A DNA stretch of 64,000 nt from Rhodospirillales bacterium (lineage in GTDB: Bacteria; Pseudomonadota; Alphaproteobacteria; Rhodospirillales; Casp-alpha2): the NCBI GenBank assembly GCA_017644185.1, contig JAEPMA010000003.1, forward strand, positions 372,001 through 436,000. Reading direction: 5' to 3'. A program made the translations under genes and the position numbers. This document shows positions 1-64,000 of the stretch, in pieces. The number at the start of each line of letters is the position of its first letter. The stretch's first letter is position 1. The notes under the pieces were generated by a model. That model made no database searches. It was not told the DNA's origin and was given only the letters and a program-made list of their open reading frames with translations.

Positions 1-743
1 AATAAGTTGATTTGATACAGGCTCGCGCCGAAGACGACCGGGAGGATGCGGCGGCCGAGGGTGCGGACCTTGTCCGTCAGTTTTGGCATCCCGAGGCGTA
101 ACCTCACCCCCTGCCGCTTGCAATGCCATCCCAACCAGATGAACTGCACGATACCCGCCGCGAACACCCCCCAGACCAGGGCCCGGCCGGATTCTTCGTC
201 GGAGCCCCCGAACGCGAGCAGCGCGACGATCAAGGTGATATTCAAAAGCACCGGCGCGGCGGCGGCGGCAGAGAACTTCCCGAACGCGTTCAATACACCG
301 GACTGCAAAGCGACCAGCGAGATAAACAGCAAATAAGGAAATGCGATCCGGGAAAACTCCGTCGCCATCTCCATCTTGCCCGGGACGTTATCGAAGCCGG
401 GGGCCAAATATGGCATCAGCCACGGCATGGCGACTTCGACAACTGCGACAAACACAAACAGGATCAGCGCGAGCACACTGAATGCCTGTTCAGCGAATTT
501 CTTGGCGGCGTCAGGACCCTCCCCTTCGAGGCTGCGCGAGAACATCGGCACGAACGCGGCGGCGAACGCCCCCTCGGCAAACAATCGTCTGAATAGATTG
601 GGGAAGCGGAAGGCGACAACGAAGGTGTCGGCGACGGTCCCGGCGCCGAGATAATTGGCGATCAGGATGTCCCGTGCGAAGCCGAAGACGCGGCTTAACA
701 TCGTCATCGAGCCGATGGCGGAGATCGCGCGGACCAGGTTCAT
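1..743 (-). CDS. murJ: Lipid II flippase MurJ (partial, N-terminal half)
   Basis: This is the first 247 codons of a multi-membrane-span protein; the frame is still open at the window edge, so the C-terminal half (family about 510 residues) lies outside. It starts MNLVRAISAIG, followed by the MurJ/MviN N-terminal pattern (SRVFGFARDILIANYLG, then ADTFVVAFRFPNLFRRLFAEGAF) and several hydrophobic helices. MurJ flips lipid-linked peptidoglycan precursor across the inner membrane. It lies 58 bp downstream of glnD on the same strand, an order (mutS-glnD-murJ) that I recall from alphaproteobacteria. No other in-frame start is visible before the glnD stop. The family call is firm; only the length is unknown. 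Confidence 0.93.
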   Translation of the reverse strand, partial: MNLVRAISAIGSMTMLSRVFGFARDILIANYLGAGTVADTFVVAFRFPNLFRRLFAEGAFAAAFVPMFSRSLEGEGPDAAKKFAEQAFSVLALILFVFVAVVEVAMPWLMPYLAPGFDNVPGKMEMATEFSRIAFPYLLFISLVALQSGVLNAFGKFSAAAAAPVLLNITLIVALLAFGGSDEESGRALVWGVFAAGIVQFIWLGWHCKRQGVRLRLGMPKLTDKVRTLGRRILPVVFGASLYQINL

Positions 744-801
744 GGCCGGACGCTCGGATCGGATTGCGGCATGGTTATGGCGCCGACGCCGCCGATGGCG
801 C

Positions 802-3591
802 TCACTCGGCGGCCTCCGGCTTACCACTCCCACAGTCTCCGGAGATCGCGGCGAGCAGCTTGGAACGGACATCCTCGATCTTGTTGGGTTGTTCCATCTT
901 GAGTCCGAAAATGTCCTTCACATAAAACACATCGACGACACGCTCCCCATAGGTCGAGACATGCGCGGAAGCGATCTGCAGGCCGGCGTTGGTCAACGCG
1001 TTCGTGACGTCATGCAGGAAGCCCAACCGATCGCGGCCATTGACCTCGATCACCGTGTGGGTCCTGCTCGCCTTGTTGTCGATAAGGACGCGGGGCGGCA
1101 CCTGGAAAACGCTGGTCCGGGACGGCATGGCGTTTTCCCTTGCCTCTTTCAGCTCCCACGCCGGGGATTCAAGTCCCGAAAGCGCGCGCTCGATGCGGCG
1201 GCGAATGCGCTCCATCCGCGCCTCACCTGAAACCGCTTCCGCCTGCCCGTCCTGCACCCAGAACGTGTCGAGCGCCATACCGTTGTTGAGGGTCACGATC
1301 TTGGCGTCGACGATGTTGATACTCCCCAGCGAGAGCGCGCCCGCGACCTTGGCGAACAGGCCGGGATGGTCGACGGTGAAGACCACGACTTCCGTTGCGT
1401 CGTGCTCCTCGTCGGCGGTCAACTCGATGCGCAAATTCTGTTTATTGATCGCGGCTTGACGGATGAGCTCGGCATGGCGGAGCAGGGCGTCGGTATCGAA
1501 CGTCAACCAATAGGTGTCTCGGGCAAGGCCGAGATGCGCCTCGATCCGCTCTGACGTCCAGTCTTTCGAAGTCTCTTCAAGCGCGGTGGCAAGCTTGCGC
1601 TTGGCTGTATCTGCACGTTTCGACAAGCGCTCCTCCGGACTTTCGCCGGACATCAACTCGCGGGCATGCCAGTAAAGCTCGCGCAGCAAGCCCGCCTTCC
1701 AGGCGTTCCAGACATTAGGTCCGACGGCGCGTATGTCGGCGACGGTCAGGATCAAAAGCAGCCTGAGGCGTTCCGGGGACTGAACCACTTCGACGAAATC
1801 GGAAACGGTTTTTGGATCGTCGATATCGCGCTTGAAGGCGGTATGGCTCATCAACAGGTGATAGCGCACGAGCCAGGACACGGTCTCCGTCTCCCATTCC
1901 GAAAGCCCCAAGCGCGGTCCCAATTTAAGTGCGATATCGGCGCCGATCTCGGAATGATCGCCGCCCCGACCCTTGGCGATATCATGCAACAAAACGGCGG
2001 CGTAAAGGGCGCGCATCGACTGGACTTCACCGACGATCGAGCACGCCACCGGATGGTCATCGACCAGACGTCCGGTTTCGATCCCATGTAAAACCCCAAT
2101 GGCGCGGATGGTGTGCTCATCGACTGTATAGACGTGATACATGTCGTATTGCATCTGCGCGACGACGCGACCGAAGTCGGGAACGAACTTACCGAACACG
2201 CCCGCCTCGTTCATCCGCATCAAGGTCTTGTCCGGGTCAGGCCCGGTCAGAATGTTGACGAAGATCTCGTTGGCCGCGGGATCGTTCTGAACTTTTCGGG
2301 TTATGCGTTTCAGGTTCTTGGTGACGAGTCTGAGCGTGCTCGGATGGACATCGAAGCCATGCTTCTGCGCCTGCCAGAACAGGTCGAGAAGCTTTTTCGG
2401 GTCTTTCTCGAAGACATCGTCGCTGGCGGCGATAAGCCGGTCCCCGTCGACTTCGAACCCGTCGATGTCCGGCCCACCCTTCCCGAACCGGGGCAGGCGG
2501 AAGCGGCGGCGCTTTTTCTTGTGTTGCTCTTCGAGGGCCGCGCAAATGATCCGCGTCAGATCGCCGACGTCCTTGGCGATCAGGAAGTAATGCTTCATGA
2601 ACCTCTCGACGCCGCTCAGGCCTGCGTGATCCGTGTAGGCCATACGCGCGCCGATGTCGGTCTGAACGTTGAACGTCAGGCGCTCTTCCGGCCGGTCGGC
2701 GAGATAGTGGAGATGGCAGCGCACCGTCCACAAAAACTCCTGCGCCTTCTCGAACCGCCGCGCATCATCTGACGTCAGGATGCCCTTTTGCTTCAAGTCT
2801 GCGATCGTTTCGATCCCGTAGAGATACTTGGTGATCCACATGAGGGTTTGCAGATCACGTAAGCCGCCCTTGCCGTCTTTAATGTTGGGTTCGAGCACAT
2901 AGCGGGTGTCGCCCATGCGCGCGTGGCGGTCGTCACGCTCGGCCAGCTTGGCTTCGACGAACGCCATCCCGCTGTCACTGACGACGTCATCCTGAAACAA
3001 CGTCTTGAATTTCAGATACTGCTCTTCGTTCCCCGTGATCAGCCGCGATTCCAGAAGACTGGTCCGGATCGTGATGTCGTCTTTCGACAATCTGACGGCT
3101 TCTTCGGCGGAGCGCGTGGCGTGACCGACTTTCAGACCGAGATCCCAGAGCGTGTAGAGGACGTATTCGACGACCTGCTCGGTCTGGGGCGTGAGCTTAT
3201 AAGGCAGCAGGAACATCAGATCGATATCAGAATGGGGCGCCAGTTCGCCGCGGCCGTAGCCGCCCGTTGCGATCACCGACATGGTGTCGGACGAAATGCC
3301 GACCCCTTGCGGGTAGACATGCTCGGTCGCGACTTCGTAAACGACCCTCACCAGTTGATCGATGAGATAGGCGCCGGCGTGCACCGTCTCGCTGCCGCTT
3401 TGCTCACCCGCCTCGAAGCGGCGGCGCACCTCGGCCCGGCCCTCTTCCAAAGCGTCGCGATAGATCGCGAAAACCTCGTTCCGGGAATCGGGGGTGTAGC
3501 CCGACCAGCTAAGGAGTTCATCCAAACGCGTCAGCACGGCCTTGCGATCGATGATCTTGCGCGGTTTGACGATTTTGGTCAGCGCGTTCAT
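802..3591 (-). CDS. glnD: Bifunctional uridylyltransferase/uridylyl-removing enzyme GlnD
   Basis: GlnD uridylylates and deuridylylates PII proteins in response to glutamine and so sets nitrogen assimilation. At 929 residues it is full length. In order it shows: a nucleotidyltransferase core with GGYGRGELAPHSDID at about residues 110-124 (the GG, then metal-binding Asp residues), an HD hydrolase domain with LLHDIAKGRGGDHSEIG at about 535, and two C-terminal ACT domains (VFTVDHPGLFAKVAGAL at about 735 and VNGRDRLGFLHDVTNAL at about 843) that sense glutamine. It sits 63 bp downstream of mutS and 58 bp upstream of murJ on the same strand, probably as one transcription unit. All catalytic motifs are intact. 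Confidence 0.97.
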   Translation of the reverse strand: MNALTKIVKPRKIIDRKAVLTRLDELLSWSGYTPDSRNEVFAIYRDALEEGRAEVRRRFEAGEQSGSETVHAGAYLIDQLVRVVYEVATEHVYPQGVGISSDTMSVIATGGYGRGELAPHSDIDLMFLLPYKLTPQTEQVVEYVLYTLWDLGLKVGHATRSAEEAVRLSKDDITIRTSLLESRLITGNEEQYLKFKTLFQDDVVSDSGMAFVEAKLAERDDRHARMGDTRYVLEPNIKDGKGGLRDLQTLMWITKYLYGIETIADLKQKGILTSDDARRFEKAQEFLWTVRCHLHYLADRPEERLTFNVQTDIGARMAYTDHAGLSGVERFMKHYFLIAKDVGDLTRIICAALEEQHKKKRRRFRLPRFGKGGPDIDGFEVDGDRLIAASDDVFEKDPKKLLDLFWQAQKHGFDVHPSTLRLVTKNLKRITRKVQNDPAANEIFVNILTGPDPDKTLMRMNEAGVFGKFVPDFGRVVAQMQYDMYHVYTVDEHTIRAIGVLHGIETGRLVDDHPVACSIVGEVQSMRALYAAVLLHDIAKGRGGDHSEIGADIALKLGPRLGLSEWETETVSWLVRYHLLMSHTAFKRDIDDPKTVSDFVEVVQSPERLRLLLILTVADIRAVGPNVWNAWKAGLLRELYWHARELMSGESPEERLSKRADTAKRKLATALEETSKDWTSERIEAHLGLARDTYWLTFDTDALLRHAELIRQAAINKQNLRIELTADEEHDATEVVVFTVDHPGLFAKVAGALSLGSINIVDAKIVTLNNGMALDTFWVQDGQAEAVSGEARMERIRRRIERALSGLESPAWELKEARENAMPSRTSVFQVPPRVLIDNKASRTHTVIEVNGRDRLGFLHDVTNALTNAGLQIASAHVSTYGERVVDVFYVKDIFGLKMEQPNKIEDVRSKLLAAISGDCGSGKPEAAE

Positions 3592-3654
3592 ATCCGCCGC
3601 CCTTTCGCCATATGCAAAACGCCACGCACCCCCTCCACAATTAAAATCAACGCT

Positions 3655-6384
3655 TTAATCATCACTCTCTAAGGCTAATGATTTGAGCCTATAAAGTTCT
3701 TCTAGCGCCTGTAGCGGCGTCAAGGAATCTGGGTTGATCTTATCGACAGCCTGCTCAAGCTTGTTATCCGTTTTAGGGGCAGGTCTTTGCGCTTGAATCG
3801 CCGAGAACAGGGGCAGATCATCCCCGAGAGACCCTGAACCCTTGGGTTTCTTGCTCTCAAGCTGCTCGAGGATCGTTTCTGCGCGCGCGACCAAACTTGC
3901 CGGCAAACCTGCCAATTGCCCCACATGGATACCGTAGGAGCGATCTGCAACCCCGGCCGCGACCTCGTGTAAAAAGACGACGTCGCCTTTCCACTCCTTC
4001 ACGCGCATGGTGTAGCACTTGAGATTATTGAGCCGGGACGCAAGCTCGGTGAGTTCATGGTAGTGGGTGGCGAACAGCCCACGGCAGCTATTCACCTCAT
4101 GCAGGTGTTCGACCACCGCCCAGGCGATCGACAACCCGTCGAACGTCGCCGTGCCACGGCCGATTTCATCCAGAATGACCAGCGCACGCGGCCCCGCTTG
4201 ATGCAAAATCGCGGCGGTTTCAACCATCTCCACCATAAACGTGGAGCGGCCCCGCGCCAGATCGTCAGCCGCCCCGACCCGCGAGAACAATCGATCGACG
4301 ACCCCGATATGCGCCCGCTTCGCCGGCACATAGAGCCCCGCCTGCGCAAGAACGGCGATCAATGCGTTCTGACGCAGAAACGTGCTTTTCCCCGCCATGT
4401 TGGGGCCAGTCAGCAACCAAAGTTTGGCACCCGATGCCTCTTCATCGCCCGGTTCCAGTCTACAGTCGTTCGCCACGAACGCGATGTCGCCGGATTTCGC
4501 GAGCGCCGCCTCAACCACCGGATGCCGGCCCGCTTCGATGGTGAAAGCTTCGCTTTCATCCACCTGGGGCCGCGTGAATGCGGACGCGAGCGCCAGCTCC
4601 GCCGTCGCCGCCGCGACGTCGAGGGCCGCCAGCGACGATGCGGTGGCATCGATGGCGTCGGCATTTTCGCGAATACGCGCGACGAGGCTCTCGAAAATTT
4701 CAAGCTCGAGCGCAAGCGAGCGCTCTCCGGCGCGCGCAATCTCGGCTTCCAGCTCGTTTAGTTCGACCGTCGTATAGCGGACGGCGTTGGCCATGGTCTG
4801 ACGGTGAATGAACGGGCTATCGGCACCACCCGGAATCTGGTCCGCCTGCTTCGCCGTCACTTCAATAAAATAACCAAGCACATTGTTGTGGCGCACCTTG
4901 AGCGCCTGAATACCGGTTTCGTCGGCGTATCGCTTTTGTAAGGCCGCGATCAGGCGCCGGCTTTCGTCACGCATCTCGACAAGTTCGTCGAGGCGCGGAT
5001 GATATCCCTTGCGCACGAACCCGCCGTCAGCGGTCCCCATCGGTGGTTCATCGACCAGTGCCTGCGCCAGTTCCTCGACAAGATCGTCATGCCCGCCCAA
5101 GGCATCGACCAGACCCGGCAGGTCGGCGGCGGCCTGTAATGCACTCATTTCATTCAATAATCTTCTGATTCCTGCGGCGGCCACAAGCCCCGCCCGGATC
5201 GCCGCAACGTCGCGTGGCCCGCCACGGCCGATCGTGAGACGGCTCATGGCGCGGGCGATCTCCGGGACCGCTTTCAGCTTTTCGCGCAACCCTTCGCGCG
5301 CCCGGCTGTCGGCGTGAAATACCTCTACCAGATCGAGCCTGGCGTTCACTTCGGCGGGCGCCGTCAGGGGGGCCGCGATCCGCGCCGCCAGCAATCTGGC
5401 GCCACCACCGGTAACGGTCCGGTCGACGGCATCCAGAAGACTGCCCTTGCGCTCGCCCGACATGGTTTGCGTCAATTCGAGATTGCGCCGCGTCGCCGCA
5501 TCGATCTCCATGACCGCGCCCTGCTCGACGCGCACCGGCGGATGCAGGCGCGGCAGCTTGCCTTTCTGCGTCAGCTCGACGTAATCGACGATGGCGCCGG
5601 CGGCTGCGACCTCGGCCCGCGTAAACGCGCCGAACGCGTCCAGCGTCTTGACGCCGTACAATTCCATGAGCCTGCGCTTGCCGTTCTCGCTGTCGAACCG
5701 GGCGGCCGGTTGCGGCGTCAAACGATCGATAACATCGAACCAGGTCTGGTCGGGGAGCGCATCGCCCAACAGATTATCCGCGACGACCACCTCGCCCGGG
5801 TCGAGGCGCGCGAGGATCGCCGCGATATCGCCGGCGGCCGCCGTCTGCGTCCTGAAGTCGCCCGTCGAGATATCGAGCCAGGCCAGCGCGAAATCAGACT
5901 GCGCGCGCGCCACGCAGGCCAGATAGTTGTGGCGGCGGGATTCCAGAAGAATGTCTTCGGTGATCGTCCCGGGTGTCACAACCCGCACCACGTCGCGCTT
6001 CACAACGGACTTGGAGCCGCGCTTCTTGGCTTCCGCCGGGTCTTCGGTCTGCTCGCAGATGGCGACGCGAAAACCCTTTCTGATCAACCGGTTGAGGTAG
6101 GTTTCGTGGCTGTGCACGGGGACGCCGCACATCGGGATGTCTTCACCCAGATGCTTACCCCGTTTCGTCAACGCGATGTCCAGCGCACCCGCCGCCTGCA
6201 CGGCGTCTTCGAAGAAAAGCTCGTAGAAGTCGCCCATGCGATAGAACAGCAGATCGTCGGGGTGATCGCGCTTGATCTGAAGGAACTGCGCCATCATCGG
6301 CGTCACGGCGCCGCCCGAAGCACCTTCCGACACTTTCTGGTCCGGCTCCGTTCTGTCGCGTTCGGCGTGGCTGTGGTCGTTCAT
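3655..6384 (-). CDS. mutS: DNA mismatch repair protein MutS
   Basis: MutS recognises mismatches and recruits MutL. The protein has 909 residues, normal for MutS1. The mismatch-wedging Phe-X-Glu motif is present as F53-Y54-E55 in the N-terminal domain. The ABC-type ATPase has a Walker A motif GPNMAGKST at about residue 660 and [12 protein letters not shown] (Walker B/D loop) at about 740. A C-terminal tail after the ATPase carries [14 protein letters not shown], the usual tetramerisation/beta-clamp region. The gene is divergent from the malic enzyme gene, with about 180 bp between the start codons. A hydrophilic leader of about 28 residues precedes the conserved [11 protein letters not shown]; no better start is evident. 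Confidence 0.97.
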
Positions 6385-6459
6385 CTATATCCCGGCAACA
6401 CGAGGCGGTCTCGAATCCGACGGACCATACCACACGTAACGGCCACGGCACGAGCGCCG

Positions 6460-6488
6460 TTGCACTTTTTGTAGGTGGTGGCAATATG
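6460..6488 (+). promoter_or_regulatory. Candidate sigma-70 promoter of the malic enzyme gene
   Basis: TTGCAC at 6460-6465 and AATATG at 6483-6488 are separated by 17 bp. Transcription would begin near 6495. That is downstream of an in-frame GTG at 6475 and so supports a later start codon for the malic enzyme. Read by eye only. Confidence 0.4.
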
Positions 6489-6567
6489 GCGGTTCGGGCG
6501 CAGGCCAACGCCTTCGGCGTGCCCGGCAATGAAAAAGACAAAACGCAAGAATCCTGGGAGTATCATC

Positions 6568-8832
6568 ATGGACGAGCGCGCCACCAAGCTGCTTTACAAC
6601 GAAGCGATGCGCATGCACGCGTCGGGCAAACCCGGCAAAATCGAAATCCACCCGACCAAGCCGCTGACCACCCAACGCGATCTAACCCTCGCCTATTCAC
6701 CGGGTGTTGCGGGTCCATGCCTGGCGATCCATGAAGATGAAAGCCGGGTCTACGAGCTGACCGCGCGCGGCAACATGGTCGCCGTCATTTCCAACGGCAC
6801 GGCGGTATTGGGGCTCGGCAACATCGGCCCGCTCGCCTCGAAACCGGTAATGGAAGGGAAGTGCGTTCTTTTCAAACGCTTCGCCGATGTCGATGCCTTC
6901 AACGTCGAAGTGTTCTCCGAAGACGTCGATGAAGTGGTCGAGAGCGTGCGTTTGTTCGGGAATGCTTTTGGCGGCATCAATCTCGAGGACATCAAGGCGC
7001 CCGAATGCTTCATGATCGAGGAGCGTTTGAGGGAGCTTCTCGACATCCCCGTCTTTCACGACGACCAGCACGGCACCGCGATCATCACCGCCGCCGGCTT
7101 GATCAACGCCGTCAATCTGACAGGCCGCACGCTGGCCGACAGCAAGATCGTCATCAACGGCGCCGGCGCGGCGTCGATTGCGTGCGCCGACCTGATGAAG
7201 GCGATGGGGGTCAACGGCGACAACATCATCATGTGTGATTCCAAGGGCGTGATCTATCGCGGCCGGGAAGACGGCATGAACCAGTGGAAGTCCGCGCAAG
7301 CCGTCGACACCGACGCACGCACGCTGGCCGACGCCATGAAAGGGGCGGACGTGTTCATCGGGCTATCCGTCAAGGACGCGGTAAGCCAGGACATGGTCAA
7401 GTCGATGGCCGATAAACCGATCATCTTCGCCATGGCCAACCCGGACCCCGAGATCACCCCCGAAGACGTGAAGGCCGTCCGCGAAGACGCGATCATGGCG
7501 ACGGGACGTTCCGACTATCCGAACCAAATCAACAACGTTCTCGGTTTCCCCTATATCTTCCGGGGCGCCCTCGACGTCCGTGCACGCCGCATCAATGAGG
7601 AAATGAAGATCGCCGCCGCCAACGCTTTGGCTGAACTGGCGCGCGAAGACGTGCCCGACGAAGTCGACGCAGCCTACGCGGGCATCCACTTGCAGTATGG
7701 CCCCGATTATCTGATCCCAACCCCGTTCGACCCGCGCCTGATCGTCGCGGTCCCCAAAGCCGTCGCGCAGGCGGCGATGGATTCAGGCGTCGCCCAGAAA
7801 CCGATCGAGGATATGGAAGCGTACGAAAGCGAGCTTTCGGCGCGCCTCAACCCGATCATCGGCAATCTTCAGGCAACGCTCGATCAGGTCCGCGCCAAAC
7901 CGCGCCGCGTGGTGTTCGCCGAGGGTGAAGAAGAGAAATCGATCCGCGCCGCGCATGCGTTCTGGAATGCGGGATACGGCACCCCCATTCTCGTCGGCCG
8001 CGAGGAACGGGTCCGTGAAACCATGAAGACTCTCGGCCTCGGGAATATCGACGGTCTCGAGATTCACAACGCGCGGCTTTCCGACCGCAACGCGGATTAC
8101 GCCGAATACCTCTATTCGCGCCTTCAGCGAAAAGGCAGCCTGAAACGGGACTGCCAGCGTCTCGTCAACCAGGACCGCAACTTCTTCGCCGCCTGCATGG
8201 TCGCGACGGGTGATGCGGACGCCATGGTGACCGGGCTGACGCGGAACTACCACGCGGCGATGCACAACATCGCGTCGGTCATCGAACCGGCGCCCGGTGC
8301 GCGCGTCATGGGCCTTTCGATGATCATCGATCGGGGGCGCACGCTGTTCGTCGCCGATACCGTCGTTGCCGAATCACCCGACCCGCGCGCATTGGCCGAC
8401 ATCGCGAGACAATCCGCCGCCGAAGCGCGCCGTTTCGGGCACGACCCCCGCGTGGCGCTGATTTCTTTCGCCAACTTCGGGCACCCGGCGTTACCGCGCG
8501 CCGAATTGGTGAGAGAAGCTGTGCAAATTCTCGACCGGGAAGGCGCCGACTTCGAATACGACGGCGAGATGGCCGTCGATGTCGCCTTGAACAAGGACCT
8601 GCTTGCGAATTATCCGTTCTGCAGACTTTCAGACACCGCCAACGTTCTGGTGATGCCGGGCCTGCACAGCGCGCAGATCAGCATGAAGCTTTTGGCCAGC
8701 GTATCGGGCGCGACGGTTCTGGGGCCGCTGATCAAGGGTCTCTCGAAACCGATCCAGGTCGTGCCCATGGGCTCGACGGTCGCGGATATGGTGACGCTCG
8801 CGGCCCTTACCGCGCACGAGGCCTGTGACTAG
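6568..8832 (+). CDS. maeB: NADP-dependent malic enzyme with phosphotransacetylase-like domain
   Basis: It converts malate to pyruvate and CO2 with NADP+, supplying NADPH and pyruvate. The protein has 754 residues from the ATG at 6568, which has GGGAG eight bases upstream and begins MDERATKLLYNEA; in-frame GTG 6475 and ATG 6529 would only add a poorly conserved basic leader. The malic domains show NLEDIKAPECF and DIPVFHDDQHGTA, then a nucleotide-binding GAGAAS motif. From about residue 430 to the end there is a phosphotransacetylase-like domain, usual in the large MaeB class, where it is regulatory (acetyl-CoA sensing) rather than catalytic. It converges on ppa with a 4-bp overlap of the 3' ends. 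Confidence 0.95.
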   Translation: MDERATKLLYNEAMRMHASGKPGKIEIHPTKPLTTQRDLTLAYSPGVAGPCLAIHEDESRVYELTARGNMVAVISNGTAVLGLGNIGPLASKPVMEGKCVLFKRFADVDAFNVEVFSEDVDEVVESVRLFGNAFGGINLEDIKAPECFMIEERLRELLDIPVFHDDQHGTAIITAAGLINAVNLTGRTLADSKIVINGAGAASIACADLMKAMGVNGDNIIMCDSKGVIYRGREDGMNQWKSAQAVDTDARTLADAMKGADVFIGLSVKDAVSQDMVKSMADKPIIFAMANPDPEITPEDVKAVREDAIMATGRSDYPNQINNVLGFPYIFRGALDVRARRINEEMKIAAANALAELAREDVPDEVDAAYAGIHLQYGPDYLIPTPFDPRLIVAVPKAVAQAAMDSGVAQKPIEDMEAYESELSARLNPIIGNLQATLDQVRAKPRRVVFAEGEEEKSIRAAHAFWNAGYGTPILVGREERVRETMKTLGLGNIDGLEIHNARLSDRNADYAEYLYSRLQRKGSLKRDCQRLVNQDRNFFAACMVATGDADAMVTGLTRNYHAAMHNIASVIEPAPGARVMGLSMIIDRGRTLFVADTVVAESPDPRALADIARQSAAEARRFGHDPRVALISFANFGHPALPRAELVREAVQILDREGADFEYDGEMAVDVALNKDLLANYPFCRLSDTANVLVMPGLHSAQISMKLLASVSGATVLGPLIKGLSKPIQVVPMGSTVADMVTLAALTAHEACD

Positions 8833-9374
8833 GCCTCGCCGCCTTCGGCTTCTTCGGCGCGCTTGATCGCTTCGCGCACCAGTTCGAGCGCCTCTTCCGC
8901 TTCGCCCCAGCGCTTGACCTTGACCCATTTGTTGGGCTCGAGATCCTTGTAGTGCTCGAAGAAATGCTGAATCTGGCTGATCTGCACCGGTCGGATGTCG
9001 CGGTAAGAACTAACGTCGCCGTAAAACGGGTGTAGGCCGTCGACGGGCACGCACAATAGCTTCTCGTCGATGCCGCTTTCGTCTTCCATGATCAGCGCGC
9101 CAATCGGGCGGCACTTGATGATGCAACCCGGGATCACCGGCATCTGGCCGAGCACGGCCGCGTCGATTGGATCGCCGTCATCCGACAACGTGTGCGGGAT
9201 GAAGCCGTAGTTGATCGGATAGTACATCGCCGTGTGCAGGAAACGGTCGACGAAAATCGCACCGGATTTCTTGTCGACTTCGTACTTAACCGGATTCCCG
9301 CCGAGCGGAATCTCGATCAGGACATTGACTTCGTAAGGGGGGTTATCGCCAATGGGCACCAGGTCCATATTCAT
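8829..9374 (-). CDS. ppa: Inorganic pyrophosphatase (family I)
   Basis: It hydrolyses cytosolic pyrophosphate and pulls biosynthetic reactions forward. With the start at 9374 (MNMDLVPIGDNPP, GAGGAA upstream) the protein has 180 residues, close to the family norm of about 175; a longer reading to 9524 adds 50 non-conserved residues. Family features include EIPLGGNPVKYEVDK, FIPHTLSDDGDPIDA (metal-binding Asp cluster; the usual DGDPLD is DGDPID here) and the C-terminal FFEHYKDLEPNKWVKV. It is divergent from the MFS gene at 9504. Confidence 0.95.
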   Translation of the reverse strand: MNMDLVPIGDNPPYEVNVLIEIPLGGNPVKYEVDKKSGAIFVDRFLHTAMYYPINYGFIPHTLSDDGDPIDAAVLGQMPVIPGCIIKCRPIGALIMEDESGIDEKLLCVPVDGLHPFYGDVSSYRDIRPVQISQIQHFFEHYKDLEPNKWVKVKRWGEAEEALELVREAIKRAEEAEGGEA

Positions 9375-9503
9375 CACAGGTTCCTCAGTAGTTCCGTAAC
9401 CATGCCCTCCCAAGCGGGCGCACCATAAACATAACGACGCTTCGGCTCCACATATTTCCTTCGGGCTGCTAGCGTAGCCGAATCTGACAGGGGATTCATT
9501 ATT

Positions 9504-10790
9504 TTGCGGCTTCGTTTCATTCATGCGCTGGCCGGGCGCTTGCCCTTCTATTACGGCTGGATCGTACTTGCCGCTGTCTCGGCGGCGTCGTTCTCAAGAC
9601 AGGGCCCGGCCGTCGCCACGCTCTCGATCTTCATCGACCCGATGACCACCGAATTCGGCTGGTCGCGGACCGAGATCTCGGGCGCGGTGTCGTTGGGCGG
9701 TATTCTGGGCGCCGTCGCGGCCCCCCTGATCGGCCCGTTTCTCGATAAGAACGGCGCACGGACCATTCTTTGTTTCGCGGTGCTGACGACGGGTGTACCG
9801 CTACTCTTTATTTCGACCGTGAACGCACTGCCGCTTTTTTACGTGTTCTACTGTATCGCGCGGATGAACTTCACAGGCCCCTACGATCTCGGTATCTACG
9901 GCTCGATCGTGAATTGGTTTTATCAGAAACGTTCATTCGCGACCTCGGTCACCACGCTCGCGCTGATGAGCGGGCTGGTCGCCATGCCCCTCATCGCGCA
10001 CACCGCCATGCAGGCCGGCGGTTGGCGCACCGCCTGGATCGCCGTTGGCGCGACAGTATTGATCGTCGGATTCGTACCGGCGTGGCTTCTGTTGGTCCGC
10101 CGCCCGGAAGATTTGGGCATGGAGATCGACGGCGCACCTATTTCGAAAGCCGCTGATGTGTCGGGAGACGATTCTGCAACCAAGCCCATCCTCGAGCCCG
10201 AGCCTGCCTTCACCCGCACCGAAGCGATCCGGACCCCGGCGTTCTGGTTGTTGAGCCTGTTTACCATGCTCGCATGGCCGATCCAGGCGGGGGTTAGCTT
10301 GCACCAGGCACCGTTCCTGATCGAACGTGGGCTCGACCCGACCGTCGCGGCGGCGGCCGTCAGTACGTTTTCGCTGACATCGGGGATTACCGGGTTCGCT
10401 TATGGTTTTTGGCCCAAGCGCATTCCACTTCGTTTCGCCCTGGTGCTCGTCGGATTGTTACTCGGCGCAGCCGCCCTTGCGATGCATGAAGTTGATAGTA
10501 TTCCAATGGCCTATGGGGCGGCGATCCTGTTCGGTTGCGGGATCGGCGGGTTGCTGACGATCCTGCCGATCGCCTGGGCCGCATTTTTCGGAAGGAGAAG
10601 CTACGGAGCAATTCGCGGCGTGGCATTGACCATCCAGGTGGCGAGCCAGGCGGCGGGTCCGTTGATCGCCGGTGCGCTCCGCGATCTCACCGGCACATAT
10701 GACGCCCCGCTCATGACGTTTGCGTGTTTCGGTTTCGCGGGCGCTGCCGTCGCGTTCCTGGCCAAGCCCCCGAAGGCCCAGACGCTGTGA
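9504..10790 (+). CDS. MFS transporter, substrate unknown
   Basis: A 428-residue inner-membrane carrier with about 12 hydrophobic segments in two halves and a charged central loop near residues 205-235. The N-terminus (PFYYGWIVLAAVSAASFSRQGPAVATLSIF) and the following TEFGWSRTEISGAVSLGG resemble the oxalate/formate- and monocarboxylate-type MFS branch, so an organic anion is a reasonable but unproven substrate. It begins with TTG at 9504 (GGGG about 11 bases upstream); no ATG is better placed. The next gene on this strand, a GT9 glycosyltransferase, starts 58 bp after its stop. Confidence 0.8.
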   Translation: MRLRFIHALAGRLPFYYGWIVLAAVSAASFSRQGPAVATLSIFIDPMTTEFGWSRTEISGAVSLGGILGAVAAPLIGPFLDKNGARTILCFAVLTTGVPLLFISTVNALPLFYVFYCIARMNFTGPYDLGIYGSIVNWFYQKRSFATSVTTLALMSGLVAMPLIAHTAMQAGGWRTAWIAVGATVLIVGFVPAWLLLVRRPEDLGMEIDGAPISKAADVSGDDSATKPILEPEPAFTRTEAIRTPAFWLLSLFTMLAWPIQAGVSLHQAPFLIERGLDPTVAAAAVSTFSLTSGITGFAYGFWPKRIPLRFALVLVGLLLGAAALAMHEVDSIPMAYGAAILFGCGIGGLLTILPIAWAAFFGRRSYGAIRGVALTIQVASQAAGPLIAGALRDLTGTYDAPLMTFACFGFAGAAVAFLAKPPKAQTL

Positions 10791-10848
10791 CGCTTTCGCT
10801 CAACTTCTCCCCCGTAACGTGCTACCCGATAAAAAGGGAGCCGCTTAT

Positions 10849-11871
10849 ATGAAATCAGCAGCCGAAGATATCGAAAGCGTTCTGGTCCACGTCGGCCTCG
10901 ACAGGCTGGGCGACGGGCTATTGAAGCTTCCCTTCGTGCGCGGGCTGAAGACCGCGTTCCCAAACGCCAAGATCACATGGTTCGCCGGCAAGGAGACGAC
11001 CGTTTATCAACGGAGCCTGAAGCCGCTCGCCGACGATCTGATCGACGAGATCATTGAATACGGCGGTATCGGGGAAAGCCCGAAGGAGCTTCTCGGTCCG
11101 CGCCCATTGAATAACCGCCGCTTCGATCTTGTTATCGATACGCAGCGGAATTTCTGGATCGCACTTGCCGTGCGCCGCATCCGCCACAAGACGTTCGTAT
11201 CGCCCGCCGCAAGGTTCCTGCTCTCTTCGAGCAAACCTAAATCCGGATACAAATTCCCAAAAGCGATGCAGCGGCAAATGTTGGATTTATTGGAAATCTC
11301 ATCGGGGAAGACGTGCGAGACGCCGACCTCGCTCAATCTGCCGATACCGCCGCGATACGCGGAGGCGGCCGGGCAGTTGCTGCCCGCCGGCGCACGCTAT
11401 GCCGCCTTCGCGCCCGGCTCCGGGGGCAGGCCCAAGTGCTGGCCTTTGGAGCGTTTCATTACTGTGGCGCGTACGGTGATGGAGAGAGATATCCGGCCCG
11501 TGTTTCTGATCGGCCCTCAGGAAGAAGAGTGGGTCGAGCAAATCAAGGCCGATGTTCCAGGCGCGCACCTCCCGCTTCAATCGGAAGAGGGCAGGGCATT
11601 CGATTACGATCCATTATTGACGATCGCACTTGGGGCACGGCTGACCGCCGCCCTTTCTAACGATTCCGGGATCGCGCACATGCTCGCCGTTGGAAATACA
11701 CCATTGGTGGTGATGTATGGCCCGACGGTCTATGAGAAATTCCCGCCAATGACGGACGACATTACCGTCATCCGCGCCGAGACCTTCGGGTCCCGCGAGA
11801 TGACTTCGATCCCGGTCGATGAAGTTACGAGCGCGCTTCTTGCGTTGTTGGAGGGGGCACCCGCTTCATAA
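10849..11871 (+). CDS. Glycosyltransferase family 9 (heptosyltransferase-like)
   Basis: The product is a predicted cytoplasmic transferase of the ADP-heptose:LPS heptosyltransferase family, 340 residues from ATG 10849 (AAGGGAG upstream). Two Rossmann halves are visible: the N-terminal VLVHVGLDRLGDGLLKLPFVRGLK, and a C-terminal nucleotide-sugar half with AAFAPGSGGRPKCWPLERF and SNDSGIAHMLAVGNTPLVVMYGP. The Ser/Asp-Ser/Thr-Gly-His signature near the end is the family hallmark. It probably adds a sugar to the LPS core or another surface glycan; acceptor and donor cannot be read from sequence. Its 3' end overlaps convergent ampG by 47 bp. A second GT9 gene lies on the other side of ampG. Confidence 0.85.
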   Translation: MKSAAEDIESVLVHVGLDRLGDGLLKLPFVRGLKTAFPNAKITWFAGKETTVYQRSLKPLADDLIDEIIEYGGIGESPKELLGPRPLNNRRFDLVIDTQRNFWIALAVRRIRHKTFVSPAARFLLSSSKPKSGYKFPKAMQRQMLDLLEISSGKTCETPTSLNLPIPPRYAEAAGQLLPAGARYAAFAPGSGGRPKCWPLERFITVARTVMERDIRPVFLIGPQEEEWVEQIKADVPGAHLPLQSEEGRAFDYDPLLTIALGARLTAALSNDSGIAHMLAVGNTPLVVMYGPTVYEKFPPMTDDITVIRAETFGSREMTSIPVDEVTSALLALLEGAPAS

Positions 11872-13135
11872 GCCAGATCAATAAGACCAGACCCGGGATT
11901 GCCGCCAGCCCCGTCAAAAGGAAATACGACACCCAGTCGATCTGGTCGGCAAGCCAGCCCCCGCCCGACGCCAAGACGGTCCGCGAGAACCCCATCAACG
12001 ACGACAGTAAGGCGAACTGGGTCGCCGTGTAGGCGACATTGCAGAGCCCGGACAGATAAGCGACAAACGCGATGGTGCCGATCCCGCCCGTCAGATTCTC
12101 GACCCCGATGGTTACGAACAGCATCGGCAGTTCCGGGCCGATATAGGCCTGCAGGGCGAACACCGCGTTCGACGCAGCCTGAAGAATGCCGCCGAACATC
12201 AGCGCGTTCAGGGTGCCGTAGCGCGCCACGAACGCGCCTCCGACAATCCCACCGATGATGGTTGCGGCGAGCCCAAAACCTTTCGTCACCAGCCCGACTT
12301 CCGTCTTCGAAAACCCGATATCCAGATAGAACGGGTTGGCCATTACGCCCAACAGCGCATCGCCGTATTTATAGAGGGCGATGAACAACAGGATCATCAG
12401 CCAGTTCCGGCGCGACATGAACTCGGCGAACGGCATCCAGACGGCGCTGCGCAAAACCTCGAACACATGCGCGAGTTTCGATCCTTTGCGCTGCACATCT
12501 TCGCCGCTACGGCGATCCGGTTCCGGACCGAGCAACGTCGCAACCATCCCAATGGCGACGAGGAACGCCATGACCGCGTAAGCCGAGAACCAGCCCGCCT
12601 GATCGGCGATCACCAGGGCACCGGCACCCGACGCGAAGGTCGCGACCCGATAGCCGACGACATAGTTGGCCGCGCCTGCACCCATTTTCTCTTCGTCAAG
12701 GATTTCAATCCGATAGGCGTCAACGACGATGTCCTGGGTGGCGGATGCGAACGCCAGTACGACAGCCCAAAGCGCGGTCCACAAGAGATCTTCCGCCGGG
12801 TCCGTTGCCCCCAGCATCAATATCGCCCCCATGACGCAGCATTGCGCCAACAACAGCCAACCCCGCCGCTGACCAAGTAGCCGCGTCAGTAACGGAAGCG
12901 GACACCGGTCCACCAGGGGTGCCCACAGGAACTTGAGCGCATAGGCGCTGGACGCGATAGAAAACCAACCAATGACGGTGAGCGATACGCCCTCGTCATG
13001 CAGCCACGCGGACAGTGTCCCGTAAACCAGCAATAACGGCAGACCACAGGAGAAGCCCAGAAGTAAAATCAGGAAGACGCGGAGCTCGAAATAGACGGTA
13101 ACGGCGGAGACCCAGCCCTGTATGCGGGGCGGCAT
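11825..13135 (-). CDS. ampG: AmpG-type muropeptide MFS permease
   Basis: The product is a 436-residue inner-membrane carrier with about 12 hydrophobic segments. The AmpG pattern is clear: GFSCGLPLLLVYGTLSAWLHDEGVSLTVIGWF, then YALKFLWAPLVDR and an LLGQRRGWLL loop. AmpG imports GlcNAc-anhydroMurNAc peptides for cell-wall recycling and can feed beta-lactamase induction; no ampR/ampC is nearby. It lies 8 bp downstream of a GT9 gene on the same strand and overlaps the convergent upstream GT9 gene by 47 bp. The murein hydrolase MltA in this window would supply its substrate. Confidence 0.88.
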   Translation of the reverse strand: MPPRIQGWVSAVTVYFELRVFLILLLGFSCGLPLLLVYGTLSAWLHDEGVSLTVIGWFSIASSAYALKFLWAPLVDRCPLPLLTRLLGQRRGWLLLAQCCVMGAILMLGATDPAEDLLWTALWAVVLAFASATQDIVVDAYRIEILDEEKMGAGAANYVVGYRVATFASGAGALVIADQAGWFSAYAVMAFLVAIGMVATLLGPEPDRRSGEDVQRKGSKLAHVFEVLRSAVWMPFAEFMSRRNWLMILLFIALYKYGDALLGVMANPFYLDIGFSKTEVGLVTKGFGLAATIIGGIVGGAFVARYGTLNALMFGGILQAASNAVFALQAYIGPELPMLFVTIGVENLTGGIGTIAFVAYLSGLCNVAYTATQFALLSSLMGFSRTVLASGGGWLADQIDWVSYFLLTGLAAIPGLVLLIWLMKRVPPPTTQEARS

Positions 13136-13143
13136 ATTCGGGT

Positions 13144-14385
13144 TCAGCCCGCAGCCGCGGCCTGCGCGCCGGCGGACTTTCCGTCGGCAATCAGACCCTT
13201 GCAGACATTCCAGACATCATCGACCGGGATCGCGGCTACGCATGGGAAGACGTCGTACTTGCTGTCGCGTTTATGACAGCGCCAGAAACAGTGATAGCAC
13301 TCCATCGTCTCGTAGATGAACCGTGCGTTGTCAGGGCTGACTTGTTCCGGGTAGGGGACGAAGCTCGTAAAATGGCCGCCACCGACGATTACCAGCGTCG
13401 GCGCCCCGAGCGAAATCGACAAGTGCGCGGGCCCGGTGTCGTTACTAATCACCAGCCCGGCGGTCTTCATCAACCGCATCAGTTCGACGAGCGAGGTTCG
13501 TCCCGTCAGGTCGGTGACCCCGGGGCGTTTTGCGATGTCGTCCAACAATGCCGCGTCCCACCTTTCGGCGCGGGTCCCGACAAACATCACCTTCCAGCCC
13601 ATTTCCAGCAACTTCTCGGCGATGCTGACGTAAGATGCGAACGGCCAGCGGCGACCCGGTTCGTTGCTGCCGGGATTAAGCACCGCATACGGACCCTCGC
13701 CGGTAAGGCTCGAGGGGTCTTCCGGCCATTCTATTTTCGGGGGAACCGGGTCGATGCGTTTGCCGGCGACGGCGGACACAAACCGGAAGTGCCGGATGAT
13801 TTCGTGGGTCGGGTAGGGACCAGTATCGATGATTTCATCGACCTGGCTCAGATAGAATGTGAACTCGGACCGGGTCGGCTCGTTGACGTATGGCATCGAG
13901 ACGACGGTACGCTTCGCCGCCGAACCCCAGACCAGACTGTCCGCCATCATCGCACGCCTAAGATATGAATCACAGACGGCGGTTTCCGGGGCCAGGCGCC
14001 TGACCATCAAATTCACCCGAAACCGGTACATCAGCTTTCGCGCATAGGCATGCTCGTCGATGGTGATGACGCGGTAACCGGCGAACACCTGATCCGATAT
14101 CGGCTTCCAGCTGTCGCAACCCAGTACAGTAATATCGGATTTATCGACACCGAACGCGTCGGCGTAATGATCGAGGCTTTGGCGAAACAGCATCATGTCC
14201 CCGATGCCGTCCATGCGCACAACCAGAAGGCCACGATGCGGTTTGAAAACCGGGAAATGCCGGGCGATCAGATCGAACGGCCTGAACATCCACCAGCGCC
14301 GGCGCATCCCGGCCGGGAACATCCGCCAGAACGCGGAAACCTCGATCTTTGGCCGGTCGGCAGCGGGCTGGTCGATGTTTCTCAT
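13144..14385 (-). CDS. Glycosyltransferase family 9 protein
   Basis: A 413-residue heptosyltransferase-family protein. After a 60-residue basic and aromatic leader it shows GLLVVRMDGIGDMMLFRQSLDHY (first Rossmann motif) and, in the C-terminal half, AVLNPGSNEPGRRWPFASYVSIAEKL and ISNDTGPAHLSISLGAPTLVIVGGGHF, the donor-binding signature. A Cys/His-rich segment near residue 375 (CYHCFWRCHKR) is found in some GT9 proteins that act on polysaccharides. It is transcribed just upstream of ampG with an 8-bp gap, so the two are probably co-transcribed. The acceptor is unknown. Confidence 0.85.
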   Translation of the reverse strand: MRNIDQPAADRPKIEVSAFWRMFPAGMRRRWWMFRPFDLIARHFPVFKPHRGLLVVRMDGIGDMMLFRQSLDHYADAFGVDKSDITVLGCDSWKPISDQVFAGYRVITIDEHAYARKLMYRFRVNLMVRRLAPETAVCDSYLRRAMMADSLVWGSAAKRTVVSMPYVNEPTRSEFTFYLSQVDEIIDTGPYPTHEIIRHFRFVSAVAGKRIDPVPPKIEWPEDPSSLTGEGPYAVLNPGSNEPGRRWPFASYVSIAEKLLEMGWKVMFVGTRAERWDAALLDDIAKRPGVTDLTGRTSLVELMRLMKTAGLVISNDTGPAHLSISLGAPTLVIVGGGHFTSFVPYPEQVSPDNARFIYETMECYHCFWRCHKRDSKYDVFPCVAAIPVDDVWNVCKGLIADGKSAGAQAAAAG

Positions 14386-14416
14386 GAATTGAGCGTATCC
14401 CCGGTCTATGCCGGGC

Positions 14417-16240
14417 TCAACCCGCCTCCTTCTTGCGCTCCGCCTTTTTGCGTTCGTGCGGGTCGAGAAGACGCTTGCGCAGTCTCAGCGACGTCGGCGT
14501 CACTTCCAGAAGCTCATCGTCCGCGACATAGGCGATGGCGTCTTCCAGGCTCATGCGCCGGGGCGGCGTCAGGCGAATGGCTTCGTCCGAACCCGCGGCG
14601 CGGAAGTTGGTGAGCTGCTTGGATTTGAGCGGGTTGACCTCGAGGTCGTTCTCGCGGCTGTGTTCGCCGATGATCATCCCCTCGTAAACCGGCACGCCGC
14701 CACCGAGGAATAACACCCCCCGGCCCTCGAGACCGGCCAGCGCATACGCCACCGATTTTCCCGTCGCGTTCGAGATCAGCACGCCGTTGCGGCGGCCGGG
14801 CACGGTCCCCTGAAAAGGGGCGTAACCGTGAAACATCCGGTTCATGACACCGGTGCCGCGGGTTTCCGTGAGGAATTCCCCGTGATAGCCGATCAGCCCC
14901 CGGGACGGCACGACGAACGAGAGGCGGACCTTGCCGCCACCGGCCTGTTTCATTTCCGTCATTCGGCCTTTGCGCACGCTCAGGGCTTCGACGACGATTC
15001 CGGAGAACTCCTCATCGACGTCGACGATCACGTCTTCGACCGGTTCGAGACGTTCGCCGGATTCCGGGTCTTCACGGAACAGTACGCGCGGCCGGGAGAT
15101 CGAAAGCTCGTAGCCTTCGCGCCGCATCTGTTCGATCAGCACCCCCAACTGCAGCTCGCCACGCCCGGCGACGTCAAATGCATCCTTATTGTCGGTTTCG
15201 GTAATTCGGATCGCAACGTTCCCCTCTGCCTCGCGGAGAAGACGTTCGCGAATCATACGCGAGGTGACCTTGTCGCCATCCTGCCCGGCGAAGGGCGAGG
15301 AGTTGACCGAGAACGTCATCGCGAGGGTCGGCGGATCGACGGGCTGCGCGTTGAGAGGCTCCTCGACTTCGGCCACACAAAGCGTGTCGGCGACGGTTGC
15401 CTTGGCGAGACCGGAAATCGCAACGATATCCCCGGCCACCCCGTGTTCGATGGCTTCGCGCTTCACGTCGCGGAAGGCGAGAATCTTCTGTACCCGGCCT
15501 TGTTCAACGACCTTACCACCGGCGCGGAGCGCCTTGATCGGCTGGTTGGGCTTCACCGAACCCGAGAAGATACGCCCGGTCAGAATCCGCCCCAGATATG
15601 GATCGGCTTCGATCGTCGTCACCAGCATGCGGAAAGGCCCGTCAGGGTCGGCTTCGGGCTCCTTGACGTGCTTGACGATGCATTCGAACAACGGCGCGAG
15701 ATCGCCCGATCCCGCATCCGGTTCTGCCGCTGCCCAGCCATCGCGGCCGGACGCGAAGAGCGTCGGAAAATCCAGCTGCTCGTCGTTGGCGTCCAGGGCC
15801 GTGAACAGGTCGAAGACCTCGTCCTGCACTTCGTAGGGACGGGCGTCGGACTTGTCGACCTTGTTGACGACGACGATGGGTTTGAGGCCGAGGCTCAACG
15901 CCTTCGACGTCACGAACTTGGTTTGCGGCATCGGCCCTTCGGCAGCGTCGACCAGCAAAACGACCCCGTCCACCATCGAAAGAATGCGCTCCACTTCACC
16001 GCCGAAATCCGCGTGGCCCGGGGTGTCGACGATGTTGACGCGCGTACCCTGCCATTCGACGGAGGTGCACTTAGCGAGAATGGTAATGCCGCGTTCGCGC
16101 TCGAGCTCGCCCGAGTCCATGACGCGCTCGGCGACTTTCTGGTTGTCGCGGAAGGCGCCCGACTGGCGCATCATATTGTCGACCAAAGTGGTTTTGCCAT
16201 GGTCGACGTGCGCGATAATCGCGATGTTTCTGAGGTTCAT
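14417..16240 (-). CDS. typA: Ribosome-associated GTPase TypA/BipA
   Basis: TypA is a translational GTPase related to EF-G and LepA that helps 50S assembly and stress adaptation. The protein has 607 residues, typical. GTPase motifs are G1 [10 protein letters not shown] (residues 10-19), G3 [14 protein letters not shown] and G4 [12 protein letters not shown]-like domains and the TypA-specific C-terminal domain follow, with a basic tail ([20 protein letters not shown]). The gene is separated from the upstream PfkB kinase gene by only 30 bp, so both may be co-transcribed. Confidence 0.96.
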
Positions 16241-16270
16241 CGATTTTGTCCGTAAAAGGGGAAAGGGCTG

Positions 16271-17263
16271 TTAGCCGTCAATATCCTGAAGCAGGTGTTG
16301 CACGCCGGCGGTCGGGCGCGCGCCGATCTGCTGGATGATGACGGCGGCCAGTAACCCGCCGAGCTTTGCCGACGTCTTAAGATCGTGTCCTTGCGTATGC
16401 GCGGCCAGGAACCCGGCGGCGTAGGCATCACCCGCGCCCGTCGTGTCGACAACGTGCTCGACCGGGGACGCTGCGACGGAGATCGTATCGTCGGCGGTCA
16501 CTACGACCGAGCCTTTCTCGGAGCGGGTCAAGGCAGCGATATCGACGACGCCTCGGATTTTCTGGGCCGCCGTATCGAAATCGTCGACCTGATAGAGCGA
16601 CAGGATCTCGTCCTCGTTGGCGAACAGGATATCCACGTGTTCTTCGATGAACGGAATAAACCCGTCGCGGTGACGGTCGACGCAGAACGGGTCGGAAAGC
16701 GAGAGCGCCACCTTGCGCCCGGCGTCGTGTGCGATCTTTGAGGCTTGAAAGAACGCTTCGCGGGCCGGGTCGGGATCCCAGAGATAACCCTCGAGATAGG
16801 TGACCTGGGCCGCCTTGACCTGATCCGGATCAAGATCGGCGGGCGCGAAGTCGACACAGGCGCCAAGATAGGTCTGCATCGTGCGCTGCCCATCGGGCGA
16901 AATAAGGACAAGACACGTTGCCGTGGGGGCGCCGTCATCTGCCATCGGCGTCGTGAAATCCACACCCGCGGCGCGGATATCATGAGCGAACACAGTGCCG
17001 AGCTGATCTTCTTTCACCTTTCCCGAAAACGCCGCACGCCCGCCCAGCGCCGCGACACCCGCCAAGGTGTTGGCGGCGGACCCACCCGAGCTTTCGATCG
17101 CCTGGCCGGATTTTTCGTAGAGCGTGCGCTGCTCTTCGGCACTGACGAGGGCCATGGCGCCCTTTGAAAGACCGTTTTCCGAGAGGAAGTCGTCCCCGGT
17201 CTGAACAAGGATATCGACAATCGCGTTGCCGATGCCTAGGACGTCATACTGTGCTTCAGGCAT
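16271..17263 (-). CDS. PfkB-family kinase, adenosine kinase-like
   Basis: A 330-residue sugar/nucleoside kinase with start ATG at 17263 ([18 protein letters not shown]); a longer frame to 17347 is not conserved in character. It has PfkB signature 1 ([24 protein letters not shown]) and signature 2 [16 protein letters not shown] with the catalytic Asp. The overall pattern (GNAIVDI, then a glycine-rich small-residue lid) is that of the alphaproteobacterial adenosine kinase group; ribokinase-type specificity cannot be excluded. It sits immediately upstream of typA on the same strand. Confidence 0.85.
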
Positions 17264-17483
17264 GGATAGGCTCGCAGAAGAAAATTGGAAATTAAGGCGC
17301 TGTACGCCATTTGGCGCGGAGTATAGCCATTGCCAGGCTTCGGGCAAGCGCGATCCCTGGAAACGGGCCGGCCTTTCTGTTGCCGGGTTGGAGCAATTTC
17401 GATGGAATATTAAAGATGGTTAATAATTTATTGATATTACATGAAATTCGAATGTTCTTCAGATTTTACTTGAGAATCCGCGC

Positions 17484-17512
17484 TTGACCGGAACGCACGC
17501 ACACCCTTAAAT
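17484..17512 (+). promoter_or_regulatory. Candidate sigma-70 promoter upstream of the EI24 gene
   Basis: TTGACC (17484-17489) and TTAAAT (17507-17512) are separated by 17 bp, within a 292-bp AT-rich gap between the divergent PfkB and EI24 genes. The expected transcript begins near 17519, 37 bases ahead of the ATG. The rest of this gap (17264-17483) holds AT-rich sequence with TTAA motifs but no gene that I can support. Confidence 0.45.
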
Positions 17513-17555
17513 CATTAGGATCACTGCATTTTCCTAGGAATCAGGCCGAATCAAT

Positions 17556-18242
17556 ATGATAAGCGCATTTGTTAAAGGCATTGATCAGTTAAGCGACAAA
17601 AACACTCGAAAATACTTATGGCTTTCGATTTTGGCGGCATTGATCACGCTGATTGTCCTTTGGACCGTCGTCGGTTTTGTGCTGCGCGAAACCTCGATTT
17701 CCGAAATCGGCTGGCTTGAAGGGGCGGTTGATATTCTGGGCGGACTCGCCACACTTGCGCTGACATGGTTTTTATTCCCGGCAACGGTCAGCGGTGTGAT
17801 CGGGCTGTTTCTGGACCAGGTCGCGGATTGCGTGGAAGCGCGCCACTACCCGGGCCTACCCGATGCCAACGGCCAGTCGATCGGCGAAACCGTCGTGATG
17901 TCCGCAAAGTTCCTTGGCATCCTTATCGTGCTCAACATTCTGATGTTGCCGTTCCTGTTCCTCGGGCCGCTTTTCCCTTTTGTTTTCTATCTGGTGAACG
18001 GTTATCTTCTGGGCCGGGAGTACTTTGAGCTGGTAGCGTCCAGACGGCTCCCACCGGCGGAAGTGACCAAGCTGCGCAAGGCCCGTCAGGGCAGCGTAAT
18101 GATGGTCGGAATCGCGATTGCATTCGCACTGACGATTCCGGTGGTCAATCTGCTGATGCCGATCGTCGCCACCTCGGCCATGGTGCACATGTACGAGAAG
18201 TGGCATCCGACCGGCGCGAGGGGGACGGCGGTCAAAGCTTGA
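17556..18242 (+). CDS. EI24/CysZ-like domain membrane protein
   Basis: A 228-residue polytopic inner-membrane protein. The pattern (FVKGIDQLSDKNTRKYLWLSI, long hydrophobic helices near residues 25-48, 58-85, 118-150 and 178-205, and an amphipathic loop with DQVADCVEARHYPG) matches the EI24 domain family, which includes the sulfate transporter CysZ. There are no sulfur genes nearby, so sulfate transport is not inferred. ATG at 17556 follows a plausible promoter. The bactofilin gene follows after 56 bp. Confidence 0.78.
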   Translation: MISAFVKGIDQLSDKNTRKYLWLSILAALITLIVLWTVVGFVLRETSISEIGWLEGAVDILGGLATLALTWFLFPATVSGVIGLFLDQVADCVEARHYPGLPDANGQSIGETVVMSAKFLGILIVLNILMLPFLFLGPLFPFVFYLVNGYLLGREYFELVASRRLPPAEVTKLRKARQGSVMMVGIAIAFALTIPVVNLLMPIVATSAMVHMYEKWHPTGARGTAVKA

Positions 18243-18260
18243 TTTTACCGCCATGATTTT

Positions 18261-18277
18261 CCGGGCCGTCTGCCCGG
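18261..18277 (+). terminator. Short GC stem-loop after the EI24 gene
   Basis: CCGGGC-CGTCT-GCCCGG forms a perfect 6-bp stem 18 bases after the EI24 stop codon. No U-run follows, so it is at best a weak or attenuating terminator ahead of the bactofilin gene. Confidence 0.3.
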
Positions 18278-18298
18278 TCTCACGAGGGATAGAAGTTC

Positions 18299-18889
18299 AT
18301 GTTCGGAAAAAAGAAAGACGAGGAAGATCCCGCAAAAGCACCCGAGAAAGCTGACGCCCTGCCGGCGCAGATGGAGGGTGCAGACGATGAAGCCGGCGAT
18401 GCACCGCCGCTAAAGCCGTTTTCCCGCAAGGGCTCGCACGCCCCGGCCAAACCGCCATCGTCCAGCGCGCATATGCCCGACCTGCAGCGCCGCGCCCCCG
18501 ACCTTCCCAGTGCGCCCGCCCGCCGTATCGACCGCCCGCGCGCCGGCGATATGGAAAGCCGACGTCTGATCGTCGGCCGCGACATCCAGCTCAATGGCGA
18601 GATTACTGCGTGCGACAAGCTGGTTGTCGAAGGTCATGTCGAAGTGACATTACCTGGTGCCCGCGTGCTTGAGATTTCGCCCAGCGGATATTTCAAGGGT
18701 GCCGCCGAAGTCGACGAAGCCGACATCAGTGGCCGCTTCGACGGCGATCTGATCGCGCGCGAACGCCTGATCGTCCGCTCCGGTGGCCGCATCCACGGAA
18801 AGGTGCGTTACGGCCGGATCGTGATCGAGTCGGGCGGCGAAATCGCAGGCGACATGCAGACGCTGAGCGAAAAGAGCGCCGATGAATGA
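18299..18889 (+). CDS. Bactofilin family protein
   Basis: A 196-residue polymer-forming cytoskeletal protein. The first 75 residues are a charged, proline-rich flexible tail (MFGKKKDEEDP at the start). Residues of about 80-190 form the bactofilin beta-helix, recognised by repeated short strands (LIVGRDIQLNGEI, GRFDGDLIARERLIVRSGGRIHGKV, GRIVIESGGEIAGDM). Bactofilins form membrane-associated filaments that place cell-wall enzymes. The 3' end overlaps the next gene by 8 bp, so the downstream lipoprotein is probably translationally coupled to it. Confidence 0.92.
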   Translation: MFGKKKDEEDPAKAPEKADALPAQMEGADDEAGDAPPLKPFSRKGSHAPAKPPSSSAHMPDLQRRAPDLPSAPARRIDRPRAGDMESRRLIVGRDIQLNGEITACDKLVVEGHVEVTLPGARVLEISPSGYFKGAAEVDEADISGRFDGDLIARERLIVRSGGRIHGKVRYGRIVIESGGEIAGDMQTLSEKSADE

Positions 18890-19340
18890 CGCCCCGGGGT
18901 TGCCCCGGCGGCTGGCTGCGTTTCTGTTGCTGACGGTGCTCACGGGTTGCACCGGGGCCGCGGTGGCGCCGTCTCCGGCACCGGAAGCGCCTTCAACGGC
19001 CACCCCGAAACCGGCGCCTAGAACTTCGGCGATTCCCGCACCCAAATCTGCGCCGAAACCAAAGCCCGAACCGGAGATCAACGCCCCGAAAGCGACGGAC
19101 GTTATCGGCTGGGACACGGCGGCCCTGAATGAGACGTTCGGTCCGGCAAGCCTGGTACGCCGCGACCTGGGCGCGGAAATCTGGCAATACCGCACCGATG
19201 AATGCGTATTGTTCCTGTTTCTTTATCCGGCAGGTTCGGACAGCGCGCTAAAAGTCGAGCATCTCGATGCCCGTGGGGGAGAAACGGTAACCGATGCCTG
19301 TCTCAAGTCCGTCGTTCGGCGGTTTATTTTGCGTGGATAA
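18882..19340 (+). CDS. Small predicted lipoprotein of unknown function
   Basis: The 152-residue product starts with a signal peptide ending in a lipobox LTGC at residues 20-23, so it is probably a lipoprotein. A proline/alanine/lysine-rich linker follows to about residue 65, then a compact domain (DVIGWDTAALNETFGPASLVRRDLGAEIWQYR and a Cys-containing CVLFLFLYP segment). Its pattern is reminiscent of short outer-membrane assembly-type lipoproteins but I cannot assign a family. It overlaps the bactofilin gene, suggesting a shared envelope role, and converges on nth with a 9-bp gap. Confidence 0.75.
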   Translation: MNDAPGLPRRLAAFLLLTVLTGCTGAAVAPSPAPEAPSTATPKPAPRTSAIPAPKSAPKPKPEPEINAPKATDVIGWDTAALNETFGPASLVRRDLGAEIWQYRTDECVLFLFLYPAGSDSALKVEHLDARGGETVTDACLKSVVRRFILRG

Positions 19341-19349
19341 TCCGGCGCC

Positions 19350-19988
19350 TTAGTCCAGCGTCGTCTTCCCCTTGAACCCGCAAACGTCGATCACCTTGCA
19401 GTTCGGGCAATCGGGCTTTCGTGCCTTGCAGACGTAACGTCCGAGTAGAATCAACCAGTGGTGCGCGTGCAGCGCGAATTCGGCAGGCGTCACTTTGAGA
19501 AGTTTCTTTTCGACCGCGAGCGGCGTCTTGCCGGGCGCAAGACCGGTGCGGTTGGAAACCCGGAAGATGTGGGTATCGACGGCGATCGTCGGCTCACCGA
19601 AGGCGATGTTGCGGACCACATTCGCGGTCTTGCGGCCGACACCGGGAAGCGCTTCCAAGGCCGCTTGATCGTTCGGGACCTCGCCGCCGTGATGGTCGAT
19701 TAAAAGATGCGCGGCCGCCATCACGTTTTTGGCTTTGGTGTTATAGAGGCCGATCGTCTTGATATACTGTTTCAGCCCTTCGAGGCCCAGCTTCACCATC
19801 GCTTCCGGCGTCTTCACTTTCTTAAACAACGGCCTCGTCGCCTTGTTCACGCCGACGTCGGTCGCCTGCGCCGAGAGCGCGACAGCGACAAGGAGCGTAT
19901 ACGGATTGACGTAATGAAGCTCGCCCACCGGTTCCGGTTCGGCATCGCGAAGACGGGAATAGAAAGTAACGACATCGGCTTTTTTCAT
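19350..19988 (-). CDS. nth: Endonuclease III
   Basis: A bifunctional DNA glycosylase/AP lyase for oxidised pyrimidines, 212 residues. The helix-hairpin-helix LPGVGRKTANVV carries the catalytic lysine, VDTHIFRV carries the catalytic aspartate, and the C-terminal 4Fe-4S loop has the canonical spacing Cys-X6-Cys-X2-Cys-X5-Cys (CKARKPDCPNCKVIDVC). It lies tail-to-tail with the small lipoprotein gene. All catalytic residues are present. Confidence 0.97.
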   Translation of the reverse strand: MKKADVVTFYSRLRDAEPEPVGELHYVNPYTLLVAVALSAQATDVGVNKATRPLFKKVKTPEAMVKLGLEGLKQYIKTIGLYNTKAKNVMAAAHLLIDHHGGEVPNDQAALEALPGVGRKTANVVRNIAFGEPTIAVDTHIFRVSNRTGLAPGKTPLAVEKKLLKVTPAEFALHAHHWLILLGRYVCKARKPDCPNCKVIDVCGFKGKTTLD

Positions 19989-20028
19989 GAGTTTGTTATC
20001 CCGTATATCCGCGAAATAGAAAACCCGG

Positions 20029-20058
20029 TTGTTGCGGATCGGCTGGATTGCCTAGAAT
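20029..20058 (+). promoter_or_regulatory. Candidate promoter for leaderless transcription of the DUF2244 gene
   Basis: TTGTTG (20029-20034) and TAGAAT (20053-20058) are 18 bp apart. The -10 box ends 7 bases before the ATG at 20066, so the transcript would begin at or next to the start codon. No Shine-Dalgarno is present, which fits leaderless translation. Confidence 0.45.
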
Positions 20059-20065
20059 GCATCCC

Positions 20066-20593
20066 ATGGATACGCCCAAAGCCCATAATCTTCAGGCGGC
20101 TGAACCGGAGTCTGAACAAATCCGTTTCTCACGGGTATTGAGGCCGCATCGGAGTTCATCCGAGCGCGCGATAAGGATCGTTACCGGGTTCGTTTTGTTT
20201 CTGTTCATTCCGACCGGGACGGCGTTTCTGATCGCCGGCGCATGGCCGGTGTTCGGACTTATGGGACTCGAAGTCGCGGGTCTGATCTTCGCGCTTCGCT
20301 ACAATCATAAGGTGGGCTCGTCGTTCGAAGCGATCACCATCACCGAGCGAGAGTTCCGGTTTTCGCGGGTCGATCACTGGGGTAAGCGGCGGCACTGGAC
20401 ATTCCAGCCGCAGTGGCTGCAGTTCCGGTTCGACGGGCCGTCGAAGCAGCTTATCGCCGGGACGCACGGCAAGCGGATCGTGATCGGAAAATTCCTCAAC
20501 GAAGAAGAAAAGCTGGCGCTGTGCGAAACCCTCGAAAGCGAGATCAAACGCTTGGGCGACATCCGTCACGAGGGCGTCGGTGCGGTTTGTTAA
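20066..20593 (+). CDS. DUF2244 domain membrane protein
   Basis: A 175-residue inner-membrane protein of unknown function, recognised as DUF2244 by SRVLRPHRSSSERAIRI, two adjacent hydrophobic segments (about residues 40-85), and the following ITEREFRFSRVDHWGKRRHW and FQPQWLQFRF segments. I chose ATG 20066 (MDTPKAHN) because a -10 element overlaps the alternative ATG 20057 and because no ribosome-binding site exists; an in-frame TTG at 20048 is less likely. It converges on dapB with a 3-bp gap. Confidence 0.82.
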   Translation: MDTPKAHNLQAAEPESEQIRFSRVLRPHRSSSERAIRIVTGFVLFLFIPTGTAFLIAGAWPVFGLMGLEVAGLIFALRYNHKVGSSFEAITITEREFRFSRVDHWGKRRHWTFQPQWLQFRFDGPSKQLIAGTHGKRIVIGKFLNEEEKLALCETLESEIKRLGDIRHEGVGAVC

Positions 20594-20596
20594 CCG

Positions 20597-21400
20597 CTAC
20601 CCCTTTAGCCCCAACACATCCCGCATGGAATACAGACCGGGCGCTTTGTTTTCCGTCCAGAGCGCGGCGCGTATCGCGCCCTTGGCGAACAGACCTCGGT
20701 CGGCGGCTTTATGCGTGATCTCGACGCGCTCGTCGTCGGAGGCGAAGATTACCGAATGATCACCGACCACCATCCCGCCACGAAGCGTGGCGAAACCGAT
20801 GTTCCCCACTTTCCGCTCACCCGTATGCCCATCGCGCACCCGATCCGAAACCTTGTCGAGATCGACGCCACGACCGTCGGCGACGGCCTTCCCTAAAGCT
20901 AACGCCGTGCCCGACGGGGCGTCCACCTTATGGCGGTGATGCATCTCCAAAATCTCGATATCGAACTCGGGGCCCATCATCTCGGCGGCCTGACGCGCGA
21001 GGCCCAGCAAAACGTTGACGCCGACGGAATAATTCGCCGCTTGAACGATGGCGACGGATTTCGCGGCCTCTTCGATCTTCGCCTGATCGTCGGCGCTCAA
21101 ACCGGTCGTGCCTGGGATCAGCGCCGTCCCGGTTTCGGCGGCGAGCGCCGCATGACGCACCGTCGCGGCGGGTGCCGTGAAGTCGACGACAGCGTCCGAT
21201 ACCTCGAACAATTTTCTCGCGTCATCGATGATCTTCAGTCCCGAAGCGGGCACGCCGGCCAGAAGCGCAGGGTCTTCCCCAATCGCGTCGGAGTGCGGCG
21301 CTTCGGTACCACCCGAAAGCTCAGCCCCCGGCGTCTCATGAACGGCCTTGACCAGCATGCGGCCCATCCGCCCGGCACATCCGACAATTCCGATTTTCAT
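20597..21400 (-). CDS. dapB: 4-hydroxy-tetrahydrodipicolinate reductase
   Basis: DapB makes tetrahydrodipicolinate for lysine and meso-diaminopimelate synthesis. The 267-residue protein starts MKIGIVGCAGRMGRM (NAD(P)H-binding loop); the ATG at 21400 is preceded by GAGGAG. Further landmarks are HHRHKVDAPSGTAL (catalytic His/Lys and substrate loop) and a C-terminal RAALWTENKAPGLYSM. It lies downstream of dnaJ on the same strand, with a 170-bp gap containing a palindromic repeat. Confidence 0.96.
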   Translation of the reverse strand: MKIGIVGCAGRMGRMLVKAVHETPGAELSGGTEAPHSDAIGEDPALLAGVPASGLKIIDDARKLFEVSDAVVDFTAPAATVRHAALAAETGTALIPGTTGLSADDQAKIEEAAKSVAIVQAANYSVGVNVLLGLARQAAEMMGPEFDIEILEMHHRHKVDAPSGTALALGKAVADGRGVDLDKVSDRVRDGHTGERKVGNIGFATLRGGMVVGDHSVIFASDDERVEITHKAADRGLFAKGAIRAALWTENKAPGLYSMRDVLGLKG

Positions 21401-21477
21401 GACGCGTCTCCTCAAACTGACCGATGAGGCGCATCATACGCATTGGGTTTCGGCTGTCACGTCTTCAACATCTCGTC

Positions 21478-21547
21478 ACCCCGAACTCGATTCGGGGTCC
21501 ATAAATTGCGTCCGACACTTGTATGGGTCCTGAATCAAGTTCAGGAC
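21478..21547. repeat. Double palindromic intergenic repeat (REP-like), copy 1
   Basis: Two hairpins of the same design lie 28 bp apart between dnaJ and dapB: ACCCCGAA-ctcga-TTCGGGGT (21478-21498) and GTCCTGAA-tcaag-TTCAGGAC (21527-21547), each with 8-bp arms and a 5-base loop. TATGGGTCC recurs in the repeat at 51 kb. In RNA the stems could act as terminator or stabiliser after dnaJ. Confidence 0.6.
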
Positions 21548-21570
21548 GACGGCAGGAGACAGGAGACAGG

Positions 21571-22713
21571 TCAGTCCCTCAGGTCTTCCCAGAGTTCTTT
21601 GACTTTATCCAGGAAACCGGAGCTTTCGGGGCTCTGCTTCTTCGTCTGCTTTTCGTCGCCGGCGAACTCCTTGAGAAGCTCTTTCTGCTTCTTGGTCAGG
21701 TTGACCGGCGTTTCGACGAAGATCTGCACGAACATGTCGCCACGCGCCTCGGAGCGCATGACTTTCATGCCCTTACCCCGCAACCTGAGCTGGTGGCCGG
21801 TCGGCGTCCCCTCGGGGATGGTGACGCGGAGAAGTTTGCCTTCGACCGTCGGCACCTCGATCTGCCCGCCGAGTGTCGCCGTCGCCATCGGGACGGGCAC
21901 CCGCACATGAATGTCGGCGCCGTCGCGGCGGAAGAAGCGGTGCGGCCGAATTCCAAGAAAGATATAGAGATCGCCCGCCGGCGCGCCGCGAAGTCCGGCT
22001 TCGCCCTCACCCGCCAGGCGGATGCGCGTCCCATCCTCGACACCCGCCGGAATGTTGACGGAAAGGGTCTTTTCTCTCTGTTTGCGTCCGGTCCCGGAGC
22101 ACCCCCGGCACGGATCCTCGATCGCCTGACCGGTCCCCTGACACGTCGGGCAGGTGCGCTCGACGGTAAAGAAGCCGGATTGCGAACGCACACGGCCCGC
22201 GCCACCACAGCTTGAACACGCGACAGGGGCCGCCCCGTCCTTACCACCCGTACCGTCGCAGTCGTCGCAAACCACCGACGTCGGCACGCGGATATCGGTC
22301 TTGAGGCCGTTGAACGCGTCCTCGAGCGTAATTTCCATATTGTAGCGAAGGTCGGACCCGCGGCCCGCGTTGGCTCGCTGCGCGCCGCCACGGCCGCCGC
22401 CCATGAAGTCGCCGAACATCTCTTCGAAAATGTCGGCGAAACCGCCGGCCCCGAAACCGCCACCGGCGCCGGGACCCGGCCCACCGCCTTCGAACGCAGC
22501 ATGCCCGAAGCGGTCGTAGGCCGCGCGCTTTTCGGCGTCCTTCAGAACCTCATAGGCCTCGTTGACTTCCTTGAAACGCTTCTCCGCCTCTTCGTCATCC
22601 GGATTACGGTCCGGGTGATACTGCATGGCGAGCTTGCGGTAGGCTTTTTTCAGCTCCGCCGCATCCGCGTCCCGGGAAACCCCGAGGCTCTCGTAATAAT
22701 CCTTTTTAGCCAT
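21571..22713 (-). CDS. dnaJ: Co-chaperone DnaJ
   Basis: DnaJ delivers unfolded substrates to DnaK and stimulates its ATPase. The 380-residue protein has the J domain (residues 1-70, HPD in [11 protein letters not shown]), a Gly/Phe-rich linker (about 75-105), four zinc-binding repeats ([32 protein letters not shown]) and the C-terminal substrate-binding barrels. It is 74 bp downstream of dnaK on the same strand, the usual dnaKJ operon. Confidence 0.97.
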
Positions 22714-22779
22714 CGTGACCGATACCCCCGAAGCGATCCGCCGGCGGACGGCCCGTATTCACGGACCGCCCTTGCCGGA

Positions 22780-22797
22780 GAACGGCTTTAGCCGTTC
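22780..22797 (-). other. Hairpin across the dnaK stop codon
   Basis: GAACGGC-TTTA-GCCGTTC is a perfect 7-bp inverted repeat. On the coding strand the dnaK stop codon TAA (22788-22790) lies in the loop. No U-run follows. It may be an RNA stability or processing element that separates dnaK from dnaJ expression levels; this is inference from structure only. Confidence 0.4.
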
Positions 22798-24719
22798 TTC
22801 TTGTCCTGGTCCGGATCGACTTCCTCGAAGTCGGCATCGACGACGGTTTCGTCATCGGACTTCGACGCGTCGGCATCGGCATTCTCGGCGCCACCTTCGG
22901 CTTCCTGCTCGGCCTGCTGCGCCTTGTACATGGCTTCGCCGAGCTTCATGGATGCCTGGCTGAGCGCCTCGGTCTTGGCGTTGATTGCCTCCAGATCGTC
23001 GCCTTCCATGACGTCCCTGAGATCGCTGATCGCGGTCTCGATGGCCGTCTTGTCGGCATCCTCGATCTGATCGCCGTAATCGGCGAGGCTCTTTTCGGCC
23101 GCGTGCACCATGCTGTCAGCGTTGTTCTTGGCGTCGACGAGTTCACGGCGCTTCTTGTCGGCGTCGGCGTTCTCTTCGGCCTCCTTGACCATCCGTTCGA
23201 TGTCATCGTCGGACAGGCCACCAGACGCCTGAATGCGGATCTGCTGCTCTTTACCCGTCGCCTTGTCTTTCGCACTGACGTTGACGAGGCCATTGGCGTC
23301 GATGTCGAAAGTGACTTCGATCTGCGGCATGCCGCGCGGGCTTGGCGGGATACCGACCAGATCGAACTGACCCAGCAGCTTGTTGTCCGCCGCCATTTCG
23401 CGCTCGCCCTGGAACACGCGGATCGTCACCGCGGACTGATTGTCTTCCGCGGTCGAGAACGTCTGGCTCTTGCGCGTCGGAATCGTCGTGTTGCGATCGA
23501 TCAGACGGGTGAACACACCACCCAGCGTTTCGATACCCAGCGACAGCGGCGTCACGTCGAGCAACAGCACGTCCTTGACGTCGCCCTTGAGGACACCGCC
23601 CTGGATCGCCGCGCCGAGCGCCACGACTTCGTCCGGGTTCACACCCTTGTGCGGTTCGCGGCCGAAGAAGTTCTTCACCGTCTCGATGACCTTCGGCATA
23701 CGCGTCATACCACCGACCAGGATCACCTCGTCGATCTCGGAGGCCTTGATCCCGGCATCCTTGAGCGCGTTCTTGCACGGGCTGACGGTGCGTTCGATCA
23801 GGTCTTCGACCAGCGCTTCCAATTTGGCGCGGGACAGCTTGATATTAAGGTGCTTCGGCCCCGACTGATCCGCTGTGATGAACGGCAGGTTGACCTCGGT
23901 CTGGGTCGTCGACGAAAGCTCGATCTTGGCCTTTTCCGCGGCTTCTTTCAGGCGCTGAAGCGCAAGGCGGTCGTCGCGCAGATCGATCGTGTTCTCTTTT
24001 TTGAACTCTTCGGCAAGATAATCGACGATCCGGTTGTCGAAGTCTTCCCCACCCAGGAACGTATCCCCGTTGGTGGATTTCACCTCGAACACACCATCCC
24101 CGATCTCCAGGATCGAGACGTCGAAGGTCCCACCACCAAGGTCGTAAACGACGATGGTGCCGCCGTCCTTTTTCTCAAGCCCGTAGGCAAGCGCGGCGGC
24201 GGTCGGTTCGTTGATGATACGCAGCACTTCAAGACCGGCGATCTTGCCGGCATCCTTGGTGGCCTGGCGCTGGGAGTCGTTAAAATACGCCGGAACGGTG
24301 ATGACGGCCTGCTCGACTTTTTCGCCGAGATAGCTCTCCGCCGTTTCCTTCATCTTCTGGAGGATGAACGCGGAAATCTGCGAGGGGGAGTACTTGTCGT
24401 CGTCTACGCTGACCCACGCATCGCCGTTATCGCCCTTGATGATGTTGTAGGGGACGATCTTCTTGTCTTTTTCCGTCACCGGGTCGTCGTAACGACGGCC
24501 AATCAGACGCTTGATCGCGAAAAGGGTCTTTTCCGGGTTGGTGACGGCCTGACGCTTCGCCGGCTGACCGACGAGGCGTTCGCCGGAGTCCGCAAACGCG
24601 ACCATCGACGGCGTGGTCCGCGCACCTTCGGAGTTTTCAATAACCTTGGCATCCTTGCCGTCCATCACGGCAACGCACGAGTTGGTCGTGCCCAGGTCGA
24701 TACCGATAACCTTACTCAT
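22788..24719 (-). CDS. dnaK: Molecular chaperone DnaK (Hsp70)
   Basis: An ATP-driven chaperone of 643 residues. It starts [18 protein letters not shown] (phosphate loop 1), with further Hsp70 signatures [18 protein letters not shown] and [13 protein letters not shown], the substrate-binding domain, and a charged tail rich in Asp/Glu/Ala ending in [12 protein letters not shown]. Partners GrpE and DnaJ are encoded on either side, and HrcA upstream. A candidate heat-shock-type promoter lies at 24836-24864 in the gap after grpE. Confidence 0.98.
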
Positions 24720-24835
24720 GACTAACTAACCTCTCTTTCTGCGGCGGTCGTCTCCAGCCTTTGCAAGCGCCCGAAACGACCCCTCGGGTTTAGATCCTGC
24801 CACCGAAAATCGGCGGCATTTTGGATTTGGTTGGG

Positions 24836-24864
24836 ATATAAGCCCGGATTTCCGGGGCTGCAAC
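24836..24864 (-). promoter_or_regulatory. Candidate RpoH-type promoter of dnaK, with hairpin spacer
   Basis: On the minus strand GTTG is followed after 18 bases by CTTATAT. This is close to the alphaproteobacterial heat-shock pattern CTTG-N17/18-CYTATnT (one mismatch in the -35). The spacer itself is an inverted repeat with a one-base bulge, so in a grpE read-through transcript it would fold into a stem. Confidence 0.5.
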
Positions 24865-24896
24865 GCTTTCCCAACAATAATTTTGGGGGCTTTCCC

Positions 24897-25655
24897 CTAC
24901 AATTCCTCGTCCAGATTGGTGCCGGACGGTTTCTTGTCCCCTTCATACGCCGAACCCCCGCCCGATGACGGTTTTTCAGCCGCCGCGTCATCCAAAGTCT
25001 GCTGGGACGGCGTCGGCGCCGGGCCTTGTTTTTCGCCACCCTTGGTGACACCGACCTTGGCGGGGCGAAGCGGCTGGTCGTTGAGGGTATAGCCCACTTC
25101 CAACACCTGACCGACACTGCCGGACGGCTTGGACGGGTCTTCGTATTCAAACATCGCCTCGTGGAGCTGCGGATCGAATTTCTCGCCCAAGGGATCGACC
25201 CGTTTGATGCCGTTCCGAGAGAACGCGTGCTGCATCTCACGCTCGGTCATCTCGACCCCCTGTAAAAGGCTGTTCACCGCATCGTTGTCGCCGAGTTTAT
25301 CCTTATCGACGGCGCCGAGCGCGCGGCTGAGATTGTCCGCAACCACGACCATTTCACGGGCGAACCCGGCGATCGCGCGTTTCGACGCGTTTTCCACATC
25401 CCGCGAGGCGCGGCGGCGCACGTTTTCGGCTTCCGCCAAGGCGCGCAAAAGCTTGTCCTTGGTATCCGCCAGCTCGGCTTCCAGTTCGGACGCAGCACCC
25501 TCCACGTCTTCCTCGTCACCGGACGCGTCTGCGCGGCCTTCGGCTGGCGAGGCAGCCGCCTGGGTGGCAGCCTCGGTTTCCGACGTCGCTTCGTCGGCGG
25601 CTTCCTCGATTTTGTCTTCTTCTGCCGGCATATCTGCTTTTTCCTGGCTTTGCAT
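24897..25655 (-). CDS. grpE: Nucleotide exchange factor GrpE
   Basis: GrpE releases ADP from DnaK. At 252 residues it is longer than usual (about 190-210) because of an acidic, alanine-rich N-terminal extension of about 60 residues with no visible fold. The family core follows: the long coiled coil (ELADTKDKLLRALAEAENVRRRASRDVENASKRAI) and the beta domain (MTEREMQHAFSRNGIKRVDPLGEKFDPQLHEAMFEY). An AGGAAG site precedes the ATG. It is 16 bp downstream of hrcA and upstream of dnaK. Confidence 0.95.
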   Translation of the reverse strand: MQSQEKADMPAEEDKIEEAADEATSETEAATQAAASPAEGRADASGDEEDVEGAASELEAELADTKDKLLRALAEAENVRRRASRDVENASKRAIAGFAREMVVVADNLSRALGAVDKDKLGDNDAVNSLLQGVEMTEREMQHAFSRNGIKRVDPLGEKFDPQLHEAMFEYEDPSKPSGSVGQVLEVGYTLNDQPLRPAKVGVTKGGEKQGPAPTPSQQTLDDAAAEKPSSGGGSAYEGDKKPSGTNLDEEL

Positions 25656-25671
25656 CGTCTTCCTAACGTTC

Positions 25672-26718
25672 TTAACGGAACCTCTCGCCGATCATCCGGG
25701 CCGTGTAGTCGACCATCGGGATGATCCGCGCGTAATTCATTCGCGTCGGGCCGATCACACCGATCGCTCCGACGATATGGTTGGTGTCGTTGCGATACGG
25801 TCCGACGATCATCGAACACCCGGCAACATTGAACAACTTGTTGTCCGCACCGATGAAGATTTGGACTCCATCGGCGTCATCCGCAAGGCTCAGTAGCTTG
25901 AGCATCTCGTTTTTCGTCTCTAAAGCCTCGAACAATGACCTGATCCGCTCGAGATCCGTCAACGCCGTCACATCCTCCAGAAGCTTGGCTTGACCACGCA
26001 CGATCAAGGTGCCGGAGGCATCCGTGTCGCTGCCGCCCCCGGACCATGTGGCAAGACCGCTTTCGACAACTTTCTGGGTGAGTTCATCAAGCTGGGCCTG
26101 ATGACTCTCAAGCTCGGCGACGATTTCCGTATGCGCCTCCTTAATTGTGCGCCCGACGAGACGCGCACTCAGGAAATTGGTCGCCTGCACCAGCGCCGAG
26201 GGCGGCAGCGTCATGGGGACGCTGATCAACCTGTTCTCAACCACCCCGCTTTCGGTGACCAAAACAACGAGGCCCCGCCCCGGACTCAGGCTTACGAACT
26301 CAATGTGCTTCAACGGGCTGTCGGTCTTCGGTGCGAACACCAGACTGGCGAACCCCGTCAATCCGGAGAGGGTTGTCGTTGCTTCTTCGAGGACCTGATC
26401 GACGCTTCTCGATAAACCGGCGCATTGCGCCTCGATCTGTTTGCGTTCCTCGTCCGAGATATTTCCGACTTCCAGAATACCGTCGACGAATAATCTAAGC
26501 CCCGCGTCGGTCGGCAACCGACCCGCCGACGTGTGCGGCGAGAACAAAAGCCCCGCATCCTCGAGATCCGCCATCACGTTCCGGATCGTCGCCGGCGACA
26601 GCGACTGGGTCATGCGGCGCGCGATGGTGCGCGAGCCGACAGGGTCACCGGTATCGCAATAGGCCTCGACGATCAGGCGGAAGATTTCCCGCGAACGCTC
26701 GTTCAGTTCGGCAATCAT
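25672..26718 (-). CDS. hrcA: Heat-inducible transcription repressor HrcA
   Basis: HrcA represses genes with CIRCE operators (TTAGCACTC-N9-GAGTGCTAA), in this class normally groESL. From ATG 26718 (MIAELNERSREIFRLIVEAYCDTGDPVGSRTIARR, winged-helix DNA-binding domain) it has 348 residues; the promoter described at 26762-26790 places the upstream TTG at 26751 at the very 5' end of the transcript, so it is less likely. No CIRCE element is seen in this window, consistent with the target lying elsewhere. It forms an operon with grpE (16-bp gap). Confidence 0.95.
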   Translation of the reverse strand: MIAELNERSREIFRLIVEAYCDTGDPVGSRTIARRMTQSLSPATIRNVMADLEDAGLLFSPHTSAGRLPTDAGLRLFVDGILEVGNISDEERKQIEAQCAGLSRSVDQVLEEATTTLSGLTGFASLVFAPKTDSPLKHIEFVSLSPGRGLVVLVTESGVVENRLISVPMTLPPSALVQATNFLSARLVGRTIKEAHTEIVAELESHQAQLDELTQKVVESGLATWSGGGSDTDASGTLIVRGQAKLLEDVTALTDLERIRSLFEALETKNEMLKLLSLADDADGVQIFIGADNKLFNVAGCSMIVGPYRNDTNHIVGAIGVIGPTRMNYARIIPMVDYTARMIGERFR

Positions 26719-26761
26719 CTTTTGTTTCAGCACCTTCCATGCCGTGAGCAAAAGTCGGCGT

Positions 26762-26790
26762 TATGTAGTTTCCGCCTTTCGGGCCGTCAA
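26762..26790 (-). promoter_or_regulatory. Strong sigma-70 promoter of hrcA-grpE
   Basis: On the minus strand TTGACG (26785-26790) is followed after exactly 17 bp by TACATA (26762-26767), matching the consensus at 9 of 12 positions. Transcription would start near 26755, about 37 bases before the HrcA ATG. Confidence 0.6.
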
Positions 26791-26826
26791 CTCAATGCAT
26801 GCCTGCGCTTCGGACCCGAAGCTGCC

Positions 26827-26855
26827 TTTACGCCCGTGGGCCAAATCGCTAGCTT
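26827..26855 (+). promoter_or_regulatory. Candidate promoter of rph-rdgB-hemW
   Basis: TTTACG (26827-26832) and TAGCTT (26850-26855) with a 17-bp spacer. The start point would be near 26862, 26 bases ahead of the rph ATG. It is divergent from, and does not overlap, the hrcA promoter. Confidence 0.4.
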
Positions 26856-26887
26856 GGCCGTCGATCTGAAGACAGTGGAGAATTCAT

Positions 26888-27604
26888 ATGCGCCCCTCCG
26901 GCCGCGAAACCGACCAGATGCGGAACGTCGTCCTTGAAATCGACGTCGCCAAACACGCCGAGGGATCGTGCCTCGCCAAGTTCGGGGACACCCACGTGCT
27001 GTGCACCGCCAGTGTCGAACAGCGCGTGCCGCCCTGGTTGCGCGATAGCGGCAAGGGCTGGGTCACCGCCGAATACGGCATGCTGCCCCGCTCCACGCAC
27101 ACGCGCACCAACCGCGAAGCGGCGCGGGGAAAACAGTCGGGCCGGACCCAGGAAATCCAACGCTTGATCGGGCGCAGCTTGCGCGCCGTCACCGACCTGA
27201 AAGCCATGGGTGAGCTGCAGATCAAACTCGACTGCGACGTGATCCAGGCCGACGGGGGGACGCGGACGGCGTCGATCACCGGCGCCTATGTCGCACTCTA
27301 TCGGGCGTTTCAGGCGTGTCAGACATTGGGGATTATCGACAGCATTCCCCTGATCGACAGTGTCGCTGCGGTTTCTTGCGGGGTGTTCGATGGAAAAAGC
27401 GTCCTCGATTTGGATTATGACGAGGATTCCAACGCCGAAGCCGACGCTAATTTCGTACTCACGGGCAAGGGCGGTATCGTCGAGATTCAAGGGACAGCCG
27501 AAGCCGATCCGTTTTCGGAAGAAACTTTCATGGAATTGATGAGCCTCGCCAAGAAGGGCGTTTCCGAGCTGACCACGGCACAAAACGCCGCGCTCGGCCT
27601 CTGA
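26888..27604 (+). CDS. rph: Ribonuclease PH
   Basis: A phosphorolytic 3'-to-5' exonuclease that trims tRNA 3' ends. At 238 residues it is full length: [39 protein letters not shown] at the N-terminus, the [13 protein letters not shown] segment, and [16 protein letters not shown] for RNA/phosphate contacts. A GGAG site precedes the ATG. The stop is 10 bp before rdgB, so the genes are co-transcribed; this rph-rdgB-hemW order follows hrcA divergently in many alphaproteobacteria. Confidence 0.97.
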
Positions 27605-27614
27605 GGAGATCACG

Positions 27615-28220
27615 ATGGCGCGCCGGTTCGATGATCGTAAACTGGTGATCGCCAGCCACAACGCGGGAAAAGTTCGCGAGATCGGCGACCTGATGCGGCC
27701 CTTCGGTGTCGAGGTCGTCTCCGCCGGCGATCTCGATTTAGCCGAACCCGAAGAAACCGGCGACACCTTTGTCGCCAACGCTTTGTTAAAGGCGCACGCC
27801 GCCGCCGAAGCCGCCAAACTTCCCGCGCTTGCCGATGATTCAGGTTTATCCGTCACCGCACTCGACGGCGCACCGGGGATTTACTCGGCACGTTGGGCCG
27901 GACCCGGGAAAGACTTCACGGTGGCGATGGAGAAAGTCGAAGAATTACTGCGCGGCGCCGAAGACCGATCCGCCAAATTCGTCTGCGCCCTCGCGCTCGC
28001 ATGGCCCGACGGGCACGCCGAAGTGTTCGAGGGGGTCGTCGCGGGCGAGATCACCTGGCCGCCTGTCGGTGATAAGGGTTTCGGGTACGATCCGATCTTC
28101 ACGGCGGAGGGTGAGGCGATCACGTTCGGTGAGATGGAACCCGACAAGAAACACGCACTTTCGCACCGGGCCGATGCGTTCGCCAAACTGGTCCGGGCGT
28201 GCTTTAGCGACATCACTTAA
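27615..28220 (+). CDS. rdgB: RdgB/HAM1 family XTP/dITP pyrophosphatase
   Basis: It removes ITP, dITP and XTP from nucleotide pools. It has 201 residues with the typical opening ([19 protein letters not shown]), the catalytic [25 protein letters not shown] and the GFGYDPIF metal/substrate loop followed by a C-terminal [17 protein letters not shown] precedes the ATG. The stop codon is immediately followed by the TTG start of hemW. Confidence 0.96.
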
Positions 28221-29369
28221 TTGGGCAGCGAAAATCCCGGCTTCGGCGTTTACGTGCACTGGCCGTTCTGCCGCCGGATATGCCCCTATTGCGACTTCAA
28301 TGTTCATAAAGAAAAAGAGATAGACGCCGAAGTCTGGCGTGCGGCGCTTCTGTCCGAACTCGCGCACTACGCGGGCGAACTTGAGGGACGCACCGTCACC
28401 AGTCTTTACTTCGGGGGCGGCACACCCTCGCTGATCGAACCAGAGACGGTGAGTGCGATCATCGAAGCGGTCGCAAGTCACTGGCCGGTCGCAGACGATA
28501 TCGAGATCACTCTCGAAACCAACCCGACGTCGTCCGAGCGGGACCGGCTTTGTGACTTCAGAACGATGGGCGTCAATCGTCTGTCACTTGGGATTCAGTC
28601 GTTCGACGACGAAGCCCTTGAATTCCTGGGACGCGATCATTCGGCCAAGGATGCGATTGAAACGCTCGAAAATGCGAACACCGTCTTCGATAGGGTGACG
28701 TTCGATCTAATTTATGCCCGTCCAAATCAATCCCTGTCAGATTGGAAAAATGAATTGGACCGAGCGGTCCAGATAGCGGGCGGGCATTTGTCACTTTATC
28801 AACTCACCATCGAAAGCGGCACACCGTTCTTCCGCGAAGGCATCCACCCCGCGGACGACGACACCGCCGCCGATATGTTCGAGACAACGCAGGATATATT
28901 GTCTGCCGTCGGCATGCCGGCCTACGAAATCTCCAACCACGCCAGACGAGGGGAAGAGAGCCGGCACAACCTGACATGCTGGCGGGGCGGTGATTATCTG
29001 GGGATCGGACCGGGCGCACATGGGCGTCTCACGATTGGCGATGCGTTCTACGGGACGCATCAAATCCACAACCCGGACCGGTGGTTGAAGTTCGCGACCG
29101 AGAACGGCCACGGCACGGCCAAGCGCCGCCCGTTAAAAGCCGACGACCGGGCGCGCGAACTGATCATGATGGGATTGCGTCTTGTCGAAGGGATCGACAC
29201 CGAACGCTTCAAGTGGATCACGGGGTTGGCATTCGACGACGTTGTCGATCCGGACGCTTTCGCGAAGATGATCGAGGGGGAATTAATCGTACACACGGCG
29301 ACGTTCGTAACCGCAACAGAGTCAGGCCGGCAGCGGCTAAATGGCGTTCTCAGCGCATTGCTCTCATGA
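28221..29369 (+). CDS. hemW: Radical SAM heme chaperone HemW
   Basis: HemW is a radical-SAM-fold protein related to HemN that binds and delivers heme. At 382 residues it has the 4Fe-4S motif CRRICPYCDF (Cys-X3-Cys-X2-Cys), FGGGTPSL, and the C-terminal GDYLGIGPGAHG. The family motif HNxxYW appears as HNLTCW, with Cys for Tyr. The start is TTG directly after the rdgB stop; GTG 28251 is the only other close start but would cut into the conserved GVYVHWPFC. Third gene of the rph operon. Confidence 0.93.
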   Translation: MGSENPGFGVYVHWPFCRRICPYCDFNVHKEKEIDAEVWRAALLSELAHYAGELEGRTVTSLYFGGGTPSLIEPETVSAIIEAVASHWPVADDIEITLETNPTSSERDRLCDFRTMGVNRLSLGIQSFDDEALEFLGRDHSAKDAIETLENANTVFDRVTFDLIYARPNQSLSDWKNELDRAVQIAGGHLSLYQLTIESGTPFFREGIHPADDDTAADMFETTQDILSAVGMPAYEISNHARRGEESRHNLTCWRGGDYLGIGPGAHGRLTIGDAFYGTHQIHNPDRWLKFATENGHGTAKRRPLKADDRARELIMMGLRLVEGIDTERFKWITGLAFDDVVDPDAFAKMIEGELIVHTATFVTATESGRQRLNGVLSALLS

Positions 29370-29385
29370 ACCCAGCCGTCTTTAC

Positions 29386-29460
29386 GGCGCATGCCGGAAT
29401 CCAGAGACGCGGGCGCTTTCACTTGCATCCCTGGACCCCGGACCAGGTCCGGGGTGACGC
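29386..29460. repeat. Palindromic intergenic repeat, copy 2
   Basis: Between the convergent hemW and lpoA-like genes. Its core ACCCCGGACC-A-GGTCCGGGGT (29435-29455) is a perfect 10-bp inverted repeat, preceded by GCCGGAATCCAG. It resembles the 21.5-kb and 51-kb repeats (arms of the ACCCCG/GGTCC type, TGACG flank). It could also serve as a two-way terminator. Confidence 0.55.
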
Positions 29461-29474
29461 CCCGAACAAAGGCG

Positions 29475-30992
29475 TCAGTTGATGCGCGGCTGGAAACTCT
29501 CGGGGGCGCGATCGATCACCCTGGACGACTTCCGCGTGATCTCGAGTACGGCGAGGCCGCGTTCGGTGATCCCGCTCGGCATCAGACGGAAGATCCCGTC
29601 CCGCCCCCAGTAACCGTTGGGTGAAGCCAGCGCTTGCTGGGTGTAGTTCGGCCCGTCGTTACCCTGTCCCAACACTGCGGCCAGCGCCGCCGCGTCGTAG
29701 GCGATGGTGGCGAGGCGCGGCGGTGTTTCCCCGAACGTCGCGGCATATTCCTTCACGAAGTCGATGCGCGCTTGCGGGTCGGGCGCGGCATACCACGCAC
29801 CGACCAGCGCCGGTTCATTCCCGAGGCCAGGGACGTCCCACTGCCCGGTCCCCAGAATCTGCACCACCGCAGGATCGACGTCGAAGAAGGGTAAAAGTGC
29901 CGCCAACTGCTGCAGCCGCTTGCCGCCATCCGCGACCATCAAGGCATCGAACGGCAAATCTCCCGCGGTCTGCAATTGCTCAAGACGCTCCAGCGTTTTC
30001 TTCGAAATCTCGTCATCGCGCTGCTTCAACTCGGCGATCTGACGTTCGAGTTCCTGCTTACGGGCGTCGAAGTCGGATATCTCCCGGACCACGTCGGTAA
30101 AGTCTTCTGCGTTCGGATCATAGAGCCGGGCGCGCGTCACCTGCACCCCAAGCCGCAGCGTTACGTCCTGCATCGCCTGAAGGACCGCCGCGCCGTAGGC
30201 ATTGTCGGGCGCTAACAGACCGAAGCGGACAAGGCCGCGTGAAATCGCATACCCCAGCACGCGCTCGGTCTGTGCGGAGGGCAGGAAGCCCATCACATAA
30301 ACCCCGTCACCGGCTGCATTACGGTCGCTGGAAAACCCGACAACCGGCACGTTAGCCGCCCGCGCGATCGGCCCGACGGCTTGCACCGAAGCAGATAAAA
30401 GGGGGCCGATGATCAACCTGGCTCCATCACCGATCGCCAGTTGCGCCGCCGCCAAGGCGCCATCGACCGTCCCGCCTGTATCGTGGGGAAGTAGTTCGAA
30501 GCGGTCATCCGCAAACTGGAACAACGCCAGCTGCGCCGCGTTCAGCATCGCTTGTCCGACCTTCGACGCCGGGCCGCTCAATGGAACGAGAAGAGCGACG
30601 CGTACCGTATCGGCACTGGCCACCGGTACGGTCGACGTCATGATATCGGGCGAGGGCTGATTCGGATTGATCGGCCTGTTGAGTAGTTCCGCGAGCGACG
30701 GCAGCGGCTCGCCCGCACGCGCACGCGGCGCGGTCGGCGGGATCTCCGGCAACTGCGGTCCGGGCGGCACACGCGGCCCGGAAACAGGCGGGAGTTGTTG
30801 CGAACGCGGCATACCGGCTGTGGCGGTCTGCGTCGTCGACGGACCGGCGATCATCGGCTTGCCTTGCTCGGACCCGCCGATTACGGAATTCTGGCAGCCG
30901 GCAAGAAAGAGAAGGGCCGCAAATGGCACAATCAGGAAAAAAGCGCGGCGCGCGTTCGCAAGCGAAAGCGGAAAAGCGGGGGGAAGAAACAT
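29475..30992 (-). CDS. Penicillin-binding protein activator, LpoA-like lipoprotein
   Basis: The 505-residue product has a lipoprotein signal with lipobox LAGC at about residues 30-33, a proline-rich linker to about residue 125, and a type-I periplasmic-binding fold like that of branched-chain amino acid receptors and LpoA (VRVALLVPLSGPASKVGQAMLNAAQLALFQF; later FGLLAPDNAYGAAVLQAM). A coiled segment near residue 310 (DARKQELERQIAELKQRDDEISKKTLERLEQL) interrupts the fold. LpoA-type proteins stimulate bifunctional PBPs from the outer membrane. Its 5' end overlaps that of divergent rsmI by 70 bp. Confidence 0.85.
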   Translation of the reverse strand: MFLPPAFPLSLANARRAFFLIVPFAALLFLAGCQNSVIGGSEQGKPMIAGPSTTQTATAGMPRSQQLPPVSGPRVPPGPQLPEIPPTAPRARAGEPLPSLAELLNRPINPNQPSPDIMTSTVPVASADTVRVALLVPLSGPASKVGQAMLNAAQLALFQFADDRFELLPHDTGGTVDGALAAAQLAIGDGARLIIGPLLSASVQAVGPIARAANVPVVGFSSDRNAAGDGVYVMGFLPSAQTERVLGYAISRGLVRFGLLAPDNAYGAAVLQAMQDVTLRLGVQVTRARLYDPNAEDFTDVVREISDFDARKQELERQIAELKQRDDEISKKTLERLEQLQTAGDLPFDALMVADGGKRLQQLAALLPFFDVDPAVVQILGTGQWDVPGLGNEPALVGAWYAAPDPQARIDFVKEYAATFGETPPRLATIAYDAAALAAVLGQGNDGPNYTQQALASPNGYWGRDGIFRLMPSGITERGLAVLEITRKSSRVIDRAPESFQPRIN

Positions 30993-31915
30993 CTGCCTCT
31001 CGTTCAGTCGATGCCGGGCTGGGCATTGATGACGGTAGCCGCTTGCCAGAAGCGAGTAAACCGCAACAACGGCTCGCGCATGGTCTTTACATCGTCGCCA
31101 CGCCGATCGGCAACGCCGCCGACATCACGCTCCGCGCGCTCGACATCCTCACCCGCGCCGACGTGATCGCTTGCGAAGATACGCGCGTCACCGGGAAGCT
31201 TCTGCACATGCACGGGATAGAGCATGGAAAACTGGTTTCCTATCACGAACACAACGCCGCCAAGGCCGGCCCACAACTCATGGAACATCTCAATTCAGGC
31301 GAAATCGTGGCGCTGGTATCGGATGCCGGCACACCGATGATCAACGATCCCGGCTATCGATTGGTCGAGTTGTGCCGCCAGGACGGCATCCCGGTCAATG
31401 CCGCCCCCGGCCCATCGGCCGTCACCAACGCATTGGTATTAGCTGGACTGCCGACCGACCGTTTCATGTACTGCGGGTTTCCGCCGCCGAAGCAGGGTAA
31501 GCGGCGCACCTGGCTGGGCGAGATCGCCTCTGTCGATGCAACACTCGTATTCCTCGAATCGCCGCAGCGCCTTGCGTCGTCGCTTAGCGATATGGCTGCG
31601 GTTCTAGGCGACCGGCCGGCCTGCGTTCTGCGTGAAATGACAAAAATGTTCGAAGAGACGCGGCACGGGTCTCTCCAAGATTTAGCATCGCACTATGAAA
31701 CCTCGGGGCCGCCGAAGGGTGAAGTGACAATGGTCGTTGGCGGGCCGCTCGACAACGGCCCGCCCGAGGCCGCCGACATCGAAGGCCGCCTCCGGGATTT
31801 GTTGAGAACCGAAAGCGTCCGCGAAGCATCAAGCCGCATCGCCGCCGAAACGGGAATTTCACGACGCGATGCCTATAACATGGCGCTCACCATCAAGGCG
31901 GAAGACGAGACATGA
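30923..31915 (+). CDS. rsmI: 16S rRNA (cytidine(1402)-2'-O)-methyltransferase RsmI
   Basis: A SAM-dependent methyltransferase of the tetrapyrrole methylase fold that modifies C1402 in the ribosomal P site. Motifs are LYIVATPIGNAADITLRALD, ACEDTRVTGKLL, LVSDAGTPMINDPGYRLV and NAAPGPSAVTNALVLAGLPTDRF. From ATG 30923 it has 330 residues, with a basic 54-residue N-terminal extension before the conserved LYIVATP; TTG 31043 would give a length closer to other members but lacks a clear ribosome-binding site. Its stop overlaps the yraN start (ATGA). Confidence 0.95.
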   Translation: MAQSGKKRGARSQAKAEKRGEETSASRSVDAGLGIDDGSRLPEASKPQQRLAHGLYIVATPIGNAADITLRALDILTRADVIACEDTRVTGKLLHMHGIEHGKLVSYHEHNAAKAGPQLMEHLNSGEIVALVSDAGTPMINDPGYRLVELCRQDGIPVNAAPGPSAVTNALVLAGLPTDRFMYCGFPPPKQGKRRTWLGEIASVDATLVFLESPQRLASSLSDMAAVLGDRPACVLREMTKMFEETRHGSLQDLASHYETSGPPKGEVTMVVGGPLDNGPPEAADIEGRLRDLLRTESVREASSRIAAETGISRRDAYNMALTIKAEDET

Positions 31916-32274
31916 CCACCGACCGGCGCCGCCGCGCCAACCGCCGCGGCCGGGGGGCGGAAACGCTGGCGGCTGGTATTTTACGGTTGAAGGGATACCG
32001 GATACTCGCACGCGGTTTCAGGGTTCCCACGGGCGAGATCGATATCGTCGCCGCGCGCGGGCGCACAATCGCATTTGTCGAAGTGAAGGCACGCGAGAGC
32101 CGAACCGCGGCACTGGACGCGGTCGGTTTCCAACAGCGCGGGCGTATCGTCCGCGCCGCCGAGCACTTCCTGTCCCAACACGCCGGTCTTAGGGGGCACG
32201 ACCTGCGCTTCGACGTCATCGCCATCGTTCCCGGCAGATTGCCGGAGCACATCGCCGATGCTTGGCGACCATAA
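31912..32274 (+). CDS. yraN: YraN family (UPF0102) nuclease-fold protein
   Basis: A 120-residue protein of the Holliday-junction-resolvase-like fold: RGRGAETLAAGILRLKGYRILARGFR, then GEIDIVAARGRTIAFVEVKAR, which carries the E...D...E-x-K nuclease signature. The function is not established experimentally. It overlaps rsmI by four bases, a partnership that recurs in proteobacterial genomes. Confidence 0.92.
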   Translation: MTTDRRRRANRRGRGAETLAAGILRLKGYRILARGFRVPTGEIDIVAARGRTIAFVEVKARESRTAALDAVGFQQRGRIVRAAEHFLSQHAGLRGHDLRFDVIAIVPGRLPEHIADAWRP

Positions 32275-32316
32275 TCCAGCTGTGTGACAGGCGTGATAAC
32301 TGCTGTACGCCGCGTT

Positions 32317-32345
32317 TTTACAGGGGCTAAAATTGTGTGTAGCAT
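32317..32345 (+). promoter_or_regulatory. Candidate promoter of the BON lipoprotein gene
   Basis: TTTACA (32317-32322) and TAGCAT (32340-32345), 17-bp spacer. It lies in the 137-bp gap after yraN. The transcript would begin near 32352, 60 bases before the chosen ATG. Confidence 0.45.
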
Positions 32346-32411
32346 TCGATGACCGGCGCGAAGCCGGGGTGTTTGTGCTTGTTGATGATTGAAAACTGGA
32401 CCGGGGCGTCA

Positions 32412-33005
32412 ATGGTGCGCCGTTTTCGAATTCTAGTGGTTTTGGCATTGCTGCTGGGCACGATGCCGCTTGGTGGCTGCGCCGGATTGATCGTCGGCGG
32501 TGCCGCCACGGCGGGGGTCGCGGCTTATCAGGAGCGCGGGATCAAGGGGGTCGCAGCAGACACCACGACCGCGACCCGGATTCGCGCCAAGCTTTTGGAA
32601 GCAAACGAAGAGCTGTTTCGCGACGTCGGGATAGAGGTCTATGAAGGCCGCGCCTTGTTGACCGGGCGCGTGCCGAGCGAAGAACGCCGCGCCGACGCGG
32701 TGCGAATCGCCTGGACGGTCGAAGACGTCACCGATGTCATCAACGAGATCGAGGTGAGCGAGAGCCCGCTTTCCGACATCGCCAACGATTCGTGGATTAC
32801 GACGCAGCTGCAATCGAAGATGACCTTCGACAAGGACATCCTCGCCATCAACTATTCCATCGAGACCGTGGGCGCGGTGATCTACCTGATCGGCATCGCC
32901 CAGGATAAAGCGGAACTGGAGAGAGTGATCAATCACGCGCGTTCGATAAAATACGTTAAACGCGTCGTCAGCCACGTGCGGGTGAAGGAGCCCGCCAAAT
33001 CGTGA
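32412..33005 (+). CDS. BON domain lipoprotein
   Basis: A 197-residue envelope protein: signal peptide with lipobox LGGC (about residues 20-23), then two BON domains (about residues 45-115 and 120-195; ATRIRAKLLEANEELFRDVGIEVYEGRALLTGRV and ITTQLQSKMTFDKDILAINYSIETVGAVIYLIG). Such DolP/OsmY-like proteins bind phospholipid at the periplasmic face and support outer-membrane integrity. The start at 32412 (MVRRFRILVVLALLLG) gives a proper signal peptide; a 21-residue upstream extension does not. Its end overlaps the next gene (GTGA). Confidence 0.9.
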   Translation: MVRRFRILVVLALLLGTMPLGGCAGLIVGGAATAGVAAYQERGIKGVAADTTTATRIRAKLLEANEELFRDVGIEVYEGRALLTGRVPSEERRADAVRIAWTVEDVTDVINEIEVSESPLSDIANDSWITTQLQSKMTFDKDILAINYSIETVGAVIYLIGIAQDKAELERVINHARSIKYVKRVVSHVRVKEPAKS

Positions 33006-33835
33006 GAACGCAGGCCGACATCGTCGAAGAGCTGACCCGCTACGGTGCCGAGGGCGGTATGAATATCGCGGAAGCGGCGCTGCTCGCCGGTGCGTTCGAC
33101 CGTCCGGCCCTGGCCCTCGACCGTTACCACCGCCATCTCGAAAAGCTCTCGACCAAGGTCGGGGATTACGCGCGCATCGCGGACGGTCCGGTGCCGGTCG
33201 CCGTGATGATCGACGCGCTTCGTCAGGTGCTGGCACGACACTATGGCTATGGTGGTGGTGAATCGAATGGAACAGACGAGGACTGCTACGACCTGACCCG
33301 TGTCGTCGACAGCCGCACCGGATGCAGCGATGCCCTCGCCATCCTCTATGCGTCAACGGCCCGGCAGCTTGGATGGGATGCAGATATCATCTACATCCCC
33401 GGCCGCATGCTGATCCGGCTGGACGGCATGGGAGAACGTTTGATCGCCGATCCGCTTGGCGACGGCCGGACACTGGAGCCTGCCGACATTCGTGCAATCC
33501 TGAAAGCGTTCGACGGCAACGAGGCGGAGCTGACACCCGATGGCCTGAAAATTCTGAGCGACAAGGAAGCCTTGTTAAGGTTGCTGGCGGGCCGCAAGTC
33601 GGTGCTGCTCAGGGCGAAAAGGCTGGAAGAGGCGTCGAAGGTCCTCGAACTCGCACTCCGCATTGCGCCCGAGGAGCCGACCCTATGGCGCGAATGCGGT
33701 CTGTTGAACGCACGCCTGGACCGGATTCAGGCCGCCGTCGACGCACTTGAAGAATATCTCCGGCTCGGCGCTGGTGAATCGGCGCGCTATAACACCACCA
33801 TTCTCTTGCAGGAACTCCGGACCCGCCTCACATAA
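33002..33835 (+). CDS. SirB1 family transglutaminase-like/TPR protein
   Basis: A 277-residue cytosolic protein that begins at a GTG overlapping the stop of the BON gene. An N-terminal SirB1-type transglutaminase-like domain includes [44 protein letters not shown] (the core Cys is present); a C-terminal tetratricopeptide-like section runs from about residue 195 ([52 protein letters not shown]). Its biochemical role is unknown. The overlap suggests a link with the BON lipoprotein. Confidence 0.85.
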
Positions 33836-33864
33836 GCGGGACCCTCATTTCACTAGGAATTGCC

Positions 33865-34806
33865 ATGACCCTGACCGTCGCGATCCAGATGGATCATGTG
33901 AGCACCATCGACATCAAAGGCGACAGCACGTTCGTCATGGCTTTGGAAGCCCAGAAGCGCGGCTACGATCTTCTGCACTACGTGCCCGGCAAGCTTTCCA
34001 TGTCGCGCGGCCGCATCATCGCCGAAGCCGAGCCGATGAAACTCAGGCGTGAGCAGGGCAATCACTTCACACTTGGTGAGGCGCGCACCATCGATCTCGC
34101 GACCGACGTGGATGTCGTGTTGATGCGCCAGGACCCGCCATTCGACATGGCTTACATCACGGCCACCCATCTGCTTGAGCACGTGCATCCCGAAACGTTG
34201 GTGGTCAACGACCCGCGCGAGGTGCGGAACGCGCCCGAGAAGCTTTTCGTCACGCATTTTTCGGAGTTCATGCCGCCGACGCTGATCTCGTCCGACCGCG
34301 ACCAGATCATGGCATTCCGGAAAGAACACAAGGACATCATCGTCAAGCCGCTCTACGGAAACGGCGGCGCAGGGGTGTTTCACATAAAACCTGACGACGA
34401 GAACCTCAACGCGCTTCTGGAAATGTTCACGATGCTCTATCGCGAGCCCGTCATCGCGCAGGCGTATCTGAAGGACGTCCGCGCCGGCGACAAGCGCATC
34501 ATCCTGATCGACGGCGAGATCGCCGGCGCCACCAACCGGGTGCCGGCAGAGGGTGAGGCACGCTCCAACATGCACGTCGGCGGCAAGGCGGTGAAATCCG
34601 AGATCACGGACCGCGAGCGCGATATCTGCGCGGCCATCGGCCCGGAACTCAAGAAGCGCGGGATGATCTTCGTCGGCATCGACGTCATCGGCGGATATAT
34701 GACCGAGATCAACGTGACGTCGCCTACGGGCTTGCAGGAGATCAACCGCTTCGACGATGTCTGTCTCGAAGCGCAGATCTGGGACGCGATCGAAGCGCGG
34801 CTTTAA
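33865..34806 (+). CDS. gshB: Glutathione synthetase
   Basis: It joins gamma-glutamylcysteine and glycine using ATP. The 313-residue ATP-grasp enzyme starts [36 protein letters not shown]; further landmarks are [30 protein letters not shown] (ATP-binding lysine and glycine-rich loop) and [13 protein letters not shown]. It follows the SirB1 gene by 29 bp and ends in front of a strong hairpin at 34810-34830. Confidence 0.96.
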
Positions 34807-34809
34807 ACC

Positions 34810-34830
34810 GGCGTCGGATAGGGCGACGCC
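34810..34830. terminator. Bidirectional stem-loop between gshB and arfB
   Basis: GGCGTCG-gataggg-CGACGCC, a perfect 7-bp GC-rich stem with a 7-base loop, 4 bases after the gshB stop and about 20 bases beyond the convergent arfB stop. A loose T-rich tail follows on the plus strand (TTAGTGTTCCTT). Confidence 0.5.
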
Positions 34831-34850
34831 TTAGTGTTCCTTGGGCAAGA

Positions 34851-35273
34851 TTATTCGTCCCGTGACACCGCACCGCGGCCCTTCTTGATTGAACTCTTGT
34901 GACGTTTGTTCTCGAGCCGTTTGCGCTTTTGCGCCTTGGGCGTCTTCGTCGGGCGCCGGGTTCTGGGTGGCTTGGCACTGTCGCGGATCAATTGAATAAG
35001 ACGATCCATCGCGTCTTTACGGTTCTGTTCCTGGGTTCGGAACGACCGCGCCGTGATCACGACATAGCCGTCCGCCGTCATGCGCCGCCCCGCCAGTTTC
35101 TTGAGCCTGAGAAAATGCGCGTTGCTGAGCGCACTTGAATGGCGCGCATCGAAACGCAGTTGGACGGCGGTTTCGGATTTGTTGACTTTTTGCCCGCCCG
35201 GGCCGGTTGCCCGGATGAAGCTCTCTTCGATCTCGGTCTCGTCGATCGAGATATTTTCGGTGATGCGGATCAT
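34851..35273 (-). CDS. arfB: Alternative ribosome-rescue factor ArfB (peptidyl-tRNA hydrolase)
   Basis: It releases stalled nascent chains on ribosomes without a stop codon. The 140-residue protein has the release-factor GGQ motif (RATGPGGQKVNKSETAVQLRFD) and the basic C-terminal tail that enters the empty mRNA channel (KAQKRKRLENKRHKSSIKKG). ATG 35273 (MIRITENISID) overlaps the stop of the LysR gene as TGATG; a GTG at 35276 is one codon earlier. Probably translated together with the LysR gene. Confidence 0.95.
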   Translation of the reverse strand: MIRITENISIDETEIEESFIRATGPGGQKVNKSETAVQLRFDARHSSALSNAHFLRLKKLAGRRMTADGYVVITARSFRTQEQNRKDAMDRLIQLIRDSAKPPRTRRPTKTPKAQKRKRLENKRHKSSIKKGRGAVSRDE

Positions 35274-36163
35274 CACGCCGTCCCCGTTTCACGCGCCAGC
35301 CAGTCGACGAACGCAAGCGCCGGACCGTCAGCCTGAACACGATCGCTGGTGACCACATAATAGGCTGGCGTCGGCGGCAGCCGAAAGCGCGCGCCGAACG
35401 GCTCAACCAACTTGCCGTCGCGAATCTCGTCGGCGGCCAGAAGGTCGCTCTCCAGGATCACGCCCACACCCCGAACCGCCGCATCGATGGCCAGTGTCGA
35501 ACGCTCGACGAACAGTTCGCGCCCGGCGCTCAGGTCACCGAGTCCCCGTTGCATCAACCAGTCCTGCCACGACAAATGGTTGCGCGCATGGATCAGCACA
35601 TGACGCTTGAGATCTTCCGGCTGAGCCAGCGGCGCATCGCCATCCCTGAGCGCCGGCGCACAGAGCACCAGCACGCGTTCGTTGATGACCTGCCTGGCGA
35701 CCAGATCGCGACCGGCGGGGCTGCCGTAAAAGATACCGACATCCGCATCGCCCAGATGCTGCAGATTGTCGGCGGGCTCGACACGGACCCTGACATCGGC
35801 GTAATCGCGCATGAACCGGTCGAGGCGCGGCATCAGCCACTTCGCCGCGAAGCTCGAAGCGGCAACGACACTCAACACGCCCTGACCGGCGGCATCGGCG
35901 ATCCCGTCCGCGGCATGCATGAGGGTGCTCAACGCGTCGTGCACACGGCGCCAGTAAAGCTCCCCCGGCGCACTGAGCGAAATATGACGACCCCAGCGGT
36001 GGAAAAGGGAAACCCCGATCTCGCGCTCCAGATTGGCAATCTGGTGGCTGACGGCGGAGGGCGTGACATGAAGCTCATCAGCAGCAGCCTTGAACCCACC
36101 CAGCCGGGCGGCAGCCTCGAAGGCGCGGATGGCGTTTAACGAAGGTCTGGGCGGCACGGACAT
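35273..36163 (-). CDS. LysR family regulator (GcvA-like)
   Basis: A 296-residue transcription factor: N-terminal winged helix (LNAIRAFEAAARLGGFKAAADELHVTPSAVSHQIANLEREIG) followed by an effector domain (GVLSVVAASSFAAKWLMPRL). The wording AFEAAARLGGFKAAADELHVTPSAVSHQI places it in the GcvA/AmpR-like branch. It is divergent from the SelA-like PLP enzyme gene with 136 bp between them, so that gene is its likely target. Effector unknown. Confidence 0.9.
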   Translation of the reverse strand: MSVPPRPSLNAIRAFEAAARLGGFKAAADELHVTPSAVSHQIANLEREIGVSLFHRWGRHISLSAPGELYWRRVHDALSTLMHAADGIADAAGQGVLSVVAASSFAAKWLMPRLDRFMRDYADVRVRVEPADNLQHLGDADVGIFYGSPAGRDLVARQVINERVLVLCAPALRDGDAPLAQPEDLKRHVLIHARNHLSWQDWLMQRGLGDLSAGRELFVERSTLAIDAAVRGVGVILESDLLAADEIRDGKLVEPFGARFRLPPTPAYYVVTSDRVQADGPALAFVDWLARETGTA

Positions 36164-36169
36164 GTATTT

Positions 36170-36294
36170 ATTCTAAATGAATTTATCTCACTTAAGCGAT
36201 GAAATAATCGCGTTATGAGTTCCCACGAACGTTTGTTAGCGTGAGTCTCAGAAGGATGGCTATGTGCGCGTCCAGGCATCAATAAAGTGAGATA
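36170..36294. promoter_or_regulatory. LysR/PLP-enzyme intergenic operator region
   Basis: The 136-bp divergent gap contains a perfect 10-bp inverted repeat, TATCTCACTT (36184-36193) and AAGTGAGATA (36285-36294), plus two short dyads, ATTC-taaat-GAAT (36170-36182, near a LysR T-N11-A box) and GCGAT-gaaata-ATCGC (36196-36211). One long-repeat arm is close to each start codon. Presumed LysR sites; not proven. Confidence 0.45.
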
Positions 36295-36299
36295 TTCTC

Positions 36300-37562
36300 A
36301 TGGGACAAGACCGATTCGGTAATTCGTTCGCCCCCGGCCTCAGCTATGCGCGGGGTGATATCCTGCCCGGCACCGCCGACGACATCATCAAGCTCAAAAC
36401 CGCGTGGGCGCACATTCGCCGCCGTCGCAAAGAGTTGGGCGAAAACAGCGTCTATCTATTGAGCGGGCTCGAGCGGAACCTGCAGTTGGAAGAGGTCGAC
36501 CTGACGGTCATGGACGACGAAATCGCATCGGCACTGTTCACGGACGACGTCACCGAACTTGGCCTCGAACACCTGGGCGGCGATCCGGCAACACATGACA
36601 TCTTCGTCTTCAACCGCCTGACGTCTGCGTTACTGACGGCAGCGGACGTCATGATCAATGAAGGCGATATCGTGATCGGCGTCTCGCCCAGCTATTCCCA
36701 CCCGGCCGTCAAACGCGCGGTCGCCCATGGCGGTGGTATGTTTACCGACACGACGGGCCTCGGTGCGTTTCGGAAAGCCCTGAATGAGAACGACCGCGTC
36801 GACGTGGTGTTCATCACCCGGCTCGCCGTCACCTACGAAATCCTTCCCGAAGCGGACTTGGTTGAGATCATCAAGCTGGCGCGTTCGAAGGGCGCGAAGA
36901 TCATCGTCGACGACGCCGGGGGCGCGCGCATCGGCCCGGCGTGCTTCGATCAGCCGAAGCTCCTCGAACTGGGTGTCGACGTTGGCGCCACGGGGATGGA
37001 CAAGTACGGCACCACCGGCCCACGCCTGGGGTTGTTGGGTGGTAACAAAGACCTCGTCGCCAAGATCAGGGCGCGTGCCTATGAGATGGGTGTCGAAGCG
37101 CGTCAGATGCTCTATCCCGCCGTGGTCGAGAGCCTGAGGAACTACAGCCCGGACAAAGTGCGCGAACGGGTTGCCGTCACGAAAGACGTCGGCGAGCATC
37201 TTAAGAAGCGGCTCGGCGGCAACCGGGTCATGGAAACCCCCGTGATCGTTCAACTGACCGCCGACGACGTTCTTGAAATGGCGATGGAGCGAGCCGGCGT
37301 CACGACCGCCCCCTGCGTCCCTTACGAAGCGACGGCCGGTCTCGCGATGATCATGCTGCGCGATTTCGGGATCGTGTCCGTGCACTTCGCCGGGCTGCCG
37401 CCGGGCACAGCCGCATTGATGATCAAGTTCCTCCCGCCCGAAACCGTTGCCGACTTTGGTGGTACCGAGAAACTCGCCGAGGCCGTCGACGAGAGCCTGA
37501 CCCGGCTCGCCGAGACAATGAAATCCGGTGGGCTCGAAGACCTGATCCTGAAGGCAGCTTGA
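36300..37562 (+). CDS. SelA-like fold-type I PLP enzyme of unknown reaction
   Basis: A 420-residue predicted pyridoxal-phosphate enzyme. The cofactor pattern is visible: VFNRLTSALLTAADVMI (residues 103-119), IIVDDAGGARIGP with D204/D205 for the pyridine nitrogen, and GATGMDKYGTTGPRLGLLGG with K235 as the likely Schiff-base lysine. This arrangement resembles the SelA/D-glucosaminate-6-phosphate ammonia-lyase group rather than standard aminotransferases. No selenocysteine genes are nearby, so selenium chemistry is not implied. A single-gene unit divergent from a LysR regulator suggests inducible use of an amino or hydroxy acid. Substrate unknown. Confidence 0.7.
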   Translation: MGQDRFGNSFAPGLSYARGDILPGTADDIIKLKTAWAHIRRRRKELGENSVYLLSGLERNLQLEEVDLTVMDDEIASALFTDDVTELGLEHLGGDPATHDIFVFNRLTSALLTAADVMINEGDIVIGVSPSYSHPAVKRAVAHGGGMFTDTTGLGAFRKALNENDRVDVVFITRLAVTYEILPEADLVEIIKLARSKGAKIIVDDAGGARIGPACFDQPKLLELGVDVGATGMDKYGTTGPRLGLLGGNKDLVAKIRARAYEMGVEARQMLYPAVVESLRNYSPDKVRERVAVTKDVGEHLKKRLGGNRVMETPVIVQLTADDVLEMAMERAGVTTAPCVPYEATAGLAMIMLRDFGIVSVHFAGLPPGTAALMIKFLPPETVADFGGTEKLAEAVDESLTRLAETMKSGGLEDLILKAA

Positions 37563-37602
37563 CCGGCCGGATAATTTTTTTCGATGCCCTGCCGCACATG
37601 GC

Positions 37603-37608
37603 TATACT
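37603..37608 (+). promoter_or_regulatory. -10 box for possible leaderless transcription of the 37.6-kb gene
   Basis: TATACT ends 6 bases before the ATG at 37615; a weak TTCGAT lies 17 bp upstream. Transcription would start at or next to the A of the start codon, and no Shine-Dalgarno is present. Confidence 0.4.
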
Positions 37609-37614
37609 GGCCCG

Positions 37615-38295
37615 ATGACGGCAGAGCAGCATACCGAAACGACAGCGGACACAATCTCCATCCACCTCGCCGAATACGCGAGCCTGCGCCAGGAGATCGA
37701 CAACCGAACCCGGCTCGCCAATCAACTGGTGTTTTCACAGCTGACGGTCCTGGGCGCAGGCATGGCGGTCTTCGACGTCGATAAAGCTTTTGTTCAAGAC
37801 GTTCTGCTCGGTCTTGCCGCCATCTCCGCGTGCCTCTGGCTTTTCTGGCTCGACCATCTCCGCCAGATATTCAAGATCGGCGCTTATATCGGACTGCGCC
37901 TGGCGCCGATCCTGCAGGGCTTCGACGCGCGCGCCCTTGGGTGGGAGAAATTTCTGCGCGAAATCGATAGTGACGAACATCGGGCAGGCGCCGCGATCTT
38001 CGGCGACCCGGCAGGACGTTCGATCCGGTTTGGGAAAACCCGGTCGATCGGCGCGAACACCACGCTGCTGTTCGGGGCGATCACGCCGGTACTGGTCGCG
38101 GTCTATCTGTCGGCTTATCTGGAACCCATGCTAGACGGCGGTCTTCACGACGCAGATGTCATCCGCTTTGTCGCCGTGCTGGCGACGGCTGGCGTCTGGG
38201 GTGCAGCGGTACGCCAAGCACTTCAGCTGCGCCGGACGATGGATTCCATCAGCGATGCGGTTCTGACCGTCGGGTCGGAAACCGCGGACGCCTGA
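37615..38295 (+). CDS. Hypothetical membrane protein
   Basis: A 226-residue protein I do not recognise. After a polar, threonine-rich N-terminus and a short helical segment (LAEYASLRQEIDNRTRLANQ) there are two hydrophobic segments near residues 40-55 and 60-80 (VLLGLAAISACLWLFWLDHL), a charged cytosolic stretch (90-140) and two more near 142-165 and 178-200. The acidic/polar ends and four-segment layout fit a small inner-membrane protein. It stands between the PLP enzyme and yifB with no obvious operon partner. Confidence 0.65.
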   Translation: MTAEQHTETTADTISIHLAEYASLRQEIDNRTRLANQLVFSQLTVLGAGMAVFDVDKAFVQDVLLGLAAISACLWLFWLDHLRQIFKIGAYIGLRLAPILQGFDARALGWEKFLREIDSDEHRAGAAIFGDPAGRSIRFGKTRSIGANTTLLFGAITPVLVAVYLSAYLEPMLDGGLHDADVIRFVAVLATAGVWGAAVRQALQLRRTMDSISDAVLTVGSETADA

Positions 38296-38378
38296 CTCCG
38301 GATATTCTTACAGAGCAGTTCAAAAAAACATCTCTGACCATTCCATAGCCTTTCCAAACGTTGAAGAGAGGATCAGGC

Positions 38379-39923
38379 ATGGTTGCGCGCGTGGGCACGG
38401 TGGCGTTTCAAGGGATCGATGTTCTGGACGTCGACGTGCAGGTTGAGATGGCGTCGGGGCTGCCCGCGTTTCACGTGGTCGGGCTACCCGACAAAGCCGT
38501 CGGCGAAAGCCGGGAACGGGTGCGCGCCGCTTTGAACTCGATGGGATTGGCCCTCCCGCCAAAACGCATCACCGTCAATCTCGCCCCCGCCGACGTCGCC
38601 AAGGAAGGGAGTCACTTCGATCTGCCGATCGCCATCGGCTTGCTGGGCGCGATGGGGGTTTTATCGGCCGACGAGACCGAGCGCATGACGGCGATGGGAG
38701 AGCTCAGCCTCGACGGCACCATCGCGCCATCGCTGGGGATCCTCCCGGCCGCGATCCACGCCGCCGCCAACGCGCGCACCTTTGTCTGTGCTGCGTCGCA
38801 GGGAAGCGAAGCCGTCTGGGCCGGCGATCTGGAAGTTATCGCCGCCCCGGATCTTTTGTCGCTGATCAACCACGTCAAGGGAACGCATGTCCTCGCACAA
38901 CCCGAAGCGCGGCTCTATGACGACCTGCCCGACTATCCCGATCTGATCGACGTGAAGGGGCAGGAAACGGCGAAGCGCGCGCTCGAAATCGCGGCGGCGG
39001 GCGGTCACAACATGCTGATGATCGGTCCGCCCGGGTCGGGGAAATCGATGCTGGCGCACCGGCTGGGCGGGCTCTTACCCGCGCTCACGTCCCGCGAAAT
39101 TCTCGAGGTTTCGATGGTGCACTCTCTGGCGGGAGAGCTGCCCGACGGCGGCTTGACCCGGCGCCGCCCGTTCCGCGACCCACATCATTCGGCGAGCGTC
39201 GCAGCCTTGGTCGGTGGTGGCCATCGGGTGAGGCCGGGCGAGATCTCGCTGGCGCATTTGGGTGTGTTGTTTCTGGACGAGTTACCCGAATTCAAGGGCC
39301 AAGCGCTGGAGGCATTACGGCAACCCCTTGAAACCGGGCGCGTCAGCATTGCCCGCGCCAACGCACACGTCGTCTATCCCGCGCGCTTCCAACTCGTCGC
39401 CGCCATGAACCCATGTCGATGCGGTTACCTTGCCGATCCGGGAAGCGCGTGTTCGCGCGCACCGAAATGCGGTCAGGACTATCAGTCGAAAATCTCGGGA
39501 CCGTTAATGGATCGGATGGATATTGTCGTCGAGGTCCCAGCGGTCAATCCGTCGGACCTCTCTTTGCCGCCGCCGGGGGAAGGCAGCGCCGACGTCGCCG
39601 CCCGCGTCGCCGCGGCACGCGTCCGTCAACGTAATCGCGCGGAAGCGCTCGGGCCTGGGACGCCCGTGACCAACGCCACTGTCGATGGACAGGCCCTCGA
39701 AAAGATCGCCGCCCCGGACGACGCCGGGCGCAAACTGATGACCGACGCCGTAACGGCTTTCGGTTTATCCGCCAGAGGCTATCACCGGGTATTAAGAGTG
39801 GCGCGCACCATCGCCGATCTCGAAGGCACAACGAATGTCTGCAGGTACCATATCGCCGAAGCATTGAGCTACCGCCGGCTTAATCCCGCTCAATCTTCCG
39901 GTGGACTACGGCCGACGGCCTGA
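38379..39923 (+). CDS. YifB/ComM family AAA+ ATPase (Mg-chelatase-like)
   Basis: A 514-residue ATPase; in naturally competent species the orthologue ComM is a helicase that extends branch migration during transformation. The N-terminal Lon-protease-like domain shows GLPAFHVVGLPDKAVGESRERVRAAL; the AAA core has Walker A GPPGSGKSMLAHRL at about residue 215 and LGVLFLDELPEF; a zinc-like Cys cluster CRCGYLADPGSACSRAPKC and a C-terminal Mg-chelatase-like domain follow. ATG 38379 has an AGAGAGGA site; the frame extends six codons further upstream. Confidence 0.93.
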   Translation: MVARVGTVAFQGIDVLDVDVQVEMASGLPAFHVVGLPDKAVGESRERVRAALNSMGLALPPKRITVNLAPADVAKEGSHFDLPIAIGLLGAMGVLSADETERMTAMGELSLDGTIAPSLGILPAAIHAAANARTFVCAASQGSEAVWAGDLEVIAAPDLLSLINHVKGTHVLAQPEARLYDDLPDYPDLIDVKGQETAKRALEIAAAGGHNMLMIGPPGSGKSMLAHRLGGLLPALTSREILEVSMVHSLAGELPDGGLTRRRPFRDPHHSASVAALVGGGHRVRPGEISLAHLGVLFLDELPEFKGQALEALRQPLETGRVSIARANAHVVYPARFQLVAAMNPCRCGYLADPGSACSRAPKCGQDYQSKISGPLMDRMDIVVEVPAVNPSDLSLPPPGEGSADVAARVAAARVRQRNRAEALGPGTPVTNATVDGQALEKIAAPDDAGRKLMTDAVTAFGLSARGYHRVLRVARTIADLEGTTNVCRYHIAEALSYRRLNPAQSSGGLRPTA

Positions 39924-40017
39924 CCGGATAAAGACACGTTAGTTGAACTGGCGACAGCAAGCGGGTACATCATTTTATCGGCTGCAGTTTTTCAGAGCGG
40001 CTCAGGCGGGGGGCTTC

Positions 40018-40806
40018 ATGCCACGTTGCGGTTACGTAGATGCGTTGGACGTTGAGCGGATCCGCCACGAAATCATTTCGCGTGGATATTCAATCGTCGA
40101 CAATGCCGTGGACAAGGGTGCGATCGGTGAAATGCGCGCCTACTGGATCGACCGCTTCAGATCTTCGTCTTCACCGCAGCCGGTCATCTGGGGACCTTAT
40201 TACGGGGAAGAGAACCGGATCATACACGACCACAGTCCAACACATACGATGTACCGGGCGTATGACTTTCTGTGGAATGATCCGATGCACACCATCACGC
40301 GTGAGATTGGCCTTTCGCTAAGCCGGATGCGCAATCGCATCGCCGAGCACGACGAACGGGCGGGTGAATTCCTTCAAACCGACCGCTACGGCATTTATAT
40401 CACGACGAGCTATTATCCCGCCGGGTCCGGTTGGCTGGAGCAGCACCAGGATGAGGCCGCACCGGGCGAACGTCATTGGCATTTCATTCTGCCGATGACA
40501 TTCAGGGAGACGGACTATGCGGACGGCGGCCTGTTCCTCATCGACAGAAACGGCGACAAGATCGATGTCGATTTAAACATGAAGCCCGGCAGCGTCGTCT
40601 TCTTTGACGGCACCTGCCCGCACGGCGTCGATCGCATCCAACCTCTATCCAACAGCACGGTCGGCCGTCTTCAGATGTTCGCGATACCGGCTTATCTTGA
40701 GTTGCCGCATGAACATGACCGCATTTTGGAGAACGTCTCGGTAAGCCGTTACCTCAAGGCACGGCTCAGAAAAGTACGTAACCGGTTTAGGGCCACCCAC
40801 TCATGA
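40018..40806 (+). CDS. Phytanoyl-CoA dioxygenase-like Fe(II)/2-oxoglutarate oxygenase
   Basis: A predicted non-heme iron oxygenase of 262 residues from ATG 40018 (GGGGGG five bases upstream); an in-frame TTG at 39943 would add 25 residues. The iron-binding facial triad is readable as HQD (EQHQDEAAPGERHWHF, His143 and Asp145) and the distal His in TCPHGVD (His202); the 2-oxoglutarate arginine is in GRLQMF (Arg217). The substrate is unknown; related enzymes hydroxylate lipids, sugars or natural-product intermediates. Its stop overlaps the next methyltransferase gene (ATGA), so the two probably act on one molecule. Confidence 0.78.
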   Translation: MPRCGYVDALDVERIRHEIISRGYSIVDNAVDKGAIGEMRAYWIDRFRSSSSPQPVIWGPYYGEENRIIHDHSPTHTMYRAYDFLWNDPMHTITREIGLSLSRMRNRIAEHDERAGEFLQTDRYGIYITTSYYPAGSGWLEQHQDEAAPGERHWHFILPMTFRETDYADGGLFLIDRNGDKIDVDLNMKPGSVVFFDGTCPHGVDRIQPLSNSTVGRLQMFAIPAYLELPHEHDRILENVSVSRYLKARLRKVRNRFRATHS

Positions 40807-41522
40807 GCCGGCAAGGGAGCTTTGCCGGCCGCCTGCTGGACCGTTTGTTCAACAAACTCGCGGACACATTCATCCGCCGCATGAACGAGAACGCGCTTCA
40901 TCCAAAGACAATCCTGCTTGAGAAAGCCCAGAAGGAAGCGGCCGCGTTCGCCGAAGAACACATGCCGTCCGCCTTGATCCTCAATTCCCAAAAAGACGTG
41001 CTCGCCTTAAGTATTCAGCGGGCCCCGGAAGAAGGGCTCGCCCTCGAGTTCGGGGTCGCGGGCGGGGATTCGATAAAGTTTCTTGCCGAACACACGAACC
41101 GGCAGATTCACGGGTTCGACAGTTTTGAGGGTCTTCCCGAAGACTGGGGCGGCCGCCACGAAGAAAAAGGACACTATTCGACGGGCAGCAATCTGCCCGA
41201 TGTCCCAATCAACGTGACGCTGCATAGAGGATGGTTCGAGGATACGGTCCCGGCATTTCTCGACACAAACGAAGAGGCCGTCGCGTTCGCCCACATTGAT
41301 TGCGATCTCTATTCATCGACCAAGACGGTGCTCGACGCCATCGCGCCGCGCCTTTCTGCGGGGTCCATTTTGGTGTTCGACGAGTTCTTCAATATCCCGA
41401 ATTGGCGCGAGCATGAGTACCGGGCGTTTCGCGAATTTCAAAAGTCTTATGGTGCCGAAGTCACTTTCATCTGCTGGGCCTACCAGCAGGTCGCCATCCG
41501 GATCGACAGGATCGGGAACTAG
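40803..41522 (+). CDS. TylF/MycF-family SAM-dependent O-methyltransferase
   Basis: The 239-residue methyltransferase has LALEFGVAGGDSIKFLAE (SAM loop), IHGFDSFEGLPEDWGG and a metal-site segment HIDCDLYSSTKTVLDAI with the following VFDEFF, typical of the TylF family that methylates sugar hydroxyls of macrolides and of surface glycans. It overlaps the 2OG-oxygenase gene by 4 bp and ends tail-to-tail with the RTX gene, the stops sharing CTAG (41519-41522). Paired oxygenase and O-methyltransferase suggests decoration of a glycan or small molecule; the target is not inferable. Confidence 0.85.
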   Translation: MSRQGSFAGRLLDRLFNKLADTFIRRMNENALHPKTILLEKAQKEAAAFAEEHMPSALILNSQKDVLALSIQRAPEEGLALEFGVAGGDSIKFLAEHTNRQIHGFDSFEGLPEDWGGRHEEKGHYSTGSNLPDVPINVTLHRGWFEDTVPAFLDTNEEAVAFAHIDCDLYSSTKTVLDAIAPRLSAGSILVFDEFFNIPNWREHEYRAFREFQKSYGAEVTFICWAYQQVAIRIDRIGN

Positions 41523-44500
41523 CTCTTGAGGTGAAAGTCCCCGGCGTCGAGGGTCGAACGATCCGCGTTCGAAACGGTCGCCAACTGATACGAGTTACTG
41601 TCCGTCATGGCCGACGCATCATCCGTGTACCAGACTTCGGCGCCGTCGGCCCCCGTCGCCGAGCCGATGATCACGATACCTGCATTGGCGACACCCCCCG
41701 ACAGGTTCTGCGGGGCGGTCGTGATCTCCGTCGTGTCGGCCTCGAAATAGTTCACCCCGTCCGCCAGCGTGCCCGCGTTGCCGAGGCTGAAGTCCCCATC
41801 GGACAACATGAAAAGATCGCTTTCGGACGCGTTATAATCGTTGATGAGGTCAGTGCCGAGAGAAGCCGCATGTGCAAGCGCGTCGGCCCCCGAGCCGCCT
41901 TCGAAACGAAACTCGTCCGCACCGGCACCCCCTGTCAGGGTGTCGTCACCCTCACCCCCGATCAACACGTCGTCACCGGCGTACCCGAAAATATTGTCCA
42001 CCCCGCCAAGCCCTGAGAGCGTGTCCGCGCCGCCGCCGCCCGAAAGCGAGTTTGCGTCCGCCGACCCCGAAATCGTGTCGTCGTGATCCGTTCCCGTCGC
42101 GTGTTCGATCCCACTCAACGTGTCGTTCCCGGTCGTCGCACCCGCCGCCGTGCCCGCAGCGAGATCGATGTTCACCGCCGCACCGGCGCCTGAGTAATCA
42201 ACCGTGTCCGTGCCGGCATCGCCGCCACTGTCACCGCCCCGAATGATGTCGTTCGCGCCGTCGTCATCCCCCAGCATGAACGTGTCGTCGCCGCCTTCCC
42301 CATTAAGTGTGTCCGCCCCGCCCTGACCATAAATCGTATCGTTGCCGTCACCGCCGAAGATCGCGTCGTCGCCGTTCCCCGCACTGCCGAGCGAAATCCC
42401 GAACCCTGACGGATCGTCGGGCACGTCACCGTAGATCGTATCGTCACCCGCCCCGCCCCAGATGCTGTCGTCCCCCGCGCCACCCGAGATCAGATCGTCA
42501 CTTCCTTCCGCGTTGAACGTCGGGTTGGTGAGGGTATTGGAAATGTTGTGGGTGCCCGACAACAAATTCGTCGGGGTGTCACCGTAGATGAAATCCGCGC
42601 CTTCACGTCCGGCGACCGTGCTTCCTGTGTCGTCGCCGACCAGAAAATCCGCAAGCGCGGTGCCAGCAATCACGTTGGATGCGGTCGTCTGATTCGACGT
42701 GATCGTCACCGGATCGTCGCGCTCGTCGTCGTCATCGGCACGATGCGACAGGTTGAGGACGATCGGCGTGAAACGGAACCCGAAACCGAACAAGCCATCG
42801 ATCCCGCCGTAACCACCGCCACCCGCACCGCCGAGCCCGTCCGCACCCTCGCCGCCGATCAGGACGTCCGTACCGATGGCCCCGGTCGCCGCCGCATCGC
42901 CGGTAAAGCCGCCCCCACTTCCACCAGCAATCAACGTGCCGCCTTCACCCGTCTCGCCTTCCTCGATCAAACCATCCGGACCGGCGGCGATCACCTGGTC
43001 CGCCGCCCGCGCACCCCCATAGGCTTCGGCAGCTACAATCGCGCGCTCCAACGCTTCCTCGATGCTCGATCCCTCGCGGAGCGCCTCGCGGTAAGCCTCC
43101 CGCGCCGCCGCCTCACCCGCATCCATCGCCGCAACGGCGACATTCATCGATGCGTTCGTTCTGGTCAGCCAGTCGCCCTTCGTCGCCGACGGGTCGTCGG
43201 GCGAAGGGGGCTTCAATAAATCCGGATCGATCGCCGCCAGTTCGCGCTCAACGACGGTCTCGACAACTTCCGCCGCGGTGCTCGCTTCCTGCGCAACCCG
43301 TTCCGCGGCTTCCGCCTCACGGGCGGCGGATTGTGCGGCGGCTTCGGCGGCGCGAAGGGCTGCGGCGGCCGCCTCTTCTGCCGCGTCGGCTTCGGCAACG
43401 GCCAAGGCGCGGGCTTCTTCCGCTTCCTGTGCCGCTTGCGCGGCACGTTGCGCCTCGGCGAACGCGGCTTCTTTCTGTTTCGCCTCTTCGAGGATCTGCA
43501 GCGCTTCCGAGCGCGCCCTTTCAGCCTCTTCGAGCGCGCGTCTGACAGCCTCTTCCGCCGCGGCAAGACGTTCAGCGGCAGCCGCTTCGGCCTGGTCCGT
43601 TTCGGCGACGGCACGCGCGGCGGCGTCCTCGGCTTGGGTTGTCCGTTCCGTTTCACGGATCGCGTCTTCGAAGGCGCGGTCCCGGCGTTCCGATTCCTCC
43701 AACACATCCAGCGCCTGACGCCGCAACGTTTCGGCATCGGTCTGTTTCTGGTTCGCTTCCGCACCGGCGTCGGCGGCCTGTTTTCGCGCCGCCTGTTCCG
43801 CCGCCGTCGCATCGCGGAGCGCTTCGTCCGCCGCATCGCGCGCCGCCGCGGCGATGGCGGCTTTTCTGGCCGCGATCTCGAAAGCCGTCTCACGATCGAC
43901 CTGAACCGCCCCTTCGAGACCCGCCGCATCATCCGTATCGGGACCGAAACCATCCGCTTCGGCTTGTTCCGCCAAAGCACGACTTGCCGGGTCCGCACCG
44001 CGTTCCGCCGCAAGCAGGGTTTCCGGCATCATCGCGTGCGCATCGGGCAGCGCCTGGATCGCGTCCCCGAAATGTTCCGCCGTATCGCGAGGACCGAGCC
44101 GCAGAACGTTGCTTGGTCTTGAGAAGTAGTCGTCGACGATGACGGCTTCGTAGGAGTTGTCCAAGACTTCGGCGCCGCCCGGGTTCTCGACCCTGAGCGC
44201 CCCCGCCCCGACATCGTCGGCACGGAGATACGTCACCATCGTGCCGCCGTCGGCTTCGACCCGCCCGGCCCCCGACGCGCCATCGACGTTGATGGTCGCG
44301 GCAGGGGTCTTGATGAGAAACGCGCCGTCGGTTTGCGAAATACCGCCCCCCGAGAACGAGAACGTGCCCTGCTGGACGACGAACGTCGCATGCTGCGCGC
44401 CGCTATCCGGATCGAAAACCAGATCTTCGAACGTCGCCTTTGCGCCATGACCGAGAGAGAACGTGCTTTCGTCGGCGAATAACAAACCGGCGTTCCCATC

Positions 44501-44938
44501 CATCCCGGTTTCGATCCGGTCCCCCCGGCTGACGAGCGTCCCTGCCTCGGCCTCGATGTGGGTTCCGTCCGGCCGAACCACGTCGACATCACCGGAGAGC
44601 GTCTCGATCCTGCCGATGGGCGCGGACGCCGCGGCAACGGTGGGCGTTTCGGCGGCGTCGATCCCGGCCAGTGCCGAAACCACGTCCGACCCGATGTGCG
44701 CACCCGCGTCCGTCGCCAAGGGTGGCGGTGTCGGGGTGGCGAAATAATCCCTGACGATCAGGCGGGAACCATCAGCCAGTTCAATTAGAAGGTCGGCGTC
44801 GACGCGAGTATATACAGCTTCCGACAGCAAACCGCCGCCCGGGATCACGACCGGGCCGCTTTGCGGAACTGTTAAAATCTCCGGCTGGCCGGGCAAAGGG
44901 GCCAGCTCAGCGCGCTCGATTTCGGGCCGTGTCGCCAT
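41519..44938 (-). CDS. Large FecR-coiled coil-RTX type I secreted protein
   Basis: A 1139-residue acidic protein without a Sec signal. In order: an N-terminal segment (1-75) with a beta-rich VVIPGGGLLSEAVYTRVDAD; a FecR domain (about 108-200, IGRIETLSGDVDVVRPDG, LLFADESTFSLGHGAKATFEDL); a long Ala/Glu-rich coiled coil (about 345-570) with a gapless 70-residue duplication; a Gly-rich linker (650-720); about ten calcium-binding RTX nonapeptides between 815 and 1010 (GGAGDDSIW, GGAGDDTIY, GGDGNDTIY, GGEGDDTLT); and a C-terminal tail (1010-1139) like type I secretion signals. Likely a cell-surface or released adhesin-like protein. No HlyB/HlyD/TolC genes are in the window. Confidence 0.85.
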   Translation of the reverse strand: MATRPEIERAELAPLPGQPEILTVPQSGPVVIPGGGLLSEAVYTRVDADLLIELADGSRLIVRDYFATPTPPPLATDAGAHIGSDVVSALAGIDAAETPTVAAASAPIGRIETLSGDVDVVRPDGTHIEAEAGTLVSRGDRIETGMDGNAGLLFADESTFSLGHGAKATFEDLVFDPDSGAQHATFVVQQGTFSFSGGGISQTDGAFLIKTPAATINVDGASGAGRVEADGGTMVTYLRADDVGAGALRVENPGGAEVLDNSYEAVIVDDYFSRPSNVLRLGPRDTAEHFGDAIQALPDAHAMMPETLLAAERGADPASRALAEQAEADGFGPDTDDAAGLEGAVQVDRETAFEIAARKAAIAAAARDAADEALRDATAAEQAARKQAADAGAEANQKQTDAETLRRQALDVLEESERRDRAFEDAIRETERTTQAEDAAARAVAETDQAEAAAAERLAAAEEAVRRALEEAERARSEALQILEEAKQKEAAFAEAQRAAQAAQEAEEARALAVAEADAAEEAAAAALRAAEAAAQSAAREAEAAERVAQEASTAAEVVETVVERELAAIDPDLLKPPSPDDPSATKGDWLTRTNASMNVAVAAMDAGEAAAREAYREALREGSSIEEALERAIVAAEAYGGARAADQVIAAGPDGLIEEGETGEGGTLIAGGSGGGFTGDAAATGAIGTDVLIGGEGADGLGGAGGGGYGGIDGLFGFGFRFTPIVLNLSHRADDDDERDDPVTITSNQTTASNVIAGTALADFLVGDDTGSTVAGREGADFIYGDTPTNLLSGTHNISNTLTNPTFNAEGSDDLISGGAGDDSIWGGAGDDTIYGDVPDDPSGFGISLGSAGNGDDAIFGGDGNDTIYGQGGADTLNGEGGDDTFMLGDDDGANDIIRGGDSGGDAGTDTVDYSGAGAAVNIDLAAGTAAGATTGNDTLSGIEHATGTDHDDTISGSADANSLSGGGGADTLSGLGGVDNIFGYAGDDVLIGGEGDDTLTGGAGADEFRFEGGSGADALAHAASLGTDLINDYNASESDLFMLSDGDFSLGNAGTLADGVNYFEADTTEITTAPQNLSGGVANAGIVIIGSATGADGAEVWYTDDASAMTDSNSYQLATVSNADRSTLDAGDFHLKS

Positions 44939-45042
44939 CCGTCACACTCATTGAAGGCTCTAGATGAAGTATCTTAGCCGATCAAAAACGCAACAGATAG
45001 GGGTTTTCCGGGTGAATTTTGGAAAATCGCGGGACGTGCGGC

Positions 45043-45429
45043 CTACGCTTCGTTCTTCGGCTTGCCGAGCATCCGGCCGAGGTCGCGTTTCCCCACCACA
45101 TGGATATGGAGATGCGGTACTTCCTGGTGCGCATCCTCGCCGGTGTTCGACAAAATCCGGTAACCGGTGTCGCTCAGACCTTTGAGTTTCGCGACCTCGC
45201 CGATGGCGCGGATCAGCGCCGCGATCTCGACATCGGACGCCTTGGCATGGAAATCCTCGATGTTGACGTAGGCGCCCTTGGGAATGACGAGAACATGAAC
45301 CGGCGCCTGCGGATTGATGTCGTTGAACGCCAGCGTGTGATCGTCTTCGTACACCTTATCGCAGGGAATCTCGCCGCGGATGATCTTGGCGAAAATATTT
45401 TCCGGATTGTAGGTCATGTCGTAAGCCAT
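45043..45429 (-). CDS. HIT family nucleotide hydrolase (HinT-like)
   Basis: A 128-residue histidine-triad protein with the signature HLHIHVVGKRDLG near the C-terminus and NIFAKIIRGEIPCDKVYEDD at the start. HinT hydrolyses adenosine phosphoramidates. It lies 21 bp downstream of hisE on the same strand, last of the his cluster; this his-HIT neighbourhood is common in alphaproteobacteria. The 104-bp gap to the RTX gene shows no clear terminator. Confidence 0.95.
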   Translation of the reverse strand: MAYDMTYNPENIFAKIIRGEIPCDKVYEDDHTLAFNDINPQAPVHVLVIPKGAYVNIEDFHAKASDVEIAALIRAIGEVAKLKGLSDTGYRILSNTGEDAHQEVPHLHIHVVGKRDLGRMLGKPKNEA

Positions 45430-45450
45430 GGTGTCATTCCGATCCCGAAT

Positions 45451-45783
45451 CTATTTACCGCGACTGTTTTTCTCTTCGATACCGGACGTCCCCTCGCGTT
45501 TTTTTAACTCCGCATAGACGTCTTCCGGCCGGACCCCCATCGCTGCCCACATCACCAGCAAGTGATAAAGAAGATCCGCGCTTTCGCGCGCCACCGCATC
45601 CTTGCCTTCTGAGAGCGCGGCGATGGTCACCTCGGCGGCTTCCTCACTTAATTTTTTACCGATCTTAGGTGCGCCACCAATCAGGAGTTTGGCGGTATAG
45701 GACGTGTCCGCATCGCCGCCCTTACGGCTTTCGATAACCTCGAACAGACGTTCGAGAATCTCACTCGGATTGTCAGCACTCAT
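45451..45783 (-). CDS. hisE: Phosphoribosyl-ATP diphosphatase HisE
   Basis: It performs the second step of histidine synthesis, removing PPi from PR-ATP. The 110-residue all-helical protein has KKLSEEAAEVTIAALSEGKDAVARESADLLYHLLVMWAAMG, the MazG-like metal-binding helices. It follows hisF by 12 bp; HisE is separate from HisI here, as in most alphaproteobacteria. Confidence 0.96.
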   Translation of the reverse strand: MSADNPSEILERLFEVIESRKGGDADTSYTAKLLIGGAPKIGKKLSEEAAEVTIAALSEGKDAVARESADLLYHLLVMWAAMGVRPEDVYAELKKREGTSGIEEKNSRGK

Positions 45784-45795
45784 GTTTCACGCCCC

Positions 45796-46560
45796 TCAGA
45801 CTTCTCGCACCGCAATGCCGGCCTTTTTCATATGCGTTTTGGCCTGGGCGATCGTATAGGTGCCGAAATGAAAAATCGAGGCCGCGAGCACGGCTGAGGC
45901 GTGACCCTCGGTCACCCCTTCGACCAGATGATCGAGGGTGCCGACACCACCCGATGCGATCACCGGAATTGTCAGCGCATCCGACACCGCGCGGGTCAGC
46001 GGCAGGTTGAATCCCTGCTTCGTGCCGTCCCGGTCCATCGACGTCAAAAGGATTTCGCCGGCACCCAGGTTCTGCATCCGCACCGCCCAATCGACGGCAT
46101 CCAGGCCGGTCTCTTTCCGTCCCCCGTGGGTGAAGATCTCGAACTTGTTCTCACCCGTCGCCTTGGCATCGACGGCGACGACGATGCACTGGGTACCGAA
46201 CTTCTCGGCTGCTTCACGAACGAAGTCGGGATTGTGGACGGCGGCGGTGTTGATCGACACTTTGTCAGCGCCCGCCAGAAGCAGTTTCCGGATATCTTCC
46301 GTCGTCCGGACCCCACCGCCTACGGTCAAGGGCATGAAGCACTGCTCGGCGGTTCTGGAAACCACGTCGAAGATCGTATCGCGGTTCTCGTGACTGGCGG
46401 TGATGTCGAGGAAGCAAAGCTCGTCCGCACCGGCGGCGTCATAGACCCTGGCCTGCTCGACCGGGTCGCCCGCATCGACCAGATCGACGAAGTTCACCCC
46501 TTTGACCACGCGGCCCTGATCGACATCGAGACACGGGATGATGCGGACCTTAAGGGTCAT
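45796..46560 (-). CDS. hisF: Imidazole glycerol phosphate synthase subunit HisF
   Basis: The TIM-barrel synthase subunit uses ammonia channelled from HisH. The 254-residue protein has [19 protein letters not shown] with catalytic Asp11, VGGGVRT, and [24 protein letters not shown] (Asp130 region). The start overlaps the hisA stop (ATGA-type, 45796-46560 versus 46557). HisF and HisH are encoded in the same operon. Confidence 0.97.
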
Positions 46561-47285
46561 GCCGCCTCCTTGAGGAGTTCGACGGCGACGGCTGGATCGA
46601 TCCGCCCGTCGTAAACGGCGCGGCCGGAAATCACGCCTGCCAACTTGCCGCCGCGCGCGCGCACACTTTCAAGGTCATCCATCGACGACACCCCACCGGA
46701 CAAAATCACCGGAATGTCGACGGCGTCGGCGAGCGCAAGGGTCGCATCCAGGTTCGGCCCCTGCATGGCGCCGTCCCGGCCGATGTCGGTAAAGATCAAC
46801 GCCGCAGCGCCCGCGTCCTCGAACCTTTTCGCGAGCTCTTCGGTCTTCAGTTCCGTCGCTTCCGCCCAGCCCTGGACCGCGACATAACCATCGCGCGCAT
46901 CGATCCCGAGAGCGACCTGACCGGGAAACGCTTTACATGCGTCGACCACCAGATCCGGGTCACGGACGGCGACAGTGCCCAAAATCACCCTTGCAAGGCC
47001 ACGCCCGAGCCAGCTTTCGATGGTCTTCATGTCGCGAATACCACCGCCCAGCTGCACCTTGATATCGACCGCGTCCAGAACCGCGGAAACCGCGTCGGCG
47101 TTTTCGGGCTTGCCGGCAAACGCACCGTCGAGATCAACCATATGCAGCCATGTGCAGCCTTTATCGGCAAACGCCTGCGCTTGCCGGGCGGGGTCATCGT
47201 TAAAGACCGTGGCCTGTTTCATATCCCCATGAACGAGGCGCACGCACTGACCGTTCTTAAGATCGATCGCCGGGAAAAAGATCAT
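46557..47285 (-). CDS. hisA: ProFAR isomerase HisA
   Basis: A TIM-barrel Amadori isomerase of the fourth histidine step. From ATG 47285 it has 242 residues: [22 protein letters not shown] (catalytic Asp8), [13 protein letters not shown] and [14 protein letters not shown] (second Asp). A GTG three codons earlier is possible, but ATG 47285 overlaps the hisH stop as ATGA, the spacing used elsewhere in this operon. Confidence 0.97.
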
Positions 47286-47926
47286 GGTGCCCACCTCAGG
47301 AAGTTGCTGATGATCCTTAAACCGGCGGCCTGACTTTTTTCCGGGTGGAATTGTGTCCCCACCATATTGTCACGTCCGACGGCAGCAGTGATCAAGCCGC
47401 CGTAGTCCGCGTTCGCCAGCACGTCCGACGGGTTCTCGGTCTGCAGGTGATAGGAGTGAACGAAATAAACGTGCGATCCCGTCTCCAACCCATTGAAGAG
47501 AGGGTGCGGATCTTCAGGAAGCAAAAGCTCGTTCCAACCCATGTGCGGGATTTTAAGGGAAGGGTCGTCTGGCGTGATTTTATCAACCGCCCCTTTGATC
47601 CAGCCGAAGCCCTCGGTCTCTCCATGTTCAAGACCCTTGCTCGCCATTAACTGCATGCCGACGCAAATCCCAAAGAACGGGTTCCCCTTGTCGATCACGT
47701 GTTCGCGCAGCGCATCCGGCATCCCGTCAACCGCCCAGAGCCCCCGCTTACAATCTGCGAACGCGCCAACACCGGGTAAAACAACCCGGTCGGCGAGACG
47801 CACGGCGTATGGATCGCCCGTCACCAAGACTTTATCGGGGAGACCGGCCTCCTTGACCGCGCGTTCGAACGCCCGGGCGGCGGAGCGCAGGTTACCCGAA
47901 CCATAATCGACGATGACGACGCTCAT
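47282..47926 (-). CDS. hisH: Imidazole glycerol phosphate synthase glutaminase subunit HisH
   Basis: A class I glutamine amidotransferase that feeds ammonia to HisF. The 214-residue protein starts [21 protein letters not shown]; catalytic Cys is in GICVGMQLM and the His/Glu pair in [12 protein letters not shown] 47926 overlaps the DUF2628 stop by 4 bp; a longer frame to 48055 is not supported. Confidence 0.97.
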
Positions 47927-48327
47927 CTGGATAAACCGGGATATATACCGCTGCGGTCGATATCGGCGGCATCGAGAAAGCGGCGCTCGGCTTCTTCGGC
48001 ATTCTTCCCACTGACGATGGCGACCTCGCGATAACCCTTCTGATCGAGCCACCAACGGCGGATGTCGTTCCCCACCAACCCGATCGAGAGCGCGAGAAGG
48101 ATCGACGTCAGGCCCTCAAGATCTTCACCGAGCCCCAGCTTCTGCACGCCGAAGCCCGTCAGTGCGATCACGGTGAATATCACGATCGCCGGCAGCCACA
48201 TACGCGTCCAAAACGCCCAGAAAAACGTGAAGAAGAACCCCGGCCACGAGAAACCCTCTTTCACGAGGACAAGGTCTTCCAACGGCATCCGGCCATGGTC
48301 GCGGAGGTATACCGAGTAAAGCCGCAT
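47923..48327 (-). CDS. DUF2628 domain membrane protein
   Basis: A 134-residue protein with [45 protein letters not shown], typical of DUF2628, and a second hydrophobic helix ([22 protein letters not shown]). It probably spans the membrane twice or three times. Function unknown; it lies inside the histidine operon between hisB and hisH, an arrangement I recall in several alphaproteobacteria. Confidence 0.88.
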
Positions 48328-48349
48328 CGGTTATCGCACTCCGAAAAGT

Positions 48350-48937
48350 CTAAAGGACGCCCTTTGTGGACGGCACTTCATCGGCCTTGCGGGGGTCGAT
48401 GGTGATGCCGTCACGGAGCGAGCGGGCGAGGCCTTTATAACAGCTCTCGACGATGTGGTGATTGTTCTCACCATAAAGATTTTCGACGTGAAGCGTGATG
48501 CCCGCCGCCTGTGCGAATGCCTGGAACCACTCTTTGAAAAGTTCGGTATCCATATCGCCGAGCTTCGGTTTCGAAAAGTCCACCTTCCAGATCAGGTAAG
48601 GGCGGTTCGAAATGTCGATGGCGACGCGGGTCAGGGTTTCGTCCATCGGGATCAAGGCGCTGGCATAACGGGTGATGCCCTTGCGGTCGCCGAGCGCCTT
48701 CGAGAACGCTTCGCCGATGGCGATGCCCGTGTCTTCCGTCGTGTGGTGGAAGTCGATGTGCAGATCGCCCTTCGCTTTGACCGTCAGGTCCATCAGGCTG
48801 TGGCGCGAGAGCTGCTCCAGCATGTGATCGAGGAACCCGACGCCGGTCGAGACGTCATAATTCCCGCTGCCGTCGAGATCGAGGCTCACGGAAATATCCG
48901 TTTCCTTGGTCTTGCGTTCGATGGTCGCTGTGCGCAT
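48350..48937 (-). CDS. hisB: Imidazoleglycerol-phosphate dehydratase HisB
   Basis: It carries out the sixth histidine step. The 195-residue monofunctional enzyme has metal-binding motifs [32 protein letters not shown], and [18 protein letters not shown] 48937 ([13 protein letters not shown]) has AGGAG nine bases upstream. First gene of the operon hisB-DUF2628-hisH-hisA-hisF-hisE-HIT. Its leader can form two alternative hairpins over the ribosome-binding site. Confidence 0.97.
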
Positions 48938-48945
48938 CAAAGGGT

Positions 48946-48994
48946 TCTCCTGCAACTGTGCAGGAATAGGTCTCCTGCAAAGAACGCAGTTCTT
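48946..48994 (-). promoter_or_regulatory. hisB leader: two mutually exclusive hairpins over the RBS
   Basis: Reading the mRNA 5' to 3', TGCAGGA (48979-48973), TCCTGCA (48965-48959) and a second TGCAGGA (48954-48948) lie in order. The middle arm can pair with either: with the upstream copy (loop of 7) or with the downstream copy (loop CAGT), which contains the hisB Shine-Dalgarno AGGA. Upstream, AAGAAC-tgc-GTTCTT (48994-48980) forms a further stem. No histidine-rich leader peptide is present. Confidence 0.45.
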
Positions 48995-49064
48995 CTAGCA
49001 GGTTGAATAGCGGTCTGCCAGCCCCGACGCGCGCGGAATTGCGGGCGGCCCCGGGCCCAGTCAC

Positions 49065-49093
49065 TTGACCGCTTGGCCGGATCGGACCACATA
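49065..49093 (+). promoter_or_regulatory. Candidate promoter of hslVU
   Basis: TTGACC (49065-49070) and CACATA (49088-49093) with a 17-bp spacer; the -35 reads CTTGACC, so overlap with a heat-shock sigma motif is possible. Start point near 49100, 55 bases ahead of the HslV ATG (AAGGAG present). Confidence 0.4.
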
Positions 49094-49154
49094 GGGGAAC
49101 GATCCTTTTCGGCCGCGACTGAGTTTTCCGGCCGACCCCGGCCAAGGAGTTTTC

Positions 49155-49706
49155 ATGTCCGCCGAAACATCCCCCGCCTCATGGCACGCAACGACAATAT
49201 TGTCGGTCCGCAAGAACGGGTCCGTCGTCATCGCCGGCGACGGCCAGGTTAGTCTTGGCGACACCGTGGTCAAAGCGAACGCCAGGAAAGTACGCCGCCT
49301 CGCGGGCGATAACGTCATCGCGGGTTTCGCCGGGGCGACGGCGGACGCCTTCACGCTCTTCGAGCGCCTTGAGGGTAAGCTCGATCAGTATCCGGATCAG
49401 CTGATGCGGGCTTGTGTCGAGCTGGCCAAGGACTGGCGGACGGATCGTTACCTTAGACGCCTCGAAGCGATGATGGCCGTCGCCGACAAGGACGTGTCGC
49501 TGATTCTGACCGGAAACGGCGATGTTTTAGAGCCCCAGGACGGGCTGATCGGGATCGGGTCGGGCGGCAACTACGCGCTATCGGCAGCCCGCGCGCTCAT
49601 CGAGTTCGACGATCTGAGCGCCGAAGACATCGCAAAGAAGGCTATGTCGGTCGCTGCCGACATCTGCGTCTACACCAACAATAACTTCGTGATTGAGAAA
49701 CTATGA
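49155..49706 (+). CDS. hslV: ATP-dependent protease peptidase subunit HslV
   Basis: A proteasome-type threonine protease that degrades misfolded proteins with HslU. The 183-residue precursor carries a 12-residue leader ([12 protein letters not shown]) before the conserved [23 protein letters not shown], where the first Thr (residue 13) becomes the catalytic N-terminus. Downstream the [21 protein letters not shown] block is typical. The hslU start overlaps its stop (ATGA). Confidence 0.96.
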
Positions 49707-51013
49707 GCAATTTCACCCCGCGCGAGATCGTTTCCGAGCTCGACCGCTACATCATCGGCCAGAAGGACGCGAAAAAGGCGGTCGCGATCGCGCTGAGAAA
49801 CCGCTGGCGGCGTCAGCAATTGGCCGACGACATGCGCGAAGAAGTCCTCCCGAAGAACATTTTGATGATCGGCCCAACGGGTGTGGGGAAGACCGAGATC
49901 GCGCGGCGGTTGGCGAAACTGGCGCAGGCACCCTTTATCAAGGTCGAGGCGACCAAGTTCACCGAAGTCGGTTACGTCGGGCGCGATGTCGAGCAGATCG
50001 TCCGCGATCTTTTGGAAGTCGCGATCCACATGAGCCGTGACAAGATGCGTAAACGCGTCGAAGCGCAGGCCGAACTGAACGCAGAGGACCGTGTCGTCGA
50101 TGCGCTGGTCGGCGAAAACGCCTCGAAAGACACCAAGGAGAAGTTCCGCACAAAACTGCGCAACGGTGAACTGGGCGACAAGGAAATCGAGGTCGAATTA
50201 TCTGAGAGTGGCGGCGGCGGCATGCCGACGTTCGATATTCCCGGCATGCCCGGGGCGCAGATGGGCATGATCAATCTGAACGACATGCTGGGGAAAGCGT
50301 TCGGTCAGCAAACCAAGAAGAAGCGGATCACCGTCGACGATTCCTACGATCTGCTTTTACGTGAAGAAGCCGACAAGCTTTTGGACGAGGAGGAAGTTTT
50401 GAAAGAAGCGACCTCCAACGTCGAAAACAACGGTATCGTATTTTTGGATGAGATCGACAAGATCACGGCCAGATCGGAACGCCAGGGCGCGGACGTCAGC
50501 CGGGAAGGGGTGCAGCGCGATCTTCTTCCGCTGATCGAAGGGACGACCGTCGCGACAAAGCACGGCCCGGTGAAGACGGACCATATCCTGTTTATCGCGT
50601 CGGGTGCGTTTCATATCGCCAAACCCGCCGACATGCTGCCGGAGCTTCAGGGACGTTTGCCGATCCGCGTCAATCTGAGCGCACTGACCCGCGATGATTT
50701 CGTGAAGATCCTGACCGAACCGGAAGCGAGCCTGGTCAAACAATATACCGCGCTCATGGGGGTCGAGGACCTGAAGCTCACCTTCACCGACGACGCCATC
50801 GACGAGATCGCGGATTTGTCCGCGGAAATCAATCAAGGCGTCGAAAACATCGGGGCACGCCGTCTGCACACGGTGATGGAGAAACTTCTGGAAGAGATCA
50901 GCTATACGGCGTCAGAGCAGAGCGGGACCGAGTTCACCGTCGATGCGGATTACGTGAAGAAGCAAGTTTCCGATCTCGCCCGCAACGCCGACGTGTCGAA
51001 GTTTATTCTCTGA
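49703..51013 (+). CDS. hslU: ATP-dependent protease ATPase subunit HslU
   Basis: An AAA+ unfoldase of 436 residues. It starts [37 protein letters not shown]; Walker A is [18 protein letters not shown], the pore loop is GYVGRD, and the I-domain follows with a Gly/Met-rich stretch; Walker B is [10 protein letters not shown]. The C-terminal [13 protein letters not shown] is the family ending that docks in HslV. Followed by a palindromic repeat at 51033-51173. Confidence 0.97.
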
Positions 51014-51032
51014 TCCGGTCCACTGCGAAGTC

Positions 51033-51173
51033 CGTCATCCCGGCCTGTGCGCAGAGCGCGAAGAGCCGGGACCTGTTTTAGGGGCGGGGTGAACCTGTGC
51101 TATGGGTCCCGGCTCGAAAGTCTCGCTACCGAAGCCCATTGGCCTTCGGGCCCGCCTAACGTCCGGGATGACG
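51033..51173. repeat. Nested palindromic intergenic repeat, copy 3 (MITE-like)
   Basis: A 141-bp element in the gap between convergent hslU and the XRE gene. The ends are perfect 11-bp inverted repeats, CGTCATCCCGG (51033-51043) and CCGGGATGACG (51163-51173). Inside lies a second perfect 10-bp pair, AGCCGGGACC (51064-51073) and GGTCCCGGCT (51105-51114). It shares TATGGGTCC with copy 1. No transposase is encoded. Confidence 0.6.
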
Positions 51174-51190
51174 ATTAAATGATGACGGCA

Positions 51191-51574
51191 TCAGTGCGTC
51201 GGGCCTTCGGGCCGGGTGCCGATGCGGAGTTTTACCTCGGCGATCACCCAATCCAGGGTATCGTCGTCCATCTCTTCGATGTTCTCCGCCAATAAATTGG
51301 CGAGCTCGGTCGCTTTCGGGCTGAGACCGGCGGTATTGACCGTGACTTTCGGATGGGAGAGTTCGGCAAGGCGCTTCATCTCTTCCGCCTCATCCCACAT
51401 CAGATCGAAATAACCACAAATCTGCGCCACCAGGCCGGAGCTCGGCCGGCCGCGGTGACCGTGTTCGAGGGCGGAAAAATACGCCGCCGACACACCGAGA
51501 TCGGCAGCCATCTGTTTCAGCGTTATCTTCCGCGCCATGCGGTGTTCGCGCACACGTTTACCAAACGGAGTCAT
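51191..51574 (-). CDS. XRE family helix-turn-helix regulator
   Basis: A 127-residue protein with an N-terminal lambda-repressor-like domain (VREHRMARKITLKQMAADLGVSAAYFSALEHGHRGRPS) and a C-terminal helix pair rich in Asp/Glu (ELANLLAENIEEMDDDTLDWVIAEVKLRIG). Two palindromes lie directly upstream (51578-51588, 51594-51607), so self-regulation is likely. It follows smr in the same direction; the -10 TAGACT is placed for a leaderless transcript. Target genes unknown. Confidence 0.9.
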   Translation of the reverse strand: MTPFGKRVREHRMARKITLKQMAADLGVSAAYFSALEHGHRGRPSSGLVAQICGYFDLMWDEAEEMKRLAELSHPKVTVNTAGLSPKATELANLLAENIEEMDDDTLDWVIAEVKLRIGTRPEGPTH

Positions 51575-51577
51575 GTT

Positions 51578-51607
51578 TCTAGTCTAGACGCCTAATTCTT
51601 AAGAATT
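51578..51607 (-). promoter_or_regulatory. Twin palindromes in front of the XRE gene
   Basis: TCTAG-t-CTAGA (51578-51588) and AATTCTTAAGAATT (51594-51607) are both perfect dyads inside the 54-bp gap. The first overlaps a -10 element, TAGACT, six bases before the XRE ATG. They look like autorepressor operators. Confidence 0.5.
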
Positions 51608-51628
51608 TCTCGCCAGAATGGACTGTTT

Positions 51629-52216
51629 TCAGCGGGATGACTTTCGTCGTTTCAGGCGGACATACAATGCGCCATCGCCACCATCTTTGGGTGCGGCATA
51701 AGAAAATCCCGCAACCCATTGACGCATCGGGATTTCATTAAACCAACGGGGCACAGCGTCACGTAAAACCCCCGGGCGCCCCCCCAAACGGTCGCCCTTG
51801 CCGGTGATCACCAAAACAGTTCGTCTCCCCGCCATATATCCATCGTGAAGGAAGCGTTCGAGGGTCCGGTGCGCGGCGGCCTGAGTGTGGCCGTGCAGAT
51901 CGAGAGTCGCTTCCACGTCCAGCTTGCCGCGCCTGAGGCGCTGTGCCGTGCGCCGGTCCATCCCCGCCGTCGTCCCATGCGTCAACGGGATCGGATTGGG
52001 GGTCGGGGGCAGGGGGGGCGGCTCCATCAACCGCTGGCGGACACGGGTCTTCTTCGGCGCGGCGGGCGTTTCATCCGAACCCTCCGGATCGTCGTCATCG
52101 AGGGGGAGGGGCGTTCCCGCCGCGCTCGAGCGTTTTACAGATTGCGTGACGTGGTCCCAAAGCGCCTTTTCATCGGCACTAAGATGACGGCGGCGCGGGC
52201 GCTTTCCCCCGCCCAC
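51629..52216 (-). CDS. Smr domain protein
   Basis: A 195-residue protein with a disordered, proline-rich first half and a C-terminal Smr domain: TLDLHGHTQAAAHRTLERFLHDGYMAGRRTVLVITGKGDRLGGRPGVLRDAVPRWF, with the family LDLHG and GKG motifs. Stand-alone Smr proteins are proposed nucleases acting on DNA or RNA. GTG start at 52216, one base after the lutC stop, so it is translated from the lut transcript or its own. Confidence 0.9.
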   Translation of the reverse strand: MGGGKRPRRRHLSADEKALWDHVTQSVKRSSAAGTPLPLDDDDPEGSDETPAAPKKTRVRQRLMEPPPLPPTPNPIPLTHGTTAGMDRRTAQRLRRGKLDVEATLDLHGHTQAAAHRTLERFLHDGYMAGRRTVLVITGKGDRLGGRPGVLRDAVPRWFNEIPMRQWVAGFSYAAPKDGGDGALYVRLKRRKSSR

Positions 52217-52217
52217 G

Positions 52218-52898
52218 TTAACTTTCCGATGGATCGACGATCAGGATGTGCAGGCGTTGAGGGCCATGCGCCCCCAGAAGAAGCGTTTGCTCAATATCCG
52301 CGGTTCTGGACGGCCCGGTGATCCAGTTCACAGTGCGCGGCAGCTTACCCGGCCCCGATTGTGCCCTTAAACGCTCCCACACCGCCTCATAATCTCCGGC
52401 GATGTTATCGGCTTCCAAGACGACAATATGATCGAGCGGCAGGAAATTAAGGGATGTCGGCGTCTGCGGGCCTGACGACATCACCAACGTCCCGGTTTCC
52501 GCGACACCCCCGTAAGCCACGCTCACCGAGACCCCGTCGTCACCCTGGCCCCGGCCTTCGTCGACCATGAGAGAAGTTTTCTGCTGCCAATCGAGGGATT
52601 TTAGATTGTCGTGGGGGGCGATTTTGATCTTCGCCGGGAGTTGATGTTCGCGGAGATAAGCGCTGACCTGATTGGGGACGTCTTCGAAACCCTGAATGCG
52701 CACGACGGTGGCATTCACCCGCGTAGCTTCTTGCACGAAAAGATCAACGCGTTGCGCTTTATCGAGGCTCCCGCGCCTTGGGATAAGGTTTTTATGATGC
52801 TCTTGAATGTGCTTAAGGGCTGCGTTTCCGTCATTAGAGGCATTTGAATGCCCTAATTTAGATCTCAACTTGCTTAAAATCTCTTCTCGCGCAGACAT
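52218..52898 (-). CDS. lutC: Lactate utilisation protein LutC (LUD domain)
   Basis: The third component of the LutABC L-lactate oxidation system. It has 226 residues from ATG 52898 (MSAREEILSKLRSKLG) and the LUD fold: VSVAYGGVAETGTLVMSSGPQTPTSLNFLPLDHIVVLEADNI. The start overlaps the lutB stop by one base (TGATG). An apparent extension to 53012 is only overlap with lutB. Confidence 0.92.
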   Translation of the reverse strand: MSAREEILSKLRSKLGHSNASNDGNAALKHIQEHHKNLIPRRGSLDKAQRVDLFVQEATRVNATVVRIQGFEDVPNQVSAYLREHQLPAKIKIAPHDNLKSLDWQQKTSLMVDEGRGQGDDGVSVSVAYGGVAETGTLVMSSGPQTPTSLNFLPLDHIVVLEADNIAGDYEAVWERLRAQSGPGKLPRTVNWITGPSRTADIEQTLLLGAHGPQRLHILIVDPSES

Positions 52899-54349
52899 CA
52901 GTGCACCTTTTTGCGCATAAGCGCACCACTTTGATCTCCGCGGGCGCCTTTGTGGTGCTGACTGATGAACGTGTCGCCGGCGGGGGCAGCCAAATCCCGC
53001 TTCGACGTCCATCCTGACGCCAAGGGCAATGACTTAAACCTACCTTGCCCACCAAACTGTCCCAACAGCGCCACGCCGGCATTCATCACCCGGCGATAGA
53101 GCGCGGGCCGTTTCGCGAGCCAGGCCCAGCTTTTGAGGGCCCATCGGGCCGTCGCCGAGCCCATCTCGGCCTTATACTGCCGCTCGCGCCACTTTCTGAG
53201 CATTTTCGGAAGCGGAATCCGCATCGGACAGACGCTCTCGCACTTGCCGCAGAGCGTCGACGCATTGGGGAGGTGCTGAGCTTCCTCCATCCCGATCAGG
53301 TTAGGGATCAACACGGCGCCCATCGGGCCGGAATACACCCACCCATACGCGTGCCCACCGACAGATTTATAGATCGGGCAATGGTTCAAGCACGCGCCGC
53401 ACCGGATACAGCGCAGCATCTCGTGAAATTCCGAACCTATCATCTCGCTGCGGCCGTTATCCAACAAGACGACGTGATATTCCTCCGGCCCGTCCAGGTC
53501 TTCGGGGCGGCGCGGCCCGGTACAGAATGTCGTATAGACCGAGATATCCTGCCCGGTCGCAGAACGCGCCAGCACGCGGAGGATGGTCGACGCGTCCTCC
53601 AACGTCGGGACGATCTTCTCGATCGACGCGATGACGACATGAACGCGCGGTAGATTATTCGTCAGATCCGCGTTGCCTTCATTCGTCACCAGCACGTTCG
53701 TCCCGGTTTCGGCGATCAGCATATTCGCGCCCGTCAATCCGACGTCCGCACCCAGGAATTTCTCGCGCAGCTTGGCGCGGGCCTCTTCGAGAAGGGAGCG
53801 CGGCTCGTCGAGATCCCGGTCAGCCGCAAGGTCGATGTGCGCATTCCGAAATGTGTCGGCGACCTGTTCTTTCGACAGGTGGATCGCCGGCGCGATGATG
53901 TGGCTGGGCGGCTCTTTCCGCAACTGGATGATGTATTCACCCAGATCGGTCTCCACCGGTTCGATGCCGTTCTCTTCGAGATACGCGTTCACCGCGATCT
54001 CTTCCGAGATCATCGACTTGGATTTGGTGACGGTTTTCGCGCCCGCCTTGCGGCAGATATCGAGAATGGTTTCCCGCGCTTCCTTGGCATCGCGGCACCA
54101 ATGCACATGTCCGCCGCTGTCGGTGACTTTCTTTTCGTAAGCTTCGAGATATTGGTCGAGGTTCTCGAGAACATGGTTCTTGATGTCGCGGGCCTGATCG
54201 CGGAGGTCTTCGAACTCCGGCAGGCGCTGGGCGGCCTCCAGTCTCCGCATCGGGAAACCGACGGCGAGTTTGGCGAGCGCCGCCTGAAGCGGGTCGTCGG
54301 CGATCGCCTCGCGGGCATTCTGTTTGAAATTAGGGGAGGTCGGCTGCAT
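52898..54349 (-). CDS. lutB: Lactate utilisation iron-sulfur protein LutB
   Basis: A 483-residue electron-transfer subunit: an N-terminal LUD domain (about 60-290, including LTGANMLIAETGTNVLVTNEGNADLTNNLPRVHV), then two 4Fe-4S clusters (CIRCGACLNHCPIYKSVGGHAYG and CGKCESVCPMRIPLPKML). It passes electrons from lactate oxidation to a membrane carrier. The gene lies 3 bp downstream of lutA. Confidence 0.95.
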   Translation of the reverse strand: MQPTSPNFKQNAREAIADDPLQAALAKLAVGFPMRRLEAAQRLPEFEDLRDQARDIKNHVLENLDQYLEAYEKKVTDSGGHVHWCRDAKEARETILDICRKAGAKTVTKSKSMISEEIAVNAYLEENGIEPVETDLGEYIIQLRKEPPSHIIAPAIHLSKEQVADTFRNAHIDLAADRDLDEPRSLLEEARAKLREKFLGADVGLTGANMLIAETGTNVLVTNEGNADLTNNLPRVHVVIASIEKIVPTLEDASTILRVLARSATGQDISVYTTFCTGPRRPEDLDGPEEYHVVLLDNGRSEMIGSEFHEMLRCIRCGACLNHCPIYKSVGGHAYGWVYSGPMGAVLIPNLIGMEEAQHLPNASTLCGKCESVCPMRIPLPKMLRKWRERQYKAEMGSATARWALKSWAWLAKRPALYRRVMNAGVALLGQFGGQGRFKSLPLASGWTSKRDLAAPAGDTFISQHHKGARGDQSGALMRKKVH

Positions 54350-54352
54350 TGG

Positions 54353-55129
54353 TTATTCACCCTCAACCGGTTCGCCGATCGCCGGCGCCGCGGTCATGCC
54401 CGCCAACACCTCGGCGGCGTGGCGCGCTTTGACATCGACACCCCGGCGCTGCAGGCGGCCCGCGATATTCATCAAACACCCGAGATCACCCGCCAGGACC
54501 GTATCGGCCCCGGTTTTGACGATATCGTCAACCTTGGCGTCGACCATCTTCTCGGAGATGTCGGGATATTTGACACAGAACAATCCACCGAACCCGCAAC
54601 AGGTTTCGGTCTCGTTTCCTTCGGAAATCTTCAGCCCCTGAACCGAAGACAAGAGCGCACGCGGCTGATCCTTGATACCGAGTTCGCGCAAACCCGAACA
54701 TGAATCGTGATAGGTGACGGTCCCCGAAAATTCGGCGTTCGTCGCACTGACACTCATGACATCCGTCAGAAACGACATCAGCTCGTACGTCTTCGCCGAT
54801 AAATTCTCAGCCCGCGCCAGCCACTTGGGGACGTCCGCGAAGGCTTCGGGGTAATGATCCTTGATCATCCCCGCGCACGAACCGGACGGTGCGACGACAT
54901 AGTCATACCCTTCGAACGCCGCGATCACGTTCTTGGCGATATCGAGGGTATCGGCCTTATCACCGGAATTATAGGCAGGTTGACCGCAGCAGGTCTGTGA
55001 AGCGGGCACTTCGACCTTGCAGCCCGCGTCCTCCAAAAGCTTCACCGCCGCAAATCCAACGACAGGACGCATCAGATCGACGAGACACGTGACGAACAGA
55101 CCGACGGTTGGTTTGGATGTTTCCGGCAT
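54353..55129 (-). CDS. lutA: Lactate utilisation protein LutA (CCG-type oxidoreductase)
   Basis: The 258-residue CCG-domain subunit (GlpC/HdrB-like) contains the two cysteine-rich cluster-binding motifs: LLEDAGCKVEVPASQTCCGQPAYNSGD and ETCCGFGGLFCVKYPDIS. The lutABC order is complete, all within one operon, so growth on L-lactate is predicted. No lactate permease is adjacent. The block separates mltA from smr, which I recall as neighbours in related genomes. Confidence 0.95.
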   Translation of the reverse strand: MPETSKPTVGLFVTCLVDLMRPVVGFAAVKLLEDAGCKVEVPASQTCCGQPAYNSGDKADTLDIAKNVIAAFEGYDYVVAPSGSCAGMIKDHYPEAFADVPKWLARAENLSAKTYELMSFLTDVMSVSATNAEFSGTVTYHDSCSGLRELGIKDQPRALLSSVQGLKISEGNETETCCGFGGLFCVKYPDISEKMVDAKVDDIVKTGADTVLAGDLGCLMNIAGRLQRRGVDVKARHAAEVLAGMTAAPAIGEPVEGE

Positions 55130-55180
55130 AGTCGAAGAATGTTCCCTATGAGGGTGGAACGCAAGAACCGAGCGTAACAG

Positions 55181-56410
55181 TCAGGATGGCGGCACGATAC
55201 GTTCCGCGGCCTTGGGCAGAAGGATATAATACCGGCCTTCCTGCTTCATCAGCCCGGCGCGTCTGGCCGCCGTTTCACCGAAGCCCCAGAACACATCGCC
55301 CCTTACGGGCCCCTTGATGGCGCTACCCGTATCCTGCGTGATCAGCAATCTCCGGAGCGGCCCGCCGTCGGTCAATGGATCCGTGCTGTCGAGCCAGACC
55401 GGCGCACCCAACGGCAAAAACGCACGGTCGACGGCGAGGCTGCGCCCAGGGGTCAGCGGCACACCCTGTGCGCCCAGCGGACCTTCACCCTCGACAACCC
55501 TGAAGAAAACATAGGATTCGTTTTTGTTCATTAACTGGGTGCCGGCGGCAGGGTTGGCGCGCAACCAATCCCTGATCGCGGGCGCGGTGACGTCTTCAAG
55601 CCGCATCGCCCCCATCGCGACGAGTTCACGGCCGATCGACGTGTAGCGGCGTCCATTCCGCCCCGCATAGCCCACGCGTACCGTGGAACCGTCAGGCAGT
55701 CTGACCCGTCCCGATCCCTGAATATGTAGGAAGAAAGCATCGACGGGATCGGCCACCCACATGATCTCCAGTTCACGGCCACGCAAGGCGCCGCCGAGAA
55801 TCTCTGCGCGGGAGAAGTAGGGAACAAGCTTGTTGTCGATCACCCGGCCGGCCAGCTGCGTGCCCTTCAATTCGGCGCGGTGTTGCCCGAGGTCGATGGA
55901 AACGAGATCCTGCGGGCGCGAATAGAGCGGGATCTGATATTCGGCTTCCGGCGCCCAACGGCCCGATAATTCCGGTTCGTAATAGCCGGTGAAAAGACCC
56001 TCGGGGGCGTTCCTGTCACCCACGGTATAGGCGACGAAACGGCTTTCAAAGAAATACTTCGCCTCGATCTGATTGCCCGGGCGGATGATACGTGCGTCTT
56101 CACAAATCGCTTTCCAGTCGGCGATCGTCCCCATCCGCTCGTCGCCGCCGAACGGGGTATCGGGTGCTTTCTTTTCGATGGCATCGCAGGACCGGATCAA
56201 CGCGGGAAGGACCGACGCAAAATTCTCCCCATCCCAGCTTTCGAGTTCATCGAACTCTATTTTGGTGAGCGTCAACGCCGACGGTTCATCGGATGGCGCC
56301 TGGGGTTCCGGGATCGGTAAACCGAGATCGGCGCACGCCGTCAGCAGCAACAGCGCCGCGAGTGAAACCGTCGAGAGGATCGAGGAAACGCGCGGGGCCG
56401 GGATACGCAC
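55181..56410 (-). CDS. mltA: Membrane-bound lytic transglycosylase A
   Basis: It cleaves peptidoglycan to 1,6-anhydro-muropeptides, substrates for AmpG. The 409-residue lipoprotein has a lipobox LTAC near residue 26, an N-terminal domain and the 3D domain with the catalytic Asp in ITQDTGSAIKGPVRGDVFWGFG. GTGYYEPELSG-type sequence (LFTGYYEPELSGRW) marks the barrel. Its start is one base after the tim44 stop, so both are co-transcribed. Confidence 0.95.
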   Translation of the reverse strand: MRIPAPRVSSILSTVSLAALLLLTACADLGLPIPEPQAPSDEPSALTLTKIEFDELESWDGENFASVLPALIRSCDAIEKKAPDTPFGGDERMGTIADWKAICEDARIIRPGNQIEAKYFFESRFVAYTVGDRNAPEGLFTGYYEPELSGRWAPEAEYQIPLYSRPQDLVSIDLGQHRAELKGTQLAGRVIDNKLVPYFSRAEILGGALRGRELEIMWVADPVDAFFLHIQGSGRVRLPDGSTVRVGYAGRNGRRYTSIGRELVAMGAMRLEDVTAPAIRDWLRANPAAGTQLMNKNESYVFFRVVEGEGPLGAQGVPLTPGRSLAVDRAFLPLGAPVWLDSTDPLTDGGPLRRLLITQDTGSAIKGPVRGDVFWGFGETAARRAGLMKQEGRYYILLPKAAERIVPPS

Positions 56411-56411
56411 G

Positions 56412-57113
56412 TCAGTTGTTGCTTTCGGTGCCGATCAGCGTCCAGTTCGGGTCCGACGACCGGGTATCGCGCGAGAACGTCCAGAAATCGGTGACATCGA
56501 TCACCTCGTTCGGGTTGCCATCGATAATATTACCCTCGGCGTCGCGAAGCGCACTGATCTGTTCCGAGACGAACTTAACGGTGAGGACGCTGTGATGGCC
56601 GTCCATTGCCGCTTCGACGATCTTGGCCGAACGAAGGCCGACAAGCGTATCCTCCAGGACTTCGCCCGCGCGCTCGCGCTCGGTGATCGCCTCGTCGAAA
56701 TTCTTGTAGACGTCGGGGCTAAGCAGACCCTTCAACGTCTTGCGATCGCCGGACGAGAACCCGTTGAGGATCATCTCGAACGCCATCTTCGCCCCCTCGG
56801 TGAACTCATCGGGGCCGAAGCTCGGGTCGGCGACGCGAATCTGCGTCAGACCGACCGCCACCGGATCGTCTTTGTCGATGTCGAGGTCGAGCGGTGCCGC
56901 CTCATCAGGCGCATCGCTGCGGTCGGGAAGCTGCACGACATTGTCGTCGCCACGCTTGCCTTCCTGCTCTGCTTGCTCGCGGTCTCGGAAACGATCGCTA
57001 TAGCCACCCTCGTGACCGTCCCGCCGGCCAAGCACGCGGCGCAGCCTCAGAATGAGAAAGCCGGCAATCATCGCCAGTATGATGATGTCGAAGAACTGAA
57101 ATTCGCCGCCCAT
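56412..57113 (-). CDS. Tim44/TimA family membrane protein
   Basis: A 233-residue protein: a single N-terminal membrane anchor (MGGEFQFFDIIILAMIAGFLILRLRRVLGRR), a charged linker and the Tim44-like domain (FTEGAKMAFEMILNGFSSGDRKTLKGLLSPDVYKNFDEAI). Bacterial members such as TimA associate with the inner membrane. ATG 57113 gives the standard anchor; a longer frame to 57320 would run into fxsA. Co-transcribed with mltA, and divergent from fxsA across 200 bp. Confidence 0.93.
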   Translation of the reverse strand: MGGEFQFFDIIILAMIAGFLILRLRRVLGRRDGHEGGYSDRFRDREQAEQEGKRGDDNVVQLPDRSDAPDEAAPLDLDIDKDDPVAVGLTQIRVADPSFGPDEFTEGAKMAFEMILNGFSSGDRKTLKGLLSPDVYKNFDEAITERERAGEVLEDTLVGLRSAKIVEAAMDGHHSVLTVKFVSEQISALRDAEGNIIDGNPNEVIDVTDFWTFSRDTRSSDPNWTLIGTESNN

Positions 57114-57313
57114 GATATCCTTGACCCTCAGGGCCTTGCCTGTTGTCGTATGCTGAGACGCACAATTATTATGCCGCCTCTTCACTAAGCGGTCCCGAAC
57201 AAGGTATCGGCTCCGGACCGCCGCGTCCAGAATATCGGCAACCGCGCTCTTGAGGTTGCGTTCGCCGATACACGACTTAAATAAGCCGACCAGCCGTTCG
57301 GGACAAGGCAGCC

Positions 57314-57850
57314 ATGGCATTCATTCTCCTCATCGCTTTTATCGCGGTGCCGATCATTGAAATCTCGGTGTTCATCGAGGTCGGCGGGCGGATCGGCCTG
57401 TGGCCGACCATCGGTATCGTCATCCTGACGGCCGTCATCGGCACGGCAATGTTGCGCCAGCAGGGGCTTTCGGTTTTGTTCCGTATTCAACAGAACCTGG
57501 AAGCGAACCGGATGCCGGTGCAGGAATTGTTCGACGGCGTGTGCCTGGTGATCGCCGGCGTACTTCTCCTAACGCCCGGTTTCGTTACCGATTCCGTCGG
57601 TTTTCTGTTATTCGTCCCGCCCTTCCGCCGTTGGTTGGCGAGCGAGGTCGGCCGCCGGGTCGTGGCGCGTGCCGATGTTCATTACACGCATCAATCCTAT
57701 TCCACGCACGGCGGTCATCCCGGCCAGGGAAGGCACGGGACCGGCCCAGGCGGGGGCCCGGTCATCGACGGAGAATACCAGGACGTGACCGGTGACGATG
57801 ACGCGCCCGCCAAGCAGCGTCTCGACCACGACGATCCCGAGCGCAAGTAA
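57314..57850 (+). CDS. fxsA: FxsA family membrane protein
   Basis: A 178-residue protein with three to four hydrophobic segments (FILLIAFIAVPIIEISVFIEVGGRIGLWPTIGIVILTAVIGTAML, then VCLVIAGVLLLTPGFVTDSVGFLLFVPP) and a Gly/His-rich polar tail. FxsA protects E. coli from phage T7 exclusion by F; its normal role is unknown. secB follows after 83 bp on the same strand. Confidence 0.92.
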   Translation: MAFILLIAFIAVPIIEISVFIEVGGRIGLWPTIGIVILTAVIGTAMLRQQGLSVLFRIQQNLEANRMPVQELFDGVCLVIAGVLLLTPGFVTDSVGFLLFVPPFRRWLASEVGRRVVARADVHYTHQSYSTHGGHPGQGRHGTGPGGGPVIDGEYQDVTGDDDAPAKQRLDHDDPERK

Positions 57851-57933
57851 CACGCCTGAATTGCGCCGCTCGGTTATTGTCGATCCCGGAAAGACATGGT
57901 ACCAGAAGCGCGCAATCGCTTGAGGAGAGCCAC

Positions 57934-58446
57934 ATGGCCGACGAAATCACACCGCCGACGCCCGGCGCGGAAGACCAACCGCAAGGCGTTCCGCTCACGA
58001 TCAATGCGCAGTACGTCAAGGATCTGTCTTTCGAGGTTCCGAACGCGCCTGCCATTTTCGGCCAGATGCAATCCACGTCCCCGGATATCGGTATCGATAT
58101 TCAGGTCAACGCCAAGCCGCTTGGCGAGAACCATTTCGAAGTGTCGATCACGATTAACGCGAACTGCGACGTCGGCGACACCAAGGGCTTTATCCTCGAG
58201 CTGGTCTATGCGGGCGCGTTCACCCTCAATCTGCCGGATGAACACCGTCAGGCCGTTTTGATGATCGAATGCCCGCGGCTGTTGTTCCCGTTTGCCCGCA
58301 ATATCGTTGCCGACGTCACCCGCGACGGCGGTTTCCCGCCGGTCATGATGGGGCTCGTCGACTTCGCGTCGATGTATCAGCGCCGTGTCGCCGAACAACA
58401 GGCCGCGAAAGAAGCAGCCCAAGAGGGTGGCGCCAGCGCCGAGTAA
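57934..58446 (+). CDS. secB: Protein-export chaperone SecB
   Basis: It keeps preproteins unfolded and hands them to SecA. The 170-residue protein starts MADEITPPTPG with GAGGAGA upstream; 19 further residues of open frame are non-conserved. SecB signatures: LTINAQYVKDLSFEVPNAP, VSITINANCDVGDTKGFILELVYAGAFTL and ECPRLLFPFARNIVADVTRDGGFPPVMM. It ends at a hairpin (58511-58530) facing convergent dnaQ. Confidence 0.97.
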   Translation: MADEITPPTPGAEDQPQGVPLTINAQYVKDLSFEVPNAPAIFGQMQSTSPDIGIDIQVNAKPLGENHFEVSITINANCDVGDTKGFILELVYAGAFTLNLPDEHRQAVLMIECPRLLFPFARNIVADVTRDGGFPPVMMGLVDFASMYQRRVAEQQAAKEAAQEGGASAE

Positions 58447-58510
58447 CGACACGCGGCCGTTTTGCCGGCTTCAATTTAGAGTTTTCACCGCTAAAGGCAC
58501 GCCCACGCGG

Positions 58511-58530
58511 GAAGGATGCTCTCATCCTTC
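58511..58530. terminator. Hairpin between secB and dnaQ
   Basis: GAAGGATG-CTCT-CATCCTTC, a perfect 8-bp stem with a 4-base loop followed by TCTT, located 2 bases from the dnaQ stop and 65 after the secB stop. It can serve both convergent genes. Confidence 0.6.
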
Positions 58531-58532
58531 TC

Positions 58533-59228
58533 TTAAGGGCGGAGCCAGATCGGATCTTTGATCTTGTTCAGGAATTCGGCGTGGCGCGCGAGTTCGTCTT
58601 CGCTTGCTCCATGCGCGCGCGCTTCTCGGCGGCCGGATGGCGATGTCTCAACATTTGGCTCGTCTTCCGAACCCGTGCGGGCCGCGGCGGCTTCTGCGGC
58701 CAGATCCATGCCGTGCTGGCGTCCACCCAACAATTCCAGATAAACCGCCGCCAATAACTGGGCGTCCAGAAGAGCTCCGTGCATCTGCCGTTCACTCAGG
58801 TCGATCCCGAACCGGCGGCAAAGGGCATCGAGGGAGGCCTGCGCCCCCGGAAACTTTTTTCTAGCCATGCTGACCGTGTCGATGGCGCGGCGCTTGTCGA
58901 TGCTGGCCCAACCGGCAAGCAACAGTTCGGCGTTGATAAAACCCATGTCGAATGCCGCGTTGTGTATAACCAACGGCGCATCCCCGACGAAATTCACGAA
59001 ATCGGAAGCGATATCGGCAAATACCGGATGTCCGGCGAGGAAATCTTCGCTCAAACCGTGGACGCGTTCGGCCTCCGCGGGCATATCACGTTCCGGATTG
59101 ATGTACTGATGATATACTTCGCCCGTCGGCACATGGTTCAGAAGCTCCACACAACCGATTTCAACGATGCGGTGTCCCGACGCCGGATCCAGGCCCGTGG
59201 TTTCCGTATCCAGAACGATTTCCCGCAT
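58533..59228 (-). CDS. dnaQ: DNA polymerase III epsilon subunit (proofreading exonuclease)
   Basis: The 231-residue 3'-5' exonuclease has ExoI DTETTGLDP (residues 7-15, catalytic Asp/Glu), ExoII VIHNAAFDMGFINAEL and ExoIII MHGALLDAQLLAAVYLEL. The C-terminal 50 residues would contact the polymerase subunit. It follows coaE by 12 bp in an origin-proximal operon, so its dosage is high. Confidence 0.96.
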   Translation of the reverse strand: MREIVLDTETTGLDPASGHRIVEIGCVELLNHVPTGEVYHQYINPERDMPAEAERVHGLSEDFLAGHPVFADIASDFVNFVGDAPLVIHNAAFDMGFINAELLLAGWASIDKRRAIDTVSMARKKFPGAQASLDALCRRFGIDLSERQMHGALLDAQLLAAVYLELLGGRQHGMDLAAEAAAARTGSEDEPNVETSPSGRREARAHGASEDELARHAEFLNKIKDPIWLRP

Positions 59229-59240
59229 GCGATCCGCTCC

Positions 59241-59861
59241 CTAGATCTGAAACGGGGGCCAGTGGGTCCCCGGTGTGGACTTTGCGATTGTCGCAATTCG
59301 GCGGATAATCGGCAAGCTGTGAGCACGGCCGAGACCCGTAAAAATCACAAAATCTGCTGCCCTTCTTTTTAATACGTCCGATATCTGGTGTTTCAACACA
59401 CCCTGAAACCGCTCTTCCGTCATGCCTGGACGCGCGAGGACACGTTGACGCTGCACCCGATAAGGTGCGCTCACGACCGCGACCGCGTCGAAACGGTCTT
59501 CATTCCCCCCCTCGAACAAAAGCGGGATATCAAGCACCACGGCAGGTGTCTTCAGCCGTGCATGCATTTTTAGAAATGCGTCGGCGCGTTCACGTACCAT
59601 CGGGTGAAGGATCGCTTCAAGGCGGCGAAGCGCCGGTTCGTCGCCGAACACCCGTTTTCCCAGCAAAGCCCGGTCGACGGTGCCATCATGCACGACCCCA
59701 GGAAATTCTTTTGAAACCCGCTCTACCGCTGCGCCACGCCGACCCATGAGTTCATGGACGGCCGCGTCTGAATCATGGACCGGCAGGCCCTCCCGCCGGA
59801 ACGCACGTGCCGCCACGGTCTTTCCCATCCCGATCGATCCGGTCAATCCGAGGATGAACAT
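59241..59861 (-). CDS. coaE: Dephospho-CoA kinase
   Basis: The last step of CoA synthesis. The 206-residue P-loop kinase starts MFILGLTGSIGMGKTVAARAF (Walker A), with VVLDIPLLFEGGNEDRFDAVAVVSAPYRVQRQRVLARPGMTEE for the lid and base-binding region. Its ATG overlaps the last base of aroE at 59861. Confidence 0.96.
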   Translation of the reverse strand: MFILGLTGSIGMGKTVAARAFRREGLPVHDSDAAVHELMGRRGAAVERVSKEFPGVVHDGTVDRALLGKRVFGDEPALRRLEAILHPMVRERADAFLKMHARLKTPAVVLDIPLLFEGGNEDRFDAVAVVSAPYRVQRQRVLARPGMTEERFQGVLKHQISDVLKRRAADFVIFTGLGRAHSLPIIRRIATIAKSTPGTHWPPFQI

Positions 59862-60715
59862 CAGCCGCCGTCGCGCCCGGCTAAAACGTGATCGCGAAGT
59901 TCTTCGTCAACGACCGGGCGCTTGCCGAACCAGGCTTCGAAGCCGGGCCGCGCCTGGTGGAGTAACATGCCGAGCCCGTCGACCGGCACTAGGTTACGTG
60001 CCGCCGCCGCTTTCAAAAGCGGCGTTTCAAGTGGGGCGTAAACGATGTCGTTGACGACCGCATTGTCATTCAGCCCGGACAAATCGACATCCAAGGGCGG
60101 GTTCCCCGTCATCCCCAGTGTCGTCGTGTTGACCAACGTACCAACCCCGGTCATCGCATCGTTCCGATCATCCCACCCGACAATCTTCAGCGGCATTCCG
60201 AAATGCGCCAGGAGTTCTTCGGCCCGTTCACGAGTGCGGTTAGCGAGGAGGATTTCCGGTGCGCCAGCATCGATCAACGCCGCGATTACCGCGCGCGCCG
60301 CGCCTCCCGCACCCAGGATCAGTGCAGGCGCATCTGCCGTTCGCCAGTGTGGCGCACGAGAGCGAATGTTTTCGATAAATCCAAATGCGTCGGTGTTATC
60401 ACCATAAAGCTCCCCATCTTCGTCGCAAACGATGGTGTTCACGGCGCCAATCTGGCGCGCGGCCTCACTTAAGCTATCGACCGTCCGGAACGCAGCTTCC
60501 TTATGGGGGACCGTCACGTTGGCGCCGACGAAACCCAGTTTCGGCAGCGCTCGGATCGCATCTTCGATGTTCGGTGGCGACACAGGAAGCGGAAGATATA
60601 TCCCGTCGATCCCATACCGATCCAACCAGAAACCGTGGAGTTTCGGCGACAGGGAATGTTCGACCGGCCAGCCGATAACCCCGGCTTTGATGGTTTTCGC
60701 GGTTGCAGACGGCAT
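59861..60715 (-). CDS. aroE: Shikimate dehydrogenase
   Basis: It reduces 3-dehydroshikimate with NADPH in the aromatic amino acid pathway. The 284-residue enzyme has PVEHSLSPKLHGFWLDRYGIDGIYLPL, the catalytic Lys in ANVTVPHKEAAF, and the NADP-binding LILGAGGAARAVIAALIDAG. Its start is 11 bp after the maf stop. Confidence 0.96.
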   Translation of the reverse strand: MPSATAKTIKAGVIGWPVEHSLSPKLHGFWLDRYGIDGIYLPLPVSPPNIEDAIRALPKLGFVGANVTVPHKEAAFRTVDSLSEAARQIGAVNTIVCDEDGELYGDNTDAFGFIENIRSRAPHWRTADAPALILGAGGAARAVIAALIDAGAPEILLANRTRERAEELLAHFGMPLKIVGWDDRNDAMTGVGTLVNTTTLGMTGNPPLDVDLSGLNDNAVVNDIVYAPLETPLLKAAAARNLVPVDGLGMLLHQARPGFEAWFGKRPVVDEELRDHVLAGRDGG

Positions 60716-60726
60716 GGCGCGCTCCT

Positions 60727-61326
60727 TTATGCGGGGAGAATGCCCCGTTTCCGCAGCTCTTCCAATAGGGGAAGCAGGGGTAACCCGAGGACCGTGAAAT
60801 AGTCTCCGTCTATATTCTCGAACAATTGAGCTCCCCGGCCTTCAAGCAAGTAGGCGCCAACTGACGTCAGGACCCGTTCACCTTCGTCGGTAAGGTAGTT
60901 CTCGATGAATTCGTCGCTCAATTCACGCACATGCATGTCGGCAACGGAAACGTGTGACCAGACAACATTTGCGCTCGTCTTGAGGCATACCGCGGAAATC
61001 AGCTGATGCGTGCGACCGCTGAAAGCCGTCAGATGGTCATGGGCTTCGGTCATATCGGCCGGCTTATCGAACAACCGGTCACCGAGTGCCAGTACCTGGT
61101 CGCAACCGATTACCAAATCTTCCGGGTCTGTTTTTACGGCTGAAGCTTTCGCTACTGACAAACGCAACGCCAATTCTTCGGGGGAAGCGCCGTCGTCTAG
61201 AGACTCACGCTTAATCTTGTCTTCATCAACGCCGGCATCACACCAGTCGAAACGAACCCCGGCATTCTCAAGCACCATTCGCCGGGCACGGCTTTTGGAG
61301 GCCAGAATAAGTCGTGATGCGCTCAC
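60727..61326 (-). CDS. Maf family nucleotide pyrophosphatase
   Basis: A 199-residue house-cleaning enzyme that hydrolyses modified or canonical dTTP/UTP-type nucleotides. Features are LILASKSRARRMVLENAGVRFDW at the N-terminus, VIGCDQVLALGDRLFDKP with the catalytic Asp, and the C-terminal ENIDGDYFTVLGLPLLPL. It overlaps the ppsR stop by 4 bp. dTTP versus m7GTP type (YhdE or YceF) is not resolved. Confidence 0.94.
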   Translation of the reverse strand: MSASRLILASKSRARRMVLENAGVRFDWCDAGVDEDKIKRESLDDGASPEELALRLSVAKASAVKTDPEDLVIGCDQVLALGDRLFDKPADMTEAHDHLTAFSGRTHQLISAVCLKTSANVVWSHVSVADMHVRELSDEFIENYLTDEGERVLTSVGAYLLEGRGAQLFENIDGDYFTVLGLPLLPLLEELRKRGILPA

Positions 61327-62147
61327 GGGGCGTCTTCATCCCCCTGGAGTCGCGCCAGATGCTGGAGGATGGTTGCTGCGGTTTCCTCGATCGAGCGCCG
61401 GGAAACATTGATCGTCGGCCATTCATTCTCGGTGAAAAGCCGCCGCGCACTGTTCACTTCTTCTTTCACCGCTTCTTCATCCACGTAATCCGTGTCGGGG
61501 TCCTGGTCGAGAAAACGAAGCCTTTGGCGGCGGATCTCGATCAGGCGTTTCGGGTCATTCGTCAAACCAACCACAGCCGGCCCATCCTTCAAAAACAACT
61601 CTTCCGGAAGCGGACACCCCGGTACATAGGGGATGTTGGCTGCTTTGATTCCACGGTTTGCGAGATAGATACAGGTCGGCGTTTTCGACGTTCGCGACAC
61701 CCCAACCAGAACAACATCGGCGTTGCGGAGTTCGTGGGTCATCTGCCCATCGTCGTGGGCAAGCGCGAACTGCATCGCCTCGATCCGGTTGAAATATTCC
61801 TGGTCCATCGCATGCTGACCGCCGGGCCGAGGTTTGCTCTTTGCGTTCAGATAAGCCCCGAGCGCCGCGACGACCGGATCCAAGACAGGAATGCATGGGA
61901 TCTGGTTCATGCGGCAACCCTCTTCGAGGGCGAGACGATTTTTCTCATCGACCAGGGTAAAGATCACGAAACCCGGTTGCTCACGTATCCGTTCCATCAC
62001 TTCACGCACCTGATCGACGGTGCGTACCATCGGCCACAGATGCTCGCGGACCTGAATATCATCGAACTGGACGAGGCATGCGCGGGCGAGCAAAGTCACC
62101 GTCTCACCAGTGGAGTCCGAAACCAGATGGAGATGAAATTCCTGCAT
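61323..62147 (-). CDS. ppsR: Pyruvate, water dikinase/PPDK regulatory protein (PPRP, DUF299)
   Basis: A bifunctional kinase and phosphorylase that switches PEP synthase or pyruvate phosphate dikinase on and off. The 274-residue protein has the P-loop-like GVSRTSKTPTCIYLANRGIKAANIPYVPG and an N-terminal FHLHLVSDSTGETV. It is the gene that borders the Caulobacter origin opposite hemE (there called DUF299), and it starts 430 bp from hemE here. Confidence 0.95.
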   Translation of the reverse strand: MQEFHLHLVSDSTGETVTLLARACLVQFDDIQVREHLWPMVRTVDQVREVMERIREQPGFVIFTLVDEKNRLALEEGCRMNQIPCIPVLDPVVAALGAYLNAKSKPRPGGQHAMDQEYFNRIEAMQFALAHDDGQMTHELRNADVVLVGVSRTSKTPTCIYLANRGIKAANIPYVPGCPLPEELFLKDGPAVVGLTNDPKRLIEIRRQRLRFLDQDPDTDYVDEEAVKEEVNSARRLFTENEWPTINVSRRSIEETAATILQHLARLQGDEDAP

Positions 62148-62199
62148 AACGCCGTCCTTCGGCCCCCGGATAACCGCCTTATAAGGCAGGGGATGAAAT

Positions 62200-62208
62200 T
62201 GTGGATAA
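62200..62208 (-). promoter_or_regulatory. DnaA box, perfect consensus
   Basis: TGTGGATAA on the plus strand is the reverse complement of TTATCCACA, the E. coli R-box consensus, with no mismatch. Confidence 0.75.
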
Positions 62209-62449
62209 CTTACAAGGCTCTAAAATCGGTCTTTAATACCCATAACGAGCTTACGGGATACACACGTTGTCCAAATGTGTAAATCTCTGAAGTCCCCAAT
62301 AACGGCTTGGGATAACATGAAAACCCCAAGTTCCTGCGGTTTTAGAGAGTTTTTAGGTAATCAGCAAAGGGTATTGGAATCATTGATACTTTTTCCGGAA
62401 CTGAAAAATACTTGCGGCGCGGTGGCAATAAACATATGGATGCGCCACG

Positions 62450-62458
62450 TCTGGATAA
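62450..62458 (-). promoter_or_regulatory. DnaA box, one mismatch
   Basis: TCTGGATAA, one change from TGTGGATAA, with the same orientation as the 62200 box. The next box begins 2 bases after it. Confidence 0.55.
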
Positions 62459-62460
62459 CC

Positions 62461-62469
62461 TGTGGATGA
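62461..62469 (-). promoter_or_regulatory. DnaA box, one mismatch
   Basis: TGTGGATGA, i.e. TCATCCACA, one change from consensus and close to the G-box type (TGATCCACA) of Caulobacter oriC. It follows the 62450 box closely, giving a tandem pair. Confidence 0.55.
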
Positions 62470-62498
62470 CACATAATCCCCAGGATTCATTGGTCCAA

Positions 62499-62527
62499 TT
62501 ACAACTACTATATTCTTTATATATAGA
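62499..62527 (+). promoter_or_regulatory. Candidate hemE promoter within oriC
   Basis: TTACAA (62499-62504) and TATAGA (62522-62527), 17-bp spacer. The -10 is the left arm of a perfect palindrome TATAGA-G-TCTATA (62522-62534) whose centre is a GANTC site. Transcription through the origin from this promoter would couple hemE to initiation, as described for Caulobacter. Confidence 0.45.
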
Positions 62528-62577
62528 GTCTATAGAAGTAAGCCCGGAGCTCACGAAGCGAGCGAAAGACCCACACG

Positions 62578-63645
62578 ATGCCTCTTAATTCCCAGTCCTC
62601 AGCATCCTCGGAACGTTCGGCAAAACCTTTCCTTCGGGTTTTCGAAGGGGATGTAGTTTCACCTCCCCCCATCTGGATGATGCGTCAGGCCGGGCGGTAT
62701 CTGCCGGAGTACCGTGAAATCCGTGCGGGGATCAGCTCGTTTCTGGAGTTTTGCTATACCCCGGATGCCGCGGTCGAGGTAACACTTCAACCGTTGCGCA
62801 GGTTCGGTTTCGATGCGTCGATCCTTTTTGCGGATATTCTAGTCATCCCTGATGCTTTGGGTCAGAGGGTGACGTTCAAGGAGGGGGAGGGCCCTGTTCT
62901 GGAGCCGATCCGGGATGCGAAGGGCTTGGAGATCCTGAACGTCGACGGGGTGATCGATCATCTGGCGCCGATTTTCGAAACGTTGCGTCGGTTGTCCGTG
63001 GAGATTCCAAAGACCACGGGGTTGATCGGTTTTGCCGGGTCGCCCTGGACAGTCGCCGTCTACATGGTCGAGGGAAAAGGCCGGACGGAATGCGAGCGTG
63101 CGCGAGCGTGGGCATACCGAAATCCCGATGAATTCTCGAAACTGATGGATGTCCTGGTCGATGCGACGTCCCGGTATCTGATCGAACAGGTGAAGGCCGG
63201 CGCTGAGGTACTGCAGCTGTTCGATAGTTGGGCTGGCGTGCTTTCCGTCTCTCAATTCAAATCGTTAGTGATCGAACCGACCCGTCGCATCGTAGAAAAC
63301 GTGAAAGCATCGGCGCCTGATGTGCCGATCATCGGTTTTCCGAGGCAGGGTGGAGTGATGATTCCCGAATACGTGAAACAAACCGGCGTCGATGGGGTGT
63401 CTTTGGATCATTCCGTGCCGCTCGATTGGGCGATGCGGGAAATCCCGGAAACCTGCGTGTTGCAGGGGAACCTGGATAACCGTGTGCTCGTCGTGGGCGG
63501 AGATGCGCTGGACCGGGCTGTGGATGATATTCTAGAGCAAACGCGAGATCGACGGTTCGTGTTCAACCTGGGTCATGGGATCGTACCGCAAACACCACCC
63601 GAGAATGTCGGGCGCGTGATCGACCGTATCCGGGGCAAGCGATGA
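62578..63645 (+). CDS. hemE: Uroporphyrinogen decarboxylase
   Basis: It decarboxylates uroporphyrinogen III to coproporphyrinogen III in heme synthesis. The 355-residue protein has [19 protein letters not shown] (substrate-binding Arg residues), [20 protein letters not shown] and [19 protein letters not shown], and ends [24 protein letters not shown]. Its stop overlaps the hemH start (ATGA). The gene borders oriC on its rightward side. Confidence 0.97.
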
Positions 63646-64000
63646 AAACCGCCGTCGTCCTGTTCAATCTGGGCGGCCCTGACAGTCCGGACGCAGTCGA
63701 ACCGTTTCTGTTCAATCTGTTTTCAGATCCGGCGATCATCCAGGTCCCTCAGCCGTTTCGGTGGCTTTTGGCGAAGCTGATCTCCAGACGCCGCGCGCCG
63801 ATCGCGAAAGAGATCTATGAAAATCTGGGTGGGAAATCACCGTTGCTCGAACTGACCGTTGAGCAGGCGCAGGCGCTGGAAAAGCAGTGTCCCGATCTTG
63901 GTGAGGTTAAAACCTTCATCTGCATGCGCTACTGGCATCCGATGAGCGATGCCACGGCGGCAGAGGTCAAGAAATTCGATCCGGATAAAATCATCCTTCT
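63642..64000 (+). CDS. hemH: Ferrochelatase (partial, N-terminal)
   Basis: The first 119 codons of the enzyme that inserts Fe2+ into protoporphyrin IX; the frame runs off the window. It begins [29 protein letters not shown], the family start, then [11 protein letters not shown] and [19 protein letters not shown] overlap with hemE shows co-translation. The hemE-hemH pairing right of oriC is typical of alphaproteobacteria. Confidence 0.93.

Follow-up and report, generated by a model that had tools for sequence, protein, structure and literature searches.

A probable chromosome replication origin between ppsR and hemE in an undescribed alphaproteobacterial genus, with a conserved ATCCCC box and triplet array

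We place the chromosome replication origin (oriC) of this Rhodospirillales bacterium, with a probability of about 95%, in the 430-bp gap between the genes ppsR and hemE at positions 62148-62577 of the window (the whole stretch of 64,000 nucleotides analysed here, G000:C26:372001-436000, from a genome of 4.16 Mb in 32 contigs). The sequence-only reading of this DNA had inferred an origin at the same place, and that inference is supported by a turn of the GC skew, the proximity of parS sites, a cluster of DnaA boxes, a kept gene pair, and the match of a model of a periodic array; the support is thus one of skew-turn location, conserved anatomy, and spacing. We regard the site as a largely ordinary oriC, at the place where Caulobacter has its own, and its interest lies in an ATCCCC box with an array of CNA triplets and in a possible link of that array to residue 187 of DnaA. 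The result locates the origin for an undescribed alphaproteobacterial genus and describes a predicted unwinding array, ATCCCC/CNA, that is kept across the order and in part of the class.

The limits of the flanking ORFs and their matches to PF03618 and PF01208 (Table 1) agree with the gap and gene pair that had been read from the sequence, and the layout is divergent as claimed, with the left gene on the minus strand and the right gene on the plus strand. We take the PF03618 ORF to be ppsR (DUF299; PMC1914354), and the ferrochelatase-like ORF that comes after hemE on the right side is presumably hemH. Left of ppsR, a Maf protein, shikimate dehydrogenase, CoaE, and an RNase_T-family exonuclease are all encoded on the minus strand. 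The sequence-only reading had called the gap the longest non-coding one in the window, a claim that ORF coverage bears out at one of three thresholds. An overlapping plus-strand ORF (61314-62282) covers the left part of the gap and leaves an ORF-free remainder of 295 bp (62283-62577), which ranks first, third, and fourth by length among the window's ORF-free stretches at ORF thresholds of 100, 130, and 150 aa, respectively, one of the longer stretches being the cut end of the window. An Rfam scan of 61000-64000 at E<=1 returned zero matches.

Table 1. Features of the probable origin and its flanks, in window coordinates; counts are of the seven genomes of the genus unless gaps are named.
Feature	Position	Strand	Evidence or conservation
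Presumed ppsR / COG1806 / DUF299 (Kinase-PPPase), left flank	61323-62147	-	PF03618, E 1.7e-96
Very probable oriC, whole ppsR-hemE intergenic region	62148-62577	.	Skew minimum 62,673; kept gene pair; parS nearby
Perfect DnaA box TTATCCACA, left part of the origin	62200-62208	-	Same-strand box 52-53 from ppsR in 7/7, perfect in 6
Inverted hexamers TACACA-N11-TGTGTA	62259-62281	.	6/7
Weak box-like TTATCCCAA, 2 mismatches	62307-62315	-	GGATAAC in 7/7
AATCATTGAT element	62378-62387	.	AATCATTGA in 6/7, AATCGTTGA in the seventh
DnaA box TTATCCAGA, 1 mismatch	62450-62458	-	<=1 mismatch in 4/7
DnaA box TCATCCACA, 1 mismatch	62461-62469	-	Identical in 7/7
Non-canonical box TAATCCCCA, 2 mismatches, ahead of the predicted unwinding array	62474-62482	+	7/7; ATCCCC in 29/29 gaps
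DnaA-trio-like array; top CAA TTA CAA CTA CTA, minus strand 3'-GTT AAT GTT GAT GAT-5'	62496-62510	-	
AT-rich stretch, 80% AT over 40 bp, presumed duplex-unwinding element	62498-62537	.	TATATA-type core kept in the genus
hemE, uroporphyrinogen decarboxylase, right flank	62578-63645	+	PF01208 (URO-D), E 2.3e-117

A minimum of the cumulative GC skew of the whole replicon at the gap had been proposed as one check on this location, and along an unbroken 124 kb of the own contig the lowest value (-1722) falls 96 bp beyond the gap, at window position 62,673. This minimum is shallow and a second dip at C26:451276, about 17 kb right of the gap, is nearly as deep (-1678), so that the own contig alone places the origin only loosely; the 10-kb block to the right of the gap at C26:446001-456000 has a negative skew (-0.027). 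Because the assembly is divided among so many contigs, we examined the chromosome-wide skew in G003, a genome of the same genus in a single contig of 3.89 Mb, from which 20 stretches of 20 kb were sampled. Here the stretches at 1, 200, and 400 kb have a negative skew, which comes close to zero at 420-440 kb, is positive in the stretches from 440 kb to 2.40 Mb, and is negative again from 2.60 Mb onward. Within 400-460 kb the minimum lies at 432,996, 56 bp inside the hemE match (the gap runs from 432,492 to about 432,930), and the opposite turn lies between the stretches at 2.40 and 2.60 Mb, the antipode of the gap being at about 2.38 Mb. This is the two-arm pattern of an origin at the ppsR-hemE gap, with a turn to positive skew at the gap and a turn back on the far side of the chromosome, and the proposed check, as applied to the own contig and to this relative, speaks for the location. 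In G052, from another family, a local minimum lies about 3.6 kb from the gap, and in G013, from the same family, the minimum of the 60 kb examined lies 22 kb from it, in a flat zone of near-zero skew.

Perfect parS sites are found on the hemE side at C26:444320, 444401, and 446342, about 10-12 kb from the gap. The same arrangement, with perfect sites at about 10-16 kb on the hemE side, appears in all five genomes searched, a reversed control pattern giving 0 matches, and G052 has two extra one-mismatch parS sites closer to the gap.

In many bacteria oriC adjoins dnaA, and the gene is here on the same contig (C26:206978-208546), 226 kb from the gap, which would favour an origin at dnaA, with the hemE gap a regulatory region that carries DnaA boxes. 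We reject this placement as highly improbable, since the own contig has neither a box cluster nor a skew turn at dnaA: sampled 10-kb blocks at 180-260 kb, around the gene, have skews of -0.057 to +0.002, negative or near zero on both sides, and the 20 kb around it contain three scattered one-mismatch boxes without a cluster. In G052, moreover, dnaA (position 1) stands among stretches of positive skew; in G013, the interval from dnaA to the gap has almost no skew and fits either location. The records of G024 and G052 begin at dnaA, so that base 1 of these records is not the origin. Across the eight relatives with both genes on one contig (G001, G003, G008, G013, G014, G030, G041, and G046), dnaA and the origin are about 90-255 kb apart.

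The ppsR-hemE gap, where we place the origin, contains one perfect DnaA box and two one-mismatch boxes 2 bp apart, just as the sequence-only reading described, all three on the minus strand. Dinucleotide shuffles of the gap average 0.119 boxes at no more than one mismatch, and 1 in 1,000 reaches the three found in these 430 bp; the cluster exceeds chance expectation, as looked for in an origin. In 264 kb of own sequence, one more 430-bp stretch reaches three boxes, none of them perfect (L012:289). These three one-mismatch boxes occupy about 110 bp (L012:289-394; C26:456289-456394), roughly 22 kb right of the origin, and could form a DnaA-titrating or regulatory site.

The AT-rich stretch that had been noted near hemE is likewise present: the gap is 55.6% AT compared with 39.6% for the window, and its richest 40-mer, which begins at 62498 and overlaps the triplet array, is 80% AT. 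This is not the window's maximum, which is 85% at 17409, and 28 overlapping 40-mers reach 80%. The 85% 40-mer belongs to a stretch of 208 bp (17348-17555) without an ORF of at least 100 aa. Two further elements of the gap are kept in the genus. The inverted hexamers are possibly weak DnaA sites or part of the ppsR promoter; a family-wide reading of TACACA-N11-TGTGTA was dropped, as even loose patterns match only 14 of the 29 gaps compared. The other element, at 62378-62387 and reading AATCATTGA in most members, has a T-rich run on its right.

Both the gene pair and the internal spacing of the gap are conserved. We detected ppsR in 55 of 61 genomes, and hemE is divergent at 28 of the 30 ppsR loci returned (the own genome included in both counts), the other two being at contig ends. 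The named relatives found through ppsR are four metagenome-assembled "Rhodospirillales"/"Rhodospirillaceae" bacteria and, further off, Sneathiella chinensis. A class-level draw gave ppsR in 80 of 115 genomes, own included, and a divergent hemE in 55 of 60 stretches; one of the five others, G112, is cut by a contig end. Within the genus (seven genomes, own included) distances from ppsR are rigid, with the minus-strand box at 52-53, TCATCCACA (minus strand) at 310-314, and TAATCCCCA (plus strand) at 323-327, and an AT-rich element of the TATATA type lies between TAATCCCCA and hemE. For comparison beyond the genus, we assembled 29 gap sequences of 393-525 bp from the own genome and its relatives, with Sneathiella added, a set that includes close and hence non-independent relatives (L018/L019; L041/L043/L044).

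The strongest feature shared by the 29 gaps is ATCCCC (29/29), followed after 10-15 bases by five CNA triplets on the top strand, which read 3'-GNT-5' on the opposite strand. Scored with the middle base ignored, this array reaches at least 8 of 10 in 29/29 gaps versus 1/580 dinucleotide shuffles. Over the 145 units of the top strand, the first base is C in 142 and the third is A in 131, both frequencies being inflated by selection because the score rewards these very bases, and the middle base is T in 77, A in 56, and C in 12. A profile model of the array, trained on 22 origins outside the genus, finds, across 264 kb of own sequence, a single match with E below 1 (62473-62530; E 7.9e-8) and likewise a single one in 400 kb of G003, where the match is the gap (E 3.7e-8); the next-best matches have E values of 4.9 and 4.4, respectively. 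At class level, with a cut-off of E<=0.05, 26 of 60 stretches match the model versus 0 of 60 reversed ones, and the array score reaches 9 in 14 of 55 gaps versus 16 of 2,750 mononucleotide shuffles. The middle bases of these 14 gaps are A 26, T 22, C 21, and G 1, and many class-level gaps are without a clear array.

Divergent genes probably have their promoters in the gap between them, and the inverted hexamers could be promoter parts; on this account the shared elements might be there mainly for the transcription of the two genes, regulated by DnaA, and the skew turn might coincide with the gap through gene layout. Promoters, however, leave unexplained the chromosome-wide skew turn, the nearby parS sites, and the nearly constant spacing of box and periodic array in 29/29 gaps, and we consider this account of the gap extremely unlikely. 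Promoter and origin roles can coexist in the gap.

For the gap as an origin, we infer by analogy DnaA occupancy, the place of strand opening, and helicase loading. The boxes at 62200, 62450, and 62461, together with TAATCCCCA at 62474, would receive DnaA, which would then be guided onto the minus strand of the three-base-periodic array. The AT-rich stretch adjoining hemE would open, helicases would load on it, and two forks would depart in opposite directions.

Such an arrangement resembles the basal unwinding system of B. subtilis, composed of DnaA boxes 6/7 and DnaA-trios according to the available parts of PMC6669920, PMC10721633, and PMC8287927; the last of these, in the portion available, predicts such a system in 1755 of 2070 origins and gives a rule by which a DnaA box must have three or more 3'-NAN-5' trios no farther than 16 bp away. 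When anchored on ATCCCC, the one box tried, the array of the window shows no three consecutive 3'-NAN-5' units in that distance, so that it is not filed as a strict DnaA-trio member although its layout is alike, with a box and an adjoining triplet-periodic array beside AT-rich DNA. With this sole anchor, 12 of the 29 gaps pass the rule. The array may nevertheless be an ordinary trio module of the B. subtilis type, degenerate in places and read in no lineage-specific way, which would be compatible with oriC. The box, the spacing, the period of three, the nearly invariant 3'-G, and the AT-rich flank all agree with such a module, and in several relatives one can make out the second box of the pair; the outcome of the published rule speaks against it, as does a trio-strand central base that is A in only 77 of 145 units, and we hold it to be possible but rather doubtful.

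Another reading of the array takes DnaA itself into account. In the B. subtilis structure, as the available part of PMC10721633 describes it, Arg202 and Glu228 touch the trio guanine and Asn187 the central adenine; with T or G in place of this adenine, opening is slower and initiation reduced, C being better tolerated. The same text states that conservation of these contact residues is not universal, and it allows for DnaA homologs that recognise a variety of sequences. The own DnaA, aligned with the 8btg chain (E 1.5e-118), has His at 187, Lys at 202, and Glu at 228, the equivalent positions having been counted by hand on the alignment and then checked by index. Across the DnaAs of 63 genomes (64 loci read, G003 twice), the 187-equivalent residue is Tyr in 49, His in 9, Phe in 2, and Asn, Ser, and Val in 1 each, with the 202-equivalent Lys and the 228-equivalent Glu in 63/63. 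The kept residues are those that contact the conserved base (3'-G), and the replaced residue is the one that contacts the relaxed central base, a correlation drawn without a contrast group of Asn187 lineages having pure GAT arrays. G107, the only genome with Asn at this place, has a mixed array too (CAA CGA CTC CTA CAA).

Alphaproteobacterial origins may thus use a relaxed 3'-GNT-5' trio, its centre mostly A or T, because Tyr or His replaces Asn187 in their DnaA and the guanine contacts are kept; this is a tentative proposal, to which we give slightly less than even odds. If it is true, opening would be specified by a 3'-G every three bases together with the ATCCCC box and not by a central adenine, strict 3'-NAN-5' searches would overlook many unwinding sites in the class, and the reading of DNA bases by DnaA would vary among lineages. 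Our search for literature on DnaA-trios and alphaproteobacteria found only work on Epsilonproteobacteria; the supplementary figures of PMC8287927 and PMC10721633 may show trios by phylum.

The closest known counterpart is the origin of Caulobacter crescentus (Cori), which, according to the available text of PMC1914354, sits between hemE and COG1806, and therefore between the same genes as here, as the sequence-only reading had noted. Shared with Cori and the hemE-COG1806 origins of that text are the flanking genes, a gap of about 400 bp, DnaA boxes, an AT-rich stretch, and the skew shift. Unlike Cori, the gap here is without a perfect CtrA site and without an IHF consensus site: scans of it gave 0 matches for the CtrA pattern TTAA-N7-TTAA, with four loose TTWW-N7-TTWW matches (a raw count), and 0 for the IHF patterns WATCAN5WTR and WATCARNNNNTTR. 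The genome does have a CtrA gene (409 bits, cut-off 350) and also a GcrA gene. Several origins, accepted or predicted, have few CtrA sites or lack them, and such sites do not define the origins of the class; as far as the available portion of the review PMC4468827 goes, they are not seen in origins except in Caulobacter species and possibly Rickettsia, so that their absence here is unsurprising, and the present origin is probably without direct CtrA control of the Caulobacter kind. An IHF site is among the origin features in the available text of PMC1914354, which does not demand it of every genome, and the element at 62378 is possibly the place of a diverged site for IHF or another bending protein.

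The likeness to the B. subtilis unwinding system lies in the order of parts: a box, a spacer, a triplet array with a nearly invariant 3'-G, and then AT-rich DNA. The genus differs in that ATCCCC and the array are not separated by a second canonical box. The centre of the trio is A in B. subtilis, whereas here it is A or T (and in some units G) on the trio strand, and where the B. subtilis DnaA has Asn187, the own DnaA has an aligned His.
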